NCBI GenBank assembly: GCA_013694695.1
Contig: JACDBX010000107.1
Coordinates: 1-53,294 of the forward strand
Direction of reading: 5' to 3'
Length of the DNA: 53,294 bases
Origin: Gemmatimonadales bacterium
Lineage (GTDB): Bacteria > Gemmatimonadota > Gemmatimonadetes > Gemmatimonadales > GWC2-71-9
Shown here one piece after another: positions 1 to 53,294 of the stretch. Within the stretch, counting starts at the first letter, position 1, and the number at the start of each line of letters is the position of its first letter. The translations under genes and the position numbers were made by a program. The notes under the pieces were generated by a model. That model saw nothing but the letters and a program-made list of their open reading frames with translations, made no database searches and was not told the DNA's origin.

Positions 1-34
1 CCGCTGGCTGGCCGGCTGCAATCACGGCGAGCAC
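1..34 (-). CDS. Possible 5' end of a gene running off the left edge
   Basis: On the minus strand a GTG follows the pgl stop codon by a few bases and opens a frame of eleven codons (VLAVIAAGQPA) to the window edge. No clear ribosome binding site is seen and the fragment is too short to identify. It could equally be non-coding sequence after pgl. Confidence 0.2.
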   Translation of the reverse strand, partial: MLAVIAAGQPA

Positions 35-39
35 TGATT

Positions 40-774
40 TCAGGGAGTCGCCGCCGCCGATGCATCGAGGAACCAGGCGAGGCGGCCGTCTGGTCGCACC
101 CGTCCGGCCGGCGATCGCGAAGCGCCGACACCGTCGATCGCTTCCGCGACGGCGCCCTGTTTCTCCGCACCCGTCGCGAGGAAGAACACCGCGCGGGCGT
201 TGTTGATCACCGGCAGGGTCAGCGTCACCCGCTGCCGGATTGCATGACCAGGCGGCGCGGACACCGCATGAGTGAGGGATATCTTCTCGTCGACGATCGG
301 GTCACCCGGAAAGAGCGACGCCACATGGCCGTCGGTGCCGATGCCGAGCAGCACGAGATCGAGGCGGGGCACACCCGGCCCGAATCGTTCGCGCAGCAGC
401 GCCTCGTAGCGCTGGGCGGCGTCGCTCGCCAGCCCGGCCGGAACCGTGATCACCTGCGCGGGCGTGACGCCGAGCGGCAGGAGGAGTTCGCGCCACGCCA
501 AGCCCGCGTTGCTCTCGACATGGTCCTGTGGTACGCACCGTTCGTCGCCGAAGCAGAAGGTGACTCGGTCCCAGGGTGCGGCTCCGCGTCCCAGCGCGAC
601 GAGGCGCCGATAGAGCAGCCGCGGCGTGTTGCCGCCCGATAACGCGATGCCGGCGCGCCCGCGTACACCAACCGCAGCCACGAGGAGCGCGATCACTTCG
701 GCCGCAGCGACAGCCGCCGCCCCCGGCGGATCGGCGGCGACGTGAAGTTCCGGCGTGGGATCCGGCCTGCTCAT
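40..774 (-). CDS. pgl: 6-phosphogluconolactonase
   Basis: Hydrolyses 6-phosphoglucono-lactone to 6-phosphogluconate in the oxidative pentose phosphate pathway, in the cytoplasm. The 244-residue product has the family landmarks in order: the phosphate-binding ALSGGNTPRLLYRRL near residue 43, FCFGDERCVP near 75, and LGIGTDGHVASLFPG near 145. Length is normal for the family. I chose the ATG at 774 (MSRPDPTPELHV). The same frame stays open far upstream, but that extension lies antisense to the mechanosensitive channel gene and has no family similarity. The gene is divergent from the channel gene across about 150 bases. Confidence 0.93.
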   Translation of the reverse strand: MSRPDPTPELHVAADPPGAAAVAAAEVIALLVAAVGVRGRAGIALSGGNTPRLLYRRLVALGRGAAPWDRVTFCFGDERCVPQDHVESNAGLAWRELLLPLGVTPAQVITVPAGLASDAAQRYEALLRERFGPGVPRLDLVLLGIGTDGHVASLFPGDPIVDEKISLTHAVSAPPGHAIRQRVTLTLPVINNARAVFFLATGAEKQGAVAEAIDGVGASRSPAGRVRPDGRLAWFLDASAAATP

Positions 775-884
775 TGCGGCGCTTCCGTCATCAATCGCTC
801 CCTCCACTGTCACCCGGCGCCGCAGGTCGATACCGAAGGCGTGGTGCCCTTCCTCGGCCGCACGCCGGGGAACGATCAACGTAG

Positions 885-892
885 TACACTTC
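885..892 (+). promoter_or_regulatory. Candidate -10 element upstream of the MscS-type gene
   Basis: TACACTTC lies 33 bases before the ATG at 926 in the divergent pgl/channel spacer. It partly resembles the Bacteroidota TAnnTTTG form, with two mismatches. No convincing -35 was found. Confidence 0.25.
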
Positions 893-925
893 TTCATTCC
901 TGTCTCGTAACCGATCGAGCGTCCG

Positions 926-1804
926 ATGGACTGGATCCCTTTTTCTCTGGACCGACAGCAGTTCGAGGAGTTCCTGCTCAGCGCCGCTCCGCGCGTATTT
1001 GCCGCGGTGATGGTGGCGCTCATCGGATGGCTCGTGCTGCGGATCACCCAGCCCGCCTTCCGGAGCGCGCTCCGGCGTGCCCGCTTTGCCGATGGGCTGA
1101 TCACGCTGCTGGTCGACGGGATGTACCGGGTGGTGCTCGCGCTCTGCACGTTGTTGATGGCTGCCAGCCAGCTCGGGATCGACGTGAGTGTGATGCTCGC
1201 CGGCTTCGGCGTGATCGGCATCGCGATCGGTTTTGCGGCGCAGGAGACCGTGGCCAATACCATCGCCGGCTTCCTCATCTTCTGGGACCGACCGTTCAAG
1301 ATCGGCGACTACATCACCACCCAGTCCCGCTATGGCGAGGTCCGCGAGATCACGCTGCGCACCACCCGCATTCGCACCAATGACAACACGTTCGTGGTGA
1401 TCCCCAACAGGCAGGTCATCGGTGACACACTCGTGAACCATTCGATGTACGGTGCCACACGCGTGGTCGTGGAGATCGGGATCGCCTACAAGGAGAAGAT
1501 CGCCGAGGCGCGCGCCGTCCTGCTTGCGGTGTTGCCGGGCATAGAGGGAGTGATCGCCCACCCACCGCCTGACGTGGTGGCGCGATCGCTCGGCGATTCC
1601 AGCGTCAACCTCGAGATCCGGGTCTGGATCGACGAGGCAGAGGACGAACTGCCGGTGGAGGCGCGGGTGGTGGAGGCGGCCAAGGTGGCACTCGACAACG
1701 CCGGCATCTCGATCCCGTTCCCGCACCTGCAACTGTTTGTCGACCAGGTAGAGCCCCGTGTCTGGGACGGCGCGCGTGCGCTGCTCACCCGCGATGAGAA
1801 CTGA
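926..1804 (+). CDS. MscS-family mechanosensitive ion channel
   Basis: Small-conductance mechanosensitive channel of the inner membrane, expected to release solutes on hypo-osmotic shock. The 292-residue protein has three predicted membrane helices at about 22-40, 64-82 and 89-118. The third contains the Gly/Ala-rich pore stretch AGFGVIGIAIGFAAQ and continues into the beta domain (WDRPFKIGDYI). The C-terminal region includes SIPFPHLQLF, the usual end of the MscS cytoplasmic cage. Length fits the short MscS class. It is followed 26 bases later by a second ion channel, so the two may be cotranscribed. Confidence 0.92.
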   Translation: MDWIPFSLDRQQFEEFLLSAAPRVFAAVMVALIGWLVLRITQPAFRSALRRARFADGLITLLVDGMYRVVLALCTLLMAASQLGIDVSVMLAGFGVIGIAIGFAAQETVANTIAGFLIFWDRPFKIGDYITTQSRYGEVREITLRTTRIRTNDNTFVVIPNRQVIGDTLVNHSMYGATRVVVEIGIAYKEKIAEARAVLLAVLPGIEGVIAHPPPDVVARSLGDSSVNLEIRVWIDEAEDELPVEARVVEAAKVALDNAGISIPFPHLQLFVDQVEPRVWDGARALLTRDEN

Positions 1805-1830
1805 GTGATGGTGCCGGCGCGGGGAGGGTC

Positions 1831-2709
1831 ATGCGAAATCTCGTAGACGCCGCGCCGGCGCACTGGCCGGCGTGGCGACTCACCCTTCACGACGTGATAT
1901 TCGGCCACGAGTCGCGAGCCGGCAAGTACTTCGATGTCGCGCTGATCATCAGCATCATTGCCAGCGTGATCGCGGTGATGCTCGATTCCGTCGCGTCGAT
2001 CAACGCCGAATATGGCGTCGCGCTCTACGTCGTGGAGTGGTTGTTCACCATCATCTTTACGGTGGAATACGCACTGCGGCTGCTGTGCGCCCCGCGCCCC
2101 GCGTCGTACGCCCGGAGCTTCTTCGGCCTCGTCGACCTGGCGTCGATCCTGCCGACGTACCTCAGCCTCCTCCTGCCTGGCAGCCAGTACCTGCAGGTCA
2201 TCCGGGTGCTCCGGGTGCTCCGTGTCTTCCGGATTCTCAAGCTGGCCGAGTACATCGGCGAAGCGGACACGCTCATGGTGGCAATCCGCAACAGCCGCCG
2301 CAAGCTGTCCATCTTCATCGCGACCGTCCTGGTGCTCGCCGTGATCTTCGGCGCGGCGATGTACTTCGTGGAGGGTCGGACCAACGGCTTCAGCAGCATT
2401 CCGGGGTCCATTTACTGGACGATCGTGACGATCACCACCGTGGGCTACGGCGACATCACGCCGGAAACTCCACTCGGCCAGGCCCTCGCGTCGATCATCA
2501 TGCTCATCGGATACGCCATTGTCGCGGTCCCCACCGGGATTGTGACGGTGGAACTGACCCGCAACCGCAACCGTGACGGGCGGCGGTGCGATGGCTGCGG
2601 GGCTGCCGGTCACGACGCCGACGCGAGGCACTGCAAGCGGTGCGGGACCCGGCTCGTCGGTGCCACCGCCCCACCAATGGATCCTCCCGCTGGGCCGCTC
2701 GATGCGTGA
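1831..2709 (+). CDS. Voltage-gated-type potassium channel with C-terminal zinc ribbon
   Basis: Six-helix cation channel of the inner membrane. The potassium selectivity filter TVGYGD is at 203-208. The S4-like helix (VIRVLRVLRVFRILK) carries arginines at 125, 128, 131 and 134. After the last helix the protein ends in a compact CDGC...CKRC ribbon (Cys 253, 256, 268, 271) and a proline-rich tail. The ribbon is not part of the core channel family and could be a metal- or redox-responsive cytoplasmic module. A GGGAGG ribosome binding site precedes the ATG. The 3' end overlaps crcB by eight bases. Confidence 0.88.
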   Translation: MRNLVDAAPAHWPAWRLTLHDVIFGHESRAGKYFDVALIISIIASVIAVMLDSVASINAEYGVALYVVEWLFTIIFTVEYALRLLCAPRPASYARSFFGLVDLASILPTYLSLLLPGSQYLQVIRVLRVLRVFRILKLAEYIGEADTLMVAIRNSRRKLSIFIATVLVLAVIFGAAMYFVEGRTNGFSSIPGSIYWTIVTITTVGYGDITPETPLGQALASIIMLIGYAIVAVPTGIVTVELTRNRNRDGRRCDGCGAAGHDADARHCKRCGTRLVGATAPPMDPPAGPLDA

Positions 2710-3085
2710 CCTCCTGCTGGTCGGGTGCGGTGGCTTCATCGGGTCCGCGATCCGTTTCTGGATCGGCGGCATCGTCACCCAGGCGACCTCGGCCAATCGC
2801 TTCCCGCTGGCGACGCTTGTCGTGAACGTGACCGGCTGCCTCGCAATCGGGCTGCTCGGCGGACTCGCCGAGACGCGACACGTATTCTCACCGGCCGCCC
2901 GACTGTTGCTGTTCACCGGGTTGCTGGGCGGATTCACCACCTTCTCTGCATTTGGCTTCGAGACGATGTTCCTCGCCCGCGAGGGGGCGTGGCGGGACGC
3001 CGTGCTGAACATCGTTCTGCAACTCGTGCTTGGGTTGGGCGCTGTCTGGCTCGGCTACCGCGCGGCGCTGCTCGCCTCCAACTGA
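2702..3085 (+). CDS. crcB: Fluoride ion channel CrcB/Fluc
   Basis: Small dimeric fluoride exporter of the inner membrane. The 127-residue protein has four membrane helices and the family motifs GGFIGSAIRFWI near the start, TLVVNVTGC in helix 2, and GLLGGFTTFSAFGFE with the conserved phenylalanines in helix 3. I chose the ATG at 2702, which overlaps the end of the channel gene and suggests translational coupling. The longer frame from 2573 only shadows the zinc-ribbon tail of the upstream gene. No fluoride riboswitch was recognised, as expected for an internal operon gene. Confidence 0.94.
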   Translation: MRDLLLVGCGGFIGSAIRFWIGGIVTQATSANRFPLATLVVNVTGCLAIGLLGGLAETRHVFSPAARLLLFTGLLGGFTTFSAFGFETMFLAREGAWRDAVLNIVLQLVLGLGAVWLGYRAALLASN

Positions 3086-3139
3086 CCTACTCTCAATATT
3101 CTGGTCAGGAGACAACGTCCTGCACCAGCAGGCCCTCCA

Positions 3140-3159
3140 CGTCCGCCGATTGGCGGACG
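3140..3159. terminator. Inverted repeat between convergent crcB and the DUF4331 gene
   Basis: An eight-base perfect stem (CGTCCGCC / GGCGGACG) with a four-base loop GATT lies between two converging genes. There is no T run on either side, so it is at best a weak bidirectional terminator. Confidence 0.4.
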
Positions 3160-3174
3160 GGAAGGCCGTGACGA

Positions 3175-3750
3175 CTAGTGAGGCGTCGCCAGGTACGGGA
3201 ACGTGTTGCTGAACTGCCGGTCGTTGTTGTCAACGTTGTCGGTGCACAGCGGCAACTCGAACGGCGCGCACAGGGCACCGGCCGGCTCGAGGAACGAGCT
3301 GAAGATCGCCGTGAGACCGAGATCGACCACGTCGTCCGACAGGTTGCGTCCACCCCAGCCATCGGCCAGGGCCCAGCTCAACCACCCTGACGTCGACGGA
3401 TCCCGGGCAGTGTTCACCACGAGAATGTCGGGGTACAGTACGCTACCCAACGTCTGCGCCAGCGACAGCGGTCGGCCAAAGCTGGTGACGAACGCGGCCG
3501 TCTGCGGCAGGAAGGTCGCCGTGTTGTAGGGCTGCGTCCGGTTGTAGAGGTCATGGTTGGCCTTCATGATCGTGACCTCGCTCACCAGCGGATTGCCGAG
3601 AAACTCGACCTGCTCGTACACCTGGCCGCCGTCGTCCTTCGCTGCCGAACCGGCCAGCGAGGCGCCCTCGGTGCCATCATCCGCGCATCCTGTGGCGGCG
3701 AGCGCAAAGCCCAGCACCGCTGCCCCCGCCCAGATTTTCTGCTTCAACAT
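3175..3750 (-). CDS. DUF4331-family lipoprotein, C-terminal half
   Basis: A 191-residue exported protein. It has a hydrophobic signal ending in ATGC (Cys22), suggesting a lipoprotein although the lipobox is loose. The mature part has features of the second half of DUF4331 proteins: EFLGNPLVSEVTIMK, YPDILVVNTARDP, GGRNLSDDVVDLGL, and the terminal DNVDNNDRQFSNTFPYLATP. Function is unknown for the family. The ATG at 3750 follows an AAGGAG site. The matching N-terminal half is the separate gene immediately upstream, 44 bases away. The pair therefore looks like one family member divided into two exported chains. Confidence 0.8.
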   Translation of the reverse strand: MLKQKIWAGAAVLGFALAATGCADDGTEGASLAGSAAKDDGGQVYEQVEFLGNPLVSEVTIMKANHDLYNRTQPYNTATFLPQTAAFVTSFGRPLSLAQTLGSVLYPDILVVNTARDPSTSGWLSWALADGWGGRNLSDDVVDLGLTAIFSSFLEPAGALCAPFELPLCTDNVDNNDRQFSNTFPYLATPH

Positions 3751-3794
3751 ATGTGTCGCTCCTTGCCCATGTGAGTGTCGAGTGGCGGTCACGT

Positions 3795-4541
3795 CTAGCG
3801 GCGGCGGCTGGTGGTGCCCCAAACGCCGAAGCGGGGGTTCTGGCCGTCATTGGTGAGCATGGCGGTCGGCAGCTCGACCACGATCGCGAGGTCGTTGATG
3901 CCGCGGAGGAAATCAACGGCGGCGCCCGGCTCGCGGAACGAGGAAGCGGTCGGCGTCTCGGGGATCTGCGACAGCGGGCCGCTTTCGGGCTTGCGGTCCG
4001 GGATGATCCGGAAGAACTGCTCGAGGTCGATGAAGAACGGATCCTCGCGCGGACCGGCGAACAGCTGCACGTCGGACGCCAAGCCGAGGATCTGGCCAGT
4101 CGAACCTGCGAGTTCCTTTTGGCCGTTGATCAGGACGTTCATGGTGCCCGTGCGAGACGGTGCGGCCGGTCCCTGCATCGATACGCGCTGGTTCCTGGCG
4201 TTGCCGGTAAACGTGAACTGGAGGACGATGTCCTCGACGGCATCACCGGTGTTGTCGATCTTGAGCTGGTAGAGCACTTCATTCCTGGTGCCGAAGCCTC
4301 GCGTGGCCGTCTGCGCCGGCGTGATCGGCGAAGACGTGCCGAGGACGAGCACGGTCCGGCCAGGCGTCGCGGCAGGGAACGCGTACACGTCGTTGACATC
4401 GAACTGCGGGTTGAACTCGGCCAACGGTGTGTCCTGGTGATCTGACGCGACGACGGAACCGACCGCGACGATCGCGATGGCGGCACCGATGATCGCAAGT
4501 GTGGGCACGAGCCTCACCCGCGCAGCTACCCGGTTTTTCAT
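3795..4541 (-). CDS. DUF4331-family exported protein, N-terminal half
   Basis: A 248-residue exported protein with an N-terminal hydrophobic segment (about residues 12-32) followed by SDHQDTPLAEFNPQFDVND, the typical DUF4331 opening with its acidic, possibly metal-binding residues. It continues with AGPREDPFFIDLEQFFRI and FLRGINDLAIVVELP and then stops where full-length family members would continue. The ATG at 4541 follows a GGGAGA site. It is divergent from the penicillin-binding protein gene across 176 bases and forms an operon with the C-terminal-half gene. Confidence 0.8.
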   Translation of the reverse strand: MKNRVAARVRLVPTLAIIGAAIAIVAVGSVVASDHQDTPLAEFNPQFDVNDVYAFPAATPGRTVLVLGTSSPITPAQTATRGFGTRNEVLYQLKIDNTGDAVEDIVLQFTFTGNARNQRVSMQGPAAPSRTGTMNVLINGQKELAGSTGQILGLASDVQLFAGPREDPFFIDLEQFFRIIPDRKPESGPLSQIPETPTASSFREPGAAVDFLRGINDLAIVVELPTAMLTNDGQNPRFGVWGTTSRRR

Positions 4542-4669
4542 GCATTGTCTCCCGGCGATGATGGGTCCAGGCCGCAGCGGGGAGCCACGGATTGGTGTTG
4601 CACCCCTGTTACGGCGCCGGTCGGCAAACTGGATTGGTGCAGGGTTGCACAGCTTCTCCGTCACCCATT

Positions 4670-4688
4670 CGGTTTCATGATGAAACCG
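4670..4688. promoter_or_regulatory. Perfect 19-base palindrome in a divergent spacer
   Basis: CGGTTTCAT-G-ATGAAACCG has two nine-base arms about one central base. It sits between the divergent DUF4331 and penicillin-binding protein genes, 30 bases before the latter's start. Position and symmetry suggest an operator for a dimeric regulator; no regulator is identified. Confidence 0.4.
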
Positions 4689-4717
4689 TGCACCGCCTCA
4701 CCGCGTTGGGACAGACG

Positions 4718-6871
4718 ATGAACACAAATCGCTCCGCCGAGATGCTCGACGCCGCCCCCGGTCGAATCCGCCGCTGGTGGGGCGGGGCTCGGGCGCAGCT
4801 GACGCTGCGACGCGTCGCCCTGGCGTCGCTGTTGGGAATGACCGTCGCGGTCGGTGCGTTGGGCACCGAGGCACTGGTGCGGGCGAAGCTCACGCCCCGA
4901 GCGTCACGGGTTCCCTCGGCCTTTCACGCTCGACCGGTGGCGTGGGGCGAAATGCCGGAGGAGGTGCGAGCCGCTGGCGTCCGGATCGGGGAGGTCGGTG
5001 GCGGGCCGGGCGAGGAGCGCGTACCGGTGGAGCTCGCAGAGGTCCCGCAGCACCTGGTTGATGCCGTGCTCGCCGTTGAGGACCAGCGGTTTCTCGCACA
5101 CGACGGACTCGACTTGCGGCGCATCGGAGGAGCGCTCGTTGCCAATGTTCGCGCCGGTGGCATCGCGGAGGGCGGCAGCACCATCACGCAGCAACTCGCC
5201 AAGAATCTCTTCCTCACCGCCGACCGCACACCCATCCGCAAGCTGCGGGAGGCTGCAATGGCGGCCGTGCTGGAGGCGCGGTACCCCAAGTCGCAGATTC
5301 TCGAGGCCTACCTCAACGAGATCTATCTCGGCCAGGAACGAGGCAAGGCGCTGCACGGTGTCGGCGTGGGCGCGCGGTACTACTTCGGCAAGGAAGTGGG
5401 GGAGATCTCGCTGGCTGAAGCAGCATTGCTTGCCGGGATGATCCACGCCCCGAACCGTCATGCGCCGACCCGCAATCCCGAGTCGGCGAAACAGCGGCGC
5501 GATCTCGTCCTTCAGTTGATGCTTGCGCAACAGCGCGTGACCGAAGGCGAAGCGAATGCCGCTCGCGAAGTGGAGGTGTCGACCACGGCGCACCCGTCGA
5601 ACGGGCCCGATGCTCGCTTCTTCCGCGATTACGTGACCAAGCTGTTGCCACAGGGCCTGCCGACGCGCGGGGCGAGCGTGCACACCACGCTCGATGCGCG
5701 CCTGCAGCTCGCCGCGGAGCAAGCCATCCGCGAGGGGCTGCGCGGGCCCCGGCTGCGAGGGGTGGAGGCGGCGCTCCTGGCGATCGATCCACGCACCGGT
5801 GAGATCCTCGCCATGGTGGGTGGGCGGGACTACGCCGCATCGCAGTTCAACCGGGCTGTCGATGCCCGCCGTCAGCCCGGCAGCGCGTTCAAGCCGATCG
5901 TCGCCGTTGCCGCGCTCGAGCCGGACCCAAACGGCGTGGCGCCATTCACTCTTGCATCGCACCTGGATGACGCCCCCCTCACGGTTCGCACGGTCGGCGG
6001 CATCTGGACGCCCTCCAACTACGACGGCACATATCACGGCACGGTGACGCTGCGCCGTGCGATGGAGCAGTCGTTGAACGTGCCGTTTGCCCGCGTTGGG
6101 CTGGTGGTCGGAGCCGAGCGACTTGTATCCACGGCGCATCGGCTGGGCATCGCCAGCGAACTGGCCCCCGTGCCGAGCCTGGCGCTGGGAAGTGGCGAGG
6201 TGACGATGCTGGAGCTGGTGCGCGCGTACGGGGTGCTCGCCGCTGGTGGCCGTCTCGCCTCGACCCGCGCGGTTATGGGGGTGAGCACCGGGGGGGTAAC
6301 GGCGCCCGCCGCGTTCACGGATTCCGGGGCACAGGTTCTCGATCCTGCAGTCGCGTACCTGGTCACGTCGGCGCTCGAGGGGGTGGTCAGGCGAGGCACG
6401 GCGCACGGGCTCGGTGGACGGCGGTACCAGCCGGGACTCGCGGCGAAGACGGGTACCTCCAACGACTGGCGGGATGCGTGGCTCGTCGCGTACACTCCGG
6501 AACTGGTCGTGGCGGTCTGGGTCGGTCGTGACGATGGCAGCACCACCCGGCTGACCGGTGCAACCGGTGCGATGCCGATCGTCTCGCGATTCCTCGCCTC
6601 GGCGCTTGCCGGTCGGACGGCCCGGTTCGTGGAACCGCCAGGCATCGTCGAGGCGAGCGCGCCCTCGGGGTACGACGGGTTTTACGCCGACTGCGATGTG
6701 CGAGAAATATATCTCGAGGGCACCGAGCCCCCAGAACGGCCATGCTTCAAGATGGAAACCGTGGACTCGACGGACGGCGGAAATTTGGGCGACGCAATTC
6801 GACGAGGAGCAACCCGACTTTTCAGGAAAATCTTTGGGGGAGGCGGCAACGACGGGGCGGGCCGCCCGTGA
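4718..6871 (+). CDS. Class A penicillin-binding protein (PBP1-type)
   Basis: Bifunctional peptidoglycan synthase of the periplasm, anchored by one helix at about residues 30-50. The 717-residue protein has the GT51 transglycosylase core: EDQRFLAHDGLD near 121 with the catalytic Glu, then GGSTITQQLAKN near 152. The transpeptidase has SAFK at 389-392 (catalytic Ser), SLN at 452-454 and KTGT at 577-580. The ATG at 4718 is chosen because the frame upstream covers the spacer and palindrome; ATG 4742 is a possible alternative. The C-terminal tail is Gly-rich with a nearby Cys pair (DCDVREIY, PPERPCF). It converges on the DUF3597 gene. Confidence 0.93.
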   Translation: MNTNRSAEMLDAAPGRIRRWWGGARAQLTLRRVALASLLGMTVAVGALGTEALVRAKLTPRASRVPSAFHARPVAWGEMPEEVRAAGVRIGEVGGGPGEERVPVELAEVPQHLVDAVLAVEDQRFLAHDGLDLRRIGGALVANVRAGGIAEGGSTITQQLAKNLFLTADRTPIRKLREAAMAAVLEARYPKSQILEAYLNEIYLGQERGKALHGVGVGARYYFGKEVGEISLAEAALLAGMIHAPNRHAPTRNPESAKQRRDLVLQLMLAQQRVTEGEANAAREVEVSTTAHPSNGPDARFFRDYVTKLLPQGLPTRGASVHTTLDARLQLAAEQAIREGLRGPRLRGVEAALLAIDPRTGEILAMVGGRDYAASQFNRAVDARRQPGSAFKPIVAVAALEPDPNGVAPFTLASHLDDAPLTVRTVGGIWTPSNYDGTYHGTVTLRRAMEQSLNVPFARVGLVVGAERLVSTAHRLGIASELAPVPSLALGSGEVTMLELVRAYGVLAAGGRLASTRAVMGVSTGGVTAPAAFTDSGAQVLDPAVAYLVTSALEGVVRRGTAHGLGGRRYQPGLAAKTGTSNDWRDAWLVAYTPELVVAVWVGRDDGSTTRLTGATGAMPIVSRFLASALAGRTARFVEPPGIVEASAPSGYDGFYADCDVREIYLEGTEPPERPCFKMETVDSTDGGNLGDAIRRGATRLFRKIFGGGGNDGAGRP

Positions 6872-6904
6872 CCGGACGGCGCCGCGCGGGTGCCAGTGTT
6901 AGTG

Positions 6905-7285
6905 TCAGTCGAGCAGGTCTGCCGGAACCGTACCACCGTGCTCGGCGAGCTTCCGCATCACCTGCTTGTGCAACCAGATGTTCATCGCCGCGCTATCGTT
7001 CATGTCGCCGGTGTATCCGAGTTCTCGGGCGAGTTCCTTCCGCTCCGAAAGGCTGCTGTCCATGTCGACCAGTTTCATGAGGTCGACAATGGATGTGCGC
7101 CAGTTGAGGGGCTGCGACGCCGCAGCGGCACGCTTGGCGAGGAGTGCCTCGACATCATGCTCGGTGATGGCGCTCCCGGCCGGTGGCGAGGAGGGCGCGG
7201 TGCTCACCGACGTCGAACCGGACGAAACATCGCTGAAATCGTCCTTGCCGAAAATCTTGTCGCGCAACTTGCCGAAGATGCTCAT
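6905..7285 (-). CDS. DUF3597 domain protein
   Basis: A 126-residue soluble protein starting MSIFGKLRDKIFG, the typical DUF3597 opening. A low-complexity Ser/Thr linker (about 20-40) follows, then the conserved C-terminal block with LMKLVDMDSSLSERKELARE, LGYTGDMNDSAAMNIW and LHKQVMRKLAEHGG. The block resembles LysM-neighbour domains of unknown function. The ATG at 7285 is chosen; the extra twelve residues upstream are not conserved in character. It converges on the penicillin-binding protein gene with 33 bases between stops. Confidence 0.85.
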   Translation of the reverse strand: MSIFGKLRDKIFGKDDFSDVSSGSTSVSTAPSSPPAGSAITEHDVEALLAKRAAAASQPLNWRTSIVDLMKLVDMDSSLSERKELARELGYTGDMNDSAAMNIWLHKQVMRKLAEHGGTVPADLLD

Positions 7286-8196
7286 TGAAACCTCAAGGTG
7301 AGGGGAAGGAACTGCTGCCAACGGAGACGGACCCCCGCGACCCGATCACACAGCCGCCCGCCCAGCTGCCGGCCCCGGGCGTGATTCCTGGCACGACCCC
7401 TCTCCGCCCAGGTCACGTGGCGTCCGCGACGCTGGGCTCGGGCGAGCCCGTGCTGTTCCTGCAGGGGCTCGGACTCGCCGGAAGCGCCTGGCTCCCGCAG
7501 GTGCGCGCCCTCGCGCAGCACTACACCTGCGCGTGGTATGACAATCGGGGCATCGCCAACACCCCCGCCCCCGACGGTCGGGTGACGATCGCGTCGCTGG
7601 TTCGGGATGCGATCGAGCTGCTCGACGCCCTGGGCTGGCAACGGGTGCACCTCATCGGGCAATCGATGGGCGGCGTCATCGCACAGGAGCTGGCGCTGAG
7701 GGATCCGGCGCGCGTCCGGTCACTCGCGTTGCTCTGCACGTTCCGGCGTGGCCGGGACGTCATGATCCCGCGCCTGGGATGGTGGCCGCATGGCTTGCGG
7801 GCACTCATCGGATCACCCGAGGCCCGCGCCCGCGCGCTGACCCGCCTGCTGGCGAGCCAGCAGGAGATCGCGCGCGACGGAATCGACAGCATCGCTACCC
7901 GCCTGGCTGAAGAATTCGGCCGCCCGGTGGGGCAGCGGCCGGACGTGGCGGTGGCACAGTTCCGCGCGCTCGCGACACACGCTGGGAACACCGAGCTCTC
8001 CGCCCTCCACAGGTTGCCTTCGCTGGTGATCTCGGGAGCGGACGATCCGCTGGCTCCGTCGAGCGGCGGCCGCCGACTCGCCACGGCGATCGCCGCGCGC
8101 CGCTTCGTCGAGCTTCCACACGCCTCGCACGCCCTGCCGATCCTCCGGCACGAGGCGGTCAACGCATTGCTGCTTGAGCATCTTTCAACGCCGTGA
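7285..8196 (+). CDS. Alpha/beta hydrolase
   Basis: Alpha/beta-fold hydrolase of unknown substrate. It has the oxyanion-hole region PVLFLQGLG near 55, the nucleophile elbow LIGQSMGGVIAQE near 125, the acid SGADDPLAP near 250, and the catalytic His in LPHASHALPI near 275. The start is uncertain. TTG at 7285 shares a base with the divergent DUF3597 start and leaves no promoter room. GTG at 7381 or 7417 would give a protein starting close to the conserved VASATLGSGEPV. I record the longest frame; the true product is probably 30-45 residues shorter. Confidence 0.85.
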   Translation: MKPQGEGKELLPTETDPRDPITQPPAQLPAPGVIPGTTPLRPGHVASATLGSGEPVLFLQGLGLAGSAWLPQVRALAQHYTCAWYDNRGIANTPAPDGRVTIASLVRDAIELLDALGWQRVHLIGQSMGGVIAQELALRDPARVRSLALLCTFRRGRDVMIPRLGWWPHGLRALIGSPEARARALTRLLASQQEIARDGIDSIATRLAEEFGRPVGQRPDVAVAQFRALATHAGNTELSALHRLPSLVISGADDPLAPSSGGRRLATAIAARRFVELPHASHALPILRHEAVNALLLEHLSTP

Positions 8197-8303
8197 CCCG
8201 CGCGCGGAAGCCCGTGCATGCGCGGCCCAGTGTGTCGTCACCTAGGCTAGCTCACGGTTACGAGCTGGCAGTATCAACATTGCAATCAATTCAGGGGGTA
8301 CTG

Positions 8304-8810
8304 ATGGATGACCATACTCGCGGGAACGATGCCAATCGCGATCCGCTTACCGGCACTGCCGGATCCCACCCGGTCGGGACCGGGGTCGGCGCGGCAGGCG
8401 GCGGCGTTGCTGGTGCTGCGGCCGGTGCGGTCGTGGGTGGCCCCATCGGCGCCGTCGTCGGCGGTGCGGTAGGGGCCGTGGTCGGCGGGCTCACGGGCAA
8501 GGGCGTCGCCGAGGCGATCGACCCCACCGTTGAGGACGCCTACTGGCGCGACAACTACAAGAGTCGGCCCTACGCGACGGGTGCCGCTTCGTACGACACC
8601 TACCAGCCCGCGTACCGCCATGGTTGGGAGTCATACGGGCGCGCCGATGGCCGCAGTTTCGACGAGGCCGAGCCTGACATGCGCAACGAGTGGGAGGATA
8701 GCAAGCACTCCGCGAACATGAAGTGGGACGATGCCAAGGGTGCCACTCGCGACGCATGGCATCGCGTGGAACGGGCGATGCCCGGCGACGCCGACGGCGA
8801 CGGCCGCTGA
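8304..8810 (+). CDS. Glycine-zipper hydrophobic protein of unknown function
   Basis: A 168-residue protein with a central Gly/Ala/Val-rich double segment (about residues 28-72, with repeats such as GGPIGAVVGGAVGAVVGG). This is characteristic of glycine-zipper membrane or stress proteins. The C-terminal half is polar and rich in aromatic and charged residues (YWRDNYKSRP, WEDSKHSANMKWDDAKGA). The ATG at 8304 follows a strong CAGGGGG ribosome binding site. It stands alone with a 107-base upstream spacer and a strong terminator downstream. Comparable proteins are often stress-induced, but nothing here proves that. Confidence 0.75.
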   Translation: MDDHTRGNDANRDPLTGTAGSHPVGTGVGAAGGGVAGAAAGAVVGGPIGAVVGGAVGAVVGGLTGKGVAEAIDPTVEDAYWRDNYKSRPYATGAASYDTYQPAYRHGWESYGRADGRSFDEAEPDMRNEWEDSKHSANMKWDDAKGATRDAWHRVERAMPGDADGDGR

Positions 8811-8833
8811 GTCGGTCCGGAACATCGGAAAGA

Positions 8834-8865
8834 GGGGCCGGCATCGGTGATGCCGGCCCCTTTTT
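8834..8865 (+). terminator. Strong intrinsic terminator
   Basis: A perfect 12-base stem (GGGGCCGGCATC / GATGCCGGCCCC) with a three-base loop GGT is followed directly by TTTTT. It ends the glycine-zipper gene and insulates the next gene. Confidence 0.93.
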
Positions 8866-8875
8866 CGTTCGCCAC

Positions 8876-8883
8876 TACCTTTG
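8876..8883 (+). promoter_or_regulatory. TAnnTTTG-type -10 element, probably driving a leaderless mRNA
   Basis: TACCTTTG exactly matches the Bacteroidota-type -10 form and ends four bases before the ATG at 8888, with no Shine-Dalgarno between. Transcription would begin at or near the start codon. No clear -35 is seen, only the terminator T-run. Confidence 0.45.
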
Positions 8884-8887
8884 GTGC

Positions 8888-10417
8888 ATGACCAATGACC
8901 GCGACAAATTCGTGACAGAGACCCATCGGGTCATCGCCTACCTGGAGCGCATCCGGGACGATCGCGCCCTGTTGCTCGGCCTGAGCGACACCGACCGGCG
9001 CGCACTCGTCGATGTGGCCGGGAAGGTCTTCAGTCCCGACGCACACGCTCGCCGCCAGCTCGTCAAGGCCAGCCAGCGGCGCGACAAGGCCGAACGGGTC
9101 CGGAAGATCGAGACCGTGCTCGCCGGTACAGGGATCCGGTCGCTCCGGCGCCAGACGGTATTCACCACGCCGAACGTCTTCCCGCCCACCGATTTCTCGC
9201 AGCAGGATGTCGAGACCGACGCGGAATCGCGCGTCACCGGCGATGCACAGAACTGCTACGTCTGCAAGCAGGACTACACGCAGGTTCACCACTTCTACGA
9301 CCAACTCTGTCCGGAGTGCGCGGCGCTGAACTATCGGAAGCGCGGCGAGCTCGCCGACCTCACGGGCCGGGTCGCACTCCTCACCGGCGGACGCGTCAAG
9401 ATCGGGTACCAGGCAGGGATCAAGCTGCTGCGGTCCGGCGCGCATCTCATCGTGACCACCCGATTCCCGCGCGACTCGGCAGCACGCTACGCCGCCGAGC
9501 CGGACTTCGCCGATTGGGGTGACCGACTCGAGATCGTCGGCCTGGATCTGCGTCACACGCCCAGCGTCGAGGAGTTCTGCCGCCACCTTGCGGAGACCCA
9601 CGATCGCCTCGACTTCATCATCAACAATGCCTGCCAGACCGTGCGGCGCCCGCCGGAGTTCTACCGGCACATGATGGACGCGGAGGCTGCGTCGGTCGGT
9701 ACGATGCCGTCGCACGTGCGGCGACTGGTCGACACCTGGGATGGCGCGAGGCGCCCTGACCTGCTCACCGATGGGCGGTCGGGCGCGACGGTTTCCCGAA
9801 CCGCCGTCGGGCTGACCCACGCTGCGCACCTCTCCCAGGTCCCGCTGCTGCTGGAGGAATATGCCGGCCAGAGCGATCTCTTCCCGGCCGGCCAACTCGA
9901 TCAGGACCGCCAGCAGGTCGATCTCCGCGACCACAATTCCTGGCGCATGCTGATGGCCGATGTGCCATCAGTCGAGTTGATCGAGGTGCAACTCGTCAAT
10001 GCCGTCGCCCCATTCATCATCAACGCGCGATTGAAGGCGTTGATGACCCGGAGCGGAGCGCGAGACATGCACATCGTCAACGTCTCGGCGGTCGAAGGGC
10101 AGTTCTACCGCAAGTTCAAGACGACCCGTCATCCGCATACCAACATGGCCAAGGCGGCACTCAACATGATGACGCGCACGTCGGCCACTGACTATCAAGC
10201 CGCGGGCATTCACATGAATGCGGTAGACACCGGTTGGGTAACCGACGAGGACACGGTCGAGCTGGCTGCGAAGAAGGTCGAGGAGCACCGCTTCCACCCG
10301 CCGCTCGACATCGTCGATGGAGCGGCACGGATCGTCGACCCGATCATCGACGGGACCAACACCGGGACCCATATCTGGGGCCAGTTCCTGAAGGACTACG
10401 TGCCGACAGACTGGTGA
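8888..10417 (+). CDS. SDR-fold oxidoreductase with N-terminal zinc ribbon and atypical active site
   Basis: A 509-residue protein. The first 120 residues are mostly helical. Next comes a CxxC...CxxC ribbon (Cys 123, 126, 141, 144), then a Rossmann short-chain dehydrogenase domain with LTGGRVKIGYQ at 165-175 for nucleotide binding and NNAC at 246-249 in place of NNAG. A roughly 100-residue insertion follows before the Ser of VNVSAVEG (Ser400). The usual Tyr four residues before Lys422 is Thr418 (HPHTNMAKAAL), so the classical YxxxK is incomplete. Substrate unknown. The length is about twice that of a classical SDR. Confidence 0.85.
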   Translation: MTNDRDKFVTETHRVIAYLERIRDDRALLLGLSDTDRRALVDVAGKVFSPDAHARRQLVKASQRRDKAERVRKIETVLAGTGIRSLRRQTVFTTPNVFPPTDFSQQDVETDAESRVTGDAQNCYVCKQDYTQVHHFYDQLCPECAALNYRKRGELADLTGRVALLTGGRVKIGYQAGIKLLRSGAHLIVTTRFPRDSAARYAAEPDFADWGDRLEIVGLDLRHTPSVEEFCRHLAETHDRLDFIINNACQTVRRPPEFYRHMMDAEAASVGTMPSHVRRLVDTWDGARRPDLLTDGRSGATVSRTAVGLTHAAHLSQVPLLLEEYAGQSDLFPAGQLDQDRQQVDLRDHNSWRMLMADVPSVELIEVQLVNAVAPFIINARLKALMTRSGARDMHIVNVSAVEGQFYRKFKTTRHPHTNMAKAALNMMTRTSATDYQAAGIHMNAVDTGWVTDEDTVELAAKKVEEHRFHPPLDIVDGAARIVDPIIDGTNTGTHIWGQFLKDYVPTDW

Positions 10418-10505
10418 GTCACGGGGTCCCGCTGTCCCACCGACGGCGATTCGCACGTCTCCCGCATCAGACGATCGACATCCTCCAGCCCGTGGACCAG
10501 CCCTG

Positions 10506-13500
10506 ATGGCCGAGTCGCCTGTTACGCCTCCCGCCGCCGATCCTCCACCGCTCGATCTTGATCATCCCACGCCCCGGCAGCGGCGGAGCCTCCGGTTTCG
10601 GGTGTTTCGGGCGCTGGTGATTGCGCTGGCGACCTTTGGCGGGGCCATCATCGGCTTTGTGGTGACGCTGGCGATCATCGTCGCCGAGGCACAGGTCGGC
10701 CGGTTCATTTTCGCACTGGAGGATATTCTCGCCTTCCGGTGGGAGGTGTTACCCGTACCGCTCTTCGCAGTGGCTGCCTTTCAACTCGCGCGACAGCGGC
10801 CCGGCACGATGGCGTGGGCAACCGTCTCTGGCTTCGGCGGCATGGTGCTCGGAGCCGTGATCGGCGCCGGGGTGGGAAGTGTGGTGCTCGCCGAAGGGGT
10901 GGGGCCGTGGGCCGGCGGCGTGATCGGTGCGGCGGCTGGACTGGTGACCGGCAGCATTGCCGCCCTCCGGATCCGGCATGTCCCGAAGGAACCCATCATC
11001 GCCGCCGGCGCGGGCCTCATCGGGCTGGTCGCCGCTGCGGGGTTTGCCGTCTTCGGCGCCACCAACCTCCTGCATGTGACCCCGCTCGATTTCGGCGAGG
11101 TCGGCGGCGTTCCGCTGCCCGCCCCGGCCGATGTCGATGCTGCGGTGTTCCTGCTGGGCGACGCGGGCGCCGCTGAGGCGGGGACGTCGCCCTTGCTGGA
11201 CGCACTGGGCGCCGACGTCGAGCGATGGTCGGCCGGACTTCGGCGTGATTCCGCCGTCGCGGTGGTGTACCTCGGGGACATCGTTTACCCCGTGGGCGTG
11301 CGCGATCGCGACCATCCGGCGTTCGTGGTCGATTCCACCAGGTTGCGGAGCCAGGTCGACCTCGTCGCGGGGCCCGAGGCGTTGAAGCACAACACCGTCG
11401 GCCTCTTCCTCACCGGCAACCACGACTGGGGGAATGCGGTTGGCGACGTCGGCATCAAGCGCGTCAGGAACCTCCAGGAGCAGTTGCTCGCGGCGCGCGA
11501 GACCGGCCCGCTTGTGGCGCTGATCCCCAATGCGGGAGATCCTGGGCCGATCGTGCGGGACCTGCGTCGCAATGTCCGGGTGATCTTCATCGACACGCAC
11601 TGGTTCCTGCAGGAGCGCTCGGAAGCGATGCACGACCAGTTCTTCGGGCGCCTCCGCAACGCCATCGATGGTGCACGGGACCGCGAGGTGATCATCGTCG
11701 CGCATCATCCGTACTTCTCGGCCGGGCCCCACGGCGCCGTGGTGCCGGGCTACTACAGCGGTGGCCTTGACTACATCCTCAAGCGCACCGGCGCCCTGGT
11801 GCAGGACCTCAACTCGCCGGCGTACGAAGGGCTGCTCGGCAAGCTCCGGCTTGCCTTCGCGGCGAGCGAGAGGCCGCCCCTCGTGTACGCTGGCGGCCAC
11901 GACCATTCGTTGCAGGTGCTCACCGGCGCGGCGGACTTCGACCCGCGCTTCAACCTCGTCAGCGGCGCCGGCAGCAAGGTGTCCGCGATCGCAATGGGCC
12001 CGGGGTTGGTGTGGGGCGGAGAACAACCGGGTTACATGATGCTCGTGTTCCGCAAGGACGATGGCGTCGATCTCTTCGTGGTCGGAGGCGACCGCCAGCA
12101 CCTGACGTGCATCGGGACCGACGACGAGATCCGGAAATGTCGGACCGAGGGCGTCAACGCATTCGAGATCATGTACTCCGCGTCGCTGCTCGGGCCGTCG
12201 AAGCGCCCGCGGGAGCTGACGCCCGTGATTCCCGACAGCCTGCTCCTCCCCGACTCGCTGGCCCCCGGCACGCCATGGTGGACCGCCGAGGGTCCTGTGG
12301 GTGGGCCGATTGCCGCGGAAAAGGATGAGGAGACACTGCGGCCCGCGCCGGTGGCCGTGTCGACCCGGGTGCTGCTCCACAGTCGCGACTCGGCGATGAC
12401 GACATTCGGAAAGAGCTACCGCGCCGGCCCCGTGCGACGGCTCATCGCCGGTGAACTCAACCGGGAGCTCTGGAACACACCGGTCAAGCTGCCGATTCTC
12501 GATCTCGATTCAGTCGGGTCCGGATTGCATCCGCTCAAGATCATCGGTGGCAAGCAGACGGTCGGGCTGCGCTTCGCCGGTCGCGACGGCCTGGAGTATG
12601 AATTCCGCCCGATCGTCAAGAACCCGAGCAAGGTCCTCCCGGCCCCGCTGCGGAACGGTCTTGCCTTCGCAGTGCTTGATGACCAGATGGCGGCGCAATT
12701 CCCGTTTGGCGCCGTGGTGGTGGGCGAACTGCTCGAGGCGGCGGGGATAAGCGCCCCGAAGCCGGTTGCCGTCGTGATGCCGAACGACCAGCGCCTGGGG
12801 AAGTACCGGGCGATGTTCGCCGGTCGCGTGGGCATCCTTGCGCTCAACGCCAATGAGCGTGAGGACGATCGTCCCGGCTTCGGTGGTTACTCCAAGATCA
12901 TCGGCGGCGAGTCACTGGCGGATAAGTTGCGAGACGATCCGTCAGCGACCGTGGACCCGTCGCGCTACCTCCGGAGTCGCCTGGTCGACCTGCTGGTGGG
13001 CGACTGGGACCGGCATGCGGGTCAGTGGCGCTGGGGCAGGCAGATGAAGAACGGCGTGACCGAATGGGACGCGATTCCCGAGGACCGCGATTGGGCGTTC
13101 GTCAGGATTGACGGCCTCGTCGGTGTGATCTCCCGCGCTTTGCTGCCGCGGTACGCCGGGTTCTCCGCGACGTTTCCGCCGATCCACCGGCTCGCCGAAA
13201 CCGCGGCACCCCTCGACCGCCTGGTGATGTCAGGGCTCGACCGTGGCGCGTTCGTGAGCGAGGCCCGACGACTCCAGGGAATCCTGACCGACTCACTCAT
13301 CACCGCCGCGGTATCGACCCTGCCACCGCCGTTCGTCGACCAGCAGGGCGACCGCCTGATCAACGGGCTTCGGTCCCGGCGTGACGACCTGGTTCGCTAC
13401 AGTGAGGACTATTACGAGTACGTGATGCGCACCATCGAGGTGCGGACCCACGCCGGCGTGGACAACGTCGTGACCTTCGAGCGGTCCGGGATCCGCAGGG

Positions 13501-13706
13501 TGCGGGTCACGCTGCGTGAGGGAGGGGAGAAGGGGACGATCCGGTTCCAGCGCGACATCGATCCGGCCCTGACCCGGAACGTCGTGATCCATCTCGACCC
13601 GGCGCGCGACAGGGTGGTCGGCAACCGCAACCTGCCGCTCACGGTGAAGCTCGTCGACGTGAACAAGAAGCGCGACCGTCCCGAGGAGGAGGTCGCGCTT
13701 CGCTGA
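10506..13706 (+). CDS. Membrane-anchored metallophosphoesterase fused to a kinase-like domain
   Basis: A 1066-residue protein. Residues 31-190 hold about five or six hydrophobic segments, several Gly-rich. A calcineurin-type phosphoesterase follows, with GDAG at 218, GDIV at 257, GNHDW at 304, AHHPYF at 399 and GGHDH at 463. After a linker, residues 680-870 resemble a divergent protein-kinase fold. They contain a GGKQTVGLRF strand, a Lys in RPIVKNPSK, a catalytic-loop-like GDWDRHAGQWRW at 832-843 and a DFG-like PEDRDWAF at 858-865. Similar fused proteins in Bacteroidota usually end in a beta barrel, which is absent here. The kinase reading is inference from motifs. It converges on a secreted phosphatase gene. 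Confidence 0.85.
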   Translation: MAESPVTPPAADPPPLDLDHPTPRQRRSLRFRVFRALVIALATFGGAIIGFVVTLAIIVAEAQVGRFIFALEDILAFRWEVLPVPLFAVAAFQLARQRPGTMAWATVSGFGGMVLGAVIGAGVGSVVLAEGVGPWAGGVIGAAAGLVTGSIAALRIRHVPKEPIIAAGAGLIGLVAAAGFAVFGATNLLHVTPLDFGEVGGVPLPAPADVDAAVFLLGDAGAAEAGTSPLLDALGADVERWSAGLRRDSAVAVVYLGDIVYPVGVRDRDHPAFVVDSTRLRSQVDLVAGPEALKHNTVGLFLTGNHDWGNAVGDVGIKRVRNLQEQLLAARETGPLVALIPNAGDPGPIVRDLRRNVRVIFIDTHWFLQERSEAMHDQFFGRLRNAIDGARDREVIIVAHHPYFSAGPHGAVVPGYYSGGLDYILKRTGALVQDLNSPAYEGLLGKLRLAFAASERPPLVYAGGHDHSLQVLTGAADFDPRFNLVSGAGSKVSAIAMGPGLVWGGEQPGYMMLVFRKDDGVDLFVVGGDRQHLTCIGTDDEIRKCRTEGVNAFEIMYSASLLGPSKRPRELTPVIPDSLLLPDSLAPGTPWWTAEGPVGGPIAAEKDEETLRPAPVAVSTRVLLHSRDSAMTTFGKSYRAGPVRRLIAGELNRELWNTPVKLPILDLDSVGSGLHPLKIIGGKQTVGLRFAGRDGLEYEFRPIVKNPSKVLPAPLRNGLAFAVLDDQMAAQFPFGAVVVGELLEAAGISAPKPVAVVMPNDQRLGKYRAMFAGRVGILALNANEREDDRPGFGGYSKIIGGESLADKLRDDPSATVDPSRYLRSRLVDLLVGDWDRHAGQWRWGRQMKNGVTEWDAIPEDRDWAFVRIDGLVGVISRALLPRYAGFSATFPPIHRLAETAAPLDRLVMSGLDRGAFVSEARRLQGILTDSLITAAVSTLPPPFVDQQGDRLINGLRSRRDDLVRYSEDYYEYVMRTIEVRTHAGVDNVVTFERSGIRRVRVTLREGGEKGTIRFQRDIDPALTRNVVIHLDPARDRVVGNRNLPLTVKLVDVNKKRDRPEEEVALR

Positions 13707-13722
13707 AATTGCTGCGCCGTGG

Positions 13723-14706
13723 TCAGGGAGTGGGCGTCGGAGCCTTGTTCTGGATGCAGCTTCCCGCGACCGGATCCCACACCCGGCCGTTCGTATCGAC
13801 GAACGCCGCTGTGTAGCCCTTGTCGCCCAGGGTGAGCTTGAGTACGCCGAAATATCCCTGCAGCCGGTATTGGGAATTGGGCGCCGCGGTGCGCTGGAGG
13901 CCGCGAAGTTCGCCGCCACCCGTCCCCACCACGAACGACGGAATGCCCTTCACGCTGTCCCGCACGCCTTCCGCGTTCATCGGTGCCAGGCGCTCGTAGT
14001 GATGATCGTGCCCGGCGATCACGAGGTCGACCCCACCATCCATCATCGCCTGCCAGGTCGGTGCCATGCGCTCATCGCTGCCGTGCCAGCCCGAGCTGAA
14101 TCGCGGATGATGGAAATACGCCATCGTGCACGCCTTGGTGCTGGTCTTCATCTCGTTCTTGATCCACGTAAGCTGGGCTACCTCATCCGAGCGCGGGAAC
14201 TCGGGGTTGACCACGATCTCGCTGTTGATCACGATCACCTTCCAGGCCCCGACGTCGTAGGAGTAGTACCCGCGCTTCGCCGAGCCGGCGGCGCGCTCGC
14301 CGAAATACTTGTAGTAGGATGCGGCGCCGTTGGTGTGATGCTCGTGGTTGCCCGGCGACGGATGGATGACCTTCATGATGCTTTTCTTCGGGTCGCCCCA
14401 TGACGGCGTGAAGCAGCGCTCGAAGTCCCGTGCGGAGCCGTCGGGATAGGCATTGTCCCCGAGCGTGAAGACGAAGTTCTCGACCCCGGCCACGCTGTCT
14501 GCCTTGATGATGCTGTCGACGATCAGGGCGGTGCGCTCATCGCCGGTCGATCCGCAGGAGGCGATGTCCCCGGCGCCGATCATCACCGCCGCGCCCGCGA
14601 GCGCAACGAGTTCGGCCGGAGCGTCGGCCGGGACCGGTGTGATCTGTGGTCGCGGGGCGCAGGCGGCCGTGAGGATGCCGAGGGCGAGGGCAGCAGTTCG
14701 TCGCAT
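13723..14706 (-). CDS. Secreted metallophosphoesterase, purple-acid-phosphatase-like
   Basis: A 327-residue predicted lipoprotein (ILTAAC, Cys16). It carries the full binuclear-metal motif set: GAGDIASCG, GDNAYPDGS, GNHEHH, YFHHPRFSSGW and AGHDHHYE. Expected to hydrolyse phosphoesters in the periplasm or at the cell surface; substrate unknown. It is the last gene of a minus-strand cassette (DUF4956, beta-propeller, phosphatase) with 40 bases to the preceding gene. It ends 16 bases from the convergent phosphoesterase/kinase-like gene. A TAGATT-like element precedes its start, so it may also have its own promoter. Confidence 0.9.
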   Translation of the reverse strand: MRRTAALALGILTAACAPRPQITPVPADAPAELVALAGAAVMIGAGDIASCGSTGDERTALIVDSIIKADSVAGVENFVFTLGDNAYPDGSARDFERCFTPSWGDPKKSIMKVIHPSPGNHEHHTNGAASYYKYFGERAAGSAKRGYYSYDVGAWKVIVINSEIVVNPEFPRSDEVAQLTWIKNEMKTSTKACTMAYFHHPRFSSGWHGSDERMAPTWQAMMDGGVDLVIAGHDHHYERLAPMNAEGVRDSVKGIPSFVVGTGGGELRGLQRTAAPNSQYRLQGYFGVLKLTLGDKGYTAAFVDTNGRVWDPVAGSCIQNKAPTPTP

Positions 14707-14746
14707 CGTATTCCCGGATGATTGAGCAGGGTCAGGAGAAAGTAAT

Positions 14747-15700
14747 CTAGGGCTGTGACGGATCTGTTACACTGTCCTGCACGCCTGCCGCTGGCGCCGC
14801 GGCTTGCCGACCTGGGTGTGGCCAGCGGAAGATAGTGATGCTGGCCGGCGCATCGCCGGCTTCGGCGCTGATCAGCAGCAGGCCGTCGCGGGTGATCGCG
14901 ATCCCCTCGGTGTGGGGGATGTCGGTGGGCACCGGACCAGCTGATACCACTTGTCCGTCGCGGGAGAGCACGATGAGAGCCCGCTGCTGCGCTGTGATCA
15001 GGACGATGTTGCCGGTGAAGGGATCGATCGTAATGTCCGACGGACGCACGTCGTCCCAGTCGTTGCTGGCGATCACGAGGTCAAGCGCGATCGTGATGCG
15101 GGAAACCGGCGGCGGATTGTCGCCGAGTGGCCACCGGTAGATTACCAGCGAGTCCCGCATCGACTTTTCCGGTGTCTTGCAGGCCATCAACAGCGAGTTG
15201 GTCAGTGGATCATGGGCGATGCCCTCGAACTCGCACGCATCGCCGAGCTTGGTGTCGATGACGACGTAGTCGGCGCTCTTGCCGTCCTCCACCTCCCGAA
15301 ACTGGTAGATCTTGCCCTTGCTGGTGAGCATGTAATAGTCGAGCCCGCCGCGGGTTATTCCCTCGAAGTCGCCCTTGACAGGCGTCTCGCCGAGGTTGAA
15401 GCGCTTGATGACCATGCCCGAACGCCAGTCGATCTCGACCAGGTGCGCCCGCTCGTCGCCATGAGCCAGCACGTGATTGCCATCGGGCGCGAGCACGATC
15501 CCCGAAATCTCCTGCATGTCGCGCGGCATTATCCATTTCGCCAGGGGCACGTCGGTCCGCCCGCGAGGGTCGCCGACCTGGTCGGTCAGCCGCCCGACGC
15601 GCGTCGCGGCCGCCGCCGAATCCGCCGCCGCCCTCTTGGCCTTTCCGATTCCGCAACCGGCCGCAAGTACGGCGAGCATCGGGAGCAGCCATGCACGCAT
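14747..15700 (-). CDS. SdiA-regulated-like beta-propeller lipoprotein
   Basis: A 317-residue protein with a clean lipobox (LAAGC, Cys16). Repeating beta-strand blades follow, in the style of the SdiA-regulated/YjiK-like propeller family: EISGIVLAPDGNHVLAHGDE, GDFEGITRGGLDYYMLTSKG, DACEFEGIAHDPLTNSL, IPHTEGIAITRDGLLLISAE. Paired Glu-Gly-Ile strands recur in each blade. The function of the family is unknown; a calcium-binding or esterase-like role is possible. The start at 15700 shares its A with the TGA of the DUF4956 gene, so the two are translationally coupled. Confidence 0.78.
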   Translation of the reverse strand: MRAWLLPMLAVLAAGCGIGKAKRAAADSAAAATRVGRLTDQVGDPRGRTDVPLAKWIMPRDMQEISGIVLAPDGNHVLAHGDERAHLVEIDWRSGMVIKRFNLGETPVKGDFEGITRGGLDYYMLTSKGKIYQFREVEDGKSADYVVIDTKLGDACEFEGIAHDPLTNSLLMACKTPEKSMRDSLVIYRWPLGDNPPPVSRITIALDLVIASNDWDDVRPSDITIDPFTGNIVLITAQQRALIVLSRDGQVVSAGPVPTDIPHTEGIAITRDGLLLISAEAGDAPASITIFRWPHPGRQAAAPAAGVQDSVTDPSQP

Positions 15701-16773
15701 CAATCGGCCTCCTGCTCGGACAGGCTCTCACCCGCCTCGAGACGCACGCCGGGAACGAGCCCGCCGATGCGGCCGCGAACCGCGGTGAGGAACTCATCCT
15801 GGCTCATCGACTTCTTGATCCTGACCAGGTAGATCAGCTCCGACTTCTTCCCCTCCACCGAGACGACCTGGTCGAGTTGCCACCGCTTTACGATGTCATC
15901 GAGCAGCGATTCGGTCAGTCGCTGTGTTTCCGTGACGGCGTCGGTCGTGAGTCGGAGCACAGCATTGAACCGCGTTTTCTTCTTCGCCAGGAGGTCGCGA
16001 ACTCGGTCGAATCGCGCCGCCAGGATGTCGGCCGATTCCGGTGTGAGCGCCAGCACGAGGTCGCGATCGGGAACCTCCGAATCTGTGTCCTGATTGGCGA
16101 GGCTGCTCAGTGGTTCCACCCATTTCGTGGACGACTGCGCCTCCAGGACGTTGCGCCCGAAGTCATAGCGCCATGTGAGGATCACCACGAAGTTGAAGAA
16201 CACCGACAGCAGCGTGGCGATCGGCAGCGCCTGGACGCCGGCTGCGAAGCCGACGGCGATCGCAAGGAAGATGTACACCGTGTCGCGGGCGTCCTTGAGC
16301 GTCGTTCGGAAGCGGACCGCCGCCACCACGCCGGCGAGCGAGAAGGCCAACGCGAGGCTGTCCTGGACGATGATCACGATACCCGTCACCACCACAGGCA
16401 GGATGATCAATGTCTGCACCACCCCCTGGTTGTGGCTGCGACTGTTTCGCGCGGACATGTACACCCACGACACCGGGAGCATCAGGAGTACCGCGCCGAT
16501 CAGCATCATGGCGACGGACGCCATCATCGAGAGCGGGGGCGGCTTGTCCACCGGTGACGAGACCGTCGGACCCTCCGTCAGCCCGTCTTGCAGCAGCTCG
16601 GGAGTTTCCATCCGCACGATCTCGGAGCCCGTGAGGCGGGCGTCGAAGTTGGGCCACGCCCAGTTCACGGCGAAGACCAACAGGCCGAGCAGGAAATAGT
16701 ACGCGAGAAGCCTGCGGATCGGACGGTCGGAACCCAGCGTGAACATGTCGAGCAGCTTGTGGAACAGGCCCAT
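15700..16773 (-). CDS. DUF4956 membrane protein
   Basis: A 357-residue inner-membrane protein with about five helices (roughly 22-39, 83-105, 119-137, 139-153, 166-199). It has the DUF4956 signature RFRTTLKDARDTVYIF at 154-169, preceded by QDSLALAFSLAGVVAA. The soluble C-terminal third is ferredoxin-like in character and ends in an acidic tail. Elsewhere DUF4956 genes often neighbour VTC-type polyphosphate polymerases and CotH-type kinases; here the neighbours are phosphatases and a kinase-like protein. The ATG at 16773 has a GAGG site eight bases upstream. First gene of its operon. Confidence 0.88.
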   Translation of the reverse strand: MGLFHKLLDMFTLGSDRPIRRLLAYYFLLGLLVFAVNWAWPNFDARLTGSEIVRMETPELLQDGLTEGPTVSSPVDKPPPLSMMASVAMMLIGAVLLMLPVSWVYMSARNSRSHNQGVVQTLIILPVVVTGIVIIVQDSLALAFSLAGVVAAVRFRTTLKDARDTVYIFLAIAVGFAAGVQALPIATLLSVFFNFVVILTWRYDFGRNVLEAQSSTKWVEPLSSLANQDTDSEVPDRDLVLALTPESADILAARFDRVRDLLAKKKTRFNAVLRLTTDAVTETQRLTESLLDDIVKRWQLDQVVSVEGKKSELIYLVRIKKSMSQDEFLTAVRGRIGGLVPGVRLEAGESLSEQEAD

Positions 16774-16907
16774 ACCGGTGCCTCATTGTCAGTGTCGGGA
16801 GCGTGCGCGTTCGTGACGCATTCGTGTTGTGTGCGGCGTACACTGGCTGGGGACGGTTTCCGTGCCGCAGAATGGACACGCGCCCCGGTACCGGCGCGTA
16901 TCGGACC

Positions 16908-16913
16908 ATTATA
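16908..16913 (-). promoter_or_regulatory. Candidate -10 (TATAAT) for the DUF4956 operon
   Basis: On the minus strand a perfect TATAAT lies about 135 bases before the DUF4956 start. A weak -35-like TTCACG is 20 bases upstream. The reverse reading gives TATAGT towards the plus-strand DUF4287 gene, so the site could serve both directions. The rest of this 255-base spacer shows nothing recognisable. Confidence 0.35.
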
Positions 16914-17028
16914 GTGCCCCGCGGCAGCCGCCCCGTGAACGGTCCCGGGTGTGGGGACGATAGGGCACGCTGGCGTCTCACCGAACAGTCACACCCTATT
17001 CCTACCGCCCTCACCCCGAGCCTTCCCC

Positions 17029-17595
17029 ATGGCTGAGCCCTCCGACGAAGCGATCGCCACCATCATCCGCAGCCTCGAAAAGAGGACTGGTCGCACCATC
17101 GATCAGTGGGTGAAGCTGGTGCATGGCATGGGTGAGCGAGCGCCATCCCGGATCGTGGCGAACCTCAAGTCCGCCCACGGCCTCCCCGAAGAGCAGGCGG
17201 TGGTGGTGGCCGACCGCGCCTTCGACACGATCAGCGACGGCGGGGTGGTGGGTCTCGACCTTGTGGCCGCCCAGTACCGTGGCGAAACGGCTGGCCTGAA
17301 GCCGATCTACGACTTCGTCAGCCACACGCTCGCCGGGTTCGCGACCGACGTGAACCTCGTTCCCGCCGAGGGGTATGTCTCGGTGGAGCGGTCGCGCCAG
17401 TTCGCGACGATTCAGCCGGGATCGGCCACCCGGCTCGACGTGGCGATCGGCCTCCCGCACGTCGAGGCAACCGAGCGACTGGTACTGCTGACGCCAGCCC
17501 GGGGAGGGCTCACGCACCTGGTCGGGCTTGAGGCACTCTCCGACGTCAACAAGGAACTGGTCAACTGGCTGCGGGAGGCGTACAAGCTCGCCTGA
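17029..17595 (+). CDS. DUF4287/DUF5655 protein
   Basis: A 188-residue cytoplasmic protein. The N-terminal DUF4287 part contains IIRSLEKRTGRTIDQWVKLV and IVANLKSAHGLPEEQA. The C-terminal DUF5655-like part contains LKPIYDFVSHTLAGFATDV and FATIQPGSATRLDVAIGLP. These domains are uncharacterised and resemble DNA- or nucleotide-associated small domains. The ATG at 17029 is chosen from the domain boundary; the upstream extension is spacer. It precedes rex by 56 bases and may be cotranscribed with it. Confidence 0.85.
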   Translation: MAEPSDEAIATIIRSLEKRTGRTIDQWVKLVHGMGERAPSRIVANLKSAHGLPEEQAVVVADRAFDTISDGGVVGLDLVAAQYRGETAGLKPIYDFVSHTLAGFATDVNLVPAEGYVSVERSRQFATIQPGSATRLDVAIGLPHVEATERLVLLTPARGGLTHLVGLEALSDVNKELVNWLREAYKLA

Positions 17596-17633
17596 CCCGT
17601 CGAACGGCCCGTCCGGTTGCCTCCGCGCGCGGC

Positions 17634-17651
17634 TCGTGAAACATTTCACAA
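17634..17651. promoter_or_regulatory. Rex operator (ROP site) abutting the rex start codon
   Basis: TCGTGAA-ACAT-TTCACAA matches the published Rex consensus TTGTGAA-N4-TTCACAA at 13 of 14 fixed positions. Its last base is immediately followed by the rex ATG. Binding there would block transcription or translation initiation of rex, implying NADH/NAD-responsive autoregulation. Confidence 0.85.
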
Positions 17652-18287
17652 ATGCACCCCCGCAAGGTCGCCGACTCGACGGTTCGCCGCCTCGCCATCT
17701 ACCTCCGCTTTCTCGAAGAATTCGCTGATCAGGGAGCCGACACCGTTTCGTCGGGCGCGCTGGCGCAACGCGCGGGCACCACATCGGCACAGGTACGCAA
17801 GGACCTGTCGTTTTTCGGGTCGTTCGGGAAGCGCGGCCTTGGCTACGACGTCCCGGCGCTCGGCGCTCGGCTCCGGCAGATTCTCGGCCTGACGAGACGC
17901 TATCGGGTGCTCCTGGTGGGTGCCGGCCGTCTCGCGGGAGCACTCGCCCAGTACGCCGGGTTTGCGGCCCGGGGTTTCGACGTGGTGGCGGTGGTGGATC
18001 GTGATCCTGCGAAAATCGGCACCTGCTGGGGCGCGCTCAGGGTCGACGATGTCGATCGCCTCGAGAAGATTGTGGTGGCGGAGCGGGTGGAGATTGCCAT
18101 CCTCGTAACCCCGGCGGAGCCGGCACAGCAGCTTGCCGATCGTTTGGTCGCCACCGGCATCACCGCGATCCTCAACTTCGCGCCGGTGCAGCTCCAGGTT
18201 CCCGGGGTGGTCGAGGTCAAGAACGTGAACCTTGCCGTCGAGCTCGAAACCCTTTCGTATGCACTGCAGCACCGCGAGGAGAATTGA
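17652..18287 (+). CDS. rex: Redox-sensing transcriptional repressor Rex
   Basis: A DNA-binding repressor that senses the NADH/NAD+ ratio. The 211-residue protein has an N-terminal winged helix (about 1-80, with SAQVRKDLSFFGSFGKRGLG as the recognition region). A Rossmann domain follows, starting YRVLLVGAGRLAGALAQY, and the family-typical GFDVVAVVDRDPAKIG, and the C-terminal part ends NVNLAVELETLSYALQ. Length is normal. A Rex operator directly touches the ATG. The next gene starts eight bases after the stop. Confidence 0.96.
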   Translation: MHPRKVADSTVRRLAIYLRFLEEFADQGADTVSSGALAQRAGTTSAQVRKDLSFFGSFGKRGLGYDVPALGARLRQILGLTRRYRVLLVGAGRLAGALAQYAGFAARGFDVVAVVDRDPAKIGTCWGALRVDDVDRLEKIVVAERVEIAILVTPAEPAQQLADRLVATGITAILNFAPVQLQVPGVVEVKNVNLAVELETLSYALQHREEN

Positions 18288-18294
18288 CGCCAAC

Positions 18295-19113
18295 GTGATC
18301 GGACTCAACGCACATCCCCAGGGAACACTGGTCGACCGCGCGATCACGCTGCTCGGCGTGAGCGCATGCTCCGCCGACGAGTTGTCGGTTCGCGTGCTGG
18401 GCCTGCCGAACGCGCCGCGGGCGGTCGCAGAGCGCCTCGCGGCGGCCCTCCTGGGGGCCGACCCGAGGGTCAGGCAGCAGCCCGACGGGCGCTGGGCACT
18501 CGTGGCGATGGCGCAAGGCTCGCCACTGCTTGAGGAGTGTGCGTTCGCGGTGGTCGACGTCGAGACCACCGGGATGCAGGCGACCGGTGAGGACCGCGTG
18601 ACCGAAATCGCCGTGGTGATCGTGCATGGGACGCGTCGCGAGGTGATTTTCGATTCGCTCGTCAATCCGGGGCGCCCGATCCCGTCGCGCATCGTGCAGC
18701 TCACCGGGATCACCGATGAAATGGTTCGCGCCGCACCGGGCTTCTGCGATGTGGTTGAGCAGGTGTGCGCGGCGTTGGCGGGCAGGGTGTTCGTGGCGCA
18801 CAACGCGCGGTTCGACTGGGGATTTGTTTGCGCGGAGGTGAAACGCACCCGGGACCTGGCCCTGGACGGCCCGCGACTGTGCACCGTGCGCCTGGCCCGG
18901 CGCCTCATCCGCCAGGAGCCGTCCTATTCGCTGGGCTCGCTCGCCAACAAGTTCGGGCTCGAGTTTCCTGCGCGGCACCGTGCCGCCGGCGATGCCCTCG
19001 TGACTGGGATGCTGCTCGAGCTCCTGCTGCGTGCCGCACGGGAACGCGGCGCCAGAACGCTGGCTGATCTCGAGACGCTGCACCGCACCCCCGTGTCGGA
19101 GTGTGGGCCGTGA
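18295..19113 (+). CDS. DnaQ-like 3'-5' exonuclease
   Basis: A 272-residue protein with a small N-terminal helical/winged part (about 10-75) and a DEDDh exonuclease domain. Catalytic positions visible are VVDVETTG (Asp88, Glu90), VAHNARFDW (Asp174), and HRAAGDA (His228, Asp233). Resembles the epsilon proofreading subunit and related stand-alone trimming nucleases; which one cannot be told. I chose the GTG at 18295, eight bases after the rex stop with GAGGAGA upstream, instead of a longer frame overlapping rex. Confidence 0.87.
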   Translation: MIGLNAHPQGTLVDRAITLLGVSACSADELSVRVLGLPNAPRAVAERLAAALLGADPRVRQQPDGRWALVAMAQGSPLLEECAFAVVDVETTGMQATGEDRVTEIAVVIVHGTRREVIFDSLVNPGRPIPSRIVQLTGITDEMVRAAPGFCDVVEQVCAALAGRVFVAHNARFDWGFVCAEVKRTRDLALDGPRLCTVRLARRLIRQEPSYSLGSLANKFGLEFPARHRAAGDALVTGMLLELLLRAARERGARTLADLETLHRTPVSECGP

Positions 19114-20021
19114 GCCGGGTGACCACTCTTCGAGTGGGCAGCCTCGTGGTGCACGCGCTCGACGGCGGTGGCCAGCGACTCGACGGTGGGGCAATGTTCG
19201 GCGTGGTCCCCAAGCCGCTCTGGGAACGCCGCATTGCGGCCGATGCGCGCAACCGCATCCCGCTCACGATGCGGTGCCTTCTGGTCGAGCATGACGACGG
19301 CCTGGTGCTCATCGACAACGGCGTGGGCAACAAGGAGTCGGAAAAGTTCATCGAGATCTACGGCATCGAGAATGCCGGGGCGGGGGGGCGCACCGCCATT
19401 GAAGATGCGATCGCCGAACTGGGCCACAGCCCCGCCGACATCCGCACGGTCATCAACACCCACCTGCATTTCGATCACGCTGGCGGCAACACCTTCATCG
19501 CCCCCGATGACCCGGCGGCGCGGGTGCAACTTGCCTTCCCGAATGCGCGATACATCGTCCACCGCCGCGAGTACGAATGGGCCGGCATTCGCAACGAACG
19601 GACCACCGCGAGCTACCTGCCGCACAACTATCTCCCGGTGCTCGAGGCAGGGAGGATGCAGTTCCTCGAGGGGGAGCGGGAAACGGTTGTCCCCGGGATC
19701 CGGACCCTGGTGACTCCGGGACATACTCCGTGGCACATGTCGATCCTGATCGAGAACGGCGGCGAGGGGCTGTTGTTTCCAGCCGACACGATCCCGACTG
19801 CCCACCACATTCCCCTCCCGTGGGTCATGGGGTACGATGTCGAGCCGATCCGCACCCTGGAGAGCAAGCGCACCCTCTACGAGCGGGGCATGGCCGAGGG
19901 GTGGCGGGTCGTGTTTGAGCACGACGCCGACACCGTCGGCGGTCGGCTGGTGCCCGGTGACCAGGGGGTGACGCTCGGGGAACGGCTCCCGGCCCTGGCT
20001 CGCACCGGCGCGGGGGGTTGA
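19110..20021 (+). CDS. MBL-fold metallo-hydrolase
   Basis: A 303-residue metallo-beta-lactamase-fold hydrolase. It has THLHFDHAGG (metal ligands, residues 117-126), a second ligand His in TPGHTPWH, and the bridging Asp in FPADT. It resembles lactonase and quinoprotein-relay-type hydrolases; substrate unknown. The GTG at 19110 overlaps the preceding stop (GTGA) and has GGAG eight bases upstream. GTG 19101 is the alternative. The stop overlaps the -35 of the infC promoter. Confidence 0.88.
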   Translation: MSRVTTLRVGSLVVHALDGGGQRLDGGAMFGVVPKPLWERRIAADARNRIPLTMRCLLVEHDDGLVLIDNGVGNKESEKFIEIYGIENAGAGGRTAIEDAIAELGHSPADIRTVINTHLHFDHAGGNTFIAPDDPAARVQLAFPNARYIVHRREYEWAGIRNERTTASYLPHNYLPVLEAGRMQFLEGERETVVPGIRTLVTPGHTPWHMSILIENGGEGLLFPADTIPTAHHIPLPWVMGYDVEPIRTLESKRTLYERGMAEGWRVVFEHDADTVGGRLVPGDQGVTLGERLPALARTGAGG

Positions 20022-20046
20022 CCGGGCGGCTGTAACAGGGTAATTT
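20018..20046 (+). promoter_or_regulatory. Sigma70-type promoter of the infC-rpmI-rplT operon
   Basis: TTGACC (20018-20023), a 17-base spacer, and TAATTT (20041-20046). This is the best-matching promoter in the window. It overlaps the end of the MBL gene and precedes a structured leader of about 160 bases. Confidence 0.7.
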
Positions 20047-20124
20047 GGCCCTGTTCAAGTGGACGGGAGACCGTCCCACCCTCAGCTGAAACACGAGCGA
20101 ACGGGTCCGAGAGTCATAAGCATC

Positions 20125-20140
20125 CGGTCCTCCGGGACCG
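20125..20140 (+). ncRNA. Leader hairpin of infC mRNA
   Basis: CGGTCC-TCCG-GGACCG forms a six-base stem with a stable tetraloop. A further hairpin lies upstream (GACGG-GAGA-CCGTC, about 20063-20076). The bases just after, GCGGTG at 20140-20145, could pair with the 5' arm of the terminator as an alternative fold. Confidence 0.45.
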
Positions 20141-20156
20141 CGGTGCGCCTCTACGG

Positions 20157-20189
20157 ACACCCCGCCGACTGGCCGGGTGTTCTTTTTTT
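20157..20189 (+). terminator. Intrinsic terminator in the infC leader (attenuator)
   Basis: ACACCC/GGGTGT outer stem, one C-C mismatch, GCC/GGC inner stem, loop GACT, then TCTTTTTTT. It lies between the promoter and the infC start with no second promoter apparent, so infC expression requires read-through. Confidence 0.75.
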
Positions 20190-20212
20190 GTCCTGTCACA
20201 GGGGGAGCGCCA

Positions 20213-20734
20213 CTGTCGAGCTTTGATCGCGACCGACGGACTCGAGTAAACCGGCAGATCCGTATCTCGCCGGTTCGCGTGGTAACGGCGGACGGCGAGC
20301 AGCTTGGCGTGCTCCCGATCGAGGAGGCGCTGGCCGCTGCGGCCGAGCGTGGATTCGACCTGGTCGAGGTGGCGCCGATGGCGCGGCCACCCGTGGTCAA
20401 GATCATGGACTACGGGAAGTACAAGTTCGAGGAGGCGAAGGCGGCACGCGCGGCGAAAAAGAAGCAGCACGTGATCCACCTCAAGGAAGTGAAGTACCGA
20501 CCGGGCATCGACGATCACGATTTCGACTTCAAGACGCGGCACGCCCGCGAGTTCCTCGGCGAGGGGAACAAGGTCAAGGTGACGATGATGTTCCGCGGGC
20601 GGCAGATCGCCCACACCGAGCTCGGCAAGGCGGTGCTCGATCGCGTCGCGGCTGCAGTCACGGATATCGGCAAGGTCGAGCAGGAAGCGAAACTCGACGG
20701 CCGCAACATGATCATGGTGCTCGCGCCGCGCTGA
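20213..20734 (+). CDS. infC: Translation initiation factor IF-3
   Basis: Binds the 30S subunit and checks initiator tRNA and start codon. The 173-residue product has [14 protein letters not shown], then [21 protein letters not shown], a Lys-rich linker (AKKKQHVIH), and the C-domain [15 protein letters not shown]. No ATG or GTG lies between the terminator and the first conserved residues. The frame contains a CTG at 20213 seven bases after AGGGGGA, giving (M)[12 protein letters not shown]. Rare starts in infC are known to support autoregulation. GTG 20177 lies inside the terminator hairpin and was not used. Confidence 0.93.
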
Positions 20735-20765
20735 GGCGCGTGACCGGGCAGGAACGGGGGAAGCA

Positions 20766-20960
20766 ATGCCGAAGCAGAAAACGAAGCGCGCGGCGATGAA
20801 GCGGTTCTCGATCACGGGGACCGGCAAGATCAAGCGCAGTCGTGCCAACAAGCGCCACATCCTCACCAAGAAGACCACCAAGCGGAAGAACCAGCTTGGG
20901 AAGTCTGCACTCGTGAGCTCGGCGGACTATCCGCGTACCATCAAGCTGCTTCAGGCGTGA
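20766..20960 (+). CDS. rpmI: 50S ribosomal protein L35
   Basis: A 64-residue basic ribosomal protein with [20 protein letters not shown] and the C-terminal family stretch [14 protein letters not shown]. Located 31 bases after infC and 11 bases before rplT, the usual infC-rpmI-rplT order. GGGG precedes the ATG. Confidence 0.97.
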
Positions 20961-20971
20961 GGAACTAGGAC

Positions 20972-21331
20972 ATGTCACGGGTCAAGAACGGTCCCGCGCA
21001 TCACGCGCGCAAGAAGAAGATCATGGCCGCCGCCAAGGGTGGCGTGGGTTCCCGCAGCAAGCTCTACAAGGCTGCCAAGGAAAACGTCGAGCGCGGCATG
21101 GCATACGCCTACCGCGACCGCCGGAAGAAGAAGGGTGACTTCCGCCGCCTCTGGATCACGCGCATCGGTGCCGCCGCGCGCCTGCACGAGATCTCGTACT
21201 CGCGCTTCATGGCCGGCCTCAAGGCCGCCGGGCTCGACATCAATCGCAAGGTCCTCGCCGACCTCGCGGTGCACGACGCCGACGCGTTTGCGAAGATCGC
21301 CGAGGTGGCCAAGGCGCATCAGGCGGCCTGA
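20972..21331 (+). CDS. rplT: 50S ribosomal protein L20
   Basis: A 119-residue 23S-rRNA-binding protein needed for early 50S assembly. It has SRVKNGPAHHARKKKI, YAYRDRRKKKGDFRRLWI and YSRFMAGLKAAGLDINRKVL. In several bacteria L20 feeds back on this operon's leader, which makes the structured infC leader here a plausible target; that link is inferred. Confidence 0.97.
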   Translation: MSRVKNGPAHHARKKKIMAAAKGGVGSRSKLYKAAKENVERGMAYAYRDRRKKKGDFRRLWITRIGAAARLHEISYSRFMAGLKAAGLDINRKVLADLAVHDADAFAKIAEVAKAHQAA

Positions 21332-21355
21332 GCCGGCCTCATGAAGCCACCGGGT

Positions 21356-21385
21356 GGGGCCGACCGTCGACGCACGGACGGCCCC
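21356..21385 (+). other. Long inverted repeat between rplT and pheS
   Basis: GGGGCCG-A-CCGT-CGACGC-ACGG-A-CGGCCCC forms an 11-pair stem with one A/A mismatch. There is no T run after it. It may be a factor-dependent or weak terminator, or a pheS leader element, 38 bases before the pheS ATG. Confidence 0.5.
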
Positions 21386-21422
21386 GCTGTCGCATTCGTC
21401 CCGCTGCGCCAACCGGAGTCGC

Positions 21423-22490
21423 ATGTCCGCACCCATCGAAGATCCCCCGCTCACGAACCTGCGCGATCGACTCGCCGCAATCGCCACACTCGATGCCGCT
21501 GCCCTCGAGGCCGAGGACATCGCAATCTTGGGGCGCAAGCAGGGTGAGCTGACCGGTCGCCTCAAGAGCCTCGCGGCGCTCTCCATCGAGGAGAAGCGGG
21601 CGCAGGGAGCCGAGCTCAACGCCCTCAAGGTGCAGTTCGAGGCCGCAATCGGTGTCCGCCGCGTCGAGTTGGCCGACGCAGCGCGGCAGCGGGAGGGAGC
21701 CGGCGTCGACCTCACCATGCCGGGCCGCGAGGCATGGCGCGGTACGATGCACCCTGTCACCGTGGTGATCGACGAGATTGTGGAGATCTTCGGCGCACTC
21801 GGCTTCTCGGTGGCACTCGGTCCGGAAGTCGAGAGCGAGGAGAACAACTTCGGCGCGCTCAATTTTGCGCCCGATCATCCCGCGATGGATATGCACGACA
21901 CCCTCTACCTCGACCCGCAGGGCGCAGTGCCCGCAGAGGGCCAGCGGCTGCTGCTCCGAACCCATACCTCGCCGGTGCAGGTGCGGGTGATGCGTGAGGG
22001 GCCGCCACCTTACCGCGTGGTGATTCCTGGCACGGTGTACCGCAACGATGCGTTCGATCCCTCGCACGCCCCGGCGTTCGCCCAGATCGAGGGACTCGCC
22101 GTCGATGAGGGCATCACCTTCGTCGACCTCAAGGCAACCCTGGCGCACTTCGCCGAGCGGTTCTTCGGGCGAGGGACAACGGTCCGGTTCCGTCCGTCAT
22201 TCTTCCCCTTCACCGAGCCGTCGGCCGAGATGGACGTGGCGTGCCAGCTCTGCGCGGGGCAGGGCTGTGCGGCGTGCAAGGGCACGGGATGGATGGAGAT
22301 CCTCGGCTGCGGCATGGTGCACGAGAACGTGCTGCGCAATTGCGCCGTCGATCCCGAGCGCTGGACCGGATTCGCGTTCGGCATGGGACCACAGCGCATC
22401 GCGATGCTCCGCCACGGCGTGCCCGACATCCGGCACCTCTATGCCGGTGACATGCGATTCCTGCAGCAGTTCCCATCGGTGGGGTCATGA
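21423..22490 (+). CDS. pheS: Phenylalanyl-tRNA synthetase alpha subunit
   Basis: Catalytic subunit charging tRNA-Phe, cytoplasmic alpha2beta2 enzyme. The 355-residue protein has an N-terminal coiled-coil tRNA-binding arm. The class II catalytic motifs follow: FGALGFSVALGPEVESEENN, HDTLYLDP, LLLRTHTSPVQVR, VYRNDAFDPSHAPAF, and FAFGMGPQRIAML. A CQLCAGQGCAACKGTGW insertion is seen, as in some other bacteria. The ATG at 21423 has CGGAG upstream. It overlaps pheT by four bases. Confidence 0.97.
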   Translation: MSAPIEDPPLTNLRDRLAAIATLDAAALEAEDIAILGRKQGELTGRLKSLAALSIEEKRAQGAELNALKVQFEAAIGVRRVELADAARQREGAGVDLTMPGREAWRGTMHPVTVVIDEIVEIFGALGFSVALGPEVESEENNFGALNFAPDHPAMDMHDTLYLDPQGAVPAEGQRLLLRTHTSPVQVRVMREGPPPYRVVIPGTVYRNDAFDPSHAPAFAQIEGLAVDEGITFVDLKATLAHFAERFFGRGTTVRFRPSFFPFTEPSAEMDVACQLCAGQGCAACKGTGWMEILGCGMVHENVLRNCAVDPERWTGFAFGMGPQRIAMLRHGVPDIRHLYAGDMRFLQQFPSVGS

Positions 22491-24865
22491 ACGCCTCGCG
22501 TGCCTGGCTCGAGGCGTTCCTGCGCCAGCCGCTGGACGCGGAGGACGTCGCGCAACGACTCGCCATGCTGGGTGCGCCGGTCGACGCGATCGAGCCGGTC
22601 GGCGCCGACCTCTCCGCGTTCGTCGTGGCCACGGTCACCAAGGTTCGGGCGCACCCCGATGCCGACAAGCTCCGAGTCACCACGGTCGACGATGGCAGCG
22701 GGTCGACCTGGTCGGTAGTCTGCGGAGCGCCTAATGTCGTCGCTGGCGGACGGTATCCATTCGCACGCATCGGCACCACGATGCCCGGTGGGATGGTGAT
22801 CGAACGTCGCAAGCTGCGCGGCGAGGTTTCCGAGGGCATGCTCTGCTCCGCGCGCGAACTCGGTCTCGGCGAGGAGCACGACGGGCTGCTCACGCTCGAG
22901 ACCGACGCTCCTGACGGCACTCCGGTCGTCACGCTGCTTGGTGCCGGTGACCAGCGGCTCGTGGTCGACGTCACGCCGAACCGACCCGACCTCTTCGGTC
23001 ACAAGGGAATCGCCCGCGAGCTCGCCGCATCACTCAACATTCCGTTCAGGCTCCCGGAAATCCCGGGGCTCGCGGCAACCGACGTTCCGCCACCGGAACG
23101 AGCAGGGGATTCGGGGTCCACCGGCGGCATCACGGTGACGATCGCCGACCGGCAGGGATGCCCGCGGTTCCTCGCTGGCGTCGTGCGCAACGTGAAGATC
23201 GGGCCGACGCCCGATTGGTTGCGCAATCGACTGGCCGCGGTGGGCGTGCGATCGATCAACAACGTGGTTGATGTCACCAACTACGTGATGTTCGAACTGA
23301 ACCAGCCGATGCACGCCTACGACGCCGATGCGTTGCGCGGTGCAGCCGTCGGCGTTCGTGCCGCCGGGTCCGGTGAGGTGCTCGTCACCCTCGACGGATC
23401 GTCCCGCACGATACCCGAGGGTGCGCTGGTGATCGTCGATGGTGCGGGTGTGATCGGCGTCGCCGGCGTGATGGGTGGCCGGGACTCCGAGGTCACCGGC
23501 GCCACGACAAATGTGCTGCTGGAGTGTGCAGCGTTCGATCCCTCCCGGGTGCGCGCGGCGCGCCGGGCACTCGGCATGAGCACCGATGCGTCGCAGCGAT
23601 TCGAGCGGGGCACCGACCGGTGGGGTGCGGTCGACGCCTTCCGCCGTGCGATGCAACTCCTGGCGAGCGTGACAGCCGGGACCATCGACCTGCCGACCGT
23701 TGATTGCTTCCCGGCTCCGTCGCACCCGCCACGCATCTTCCTGCGGCCGTCGCGGGTCAGACAGGTGCTCGGCCTCGACCTCGACTGGCGCGAGATCGAG
23801 CGGTGCCTGGTGGCGATCGGTGCGACGGTCGTCTCCAAGCCCGACGACGCCCGCATCGCCGTTGACGTGCCGGGCTGGCGGCCAGATCTCGTCGCCGAGA
23901 TCGACCTGATCGAGGAAGTGGCCCGGATCCACGGTTATGAAGCCATTCCGGCGACGGTGGGAGCGGTCCGTCCCGTCTTCCGCCCCGACGATACCGGCTG
24001 GGCCGCTGCGCGGGCTGCCCGCCGCCTGCTCGTCGCCGCCGGATTGTCCGAGGTCCTGACGCTCCCCATGGTCGCCGCGGGCGATCCGGCCGCCCCGGTG
24101 CTGCTCAATCCGCTGTCAAACGATCACCGTTGCCTTCGTGCGGCGCTCGTTCCCGCCTTGCTGACAGAGGTCGAGCGCAACTGGGCCGTCCATACCGGCG
24201 ATGTGCGCCTCTTCGAGGTCGGCACGGTATTCTCGGTGTCGGACCAGCCGGGCGCCGCGCCGCGGGAGACGCAGCACGCCGCCTTCACCATCACCGGGCG
24301 GCGTCAGCCGGCGCACTGGAACGACGACAAGCCCCGTGCCTGGGATCGGTGGGATGCGAAGGAGCTGGTGCGGCAGCTCGTCGATCTGGCGCATCCCGGT
24401 GCGGAGCTCCAAGTTGAGGGGGAGAGCTGGGCGGTACACGCGCCCGACGGCCGGCGCATTGGCCATGCCGGCCCCGTCACCGCAGATTCACCACCGTGGG
24501 CGGATCCGGTATTCGCCGGCGAGGTCGAGCTCGGGCCGATGACGACCGCGCACGCACAGTTCGCTCCGTTGACGATGTTCCCGGCGGTGACGCGCGATCT
24601 TACCCTCCGGGTGCCGGCGGGTCGGCCGGTCGCAGATATCTCGACCCTGCTGGTTCAGCGTGGCACCCGGCATGATCTGCGTGCGGTGCATGTCGTCGAT
24701 GAGTACCGTGACCCCGCGGTTGGCGCCGATGCCCGGAGCGTGACCGTGCGCCTCGTGTTCCGCAATGACCAGCGTACCCTGACCGATACCGAAGTCGACC
24801 AGGCGACAGGCCGCCTGCGCACTTCGCTGGAGCGAGAGCTTGACGTCTCCCTACGTTCGTCCTGA
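22487..24865 (+). CDS. pheT: Phenylalanyl-tRNA synthetase beta subunit
   Basis: A 792-residue subunit with an N-terminal tRNA-binding OB domain (VATVTKVRAHPDADKLRV, residues 45-62). The B3/B4 editing domain contains NVVDVTNYVMFELNQPMHAY, followed by the catalytic-like core and a C-terminal anticodon-binding ferredoxin-like domain (FPAVTRDLTLRVP). Length is normal. The start overlaps pheS (ATGA) and the end overlaps the coiled-coil gene by 26 bases. Confidence 0.97.
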   Translation: MNASRAWLEAFLRQPLDAEDVAQRLAMLGAPVDAIEPVGADLSAFVVATVTKVRAHPDADKLRVTTVDDGSGSTWSVVCGAPNVVAGGRYPFARIGTTMPGGMVIERRKLRGEVSEGMLCSARELGLGEEHDGLLTLETDAPDGTPVVTLLGAGDQRLVVDVTPNRPDLFGHKGIARELAASLNIPFRLPEIPGLAATDVPPPERAGDSGSTGGITVTIADRQGCPRFLAGVVRNVKIGPTPDWLRNRLAAVGVRSINNVVDVTNYVMFELNQPMHAYDADALRGAAVGVRAAGSGEVLVTLDGSSRTIPEGALVIVDGAGVIGVAGVMGGRDSEVTGATTNVLLECAAFDPSRVRAARRALGMSTDASQRFERGTDRWGAVDAFRRAMQLLASVTAGTIDLPTVDCFPAPSHPPRIFLRPSRVRQVLGLDLDWREIERCLVAIGATVVSKPDDARIAVDVPGWRPDLVAEIDLIEEVARIHGYEAIPATVGAVRPVFRPDDTGWAAARAARRLLVAAGLSEVLTLPMVAAGDPAAPVLLNPLSNDHRCLRAALVPALLTEVERNWAVHTGDVRLFEVGTVFSVSDQPGAAPRETQHAAFTITGRRQPAHWNDDKPRAWDRWDAKELVRQLVDLAHPGAELQVEGESWAVHAPDGRRIGHAGPVTADSPPWADPVFAGEVELGPMTTAHAQFAPLTMFPAVTRDLTLRVPAGRPVADISTLLVQRGTRHDLRAVHVVDEYRDPAVGADARSVTVRLVFRNDQRTLTDTEVDQATGRLRTSLERELDVSLRSS

Positions 24866-25154
24866 TGCGGCCGCGCTCGGAGAGCTCGAGCGCGTGCTGC
24901 GCCACCTCACCGATGAACTCGCGGCCTGGCGCCGCCGCTGCCTCAAGGCGGAGGCGGAGATGCAGGCACTCAAGGCCCGCGATGGTATGGTGCCGGGTGA
25001 CCAGGTGCACAAGGTGACAGGCAGGATGCTCGACCTGGAGCGCGAGAACCTCGACCTCCGCAATCGGGTGGACCGCGCCCGCGACATGGTGGCCCGGCTG
25101 CAGCAGCGCCTGGCGTTTCTCGAGACCGAGCACGACAGCGGAGTACCACGATGA
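24840..25154 (+). CDS. Small coiled-coil protein, possible ZapB-like partner of ZapA
   Basis: A 104-residue, almost wholly alpha-helical protein with heptad-like runs (ELERVLRHLTDELAAWRRR, LDLERENLDLRNRVDRARD). No known domain was recognised. It starts at TTG 24840 inside the pheT end, with GGAG seven bases before, and its stop overlaps the zapA ATG. Position directly before zapA and the coiled-coil character suggest a Z-ring accessory role similar to ZapB. This is inference from context. Confidence 0.7.
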   Translation: MTSPYVRPDAAALGELERVLRHLTDELAAWRRRCLKAEAEMQALKARDGMVPGDQVHKVTGRMLDLERENLDLRNRVDRARDMVARLQQRLAFLETEHDSGVPR

Positions 25155-25462
25155 GCACCAACAGGCAGTCGGTCCGCGTGGTGGTCGGCGGTGAGGAACT
25201 CAACGTGCGCTCCGAACTCCCACCCGAGTACACGAGGGAAGTCGCCGCGTACTACGACGATGCCCTGCGGCACATCCGTGCGATGGCGCCCGCGATCGAG
25301 GCGCACAAGGCTGCGATACTTGCCGGCTTGGCCGTCACCGACGAACTGTTTCGCTCACGCCGTAGCGACGTCGAAGTGGCCACACGAATCGAGGGGTTGA
25401 CCGAGGACCTTGCACGCCTTCTCCCGCCCGCCAAGCGCGGTTCCCGGGGTGGGGGCGATTGA
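25151..25462 (+). CDS. zapA: Cell division protein ZapA
   Basis: Promotes bundling of FtsZ filaments at midcell. The 103-residue protein opens with VRVVVGGEELNVRSELPPEY, a typical ZapA N-terminal strand pair, followed by a dimerisation helix (AAYYDDALRHIRAMAP) and a long C-terminal coiled coil. The ATG overlaps the stop of the coiled-coil gene. It is followed 34 bases later by rny, a common neighbourhood. Confidence 0.85.
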   Translation: MSTNRQSVRVVVGGEELNVRSELPPEYTREVAAYYDDALRHIRAMAPAIEAHKAAILAGLAVTDELFRSRRSDVEVATRIEGLTEDLARLLPPAKRGSRGGGD

Positions 25463-25496
25463 CCGCGAACCGGCGAACGCTGTCGGCCGAGGATAG

Positions 25497-27080
25497 ATGA
25501 TGGATTCGATGCTCCTGATCGGCCTGGCAGGCGGCGCTGCGCTGGGCGCGCTCGTCGGCATTCTTCTCTGGAACTGGCGGCTCGCCTCGGTGGGACGGTC
25601 GATGGGAGCAATCGTCGACCGCGCCAACGCCGACATTCATGCTCGCCAGGACGCCGCCGAGCGGGAGGCGGCGCTGCTTCGCGAGCGCCAGCTTGTGATG
25701 GCGCGGGAGGAGGCGCTGGCGCTCAAGGAGGAGGCGAGCCGGGACGCCGCTCGGCGCCGTGAGGAGGCCGAGCGGATGGAGCGGCGCGTCGCCGACCGCG
25801 ACACGCAACTCGGTGAGCGAGAGGATCGCCTCCGCGCCGAAGAACGCACGATCGAGACCAAGCGGGCAGGGCTCAAGCAGGGCGAGGAAGAGCTCGTGTC
25901 GGGCCGGGAGGCGCTCGGCCGGGACACGCAGGAGGTCCAGCGACGGCTGGAGCGAGTGGCGTCGCTGAGTGCGGCCGACGCCGCCCGGGAGGTTCGCCAG
26001 CAGGTCGAGGACGAGGCGCGCGCCCAGGCCGCCGCACTCGGGCGCGACATCCGCGAGCAGGCCAAGCGCAATGCCGACAAGGACGCGCGACGGATCATCG
26101 CGATGGCGAGCCAGCGCCTTGCGTCCGAGCACACCGCAGAATCCACCGTTGCCGCCGTCGCGCTGCCGAGCGATGAGATGAAGGGGCGGATCATCGGCCG
26201 CGAGGGGCGGAACATTCGCGCCTTCGAGCTCGCCACCGGTGTCGACGTGATCATCGACGATACACCCGACACCGTCGTGATCTCGTGCTTCGATCCGATC
26301 CGGCGCGAGGTGGCCCGCCGGGCCCTCGATGCACTCGTTGCCGATGGTCGCATCCATCCCGGGCGCATCGAGGAACTGGTGCTGAAGGCGCAGACTGAGC
26401 TCGACGGCCAGCTCGTTGAGCTGGGCGAGCGCGCCGCGCATGACGTCGGTGTTCACGGCCTCCACCCCGAACTGGTGCGGCTGGTGGGACGAATGCGGTA
26501 TCGCACTTCGTACGGGCAGAACCTCTACGAACATTCGAAGGAAGTGGCCTGGCTTGCAGGGATGATGGCGGCCGAGCTCCATGGCGATGTCAATCTCGCA
26601 CGGCGTGGCGCCCTGCTGCACGACGTCGGCAAGGTGCTGACCCACGATCACGAGGGCACGCACGTGCAGCTCGGCGTCGAAATGGCGCGCAAGTATGGCG
26701 AGTCCGCCGCCGTCATCAACTGCATCGAGGCCCACCACGACGACGTGCCTCACGAGAGCACCGAGTCGGTGCTGGTGCAGGCGTCTGATGCGATCAGCGG
26801 ATCTCGCCCAGGGGCACGGCGCGAGGCATTCGAGACCTACATGAAACGGCTGACTCGCCTCGAGGAGATCGCCAAGGAGAGTCCGGGCGTCGAGAAATGC
26901 ACGGTGATTCAGGCGGGACGGGAGGTTCGGGTGATCGTCAAGCCCGACCAGGTTGACGATGCGCAGGCACAGGCGCTCTCCGAGGCCATCGCGCGCCGGA
27001 TCGAGTCGGAGTTGCAGTATCCCGGCCAGATCCGGGTGACAGTCATTCGCGAGACGCGCGCGTCGGACATCGCGAAGTGA
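25497..27080 (+). CDS. rny: Ribonuclease Y
   Basis: Membrane-anchored endoribonuclease that starts mRNA decay. The 527-residue protein has one N-terminal helix (about 5-24), a long charged coiled coil (about 50-200), a KH domain with [18 protein letters not shown], and an HD domain with [17 protein letters not shown] and the later [11 protein letters not shown]. Length is normal. Start codons at 25497 and 25500 are both possible, behind GAGGAT. The stop overlaps the folD GTG. Confidence 0.96.
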
Positions 27081-27970
27081 TCGCACGGATTCTTGATGGC
27101 GTGGCGATCGCGGCCACGATCCGGGCCGAAGTGCGCGACGACGTCGCGGCGCTTGCGCGCGAGGGCGTGGTGCCGGGCCTTGCGGTCGTGCTGGTGGGCG
27201 ATGACCCCGCATCGCAGGTGTATGTCAGGTCGAAGGGCAAGGCGTGTCTCGAGGCCGGGATGCATTCGGAAACGGTGACACTCGCTGCGGAGGCATCCGA
27301 GACCGAGATCCTCGCCACGATCGACCGGCTCAACGCCGATCCGCGCATCGACGGGATCCTCTGCCAGCTCCCGGTGCCGCCGCATGTCAACGCCGAGCGG
27401 GTGATTCGACGGATCGACCCGGCCAAGGACGTCGACGGATTCCATCCCGTGAACGTGGGCAAGACCGCGCTCGGCGACCCGACAGGCTTTCAGCCCGCAA
27501 CGCCGTTCGGCGTCCAGCAACTGCTCATCCGGGCCGGTGTACCCACCGAGGGTGCGCACGCGGTGATCGTCGGCCGCTCGAACATTGTCGGCCGGCCCCT
27601 CGCGAACCTCCTGTCACTCGATACGGCGGGCGGCAACGCAACGACAACCCTTGCGCACTCCCGGACCCGTGACCTGGCTGCGCTCTGTCGCACCGCGGAC
27701 ATCCTGATCGTCGCCATCGGGCGCGCGGGATTTCTCGGCGCCGACGCGGTCAAGCCTGGGGCGACAGTGATCGACGTCGGCATCAATCGTGTCGACGATG
27801 CAACGCGCCCCCGTGGTTACCGCCTTGCTGGTGACGTCGACTTCGAATCGGTGAGCGCAGTGGCCGGCGCGATAACGCCGGTGCCCGGCGGAGTGGGGCC
27901 GATGACGATCGCGATGCTGCTCGTGAATACCGTTCGCGCGGCCAGGGCAAGGGTACAACCCGATGCCTGA
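27077..27970 (+). CDS. folD: Methylenetetrahydrofolate dehydrogenase/cyclohydrolase
   Basis: Interconverts methylene-, methenyl- and 10-formyl-tetrahydrofolate using NADP. The 297-residue protein shows [18 protein letters not shown] (catalytic Lys), [31 protein letters not shown] for cofactor binding, and the terminal [15 protein letters not shown]. The GTG start at 27077 overlaps the rny stop (GTGA) and xseA overlaps its end by eight bases. Confidence 0.96.
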
Positions 27971-29231
27971 TTTCGATGCGGCATGGACGGTGTCCCACCT
28001 GGCACAAACGCTGAAGCGGCGCGTCGAGGCGGATGGGGCGCCGATCTGGGTGCGGGGCGAGCTCACGGGCGTCAAGCGGTACGCGAGCGGGCATTGCTAC
28101 TTCTCGCTGCGCGACGACATGGCGCGCGTCGACTGCACGATGTGGCGGAGTTCGGTCGCACGGCTCCGCTCGCCGCTGGAGGAGGGTTCGGTGGTTTACG
28201 CCCTCGGGCACGCGAGTGTGTGGGAGGAACGGACCGCGCTGCGCTTCAACGTCAGCCAGGTGCTGCCCGCATCGGCAGTCGGACCTGCCGCGCAGGAGGC
28301 GGAACGTGTGAAGCAGTTGCTCCTGCGCGACGGGCTCCTCGACCCGGGGCGCAAGCGGCCGGTGCCCGAGCACGCCACCCGCATTGCGGTGATCACGTCG
28401 GTGGCTGGCGCGGCGGTGCGGGACATCATCACGGTCGCGGCGCGCCGGTGGCCGGGGGTGGAGTTGTTCGTGATCAACAGTTCGGTGCAGGGTGCGACAG
28501 CCGCCGCCGAGCTGGTCGCGGCGCTCGACCTGTTGTGCCACCTCGAGGCGATCGATTGCTGCATCATCGGTCGCGGCGGGGGAAGCAAGGAGGACCTGGT
28601 CGCGTTCAACGACGAGTCGGTCTGCCGCGCAATCGCGGCCTGCGCGATACCGGTGATCTCCGCGGTCGGCCACGAGGTGGACGTGACACTCGCCGATCTC
28701 GTCGCGGACCTCCGCGCCGCGACACCGTCGCAGGCGGCCGAATTTGCACTGCCTGACCGACGCGACGTCGAGGTGCGCCTCGATCGCGCTCGCCGCCGCC
28801 TTGTCGGGGTGACCGCCGCCCTCCTTCGTGCACGGAGCGATCGGGTGGAGCGCACCCGCGATCGCATGGGGTCGGCACTGGTCGAGCGAGTGCGCCGCGC
28901 AGAGCGTCGGCTGCTCGCGGCAAGTGGCCGTCTGGCGCCGGCCCTCGCGCGGCGGGTCGCCGGGCCACGCGAGCACCTGGCACGGATCGAATCACGGCTC
29001 CTGCCCGCGATGCGCCGGAGGCTGGCAGCGGTCGACGCACAAGGTCGAGCGCTGGCCGCAAGCCTCAATGCACTTTCCCCGCTCGCCGTGCTCGGGCGCG
29101 GCTACGCCGTCGCCCGCGACCCCGATGGGCGTCTCCTGCGACGCGCCGCGCAGTTCACACCAGGCAGCCCCTTCACGCTCACCGTGTCCGACGGCACCGT
29201 CGCGGCCCGCACCGAGGATTCCCATGGCTGA
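27963..29231 (+). CDS. xseA: Exodeoxyribonuclease VII large subunit
   Basis: Catalytic subunit of the single-strand-specific exonuclease VII. The 422-residue protein has an N-terminal OB fold ([20 protein letters not shown]) and the core with [20 protein letters not shown] and [35 protein letters not shown] follows, then a long helical arm and the short C-terminal segment [12 protein letters not shown]. It overlaps both folD and xseB, consistent with balanced production of the two subunits. Confidence 0.96.
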
Positions 29232-29454
29232 CACCCCCACGCTCGGCGACGACCTCAAGCGACTCGAGGACATCGTTCGTCGCCTTGAGGACGAGGAGAC
29301 CGGTCTCGAGTCGGCGCTCGAACTGTTCGAGGAAGGGGTGACCAGGCTTCGTTCCGCGCAGGCGCGGCTTGCCGACGCGGAGACCCGGGTGAACCAGGTA
29401 CTGAAGGACTCCAGCGACGGCGGTACGATCCGCCTCGTCCCACTTGATGAGTGA
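29224..29454 (+). CDS. xseB: Exodeoxyribonuclease VII small subunit
   Basis: A 76-residue helical-hairpin subunit. It has LGDDLKRLEDIVRRLEDEET, then GLESALELFEEGVTRLRSAQ, typical of the family. The ATG at 29224 overlaps the xseA stop by eight bases; ispA overlaps its end. Confidence 0.95.
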   Translation: MADTPTLGDDLKRLEDIVRRLEDEETGLESALELFEEGVTRLRSAQARLADAETRVNQVLKDSSDGGTIRLVPLDE

Positions 29455-30349
29455 TGCGGTCACCCCGACGCTGCTCGATGCAGCGCGGCAGATGGTGGAG
29501 GGCGAGCTCGCCGCGTGCGCGAGCCGCATGCAGCGAGAGGCAGAGTCACCGCTTGCAGAGGCACTGGCATACGCGCTGGTCGGGCCGGGGAAGCGTGTCC
29601 GGCCAGCGCTGGTGCTCGGTGCGTACCAGGTGGCGGGCGGCACCGCGGCGGACATCGCGGGGATCGCCACCGCCGTCGAGATCGTGCACACCTATTCGCT
29701 GGTGCACGATGACCTCCCCTGCATGGACAACGATCACCTCCGGCGCGGACGGCAGACCACCCACCGCCGGTTCGACGTGCATACCGCCACGCGAGTCGGT
29801 TTCCTTCTCGTTCCGGTGGCCGCCGAGGTGCTCGCCACGTCGGCCCGTGCCCTGGGCCTCGACGCGGCCTCGTGCGGTCGGCTCGCCGAGGAACTCTTCG
29901 AGGCCGGCGGGATCCGGGGAATGGTGGGCGGCCAATGGCTTGACCTCGAGGCCGAGGCCACCGCACTCGACCTTGACCAGCTCACGCGAGTCCACGCGGG
30001 AAAGACCGGCGCGCTCATACGGGCCTCAGTGATGCTCGGCGGCATCGCCGCCGGCGCCGACGCCACCACGTTCGACGCCCTTTCGACGTTTGGTCGCGAG
30101 ATTGGCATCGCATTCCAGGTGGCCGACGACGTCCTCGACGCGACCTCGACCTCCGAGGTACTGGGCAAGACCGCCGGGCTCGATGCCGCCCTCGACAAGT
30201 CGACCTATGTCTCGCTGCTCGGCGTGGATGGTGCCCGGCAGGAGGCACTCCGCCATCACGACCTCGCCGTGAGGGCGCTCGCACCGCTCGGTGCCGCCGC
30301 GACGCCGCTGGCCGACCTGGCCCGGTATATTGTGATGAGACGGTCCTGA
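29447..30349 (+). CDS. ispA: Polyprenyl diphosphate synthase (farnesyl/geranylgeranyl type)
   Basis: Condenses isopentenyl diphosphate with allylic diphosphates. The 300-residue protein has GPGKRVRPALVLG, the first Asp-rich motif SLVHDDLPCMDNDHLRRG, and the second motif FQVADDVLDATS, all of the bacterial ispA type. Chain length cannot be fixed from sequence by eye. The ATG at 29447 overlaps the xseB stop. It lies 22 bases before dxs, the enzyme that feeds its pathway. Confidence 0.93.
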   Translation: MSDAVTPTLLDAARQMVEGELAACASRMQREAESPLAEALAYALVGPGKRVRPALVLGAYQVAGGTAADIAGIATAVEIVHTYSLVHDDLPCMDNDHLRRGRQTTHRRFDVHTATRVGFLLVPVAAEVLATSARALGLDAASCGRLAEELFEAGGIRGMVGGQWLDLEAEATALDLDQLTRVHAGKTGALIRASVMLGGIAAGADATTFDALSTFGREIGIAFQVADDVLDATSTSEVLGKTAGLDAALDKSTYVSLLGVDGARQEALRHHDLAVRALAPLGAAATPLADLARYIVMRRS

Positions 30350-30371
30350 CGCCACTCCAGCTGGAGATGCA

Positions 30372-32261
30372 ATGTCGCTGCTCGCCACGATCCACGGTCC
30401 GGACGACCTCAAGTCGCTCACGCCGGGCGAACTGGTCGCACTTGCCCAGGAAGTGCGCGATCGACTGATCGAATGCTGCTCCGTGACGGGTGGGCACATT
30501 GGTGCCTCACTGGGCGTCGTCGAGCTCTCCATTGCCATCCTGCGGGAGTTCGACTCACCCACAGACAAGGTAGTGTGGGACGTGGGCCACCAGGCCTACG
30601 CGTGGAAACTGCTCACCGGCCGCAACGACCGCTTCCCGACACTGCGCACCACCGGCGGCCTCTCCGGTTTCCTGAAGCGCGATGAGAGCCCGCACGATCA
30701 GTTCGGCGCGGGGCATGCGGGTACCGCCCTGTCAGCCGCCGTCGGCATGGCGACCGCTCGCGACCTGCAGGGGGGGAAGAACAAGGTCATCGCCGTGGTG
30801 GGCGACGGCGCGCTCACCTGCGGCCTGGTGTACGAGGCGCTGAACAACGCCGGCCATTCGACCCGTGACATCATCCTGATCGTGAATGACAATGGCATGA
30901 GCATCTCGCCGAATGTCGGCGCGATCTCGAAGCTTCTCGGCAGCATCGTCGCCAACCCTCGCACCAACCGGGTTCGCGAGGCCATCAAGAAGGTGACGTT
31001 CCGGATCGGCGATGTCCTGGGTGACGGCGTCGTCAGCCTCGCCCGCAACGTCGAGGAGTCGGTGAAAAACCTCTTCTCCGAGGGGATGCTCTTCGAGGAG
31101 CTCGGTTTCCGGTATTTCGGTCCGATCGACGGGCACGACCTCGACAAGCTGCGCGAGACGCTGGCGTTCGTGCGAGACATGGACGGCCCGCGGGTGATCC
31201 ATGTGCTCACGACCAAGGGCAAGGGGTTCTCCTTCGCCGAGGCGAATCGCGAGAAATGGCACGGCCTGGCAGCATACGATCGGGTGACCGGCGAGGCGCT
31301 CAAGAAGGCAAGTGGAACACCGACATGGACGCAGGTATTCGGCGATTCAATGGTGGCGCTCGGCGAGGAGCATTCCCAGGTCGTGCTGATCACGGCGGCG
31401 ATGCCGTCGGGCACCGGAGCGAGCGCCTTCCAGAAGGCGCATCCGTCGCGATTCTTCGATGTCGGGATCGCAGAGGGTCACGGGGTCACCTTCGCAGCCG
31501 GACTGGCGACGCAGGGGATGCGACCGGTGGTGGCGATCTACTCGACGTTCCTGCAGCGGGGTTACGACAACATCATCCACGATGTCGCCGTGCAACACCT
31601 GCCGGTGGTGTTCGCAATGGACCGCGCCGGCCTGGTGGGCGAAGACGGCCAGACCCACATGGGGCTCTACGACATCGCGTACATGCTCGCGATTCCCGGA
31701 ATGGTCGTTGCCGCCCCGAAGGATGCCGATGAACTGGTGGGCCTGCTGCGCACCGCGCTTGCCCACGATGGTCCGTTCTGCGTGCGTTACCCGCGCGACA
31801 AGACCCCCTCCGATCCGAATCCCGTTGCGAGCGTGCCGGCCGTGCCGTTCGGGACCTGGGAGGAGCTGCGGCCGGGTCGCGACGTGGCGGTCATCGGGAC
31901 CGGCACGATGGCGCTGGTCGCGCTCGCTGCGGCGGAACAACTGGCCACCGAGGGGGTCGATGCCGCCGCCATCAACGCGCGCTTCATCAAGCCGCTCGAC
32001 ACCGCGATGCTCGATACCATCGCGGCGAGCTGTTCGCTGATCGTCACGGTGGAAGAGGGCACGGTGGTGAACGGATTCGGTGCGTGGCTGGCGGCCCACA
32101 TGCAAAGAACCCATCCCCAGGTGCGGGTGCTCACCTGCGGTGTGGCTGACGAACTCGTGATGCAGGCGCCGCGTGCCGATCAGCTCGCCCATTTCGGGCT
32201 CACGCCGGCGGATGTCGCAGCCACTGTGCGCACGGCGCTGGCCAACGCGCCGGTGCGCTGA
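30372..32261 (+). CDS. dxs: 1-deoxy-D-xylulose-5-phosphate synthase
   Basis: Thiamine-diphosphate enzyme making DXP from pyruvate and glyceraldehyde 3-phosphate, the first step of the MEP isoprenoid pathway. The 629-residue protein shows VWDVGHQAYAWKLLTGR, the ThDP motif VVGDGALTCGLVYEALNNAG, then NDNGMSISPNVGAI. The pyrimidine-domain part includes MDRAGLVGEDGQTHMGLYD. CTGGAG precedes the ATG. The nadK start lies just beyond its stop. Confidence 0.97.
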   Translation: MSLLATIHGPDDLKSLTPGELVALAQEVRDRLIECCSVTGGHIGASLGVVELSIAILREFDSPTDKVVWDVGHQAYAWKLLTGRNDRFPTLRTTGGLSGFLKRDESPHDQFGAGHAGTALSAAVGMATARDLQGGKNKVIAVVGDGALTCGLVYEALNNAGHSTRDIILIVNDNGMSISPNVGAISKLLGSIVANPRTNRVREAIKKVTFRIGDVLGDGVVSLARNVEESVKNLFSEGMLFEELGFRYFGPIDGHDLDKLRETLAFVRDMDGPRVIHVLTTKGKGFSFAEANREKWHGLAAYDRVTGEALKKASGTPTWTQVFGDSMVALGEEHSQVVLITAAMPSGTGASAFQKAHPSRFFDVGIAEGHGVTFAAGLATQGMRPVVAIYSTFLQRGYDNIIHDVAVQHLPVVFAMDRAGLVGEDGQTHMGLYDIAYMLAIPGMVVAAPKDADELVGLLRTALAHDGPFCVRYPRDKTPSDPNPVASVPAVPFGTWEELRPGRDVAVIGTGTMALVALAAAEQLATEGVDAAAINARFIKPLDTAMLDTIAASCSLIVTVEEGTVVNGFGAWLAAHMQRTHPQVRVLTCGVADELVMQAPRADQLAHFGLTPADVAATVRTALANAPVR

Positions 32262-32271
32262 GGCGACGACG

Positions 32272-33135
32272 CTGCGACTCGGCCTGGTTGGCAATCCGCG
32301 ATACGCTGGCCTCGCGGCAGTGGTGGCCGACATCACCCGATTGAGCGCGTCGCGCGGCTGGTCGCTCGCCACGCACACCACCACCATCCCTCCCGATGCC
32401 ACCTCTGTTGCCCGCATCGATCCTGACGCCATCGATTTCCTGATCACGTTGGGTGGCGACGGCACGTTGCTCGTGGGCGCTCGCCTGCTCGAGGGCCGAC
32501 CGGTGCCGATTCTTGGCATCAATTTCGGGCGCGTGGGGTTTCTCACCTCCGTCCCTCGCGAACAGCTGACGATGGCCCTCGACGCGTGCGCCTCGGGCGA
32601 GCATGTGGTGTCGGAGCGCGCGACGCTGGAGGCGGTGGTCCGTTCCGCAGATGGCACCGAACGCGCGGTGCTGCACGGCCTGAACGACATCGTGCTGCAC
32701 AAGGGCGGAGTGGCGCGGGTGGTGCGGTTCCAGGTCCTCATCGATGGCGACGCCATGGGCCCGATCTCGGCAGATGGCCTCGTGATTGCATCGCCAACCG
32801 GTTCCACCGCGTACTCGCTGAGTGCCGGCGGCCCGGTGGTGGTGCCGACCCTGGACGCGATCATCGTGACGCCGATCTGTGCACACTCGCTCGGCGTGCG
32901 GCCGATCGTGGTTCGCGGCGATGCGGTGGTGCGGATCGAGCCCGCCAACCCGGCTCCATTCGAACTGCTGGTCTCCGTTGATGGCCAGCAAACCGCCGAA
33001 CTTGAACCCGATGGCTCGCTGGAGGTTCGCACCGCGGATACCCGGGTCCGGCTGGTGCGGTTCCCGGGTTCGGGTTTCTTCCCGCGGCTGCGGGACAAGC
33101 TGCACTGGGGCGACCTCTCGGATCGCGGCGCCTGA
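32272..33135 (+). CDS. nadK: NAD kinase
   Basis: Phosphorylates NAD to NADP. The 287-residue product has LITLGGDGTLLVGARLL, GINFGRVGFLTS, LNDIVLHKGGVARVV and IASPTGSTAYSLSAGGPVV. Family members begin very close to (M)RLGLVGNP. Here that position is a CTG at 32272, preceded by TGAGG at good spacing. Upstream ATG codons in this frame lie inside dxs. A CTG start is therefore the best reading. The stop overlaps the recN ATG. Confidence 0.94.
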   Translation: MRLGLVGNPRYAGLAAVVADITRLSASRGWSLATHTTTIPPDATSVARIDPDAIDFLITLGGDGTLLVGARLLEGRPVPILGINFGRVGFLTSVPREQLTMALDACASGEHVVSERATLEAVVRSADGTERAVLHGLNDIVLHKGGVARVVRFQVLIDGDAMGPISADGLVIASPTGSTAYSLSAGGPVVVPTLDAIIVTPICAHSLGVRPIVVRGDAVVRIEPANPAPFELLVSVDGQQTAELEPDGSLEVRTADTRVRLVRFPGSGFFPRLRDKLHWGDLSDRGA

Positions 33136-34787
33136 TGCTCGCGTCGCTGCGGGTTCGCGATCTGGCAACGATTGCCGACGTGACACTCGAGCTGGGGCCG
33201 GGCCTGAATGTCCTGACCGGTGAGACCGGGGCGGGGAAGTCGATGCTCGTCGACGCGCTCGCGCTCCTGCTTGGCGACCGTGCCGATCGCGCGGTCGTGC
33301 GGCCCGGTGCTTCGCGCGCGGTAATCGAGGGAGTCTTTGACCAGGTCGGCACGGGGGTGAATGCACGCGTCGAGGCCGCCGGTCTCGACGTCCAGGATTC
33401 ACTCGTGATTCGCCGCGAGGTGAGCCGTGCCGGCCCGTCGCGGGCGTGGATCAACGGCTCCCCCACCACGGTCGGGGTGCTGGCCTCGATTGGTGAATCG
33501 CTGTGCGACCTGCACGGCCAGCACCAGACCCTGCAGCTCCTCGATGGGGTGACCCAGCGCACGCTGCTCGATGCGCACGGGAACGCATCGGCCGACGCCG
33601 CAGCTGTTCGGAGTGCGTGGCAGGAGCGCGAACACCTCCGCACAGAACAGGCGACACTCCGCGACCGCCGCGATGAGGCGACGCGTCGTGCCGACTGGCT
33701 GCGCCACGTCATCGAGGAGGTCGACGCCGCGGCGCCCGGGCCCGATGAGGAGGGCGAGCTGGAACAGGAGGCGACACGCCTGGCGCATGCCACGACACTC
33801 GCCGAACACGCCCACGCGATCGTCGACGCGCTCGATGGCGACGACGCATCGACCCGCACCGCCCTCGGTCGCGCTGAGCGCGCGCTCAACGCCCTTGAAC
33901 GCGTCGACCCCGCGGCGTCGGAGTGGCGCACCCTGCTCGACAGCGCGTATGCGCAGCTCGACGAACTCGCCCGGCTCGCGGCCGACTACGCCCGCAACCT
34001 CCGCGACGACCCGGCGCGCCTCGCTCAGCTCGAGCATCGGCTTGACCTGCTTGCGACGCTCCGGCGCAAGCACGGCGACACGCTTGCCGATGTGCTCGCA
34101 ACGCGGGAGAACGCGGCGGCCGAACTCGACCTGATCGATTCCTCGGTGCTCGACCTGAAGGTGCTGGATCGCCGGATTACCAGTGCCACCCACGAACTCG
34201 ACCGGCTTGCTGCGCTGCTGGGCGAGCGACGCGGCGGCGCGGCTTCACGCCTGGCGCGGGCCGTTACCCGCCATCTTCCATCGCTGGGCCTTGCAAGCGG
34301 CGAGTTCACCGTGCGTCTCGACCCGCTTGACGAGCCCGGTCCCGACGGCGCGGAGTCGGTGGTGTTCGAGGTTCGCCTCAATCGCGGCATGGAGATGCGA
34401 CCGCTATCCCGCACCGCGTCTGGTGGAGAACTGTCGCGGCTGATGCTTGCCCTGAAGCTGGTGCTTGCCCGGCACGATCACGTGCCGACTCTCGTGTTTG
34501 ACGAGGTTGACCAGGGGATCGGCGGCGAGGTGGGAATGCAGGTGGGCGTGGCGCTCGCCGGGGTGGCAGCGCAGCATCAGGTTCTCGTGATCACCCATCT
34601 TCCGCAGATCGCGGCCAGGGCTGATCGTCATCTCCAGATCGCGAAGGCCGATCGGGGCGGCGTCGCCACCACCGATGTTGCGGTTCTTCACGGCGAGGAC
34701 CGGGTCATCGAGCTCGCGCGGATGCTCGGCGACGCCGACGACGCTGCCGCCAGAAAGCTCGCCGGATCGCTCCTCGCGGCACGCTAG
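33135..34787 (+). CDS. recN: DNA repair protein RecN
   Basis: SMC-like ATPase for double-strand-break repair. The 550-residue protein has Walker A (LTGETGAGKSMLVDAL near residue 30), a central coiled coil broken by a hinge, the ABC signature ASGGELSRLMLALKLV, and Walker B TLVFDEVDQGIGGEVG. Length is normal. It shares an A with the nadK stop, and is the last gene of the long overlapping block; the next gene converges on it. Confidence 0.96.
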   Translation: MLASLRVRDLATIADVTLELGPGLNVLTGETGAGKSMLVDALALLLGDRADRAVVRPGASRAVIEGVFDQVGTGVNARVEAAGLDVQDSLVIRREVSRAGPSRAWINGSPTTVGVLASIGESLCDLHGQHQTLQLLDGVTQRTLLDAHGNASADAAAVRSAWQEREHLRTEQATLRDRRDEATRRADWLRHVIEEVDAAAPGPDEEGELEQEATRLAHATTLAEHAHAIVDALDGDDASTRTALGRAERALNALERVDPAASEWRTLLDSAYAQLDELARLAADYARNLRDDPARLAQLEHRLDLLATLRRKHGDTLADVLATRENAAAELDLIDSSVLDLKVLDRRITSATHELDRLAALLGERRGGAASRLARAVTRHLPSLGLASGEFTVRLDPLDEPGPDGAESVVFEVRLNRGMEMRPLSRTASGGELSRLMLALKLVLARHDHVPTLVFDEVDQGIGGEVGMQVGVALAGVAAQHQVLVITHLPQIAARADRHLQIAKADRGGVATTDVAVLHGEDRVIELARMLGDADDAAARKLAGSLLAAR

Positions 34788-34873
34788 AGCTGCCTTGTAA
34801 CTGCTCGCGAGGCCTCGGGCGAACCGGGTGTTCCGTCCGCCGTCCCTCGCCGGCGCTGACGATGGCGCGCCGG

Positions 34874-35377
34874 TCAGGCCATCCTGGCCGCGCGCCGCGC
34901 CTCGCCCGCAGTCCAGACGGCGGCACCGAGGAGAACGAGGTCCTTGGCCAGGAACTGGCCGGGCATCGGCGAGGGGTACGGGAATCCGTAGCCGGGTTGC
35001 CAGATACCCGGTGTGGTCAGCAAAAACGTCAAGGTGACGAGGAACAACCCGATCGCGCCGGCGCTGCCGAGAAAGCTGAGTTTGGGGGCGAATGGCCGGG
35101 ACGCGATGCTCAGCCCGAGCGCGATCTCGATCGTGCCGAGGATCGCGGAGAGCGTGGCGAGTCCGAAGGTTGCAAGTGCCCATGCCAGGAGCGGGCTGTT
35201 GGACACCATCGGCTCGATGCCCTTCGCTTCATACGTGGTGAACTTGAGTAGGCCGACGACGATCAGCACCAGCGCCAGCCCATAGCGCAGGATCGCGGCG
35301 CCGATGCGTTCGAGGCTGGCGCCCTGATCCGGCGTGACAGCGTGCGCCATCGGGCGCTCGCGGGTGTTCAGTTCCAT
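34874..35377 (-). CDS. DUF417/YkgB-type membrane protein (RclC-like)
   Basis: A 167-residue inner-membrane protein with four predicted helices. The family motifs are RYGLALVLIVVGLLKFTTYE, GIEPMVSNSPLLAW and FLVTLTFLLTTPGIW. The Escherichia coli relative RclC belongs to a reactive-chlorine response operon. Whether this protein serves the same role is unknown, but nearby msrA/msrB fit an oxidant-stress theme. The ATG at 35377 follows GAGGAGAG. It is preceded by a 99-base spacer in which I see nothing. Confidence 0.82.
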   Translation of the reverse strand: MELNTRERPMAHAVTPDQGASLERIGAAILRYGLALVLIVVGLLKFTTYEAKGIEPMVSNSPLLAWALATFGLATLSAILGTIEIALGLSIASRPFAPKLSFLGSAGAIGLFLVTLTFLLTTPGIWQPGYGFPYPSPMPGQFLAKDLVLLGAAVWTAGEARRAARMA

Positions 35378-35476
35378 TTTCACTCTCTCCTCAGGGAAAA
35401 CCGGCCGTCGACCACCGTGGTTCGGCGTGCGCCGCGAACCTTCGCGCCACCTGGGCCGCGTTCAGGGGCGCAGCAC

Positions 35477-36892
35477 TCAGCGTTTACCGGACCCGACATA
35501 GATGACACGCCAGATCCATCCGCCTTTGTCATCGGATATATAGAGCGAACCATCCGGTGCCTGAGCCAGACCGACGGGCCGGTGGGCTGCTCCCATCGGA
35601 GTCGGCGTGCCACCGTCAAAACCATCAGCGAACGTCTTGTACTGTCCTCTTGGCTTTCCCTTGTGCCAGGGAACGAAGGTCACGACGTAACCTGGGCCGG
35701 CGGGCTGCAATGACGGATCAAAACGGGATCCATGGAACGCAACGAAGAGGCCCCCTTCATACTGTTTCGGGAACTGTGTGCCTGTGTAAAACAGCATTGA
35801 CAACGGAGACCAATGCGCGGGGTATTCGTCCAACGGCAATGCGCGCGTGCCGCATCGGCCAACAATTTTCCCGTCTCCGCCATACTCCGGTGCCAGCACC
35901 TTCTTGTTGCGCTGGCCGTCGTAGTAGCAGTACGGCCATCCGTAGGACTGTCCGCGATCGATGCGGAAGAGCTCTTCGGCAGGCAGCCTGGCATCATCGC
36001 GTTCGGTGAACAACGTGGGCCAATTATCGAACAGCTGGTCACGACCGAGCTGTATTCCGTACAGAGCACCGTCCGCGGGATTGATCGCCAACGCGTTCAT
36101 GTTGCGAAGCTCCGTGGCGAAACGACTGCCGCTTGCCTGCACCTGACCGGTGGCGTTGGCATTGAAGTACCAGACGCCGGCACGAGTGGCCAGCTCGGGG
36201 CACGGATCGATGCCCGGTGAAAACGGCACCCGATTCTGCACCTGACAGGCATTGCCTTCGGAGCCAATGTTGACAAACATGCCACCGGCTCCGTCAAGAA
36301 CGACGGTTTTGCGATGATGATCGCCGGTACTCGGCAGCGCTGAAACGACGGTTACCGGCGGGCCAGCGGGCAACAAGGCACCGTTCGCAAGGTCGTAACG
36401 AATCACCCGGTCGTCGGGCGCGAAATACAGTTGATTGCCACGCAACGCGATGCCGTTGCCGCCGGTGGGCCCAAATCGCACCCGGACGTCGGCCCGTCCA
36501 TCACCATCGGTGTCGCGAAGCCCGAGAATGCCACCGATGATGCTTCCGTCGACCTTATTGTCGAGTGCCACATACAAGTCCCCGTTTGCGTGCACCGCCA
36601 TGTGACGGGCGAGCGGAACGTCCTTCGCTACGACAATCGCGCAGAAACCCGACGGCAACTCCAGACCGCCATTGTCGGCATCACAGACAAGCGAGGAATT
36701 GTTCGCGGACTTCCGATCGAGCGAAGCGGACTGCGGATCAGGTGCACTCGGCGCTGTTGTCGAATCGGCGCATGCGCCGATTGCCATAGCCATGGCGAGC
36801 ACGCAGCCGGTTGCAAGCGCACGCGAGGAACTCGTCGCGTGCGACTCCTTCCGTTGCGGGCCCCGGTGCATACCGGCAGGACGATTATTCAT
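35477..36892 (-). CDS. Exported sorbosone/PQQ-dehydrogenase-like beta-propeller protein
   Basis: A 471-residue predicted lipoprotein (MAIGAC, Cys41) with blades of the soluble glucose/sorbosone dehydrogenase fold: DTDGDGRADVRVRFGPTGGN, LRNMNALAINPADGALYGI, and RGQSYGWPYCYYDG. FVAFHGSRFDPSLQPAGPG and HRPVGLAQAPDGSLYISDD follow. Likely oxidises a sugar or aldehyde with PQQ, but the cofactor is inferred from the fold. Local base use is visibly less G+C rich than neighbouring genes, hinting at transfer. The ATG at 36892 has GGAG eight bases upstream. Confidence 0.85.
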   Translation of the reverse strand: MNNRPAGMHRGPQRKESHATSSSRALATGCVLAMAMAIGACADSTTAPSAPDPQSASLDRKSANNSSLVCDADNGGLELPSGFCAIVVAKDVPLARHMAVHANGDLYVALDNKVDGSIIGGILGLRDTDGDGRADVRVRFGPTGGNGIALRGNQLYFAPDDRVIRYDLANGALLPAGPPVTVVSALPSTGDHHRKTVVLDGAGGMFVNIGSEGNACQVQNRVPFSPGIDPCPELATRAGVWYFNANATGQVQASGSRFATELRNMNALAINPADGALYGIQLGRDQLFDNWPTLFTERDDARLPAEELFRIDRGQSYGWPYCYYDGQRNKKVLAPEYGGDGKIVGRCGTRALPLDEYPAHWSPLSMLFYTGTQFPKQYEGGLFVAFHGSRFDPSLQPAGPGYVVTFVPWHKGKPRGQYKTFADGFDGGTPTPMGAAHRPVGLAQAPDGSLYISDDKGGWIWRVIYVGSGKR

Positions 36893-37008
36893 GGTGTTGC
36901 TCCGTAGGTTGCGTTGGAGGCTGGCATGGCCTTCGGCCAGCCGGTGATTAGGCGGGGCGTCCAGGATCGGCGTTGGCAGCTGTGCCGATCCGGTGGCCGT
37001 ATGGTCAC

Positions 37009-37089
37009 TGAGAGGCCCCCCCGCTCCTGGGAGCCCCCGCGGTTGAGAGTCACCCCACCACTGAGAGTCACGCTAATCCTGAGAATGAC
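37009..37089. repeat. Phased repeat array TGAGAGTCAC, 18-base period
   Basis: TGAGAGTCAC at 37044-37053 and 37062-37071, a variant TGAGAATGAC at 37080-37089, and a partial TGAGAG at 37009. Start-to-start spacings are 18, 18 and 35 bases. All lie in the 230-base spacer upstream of the minus-strand dehydrogenase gene. The arrangement suggests a multimeric regulator's binding sites. Stops in the reading frames exclude a coding repeat. Confidence 0.6.
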
Positions 37090-37122
37090 CTCTCATGACA
37101 TTGAAGACGTGAGCTTTCCGTT

Positions 37123-37470
37123 GTGAGGCACAGGCCGCCCCCCCCGACCGGACCTCAGGGCCCCGTGACCCATAGGTCGGGGGTGAGCGGCGCCTGGGTG
37201 TCATTCGATCCGTCCGGCACGGTGCTGGTGGTAACGGAACGCCTTGCCAACGACACCGATCCGACCTCGGCGGCTGGCGACGAAGGTGTCATCAACACAT
37301 TTGTCCTCAATGCTGACGGCACGCCGGGAACACACCGCGAATTCGACGCAACAGGCGAGGGTCCGCTCGGCTTCGCGTTCAACAAGGCGGGTGCGCTGCT
37401 CACCACCGAGCAGTTTGAGGCACATCCTGCCAGCGCCACGGCAGCACCCATGGGCATCGCAGCACGCTAG
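37123..37470 (+). pseudogene. Beta-propeller (lactonase-like) remnant
   Basis: About 90 residues resemble blades of a lactonase-type seven-bladed propeller: SGAWVSFDPSGTVLVVTE, NTFVLNADGTPGTHREFD, PLGFAFNKAGALLTTEQF. The match starts abruptly without a signal peptide and stops after one or two blades, whereas family members have over 300 residues. A GTG at 37123 could start it, but a decayed fragment is more likely. It sits next to another propeller gene and a repeat array. Confidence 0.55.
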
Positions 37471-37476
37471 AACTGT

Positions 37477-37506
37477 GAAGGCACCACCGCAATTGGTGGT
37501 GCCTTC
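37477..37506. terminator. Perfect 12-base hairpin in a convergent spacer
   Basis: GAAGGCACCACC-GCAATT-GGTGGTGCCTTC lies just after the propeller remnant and downstream of msrA on the other strand. There is no T tract, so termination would be weak or factor-assisted. The remaining 100 bases before msrA show nothing recognisable. Confidence 0.55.
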
Positions 37507-37608
37507 AGCTCGGGATGGTAATGCCGGGGCCGTGCAAGTTACGAGTCGGTCCAAGTCCTCGCGGCGCGATCAGCAGCCCGGCGCAGCGCGAGGGAGCGGG
37601 TCCACGGC

Positions 37609-38136
37609 TCATCGCCGAGCGGGCTGCACCTCGCGCACCGGCAAGCGCCAGCCCGGCCGAACGAAGTGGCAGGTGTAGCCGTTCGGGATCCGCTCCAGGT
37701 AGTCCTGGTGCTCGGGCTCCGCCTCCCAGAACGGCCCGGCCGGCGCGACTTCCGTGACCGCCTTGCCCGGCCACAGGCCCGAGGCGTCGACGTCGGCGAG
37801 GGTGTCCTCGGCGGTGCGCTTCTGTGCATCGCTGGTGTAGTAGATCGCCGAGCGGTAGCTCATGCCGAGGTCGTTGCCCTGACGGTTCTTCGTCGACGGA
37901 TCGTGGATCTGGAAGAAGAACTCGAGCAGGCTCCGATAGCTGAGCCGAGACGGATCGAAGCCGATCTCGATCGCCTCGGCGTGCGTGCCGTGGTTGCGAT
38001 AGGTCGCGTTCGGCACGTCACCGCCGCTGTAGCCGACGCGCGTCGAGTGGACGCCGTCCATCTTGCGGATCAGGTCCTGCATGCCCCAGAAGCAGCCGCC
38101 GGCAAGGACGGCGCGTTCGGTCGTCGCGTCGGTCAC
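37609..38136 (-). CDS. msrA: Peptide methionine-S-sulfoxide reductase MsrA
   Basis: Reduces the S form of methionine sulfoxide in proteins. The 175-residue protein has the active site [13 protein letters not shown], then [30 protein letters not shown] and [16 protein letters not shown]. No C-terminal Cys pair is visible, so recycling probably uses another donor or Cys in YTCHF. The ATG overlaps the msrB stop by four bases. Confidence 0.95.
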
Positions 38137-38585
38137 CGCACGTCCTCCACCTGGTCGCAGTACGCGCCGTAGCCTTCGGCGGTCATGTCGTCGCGATGGA
38201 CAAAGCGCAACGACGCCGAGTTGATGCAGTAGCGCAGGCCGCCGCGCTCGCGCGGACCGTCGTCGAAGACGTGGCCGAGGTGGCTGTCGCCGTGCGCCGA
38301 GCGCACCTCGGTGCGCACCGCGCCGAACGACGAGTCGCGCAGCTCGTTGACGTTCGTCGGCTCGATCGGCTTGGTGAAGCTGGGCCAGCCACAGCCCGAT
38401 TCGAACTTGTCCGCCGAGGCGAACAGTGGCTCTCCCGAGACGATGTCGACGTAGATGCCGGGCTCGTGGTTGTCGAGGTACTCGCCGGTCCCCGGCCGCT
38501 CGGTCGCGTTCTCCTGCGTGACACGATACTGTTCCTTGTTGAGACGGGCAACCGCCTCAGAGGTTTTTTGATAGGTGGTGGGCAT
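38133..38585 (-). CDS. msrB: Peptide methionine-R-sulfoxide reductase MsrB
   Basis: Reduces the R form of methionine sulfoxide. The 150-residue protein has [44 protein letters not shown] and the catalytic Cys in [11 protein letters not shown]. The paired zinc-binding CxxC motifs of many MsrB proteins are absent, placing it in the metal-free type. The ATG at 38585 has GGAG seven bases upstream. It forms an overlapping operon with msrA. Confidence 0.95.
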
Positions 38586-38679
38586 TCGTTGCTCCATGTC
38601 GCAGTTCCAGTGGGCGGACCCGGTGAAATCCTTAATGCACCGTGGCCGCTCACCGGAATGTACACACAGGTGGGAGCGG

Positions 38680-40254
38680 CTATCGCCGCCTGATCGCCTT
38701 GTAGATCCGGAACTGCACCCGCGACGTCGTCGGGGCGCTCACGACGCCCAGCGAACTTGCCACCGTCCGCTCCACCGAAAAACTCGCCTCGACCGGCATG
38801 CGCAGCACGCCGTCGCGCCCTCGCCCGTCATGCGAATAACTGAGTCCGATCCCGACCCGCGTCGCGGCTGCGCGTGTGCCGGTGGCGAGCGCTTCCACGT
38901 CCGCACCGACGATGGGATCTTGCCCGTCGACATACTCGAACATGTCCGATCCCCGTCGCTCGTACTGCACCAGTCCGGCGATCGCGAGGCTGGCGGCCAT
39001 GCGGAAGAATGGCCGAGCGGTGAGCGCGACGATGTCGCCGGGATCGCGCGACACCGCCGCGCGGAATCTCGCAGGGAGGAGGGCCTGGAGCGGGGAGCCG
39101 ACACGAGCCTCGAGTTCGCCGGCAAGCTGTCGCACGTAGTTGCCCTCAACCCGCAGCCCGATGCGCCCTCGCATCACTTCGACCGTCGCCCCGACCTCGA
39201 TGTCGGTCTGCCCGTCGCCGGTTCCCTGATCGAGGAGCGCGCCTGCATCGGGTGCGTCCCCAGTCGGAAACCGCACCGCCCCTCGCAGCCACGCAGCGGT
39301 CATCGATCGCTCACCCTCCCGACGGAACGCCTCAACAAGAACCCCCGTTTCGACGTCGCCGAGCGCCACCCGAGGCGCACCATTGCGCGGGGTGAAGCCG
39401 AACGCCGTGCCCGCGTCCAGCAGAGCGTCGAATCCCTCAGCGGTGACCGGGCTCGTCGGCAGAGCGGGGGAGGCGGTGAACCCGATGCCGAAATCGTCAT
39501 TGAACGCGCCACGAACCGCCGCCACCCGGCCGAGGAGGGCCATCCCCGACGTGCTGCCGGCGGTCGGGAGGATGGGGCTTGAACGCTGGGGGTCGGCCAG
39601 AAGCTCGAAGAGCATCGCCCGGACGCCTGGCGCGGTCGCGAGGAGGGCCTGGGCGCGCGCCTCGTTGGCTGGGTCGGCGGCGTAATCCCCCCGGCCCACT
39701 CGTGTCGAAAGTTCAGACAGCGCCTGGTCGAACTCTGCAAAAAAAGTGGCAGTCTGATTGGCGCCGGCCGTGGTCCCCAGAATGGGGTCTGAGGGGTTGA
39801 ATCCGAGCGTACTGCCAGCCGAGTCGATCCCGAGGTCCACCTGGGTGCGCACCGAGACGATCGGCACCGACCCGAAAACCGTGATCCGGCGGGAAACACC
39901 GTAGGCGAGACCGATCGTACCCACGCCCCGCTGCCACTCGGCGATCGGCGACACCCGACCGAGGCTGTTGGCCGGGGCGCTCGCCCCGAGGATCGCACTG
40001 AGCCGAGCGTCGACTTCAGCCACCAGCGGGTCGGCCCCGCCGTCGAGCGCATTCCCCGGGGCGATGAGCGTGCCGAGCGGTTGGCGCATGCCGTCCCACC
40101 ACACCTCGCTGGTCGGGAAGAAGGCACCGCCGAGTTCGATTCGGAGAGCCCCCGCTGGTGCATTGATGGAGGGAAGCTGGGCCGCAGCGGGGGCGGCTAT
40201 CAGGGTGAGCGCGCTGCTCCAGCTGAGCGCCCGCGAGGCGATGCCAGGTTTCAT
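38680..40254 (-). CDS. Putative exported outer-membrane protein of unknown function
   Basis: A 524-residue protein with a classic signal peptide ([12 protein letters not shown], cut near residue 26). The mature part alternates hydrophobic and polar residues as in a beta barrel ([55 protein letters not shown]) and ends in charged RIYKAIRRR rather than a terminal aromatic. No family was recognised. The ATG at 40254 is chosen; the frame upstream runs antisense across the tRNA gene. Confidence 0.7.
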
Positions 40255-40299
40255 CGGCCGAAAAGTAGCGCCTCGGATGCGCACCGCACCGCGCTGGCA

Positions 40300-40307
40300 T
40301 ATTCTTG
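40300..40307 (+). promoter_or_regulatory. -10 element of the tRNA-Leu gene
   Basis: TATTCTTG differs from TAnnTTTG at one base and ends four bases before the tRNA 5' end, the same spacing as the element before the SDR start codon. No convincing -35 is seen. Confidence 0.4.
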
Positions 40308-40311
40308 GCAT

Positions 40312-40394
40312 GCTCGGGTGGCGAAATGGCAGACGCAGGGGACTTAAAATCCCCAGGGGGCAACCCCATGCGGGTTCGATTCCCGCCCCGAGCA
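40312..40394 (+). tRNA. tRNA-Leu (anticodon UAA)
   Basis: Acceptor arms GCTCGGG and CCCGAGC pair over seven bases, with discriminator A. The T arm is GCGGG-TTCGATT-CCCGC. The anticodon loop centre ACTTAAAAT gives anticodon TAA. A long variable arm of the class II type is present. CCA is not encoded. Confidence 0.97.
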
Positions 40395-40420
40395 CTCTCC
40401 ACATCATGCCAAGAGGAAAC

Positions 40421-40861
40421 ATGCGAGCTCACCGCAGGGGTTTCACCATCATCGAGCTGCTGGTTGTGGTGGCAATCATGGGCCTCCTCGCCACGCTCGC
40501 GCTGCCGAAGCTGGCTGCGACGCGGCAGCGGGCGACTGTGGCCACGATGATCAGCGACCTCAAGAACCTGCTGACCGCACAGGAAGCATATTTTGTCGCC
40601 TATCGCGACTACGCGGACGGCATCGCCACAACGGAGGTGGCAGGCCCGGGGGCCGCTGGACGGGTAGTGTCGCGGCTCTCGCCGGGGAATCAGGCCGTGG
40701 TCGAGAGGAAGAATGGATCAGGCGGGGTCGGCTGGTCGGCCACGGTCACCAATCCCAGCGTCACTGATCCCACCCGGGACACCTGCGGCATCTTCGTGGG
40801 GGACGTGTCCTATTCGCCCAATGCAGCAGTGATCACCCCCGGCACAGTAGCCTGCTACTGA
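40421..40861 (+). CDS. Type IV pilin-like (prepilin) protein
   Basis: A 146-residue prepilin. The short basic leader MRAHRRG is followed by FTIIELLVVVAIMGLLATLA, the class III signal cut by PilD between Gly7 and Phe8, with Glu5 of the mature chain in place. The globular part has two late cysteines (DTCGIF, VACY) that could form the pilin disulfide loop. The ATG at 40421 follows AGAGG. Starts 26 bases after the tRNA; an ATPase of the pilus/secretion type lies nearby on the other strand. Confidence 0.9.
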   Translation: MRAHRRGFTIIELLVVVAIMGLLATLALPKLAATRQRATVATMISDLKNLLTAQEAYFVAYRDYADGIATTEVAGPGAAGRVVSRLSPGNQAVVERKNGSGGVGWSATVTNPSVTDPTRDTCGIFVGDVSYSPNAAVITPGTVACY

Positions 40862-40879
40862 GCCTGCGGAGCGGCTGGG

Positions 40880-41410
40880 CTACCTGCTGTGCAGGATGTC
40901 GAGGCTGCCCCCCAGGAAGGAGTCAGGGCGCGCAGCGTGGTCGAGGCGCAGGACCCGGCCGTTGACGGTCCGCTCCACCACGAACCCTTGTCCTGATACC
41001 GTGTAGCTGACGCCATCCTCCACCGGTCCCGCATCGGCAAGCTGCGACGGATTGCGGCCGTGGGCGCGCCGGTAGGCATCTATCCTGGCGCGTGAAAGGA
41101 AGAGCGCGTACCGCGCCTGCGCCTCGGCCCGGGCGGGTGAGAGAACCGCCGGTCCCGGGGGCTCGCCGAAGATCGCCGCCGGCCGGGCAATCCATGCCCA
41201 CGCCAGCGTCCCGGTGAGCGCAATCAGGACGACCAGCATCGGCGCCTGGCGGTGCTCCCGCTGCTTCGCCGCCGCGATCGCGGCCTTGTGGTCCGTCGCC
41301 TCCTGCCGCTTCGAGTCCATCACCCCGCGGACTGCGTCTCGCAGCTCGTCCCGGTCGTCGCGCGACGTCGCCGAATCCCGTGAAATCGGACGTGAGGCAC
41401 CGCTACTCAT
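40880..41410 (-). CDS. Single-pass membrane protein of unknown function
   Basis: A 176-residue protein. Its N-terminal 56 residues are highly charged (SRDDRDELRDAVRGVMDSKR). One helix follows at about 57-74, then a C-terminal domain starting after AIFGEPPGP and containing ARYALFLSRARIDAYRRAHG and SYTVSGQGFVVERTVNG, reminiscent of pilin-type globular domains. Its start overlaps the free receiver gene by eight bases, so it belongs to the ATPase-receiver operon and may be a pilus or secretion assembly component. Confidence 0.65.
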   Translation of the reverse strand: MSSGASRPISRDSATSRDDRDELRDAVRGVMDSKRQEATDHKAAIAAAKQREHRQAPMLVVLIALTGTLAWAWIARPAAIFGEPPGPAVLSPARAEAQARYALFLSRARIDAYRRAHGRNPSQLADAGPVEDGVSYTVSGQGFVVERTVNGRVLRLDHAARPDSFLGGSLDILHSR

Positions 41411-41783
41411 TGCCGACTCGCTCCCCGGCCAGCGCACGCTTCACCTGTTCGGGGAAATCGCGGATGTCGATCGGCTTGGTGATGTAGCCGTCGAATCCTG
41501 CCGCCATCGCCTTCTCGCGATCCCCCGACATTGCGTGCGCGGTGAGCGCGATCACCCGCAGGCCGGAATGCGTGCTGTCACGAATCTCGCGGAGCAGGGC
41601 ATAACCGTCCTTGCCCGGCATCTGGATGTCCATCAGCACCAGGTCAGGCGTCGCCGCATCAAGCGTCGCGAACAGCGTCTCGCCGCCGGGAATGCCGGTG
41701 ACTTCGTGCCCCTTCAGCGTGAGCAGGGTTCGGAACAACTTCATGTTGTCGGGGCTGTCCTCGACAATCAGCACATGTGCCAT
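41403..41783 (-). CDS. Stand-alone response regulator receiver protein
   Basis: A 126-residue CheY-like receiver. It has the acidic pair in VLIVEDSPDN, the phosphoacceptor Asp52 in LVLMDIQMPGKDG, Thr81 in ALTAHAM, and Lys103 in GYITKPID. No output domain. The ATG at 41783 has GGAG five bases upstream and overlaps the end of the ATPase-receiver gene. The cognate kinase is not in the window. Confidence 0.93.
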   Translation of the reverse strand: MAHVLIVEDSPDNMKLFRTLLTLKGHEVTGIPGGETLFATLDAATPDLVLMDIQMPGKDGYALLREIRDSTHSGLRVIALTAHAMSGDREKAMAAGFDGYITKPIDIRDFPEQVKRALAGERVGNE

Positions 41784-41785
41784 CG

Positions 41786-43954
41786 TCACTCCATCCGGCT
41801 GCGCTTGAGCACGGCGCGCACCCGAGCCACCAGCGATCGCGGCTGAACGGGCTTGGTGAGGTAGTCCTGGGCACCCAACTCGAGCGCGAGGGTTTCGGTG
41901 TCGTCCGTCCGCGCGGTGAGCATGATCACCGGCAGGCCGGCCGTGGTGACTCGTGCCCGGAGTTCCTCGAGTACGCCCAGTCCGGTCAGGCGGGGCATGT
42001 CATGGTCGAGCAACACGAGGTCGATCGACTTTGTGTCGATCGCGTCGAGGGTGTCCAGCCCATCGGCGGATTCAATCACGGTGAATCCATCGCGTTCAAG
42101 CACTGTGCGCACCAGGCGTCGCATCTGCGCGTCATCATCGGCGAGGAGGATGGTCGCCCCGCTGCCGTCCTCGGCCGCCGTGCCCCGGCCCCGGGTCACC
42201 TCTGCCGACAAGGTGGCTGCCGCTGCGCCCGCCTCCGCGTCGCCGGTTTCATGCGGGTCGCCCAGCACACGGTGGACTTCGTCGAGGGAAGTGACGCCGG
42301 TCCAGAACCGGTGCATTCCGCTCTCGCGGAGCGTCTTCATGCCGTGCGGCCGCGCGGCCGCGAGCACCTGTTCAAGCGGTGCGTCGGTCTCGATCAGCTT
42401 TGCGACCTTGCCCTCGATCGGAAGCAGCTCGACTACCGCGACGCGGCCCCGATACCCGGTGCCATTGCACCGCTTGCATCCGATCGATCGCATCGGGGCC
42501 ACCACACCCACGAACTTTTCTGGCGGCCGCAATTCCGGCGGCAGCTCATCGACTGGATGAGGCTCGGCGCAGTGCTGGCAGAGCCTCCTGACCAGGCGCT
42601 GTGCCACCACTCCCTTCAGGACGGTCGAGATCTTGAAGAGGTCGACACCCATGTCGCGCAGTCGCACGATGGCGGAGACCGCGTCGTTGGTGTGCAGCGT
42701 CGAGAAGACAAGGTGGCCGGTGAGCCCGGCCTGGATCGCGATTGACGCCGTCTCGGGATCGCGAATCTCGCCGACGAGGACAATGTCGGGGTCTTGACGG
42801 AGCACGGAGCGCAGCGCGGTGGCGAAGGTGAAGTCCTGGGCCTCGTTGATCTGAAGTTGCGAGATGCCGTTCACGTCGTACTCGACCGGATCCTCGACCG
42901 TGACGATGTTGACCCGTCCCGTCTTGAGATGGTTGAGCACGGCGTACAACGTGGTCGTCTTGCCCGATCCTGTCGGCCCGGTCACGAGCACCATCCCCTC
43001 GCGATGGCCGAGCATCCGCAGCAGCGGCTCCTCCTCATCCGCGGGCAGCACGAGTTCGCCGACTGATGTCTTGAGGTTGGCCTGGTCGAGGATCCGGATC
43101 ACCAGCTTCTCGCCGCGCCGCGCCACCGGGGCGGTCGCGACGCGCATGTCGATCGCCTGCCCATCGACCCGCACGCTGCTGCGTCCGTCCTGCGGCACCA
43201 TCGAATTGGTCACGTCGAGCCCGGCCACGATCTTCACGCGGCGCACCAATGCCGGCCCGGATGCTTCGGGGAGCCGCATCACCTCGCGCAGCACGCCGTC
43301 GATTCGGTACCGCACGATCACGTGTCCCGATTCGATCTCGGCGTGCACGTCGCTGGCGCCGGTTCGGACCGAGTCGGCGAGCATCGCATCGACAAGCTTC
43401 GCCATCGGGGCATCGAGCGCGGGGTCGCGGCCGATGTCCGCAGGCGCCTCATCGATGTCGATCTCGATCCCCGCGGGCTCGAGTCCGCTCAGCAGGCGAT
43501 TGATGCTGTTTTCGGGACGGTAGAGCTCGTCGAGCTTCTCGCCGATCGCCATCGGCGGCGCCACCTCGAAGCGAACGTCGCGACCAGTGAGAAACCCGAG
43601 TTCCTGCTCGGCAGCGTAGTCCCGCGGGTCGGACGTTGCGAGGCGGATCGACCGTTCATCCGCGCCAAGCACGACCACGTGGTAGCGTCGTGCCGCGACC
43701 TCGGGAAGCATCGAGACCAGCCGGGAATCCGCCAGGTTGAGGTTGGCGGCCGGGAACCGGAACCGCCTGGTGAGCTCACCGACGATGGCGTCGTCGTCCG
43801 TGACCCCGCCGCGCACCAGCGCGATCCAGAGGCGCGCTGCAGTGCCGACCGTTGCTGACAATTCTTCCAGGCGGTCCGCCGTAATGATCCCGGCCTCGAC
43901 CAGCAGGGGTCCGAGCCACGCGTCGGAAAAATCCGCCGTTGCGATGCGATTCAT
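41786..43954 (-). CDS. PilB/GspE-type secretion ATPase fused to a receiver domain
   Basis: A 722-residue hexameric-type ATPase for a type IV pilus or type II secretion system, carrying a regulator at its C terminus. The N-terminal MshEN/GspE-N part spans about 15-145. Walker A GPTGSGKT is at 326-333 and the Asp/Walker B region VGEIRDPETA is near 394. The zinc tetra-cysteine pair is CQHC (459-462) and CKRC (493-496). A linker (about 565-600) leads to a CheY-like receiver (601-720) with Asp650 and Lys701. The fusion implies phosphorylation control of the motor. The ATG at 43954 was chosen. Confidence 0.92.
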   Translation of the reverse strand: MNRIATADFSDAWLGPLLVEAGIITADRLEELSATVGTAARLWIALVRGGVTDDDAIVGELTRRFRFPAANLNLADSRLVSMLPEVAARRYHVVVLGADERSIRLATSDPRDYAAEQELGFLTGRDVRFEVAPPMAIGEKLDELYRPENSINRLLSGLEPAGIEIDIDEAPADIGRDPALDAPMAKLVDAMLADSVRTGASDVHAEIESGHVIVRYRIDGVLREVMRLPEASGPALVRRVKIVAGLDVTNSMVPQDGRSSVRVDGQAIDMRVATAPVARRGEKLVIRILDQANLKTSVGELVLPADEEEPLLRMLGHREGMVLVTGPTGSGKTTTLYAVLNHLKTGRVNIVTVEDPVEYDVNGISQLQINEAQDFTFATALRSVLRQDPDIVLVGEIRDPETASIAIQAGLTGHLVFSTLHTNDAVSAIVRLRDMGVDLFKISTVLKGVVAQRLVRRLCQHCAEPHPVDELPPELRPPEKFVGVVAPMRSIGCKRCNGTGYRGRVAVVELLPIEGKVAKLIETDAPLEQVLAAARPHGMKTLRESGMHRFWTGVTSLDEVHRVLGDPHETGDAEAGAAAATLSAEVTRGRGTAAEDGSGATILLADDDAQMRRLVRTVLERDGFTVIESADGLDTLDAIDTKSIDLVLLDHDMPRLTGLGVLEELRARVTTAGLPVIMLTARTDDTETLALELGAQDYLTKPVQPRSLVARVRAVLKRSRME

Positions 43955-43999
43955 GTCGTTCCGATTGGCAGGTGATTCGGGGGGACGCAGCACACAGGT

Positions 44000-44028
44000 T
44001 TGTTGGCCGCGGCCGAGAAAGATACGAT
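44000..44028 (+). promoter_or_regulatory. Candidate promoter of aroA
   Basis: TTGTTG (44000-44005), a 17-base spacer, and TACGAT (44023-44028), in the divergent spacer before aroA. Transcription would start near 44036, about 40 bases before the ATG. Confidence 0.4.
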
Positions 44029-44077
44029 TCCCGCTGCTAATTGCATCCTATCCCCGTTTCATGGAGTACGTTGCCAG

Positions 44078-45352
44078 ATGCACGGTCATCGAGTCGGGGG
44101 GGTCCACCGCGTGCCGGGGGACAAGAGCATCACGCATCGCGCGTTGATGATTGCGGCCATCTCGCCCGGCCGATCCTCGATTTCCGGCGCCCTCACCGCC
44201 CTCGATGCCCGTTCCACCGCCTCGGTGTTGCGCCAGCTCGGAGCTGGCATCTCGCCGTTGCGGACAGAGTCAAGGGTCACGGTGACCGGGCGTCGGGTCC
44301 TCGGCGCACCCGACTCGGTGCTCCACTGCGGCAATTCCGGGACCACGGCCCGGCTGATGCTCGGAATCCTTGCGGCGCACGGCTTCGAGGCCCGCCTCAC
44401 GGGCGACAGCTCCCTCCGGCGGCGCCCGATGGGACGGGTCGCGAGCCCACTCGTTGCGATGGGTGCCAACATCCTGCTTGGGTCGGTTGGCGGGCTGCCG
44501 ATCACCATTCGAGGCGGGGCGTTGGGCTCGATCGACTGGGCGCTTCCAGTTGCGTCCGCCCAGGTCAAGAGTGCCATCCTGCTTGCCGCAGCGCTGGCCG
44601 GGGTCAACGCGCGGATCAATGAACCGGGCGACTCGCGGGATCACACCGAACGGATGTTGACAGCGTTCGGGTTTGAGGTCGATCGGGTCGGCCACGCCAT
44701 CACCTTCCGCCCCACCGGCCGGTTCACCCCGTTCGAGATCGATGTGCCGGGCGACCCGTCGTCGGCGATCTTCATGGTCGGCGCCGCCCTCCTGGCGACG
44801 GGTGGTGACGCGGAGATCACCGATGTCGGGCTGAACCCCACGCGAATCGGCGCGATTGCGGTGCTGCAGCGAATGGGCGCGCGCATCGAGGTTGCCGCGA
44901 CCGGGAATCAAGCGGGTGAGCCGGTCGGTCGCCTGGTGGTGACGCCATCCCAGCTCGCTGCGACGACTGTCCCGGCCCACGAGGTGCCCGGGCTGATCGA
45001 CGAGATCCCCATGCTTGCCTGCCTCGCGGCGCGGGCCGTGGGAACCACCAGGTTCTGCGGTGTCGGGGAACTGCGCGTGAAGGAGAGCGACCGCCTCCTC
45101 CTGATCGCGGCCAACCTCACGGCGATCGGCGGCAACGCGACGATCGAGGGCGACGACCTGGTGGTCGAGGGCAGCGACCGCCCGTGCGCTGGCACGGTTC
45201 GCACCGATGGTGACCACCGGATCGCGATGGCATTCATGGTCCTCGCCACCGAGCCGCGCAACCGGATCGTGGTCGATAATCCCGGCTCCGCCGCAGTATC
45301 GTTTCCGGGATTTCCGGCGGCCCTCGCCGCCCTCTTCCAGGAGCGCACGTGA
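44078..45352 (+). CDS. aroA: 3-phosphoshikimate 1-carboxyvinyltransferase (EPSP synthase)
   Basis: Transfers the enolpyruvyl group to shikimate 3-phosphate in aromatic amino acid synthesis. The 424-residue protein shows RVPGDKSITHRALMIAA, then LHCGNSGTTARLMLGIL, RVKESDRLLLIAANL and RTDGDHRIAMAFMVLA. Length is normal. The ATG at 44078 gives MHGHRVGGVHRVPGDKS; the upstream frame covers only promoter sequence. It overlaps cmk. Confidence 0.96.
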   Translation: MHGHRVGGVHRVPGDKSITHRALMIAAISPGRSSISGALTALDARSTASVLRQLGAGISPLRTESRVTVTGRRVLGAPDSVLHCGNSGTTARLMLGILAAHGFEARLTGDSSLRRRPMGRVASPLVAMGANILLGSVGGLPITIRGGALGSIDWALPVASAQVKSAILLAAALAGVNARINEPGDSRDHTERMLTAFGFEVDRVGHAITFRPTGRFTPFEIDVPGDPSSAIFMVGAALLATGGDAEITDVGLNPTRIGAIAVLQRMGARIEVAATGNQAGEPVGRLVVTPSQLAATTVPAHEVPGLIDEIPMLACLAARAVGTTRFCGVGELRVKESDRLLLIAANLTAIGGNATIEGDDLVVEGSDRPCAGTVRTDGDHRIAMAFMVLATEPRNRIVVDNPGSAAVSFPGFPAALAALFQERT

Positions 45353-46038
45353 TGCCCACCCCAACGGTTATCGCGATCGACGGTCCGTCGGCGTCTGGCA
45401 AGTCGAGCACTGCCGCGGCGGTGGCGGCGCAGCTCGACATGATCCATGTCGACACCGGCGCGCTCTACCGCGCGCTTACCTGGCTGGCACTTGAACGGGG
45501 GCTGGAGGACGCCGCTGCGATCGTAGACGCCGCCGACGCTGGCAGCCTCCACCTGACTCCGCGCGATCGGCGGCTGATTGTGGTGGCCGGTGAGAACGAG
45601 GACGACATCGAGGAGGGAATCCGCTCGGAGCGGGTGACCGCAGGCGTCTCGGCGGTGGCCGCGATGCCGGAGATCCGGAGCTGGGTCAATCGCCGCCTCC
45701 GGGTCGCGGTGCGGGCCAGCGGTGGGGCGGTGCTTGATGGCCGAGACATCGGGACGGTCGTTTTTCCCGACGCGGCGCTGAAGGTTTTCCTGACCGCGAG
45801 CGCCGAGGCACGGGCCCGCCGCCGCCTGGTGCAACGGGGTGGGGCCCCGGAACCGGAAGAAGTTCGCCTGGAGGCCGAGCTCCTGGCCGCCCGGGATCGC
45901 GTCGACGCCGCCCGGAAGGAAGCCCCTCTTCGGCAGGGCCACGATGCCATCCTGGTTGACACCACAGACATGTCCTTCGAGGCCCAGGTGGCCCGGATCG
46001 TCGAGCTTGCACGCGATCGCGGGTTGCCCCTCGGCTGA
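45352..46038 (+). CDS. cmk: Cytidylate kinase
   Basis: Phosphorylates CMP and dCMP. The 228-residue protein has the P-loop AIDGPSASGKSSTAAAVAAQ, then IHVDTGALYRALTWLAL, DGRDIGTVVFPDAALKVFLT and the lid region RRRLVQRGG. Length is normal. The ATG overlaps the aroA stop and has AGGAG upstream. The order aroA-cmk-rpsA is common in bacteria. Confidence 0.97.
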   Translation: MPTPTVIAIDGPSASGKSSTAAAVAAQLDMIHVDTGALYRALTWLALERGLEDAAAIVDAADAGSLHLTPRDRRLIVVAGENEDDIEEGIRSERVTAGVSAVAAMPEIRSWVNRRLRVAVRASGGAVLDGRDIGTVVFPDAALKVFLTASAEARARRRLVQRGGAPEPEEVRLEAELLAARDRVDAARKEAPLRQGHDAILVDTTDMSFEAQVARIVELARDRGLPLG

Positions 46039-46046
46039 ACCGCCCG

Positions 46047-46054
46047 TAGCTTTC
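46047..46054 (+). promoter_or_regulatory. Candidate -10 element of rpsA
   Basis: TAGCTTTC matches TAnnTTTG except for the last base, in the cmk-rpsA spacer. Start of transcription near 46059 would leave a leader of about 93 bases before the rpsA ATG. Confidence 0.35.
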
Positions 46055-46151
46055 ATGGCTGTCCCGTATCAGGTGATCCGGGGCGCCGAGGAATTTCCCT
46101 CAACCCGCGCGGCCCATGGCGCGGCTTCTGTTACCGCAGGACCCATCCCGA

Positions 46152-47972
46152 ATGCCTGAAACCGCCAGCCCCAGCACCGAGTCCGAATCCGAGGTCGTCA
46201 CCGAGGCCGCCGCGCCCGAGCCGGCCACGATGACGTCGACGCCCGAGATGCCGTTCGCCAGTTCGAACGGGATCCGCGTGCGCGCCGACCTGTACGACGA
46301 GGACTACTCGGACGACGAATACGAGGAGATGCTCGCCCTGTACGAGGGCACGATGTCGCAGATCGCCGAGGGCGAGATCGTGAAGTCGAAGGTGCTGCGC
46401 ATCACCGAGAACGCCGTCATCCTCGACGTCGGATTCAAGTCCGAGGGATCGGTGCCGCTGGACGAGTTCAAGGACCCGCAGAATCTCCAGGTCGGCGATG
46501 AGGTCGAGGTCTTCCTCGAGCACCTCGAGGACCAGGAAGGCGCGGTCGTGCTGTCGAAGAAGAAGGCCGACTTCATGCGGGTGTGGGAGAAGATCCGCCA
46601 GGCTCACGAGTCCGACCAGCCGGTCGAGGGCACCTTGATGAAGAAGATCAAGGGTGGCGTGGTGGTGAACCTGATGGGCGTCGATGCCTTCCTCCCGGGC
46701 TCGCAGATCGCGCTGCGCCGGGTGCCGAACATCGACGAGCTGCTTGGTGCCACCTACGAGTTCAAGATCATCAAGCTCAACAAACGCCGCCGGAACATCG
46801 TCGTGTCGCGTCGCGTGATCCTCGAGAACGAGCGGGCGCACAAGCGCGAACACCTCATGAAGGAGCTCGAGGTCGGCCAGGTGCGGAAGGGCATCGTCAA
46901 GAACATCACCGACTTCGGGGCGTTCATCGACCTCGGCGGCGTCGACGGGCTGCTCCACATCACCGACATGTCGTACGGGCGCGTGTCGCATCCGAGCGAA
47001 CTCGTGGCGATCGGCCGCGAGGTCGAGGTCAAGATCCTCGACATCGACTGGCAGCGCGAGCGCATCTCCCTCGGCATGAAGCAGCTCCAGAGCTACCCGT
47101 GGCAGAACGTCGCCGAGAAGTACCCGGTCGGTTCGCGGGTACAGGGCAAAGTCGTGTCGATCACCAATTACGGCGCGTTCGTCGAGCTCGAGCCGGGCAT
47201 CGAGGGATTGGTGCACATTTCCGAGATGAGCTGGACCCGCAATGTCCGCCACCCGTCGAAGATCGTGTCGATCGGCGAGACCATCGAGGCGGTGGTACTC
47301 AAGGTCGACGAGGGCGACGAGAAGATCTCGCTCGGCATGAAGCAGACCGAGCAGGATCCGTGGATGGTGCTGCCGCTCAAGTATCCTGTCGGCACGCGCC
47401 TGGCCGGCAAGGTCCGCAACCTGACCTCGTTCGGCGCGTTCGTCGAGATCGAGCCGGGCATCGACGGCCTGATCCACATCTCCGACATGTCGTGGACCAA
47501 GCGGGTGCAGCATCCGTCGGAAGTGGTGAAGAAGGGCGACGCGGTCGACGTGGTCATCCTCAACATCGACAGCGACAACAAGCGCATCTCGCTCGGCCTC
47601 AAGCAGGCCACCGACGATCCGTGGCTCACGATCGGCGAGAAGCTGCCGGTCGGCGTCGAGCTCCGGGCCACGGTGCTGCGTCCGGTCGACAAGGGCATCG
47701 TGGTCGATCTCGGCGACGACATCGAGGGCTTCGCACCGGTGTCGCAGATGGGCATCGGGACCGACCAGCAGCCCGAAGACGTGGTGGTCACCAATCAGGT
47801 GGTGCTCGCCAAGGTGCTCGAGGTGGACCCGATCCATCACCGGATCGTGGTCGCGATCATCGACTATCCGGCCGATGGCGTGCCCGAGGAAAAGATTCCC
47901 CTCGGACAGGCCGTGACGCCGATTCCCGATGACACCGATGACGAGGACGACGACGAAGGCGACGACGCCTGA
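46152..47972 (+). CDS. rpsA: 30S ribosomal protein S1
   Basis: RNA-binding ribosomal protein that helps mRNA docking. The 606-residue protein has six S1 domains in tandem: about 75-140, 160-225, 245-315, 330-400, 415-485 and 500-570. Domains 3-5 are the best conserved (KNITDFGAFIDLGGVDGLLH, VSITNYGAFVELEPGIEGL, NLTSFGAFVEIEPGIDGLIH). Acidic tails stand at both ends (YDEDYSDDEYEEM and a run of Asp/Glu at the C terminus). I prefer the ATG at 46152 (MPETASPS) with GCAGGA upstream; ATG 46116 is an alternative. Confidence 0.96.
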   Translation: MPETASPSTESESEVVTEAAAPEPATMTSTPEMPFASSNGIRVRADLYDEDYSDDEYEEMLALYEGTMSQIAEGEIVKSKVLRITENAVILDVGFKSEGSVPLDEFKDPQNLQVGDEVEVFLEHLEDQEGAVVLSKKKADFMRVWEKIRQAHESDQPVEGTLMKKIKGGVVVNLMGVDAFLPGSQIALRRVPNIDELLGATYEFKIIKLNKRRRNIVVSRRVILENERAHKREHLMKELEVGQVRKGIVKNITDFGAFIDLGGVDGLLHITDMSYGRVSHPSELVAIGREVEVKILDIDWQRERISLGMKQLQSYPWQNVAEKYPVGSRVQGKVVSITNYGAFVELEPGIEGLVHISEMSWTRNVRHPSKIVSIGETIEAVVLKVDEGDEKISLGMKQTEQDPWMVLPLKYPVGTRLAGKVRNLTSFGAFVEIEPGIDGLIHISDMSWTKRVQHPSEVVKKGDAVDVVILNIDSDNKRISLGLKQATDDPWLTIGEKLPVGVELRATVLRPVDKGIVVDLGDDIEGFAPVSQMGIGTDQQPEDVVVTNQVVLAKVLEVDPIHHRIVVAIIDYPADGVPEEKIPLGQAVTPIPDDTDDEDDDEGDDA

Positions 47973-47994
47973 TCCGTCGGTCCGCATCACACCA

Positions 47995-48027
47995 CCACGG
48001 GCGATCGGGATGACCGGTCGCCCGTGG
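47995..48027 (+). terminator. 14-base hairpin after rpsA
   Basis: CCACGGGCGATCGG-GATGA-CCGGTCGCCCGTGG pairs over all 14 positions with one T-G wobble. It is among the strongest stems in the window but lacks a T tract, so it may stabilise the rpsA 3' end or assist termination. Confidence 0.55.
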
Positions 48028-48092
48028 CGCATCCGGGCTGGATCGCCATCCCACGCCGGCGCGCGATGGGTGGCCCGGAGACAGGACTTGGC

Positions 48093-48100
48093 TAACTTGG
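48093..48100 (+). promoter_or_regulatory. Candidate -10 element of the pccB operon
   Basis: TAACTTGG, one base off TAnnTTTG, ends six bases before the ATG and partly overlaps the GGAGG ribosome binding site. If used, the transcript would be nearly leaderless. Confidence 0.3.
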
Positions 48101-48106
48101 AGGAAC

Positions 48107-49660
48107 ATGACTGACAGCCAGGCACGCCTCAACGACCTGCACCGACGCCAAGCCCTGAGCGAGGAGGGCGGTGGTGCCGCCCGGGTCGCGCAACAGCACC
48201 GCAAGGGAAAGCTCACCGCACGCGAGCGGCTCGATCTCCTGCTCGACCAGGGCACGTTCGTCGAACTCGACCGCTTCGTCACCCACCGCGCCATCGGTTT
48301 CGGGATCGAGGACCAGCAACCGCCCGGCGACGGCGTCGTGACCGGCTGGGGCCGAATCGATGGTCGCCTGGTGTACGTCTTTGCCCAGGACTTCACCGTC
48401 TTCGGTGGGTCCCTGTCGGAGACGCACGCCGCCAAGATCTGCAAGGTGATGGATCTCGCTGTGCGCAACGGGGCACCGATGATCGGGCTCAACGATTCCG
48501 GCGGCGCCCGCATCCAGGAAGGTGTCGCGTCGCTGGGTGGCTACGCCGACATCTTCCTTCGCAACACCCTGGCGTCGGGCGTGATTCCCCAGATTTCCGC
48601 GATCCTCGGTCCGTGCGCCGGTGGCGCGGTGTACTCGCCCGCGATCACCGACTTTGTCTTCATGGTGCGTGGCGTGAGCTACATGTTCGTGACCGGGCCG
48701 AGCGTGGTGAAGACGGTGACGCACGAGGACGTGTCGTTCGATGACCTGGGCGGTGCAGACGTGCACGCCGAGGTGTCGGGTGTCGCGCACTTCGTCCATC
48801 CGTCTGAACCCGAGTGCATCGAGGCCATCCGGCGGCTGGTCGGCTACCTGCCTTCGAACAATCTCGATGACGCACCGCTACACCCGAGTGACGATCCGGC
48901 CGACCGCCGCGATGCCGCACTGCTCGACGTCATTCCCGAGTTGGCCGCGAAACCGTACGACATGCACGACGTGCTGCGCAGCGTGTTCGACCGCGATTCG
49001 CTCATGGAGGTGATGCCGGCGTACGCCGGCAACATCATCACCGCGTTCGCGCGACTGGGCGGACGTCCGATCGGCGTGGTGGCGAACCAGCCGGCGGTGC
49101 TCGCTGGTGTGCTTGATATTGCCGCGAGTGGCAAAGCGGCACGCTTCATCCGCTTCTGCGATGCGTTCAATATTCCGCTGGTGACCTTTGTCGATGTCCC
49201 GGGGTTCCTGCCGGGAGTGGCACAGGAGCACGGCGGAATCATCCGGCACGGCGCCAAGCTTCTCTATGCGTACTGTGAGGCAACGGTGCCGAAGCTCACC
49301 GTGATCACCCGCAAGGCCTATGGCGGGGCGTATGACGTGATGAGCTCGAAGCACATTCGCGGCGACGTCAACCTGGCCTGGCCCACCGCCGAGATCGCGG
49401 TGATGGGGCCCAAGGGCGCGGTCGAGATCCTCCACCGCGAGGCCATTGCGAGCGCGCCAGATCCCGCGGCCGAAGCCGCGGCGCGAACCGCGGAGTACAC
49501 GGCGACGTTTGCTACTCCATGGCAGGCCGCTGCGCGGGGCTACATTGACGATGTCATCGACCCCCGGGATACCAGGCCTCGCCTGATCGACGCGCTGCAG
49601 ACACTGGGTAGCAAGCGCGACCAGAATCCGCCCCGGAAGCACGGATGCATTCCCCTATGA
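48107..49660 (+). CDS. pccB: Acyl-CoA (propionyl-CoA) carboxylase carboxyltransferase subunit
   Basis: Transfers carboxyl from biotin to propionyl- or acetyl-CoA. The 517-residue protein has [52 protein letters not shown] and [16 protein letters not shown]. The second half has [20 protein letters not shown]. The C terminus reads KHGCIPL where KHGNIPL is usual. Length is normal for PccB. A GGAGG site precedes the ATG. Its end overlaps the secreted-protein gene, which overlaps the biotin carboxylase gene. Confidence 0.94.
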
Positions 49661-50645
49661 CGCTGCGCCGCACCACCCTCACCGTCCTCGCCATGACCGC
49701 CCTCGCCAGCGGCGCCTCAGCGCAGGTCGCGGTGCAGGCCCCGGCCAATGGCCGGACCGCAGTGCAGGAGGCGGAGGTGCTGTTCAACCAGGGCCGCCGT
49801 GCGGATGCAGCCGGCCTGCTCGGGCGGCACCTCGCGGAGCAACAGAACGACGGGAGGGGCTGGTTCTTCCTCGGTCGCATCTACCTCGACAACGCACAGC
49901 TGTGGCACCGCGAGGGGCACGACCCCGATGAGCCGGGTCCGCTCCTCCTGGAGTTCTCCGGGGCAGCCATGGAGCAGGCACAGCAGCTCCTCGCCGATTC
50001 GGGAAGCGTCTTCCGGGTGCTCGTCTCGGTCGAGCGTGCACTCAACCGGATCGAGGCCGATGGCTGGCAGGCCGCCACGGCCCGTCCGGTTCCCGCCCAC
50101 GAGGTTCCGCTCCCACAAGTGCTGGTCGAACTCGGTCGCAACCTCATGGTCTCGTGCCCGGCCAATGGCGTGCTCGTGACAGGGTCATTGGCAGAAGTCG
50201 CGTCAGTGTGGGGGGTGCGCCTGACATCCGCGGTGCGCCCCGACCTCGTGCTGCTGCGCTCCGATCTCTACGCCGCCGACGTCCGCTATCGTGGGCGCAT
50301 GGCGGCGGCTCTCGGCATCGACTCGATGCTGGCGCTCCCCGAAGCGATCGGCGCGGCGGGACGATACCGGCCCGTTTGCCTCGGTCCATCGCTCGACACC
50401 ATCGCGGCACCCGGAGTTGAGTGGGCGGCCAGCCGCATGGTACTCCTGGGTGGTGCCGCCGCCGCTGTCGACTCGACTGCGCTGGTCATTCATCAGTTCG
50501 AAATGATGGGGCTCGCCGGCTCGGTGTGGACCGCATCGGCACGGGACGTGTACGACCTCGCGGCTCGTCGCAACCGCGCACTCTGCGGCGAGCTGTTCAG
50601 CGACGTCGGTACCGGGCAACGTCCGGCGATTCCTGCCTGCACCCG

Positions 50646-50649
<4 letters not shown>
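49657..50649 (+). CDS. Exported repeat-like protein within the carboxylase operon
   Basis: A 330-residue protein with a signal peptide ([15 protein letters not shown], cut near residue 23). Helical repeat-like segments of TPR character follow ([40 protein letters not shown]), then a domain of unrecognised type with a few cysteines. The start overlaps the pccB stop (ATGA) and its stop overlaps the accC start. Such an exported protein between two cytoplasmic carboxylase subunits is unexpected; it may simply be a hitchhiking gene. Confidence 0.72.
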
Positions 50650-52160
<1,511 letters not shown>

Positions 52161-52162
52161 TC

Positions 52163-53294
52163 GTGGCTGCAGTGGAGATCGACATCCGTGCCATTGCATC
52201 CGGCGGTGATGGCGTCGGGTCGCTGCCCGATGGACGCACCGTGTTCGTGCCTCGCACCGCCCCAGGTGACCGTGTCCTCCTCCGCAACGTGCGCGCGCAC
52301 GCCAGGATGGCCCGGGCATCGGTCGCGACCATCGTGTCGCCGGGTCCCGGGCGGGTCGAGCCACCGTGTCCGCACTACGTGCGAGACCAATGCGGGAGCT
52401 GCCAGCTGATGCATATCTCGGCGGAGGTGCAGCACGAGGTCAAGGCGCGCGTCGCAGGCGATGCCCTCCGGCGCATCGGCAAGCGAGACGTCAACGATCC
52501 GACGATCACGGCTGCGCCCCAGGCGCTCGGCTACCGGTCAAAGGTCACGCTCGCGGTGCGGGGCAACCGGATCGGGTATCACGTCCTCGGGCGTCCCGAC
52601 GAGGTGTTCGACGTGCGCCGTTGCCTCATCGCGGAATCGCGAGTGCAGGAGCTCATCGACGGCATGCGGGCGGCCCGCCGTCACCTGCCGACCGACACCA
52701 CCCGGCTGGTGCTCCAGCGTGATCGAAACAACGGGCTTCATATCACCGTGCGCACCGCCACGACCCAGGTATGGTCGGGCGCGCGTGCCCTTCACGCCGA
52801 CATGGCGAGACAGGGACTAACCGTCACGGTATGGTGGCATCCGGAGGATGGTGCGCCCCGCGCGATGGCGGGGTCCGATGACCCATGGCCGGCCATGGTG
52901 TTTGAGCAGGTGCACCCCGCGATGGGCAATCTTGTTCGCGTCGACGCAGTCGCCGCCCTGGGCGCGCTCGCCGGTCGGCACGCGTGGGACCTGTACGCCG
53001 GTGTCGGCGACACCACGGCGCTGTTGATCGGGGCGGGGGCAACCGTCGACAGTGTGGAACGTGACCGGCGCGCGGTGGCGGCGGCCGAGCGCGCCGGTAG
53101 CGCTGGAGCAGTGCGGCACACCGGAGCGGCGGAGTCGGTAGTGCGCGACCTTCGACCACCCGACGTGATCATCACCAACCCGCCGCGCACCGGCATGGCA
53201 GGTGAGGTCGTGGCGGCCATCGCTGCCACCGCGGTGCAGCGCATCGCGTACATTTCGTGCGACCCCGCGACGCTCGCGCGCGACGTCGCGCGAC
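52163..53294 (+). CDS. rlmD: 23S rRNA uracil-C5 methyltransferase (RlmD/RumA type), 3' truncated
   Basis: Runs off the right edge after 377 codons with no stop. The TRAM-like N-terminus (ASGGDGVGSLPDGRTVFVPR) and iron-sulfur cysteines (PPCPHYVRDQCGSCQLMH, later VRRCLIAE) mark the RumA family. Methyltransferase motifs are WDLYAGVGDTTALL, IITNPPRTGM and YISCDPATLARDVA with the catalytic Cys. The start is GTG at 52163 (GTG 52172 is an alternative), just after the accC stop. Which uracil it methylates is inferred from the family. Confidence 0.92.
   Translation, partial: MAAVEIDIRAIASGGDGVGSLPDGRTVFVPRTAPGDRVLLRNVRAHARMARASVATIVSPGPGRVEPPCPHYVRDQCGSCQLMHISAEVQHEVKARVAGDALRRIGKRDVNDPTITAAPQALGYRSKVTLAVRGNRIGYHVLGRPDEVFDVRRCLIAESRVQELIDGMRAARRHLPTDTTRLVLQRDRNNGLHITVRTATTQVWSGARALHADMARQGLTVTVWWHPEDGAPRAMAGSDDPWPAMVFEQVHPAMGNLVRVDAVAALGALAGRHAWDLYAGVGDTTALLIGAGATVDSVERDRRAVAAAERAGSAGAVRHTGAAESVVRDLRPPDVIITNPPRTGMAGEVVAAIAATAVQRIAYISCDPATLARDVAR

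Follow-up and report, generated by a model that had tools for sequence, protein, structure and literature searches.

A predicted membrane-anchored fusion of a TRAP-type phosphatase and a kinase-like domain in a Gemmatimonadales bacterium

The window, as we call the whole stretch of 53,294 nucleotides analysed here from a soil-type Gemmatimonadales bacterium, carries on its forward strand an open reading frame of 1066 amino acids (10506..13706, with its ATG at 10506 and its stop ending at 13706). The encoded chain combines five helices, a TRAP-like phosphatase and a kinase-like domain, and it lacks a barrel; nor does any other part of the window encode one. The earlier note had placed the protein at this location and had quoted several motifs from it, all of which are present in the translation. 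Close downstream, on the opposite strand, lies a second metallophosphoesterase gene of a different subfamily (13723..14706; Pfam Metallophos, 2.6e-11), to which the phosphatase profile of the family gives no match, and behind it follow an SdiA-regulated gene (14747..15703; Pfam, 5e-11) and a gene for a DUF4956 membrane protein (15700..16773; Pfam, 1.1e-13), the latter two overlapping by 4 bases. When the 1066-aa protein was searched singly against Pfam, NCBIfam and PDB sequences, no family was found at accepted cut-offs; weak Pfam matches to TraT and CHAD were below cut-off and were rejected. PHROGs and PADLOC returned nothing for the protein, and a phage collection contained no match to its family.

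The same form of chain was found in one further genome (G076) among 102 genomes of the same family. This genome belongs to a different genus, and its protein of 1044 aa has the same architecture, aligning with E=0 over residues 20-1054 at an identity of about 59-60%; its five hydrophobic segments and its C-terminus correspond to those of the window protein, and no stops interrupt it. The C-terminal region also matches more distant homologues with E down to 1e-84 and better. The observation on this protein is confirmed as real, far beyond chance.

The N-terminal helical module (residues 30-190; 10593..11075, forward strand, as are all the parts of the protein given below) comprises five predicted helices of the glycine-zipper type, recognised by hydropathy and by model helices of low confidence. 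Its membrane and topology assignment follows hydropathy and positive-inside reasoning, with a predicted N-in/C-out arrangement in which the N-in placement is due to the positive charges. We infer that the five helices anchor the chain and that both enzymes are situated on the outer face of the inner membrane. The module is homologous to free-standing genes of ~150-220 aa that adjoin the phosphatase gene, and one free-standing copy passes the Pfam cut-off for Glycine zipper 2TM. These free-standing relatives have apparently cleavable signal peptides when read by eye, which counts against the proposed topology.

The middle of the protein (residues 200-530; 11103..12095) is, by profile, fold and conserved motifs, a TRAP-type (purple acid) phosphatase. 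Among PDB sequences, its profile (A4, from 39 relatives) matched tartrate-resistant acid phosphatase type 5 (E 6e-14), and Foldseek with the full-length model retrieved pig purple acid phosphatase at E 1e-11 (TM-score 0.66-0.69 on the target). All five metal-ligand motifs of purple acid phosphatases (GDxG, GDxxY, GNH(D/E), H and GHxH) occur in the window protein: GDAG with D219, in FLLGDAG 215-221 (11148..11168; also seen with the A4 profile); GDxxY with D258 and Y261, in YLGDIVY 255-261 (11268..11288), where most relatives have GDNIY instead of GDIVY; GNHD with N305, in GNHDW 304-308 (11415..11429); AHHP with H400 and H401, in AHHPYF 399-404 (11700..11717); and GHDH with H465 and H467, in GGHDH 463-467 (11892..11906). 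The complete calcineurin-type phosphoesterase read from the sequence earlier thus stands, and it can be specified as the TRAP/purple acid phosphatase type. The PF00149-positive domains of relatives are homologues of the phosphatase domain in the window protein; the protein itself remains below the PF00149 cut-off. Although it shares its fold and all the metal-ligand motifs with ACP5 and the purple acid phosphatases, the domain differs from them in being bacterial, predicted to be membrane-bound, and fused or adjacent to a kinase-like domain. A metallophosphoesterase of Riemerella, which a review lists as a T9SS effector, was considered as a relevant case and rejected. Between the two enzymes runs a linker (residues 531-626; 12096..12383) that is disordered over most of 549-615, where the pLDDT of the full-length model is below 50, so that no fixed coupling between the enzymes is implied.

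The kinase-like domain (residues 627-975; 12384..13430) was modelled by AlphaFold2 from 90 sequences with a pLDDT of 91.4 and a pTM of 0.91. The model is two-lobed, and all 17 Foldseek matches in the PDB at E<=1e-3 are kinases, including CtkA (1.2e-6), CotH (1.1e-5), HipA (5.9e-5), PI4K-IIalpha (2.4e-4), Rio2 (3.4e-4) and a bacterial Ser/Thr kinase; Fam20C ranks lower (2.9e-3, with the full-length model). The kinase fold that had been proposed for this region, which the absence of an N-lobe and a C-lobe would have spoken against, is therefore supported by the model. The TM-scores to kinases are moderate (0.3-0.5), and this counts against the explanation we prefer below.

The elements of the predicted domain keep the order of those in kinases. 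A glycine-rich turn (681-684) equivalent to the P-loop is formed by GGKQT 681-685 (12546..12560), between strands 674-682 and 685-692, and is followed by a strand, beta3, with R701 inside it and K705, the candidate nucleotide-binding lysine, at its end (12606..12620); either R701 or K705 may hold the nucleotide. The candidate acidic partner from helix C is D726 (12681..12683), located in the model helix 719-730. After a helix at 818-830 comes the putative catalytic loop DWDRHAGQ (13002..13025), part of GDWDRHAGQW at residues 832-841 and arranged as D833-W-D835-R-H-x-x-Q840, in which D835 is the candidate catalytic residue and Q840 takes the position of the metal-binding Asn. The beta7-beta8 hairpin (841-858) then leads to PEDRDWAF 858-865 (13077..13100), the DFG equivalent, with D860-R-D862. 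A C-terminal beta subdomain (residues 976-1054; 13431..13667), seen as strands in the model, leads into the barrel in relatives, where the final part of the kinase-like profile and the barrel profile overlap.

To what extent these residues are kept was counted in 79 domains gathered by whole-domain similarity, without motif bias; a count on the loci of the genome_contigs set was put aside in favour of this one, because those loci had been found through kinase motifs and the count was biased. R701, K705, D726, D835, D860 and D862 are each kept in 78/79 domains, Q840 in 77/79 and G681 in 74/79. The DRH and DRD residues are conserved across homologues, as the proposal in the earlier note required. 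The sole exception (L019, from G016) has lost nearly all of the key residues and carries NNPTNFER at key positions. Such conservation of six residues argues for an active-site pattern rather than a relic.

A family assignment by sequence is another matter. Membership in FAM20 or CotH is not supported by sequence: at E<=1 no kinase family in Pfam matched the window protein, and the kinase-like profile gave no useful match to PDB sequences or NCBIfam. CotH was too rare in the relatives for an alignment. In the HMM-HMM comparison with HipA, GDWDRHxxQ pairs with GNxDxHxKN, weakly and not significantly (probability 0.5%). The likeness to CotH, CtkA, HipA, PI4K-IIalpha and Fam20C is thus one of kinase-like fold and of the DRHxxQ/D-x-D active-site layout, whereas no significant sequence or profile relationship links them to the window domain, no Pfam model matches, and the window family, unlike those kinases, is linked to a phosphatase and usually to a barrel. 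No paper on the domain was found in the open-access literature, and RefSeq labels a Hymenobacter relative 'hypothetical protein'. Judged from the model and the conserved residues, the C-terminal half belongs to the protein-kinase-like superfamily and keeps its predicted active site intact. Within the superfamily it represents an apparently undescribed family, found here in an unusual barrel-less fusion.

We surveyed architectures in 80 loci from named genomes (genome_contigs). The kinase-like family ranges over Bacteroidota, Gemmatimonadota, Ignavibacteria, Latescibacteria, KSB1 and others, and an Omp85-type barrel forms the C-terminal end of almost every relative. In Bacteroidota, the phosphatase, the kinase-like domain and the Omp85 barrel are on one chain of about 1190-1390 aa; in Gemmatimonadota, Ignavibacteria, KSB1 and Latescibacteria the kinase-like domain and the barrel usually share one gene, and the phosphatase is often encoded separately next to it. 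Kinase-like proteins of ~520-580 aa without the barrel occur in Rufibacter, Hymenobacter and Adhaeribacter. In the 40 loci sampled from the window's own class, every kinase-like gene is barrel-bearing, and a phosphatase gene of this family is nearby in 12, most being without one. The Bacteroidota architecture is that of the 'Metallo' subfamily of Omp85 proteins, in which the barrel is preceded by a PF00149 domain at the N-terminus (Heinz and Lithgow 2014, PMC4104836). The main text calls the PF00149 domain a metalloprotease and, by term search, does not mention a phosphatase or phosphoesterase, nor do its passages on 'Metallo' describe a kinase-like domain (PMC4104836). The window protein shares the phosphoesterase domain with that subfamily but lacks the C-terminal Omp85 barrel.

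In a tree, the window protein and its G076 orthologue fall inside the barrel-bearing proteins, as sister to those of G277, G236 and G161 (support 100/99). The phosphatase and kinase-like domains of G236 and G161 are among the closest to those of the window (58 and 52%; 45 and 43%), and in these two genomes the phosphatase gene, a glycine-zipper gene, DUF4956 and the kinase-like/barrel gene follow one another in this order within about 6 kb. Because the parts are separate, adjacent genes in the nearest relatives and the window protein is nested among barrel-bearing proteins, it is best explained by the joining of three adjacent genes (for the glycine-zipper helices, the phosphatase and the kinase-like protein), with probable loss of the barrel. 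The remark that related Bacteroidota proteins end in a barrel, which is missing here while N-terminal helices were gained, is borne out by these architectures and the tree. An ordinary kinase-like/barrel paralogue is retained elsewhere in the host genome, on contig C42.

The genes around the family are recurrent. In the 80 named loci, clustering gave HD-PycTM 34, SdiA-regulated 31, PPK1 25, SixA 17, PAP2 10 and DUF4956 5, and profile counts were slightly higher (PPK1 25-26, SixA 17-21, SdiA-regulated 31-34). The 40 class loci, counted separately and covering up to 10 kb each, contained PPK1 in 14, DUF4956 in 13 and SdiA-regulated in 8. At least one of these three was present in 20/40 class loci but in 0/20 of the 10-kb stretches that served as controls, almost all of which came from the genomes of the class loci (Fisher p 4e-5, a value that is indicative only because the loci are related). 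Some of the PPK1 frames have an N-terminal CYTH-like segment, weak and below the Pfam cut-off. The window's host has its PPK1 on contig C54, not adjoining the fused gene, and a neighbourhood of this kind does not prove shared chemistry; both points count against the explanation that follows.

From the computed folds, residue conservation, architectures and neighbourhood, we infer the membrane placement and topology, catalysis, phosphate donor and substrates of the following reading. The protein would be a membrane-anchored, periplasm-facing pair of a kinase-like enzyme and a TRAP phosphatase, which arose by fusion of three genes with loss of the barrel and serves a polyphosphate-linked envelope metabolism; we consider this reading about evenly balanced between right and wrong. 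An ancestral cluster of a glycine-zipper membrane protein, a phosphatase and a kinase-like/Omp85 barrel protein would have fused and lost its barrel, and the anchoring would thereby have moved from the outer-membrane barrel to the N-terminal helices, which most probably lie in the inner membrane. The kinase-like domain may modify a substrate in the envelope by transfer of phosphate (or of a nucleotide), the phosphatase may hydrolyse phosphoesters or phosphoanhydrides in the same place, and both may act together with DUF4956, the SdiA-regulated protein and PPK1 in an envelope system linked to polyphosphate. Polyphosphate as the phosphate donor is speculation, attractive because ATP is not expected in the periplasm. 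The absence of ATP there also counts against the reading as a whole, as do the non-significant alignment with HipA and the altered phosphatase sites of 7/40 single-chain relatives described below. The wider proposal of a widespread envelope kinase family that draws on polyphosphate (or some donor other than ATP) to phosphorylate targets in the outer membrane or the periplasm, in partnership with a TRAP-type phosphatase, seems to us improbable.

The missing periplasmic ATP can also be read in another way, namely that the kinase fold is a pseudokinase, which binds nucleotide or phosphate as a scaffold or sensor and regulates the phosphatase or the barrel. The non-canonical residues (DxD instead of DFG, Q instead of Asn) and the one clearly degenerate member, L019, are consistent with this, but R701, K705, D726, D835, D860 and D862 are otherwise retained throughout the 79 domains, and we consider a pseudokinase unlikely.

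It was also suggested in the earlier note that one chain able to both add and remove phosphate would be a new kind of switch. The novelty does not hold, since Bacteroidota ordinarily carry both domains on a single chain and the arrangement is not special to the window protein. That the kinase-like domain adds and the phosphatase removes a phosphate on the same target is in keeping with both predicted active sites being complete, with the two domains being adjacent or fused across phyla, and with a long flexible linker that would permit it. However, their ordinary co-occurrence on one chain in Bacteroidota says nothing about a shared substrate, and the family phosphatase gene is nearby in just the 12 class loci mentioned above. 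Moreover, 7/40 single-chain relatives (L066, L073, L075, L079, L083, L094 and L099) have altered phosphatase metal ligands while their kinase residues are kept, in a set that was fetched through kinase motifs and under-samples the opposite case of lost kinase residues with the phosphatase kept. On these grounds an obligatory cycle of writing and erasing a single mark is improbable, and we think such a switch quite unlikely as a whole. Bifunctional kinase/phosphatases with both activities on one chain are familiar from AceK, PFKFB and PPIP5K, which are cytosolic, act on known substrates and have domains unrelated to those of the window protein.

A kinase fold could instead serve other chemistry, such as AMPylation, polyphosphate-dependent transfer, or phosphorylation of lipids or glycans. 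The fold neighbours, among which are both protein kinases and a lipid kinase, PI4K-IIalpha, and the polyphosphate gene neighbourhood may point in this direction, but we hold it to be hardly probable. That an assembly chimera or a gene-call artefact united two genes is conceivable, the genome being a 195-contig draft and the parts of the protein being separate genes in most of the class, but can practically be dismissed, since the 1044-aa chain of G076, an independent genome from a different genus, begins and ends alike, reads through without stops and is 59% identical.

Under the preferred reading of a periplasm-facing, polyphosphate-linked pair of enzymes, the fusion of three partners in the window protein argues that the partners work together, and the family neighbourhood provides a concrete set of genes to test. 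The lack of a barrel may ease purification of the enzymes. A kinase-fold domain with a conserved predicted active site, absent from Pfam and NCBIfam, has been hidden in proteins labelled hypothetical or metalloprotease-Omp85, and it points to a putative, widespread phosphate chemistry in the cell envelope across several phyla. If the domain is active, phosphorylation would take place on the periplasmic side of the envelope, in a compartment without ATP, and the reading with polyphosphate as donor, if true, would answer how kinase-fold enzymes work there.

In seven chains carrying both domains (loci L066, L073, L075, L079, L083, L094 and L099), several of the metal ligands of the phosphatase were substituted and the kinase-like residues of the same chain were unchanged; L075, L079 and L083 belong to Rufibacter and L066 to Adhaeribacter. 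At locus L019 (genome G016), a paralogue with the kinase-like domain and the barrel (ORF 176-2848, plus strand) has lost nearly all the catalytic residues and is likely to be a pseudokinase.

The free-standing versions of the helical module at L149, L151 and L154 have apparent cleavable signal peptides, as judged by eye, so that in some lineages the module could possibly be located in the outer membrane. The host genome of the window contains four HipA_C genes on contigs C4 and C96, with three sharing a single contig. At 33613-33709 of the window (minus strand), ARAGORN called a tRNA-Asp whose anticodon, atc, is unusual; this call is probably false because it had no support from Rfam.

The gene seen most often beside the kinase-like genes encodes an HD-domain protein whose C-terminus carries a PycTM domain of the Pycsar effector type; it was found at L031, L036, L042, L051, L106 and about 30 more loci, where PPK1 and SixA are its frequent companions. 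The best-known role of the PycTM domain is phage defence; its position beside the kinase-like genes looks like a housekeeping setting for this domain.
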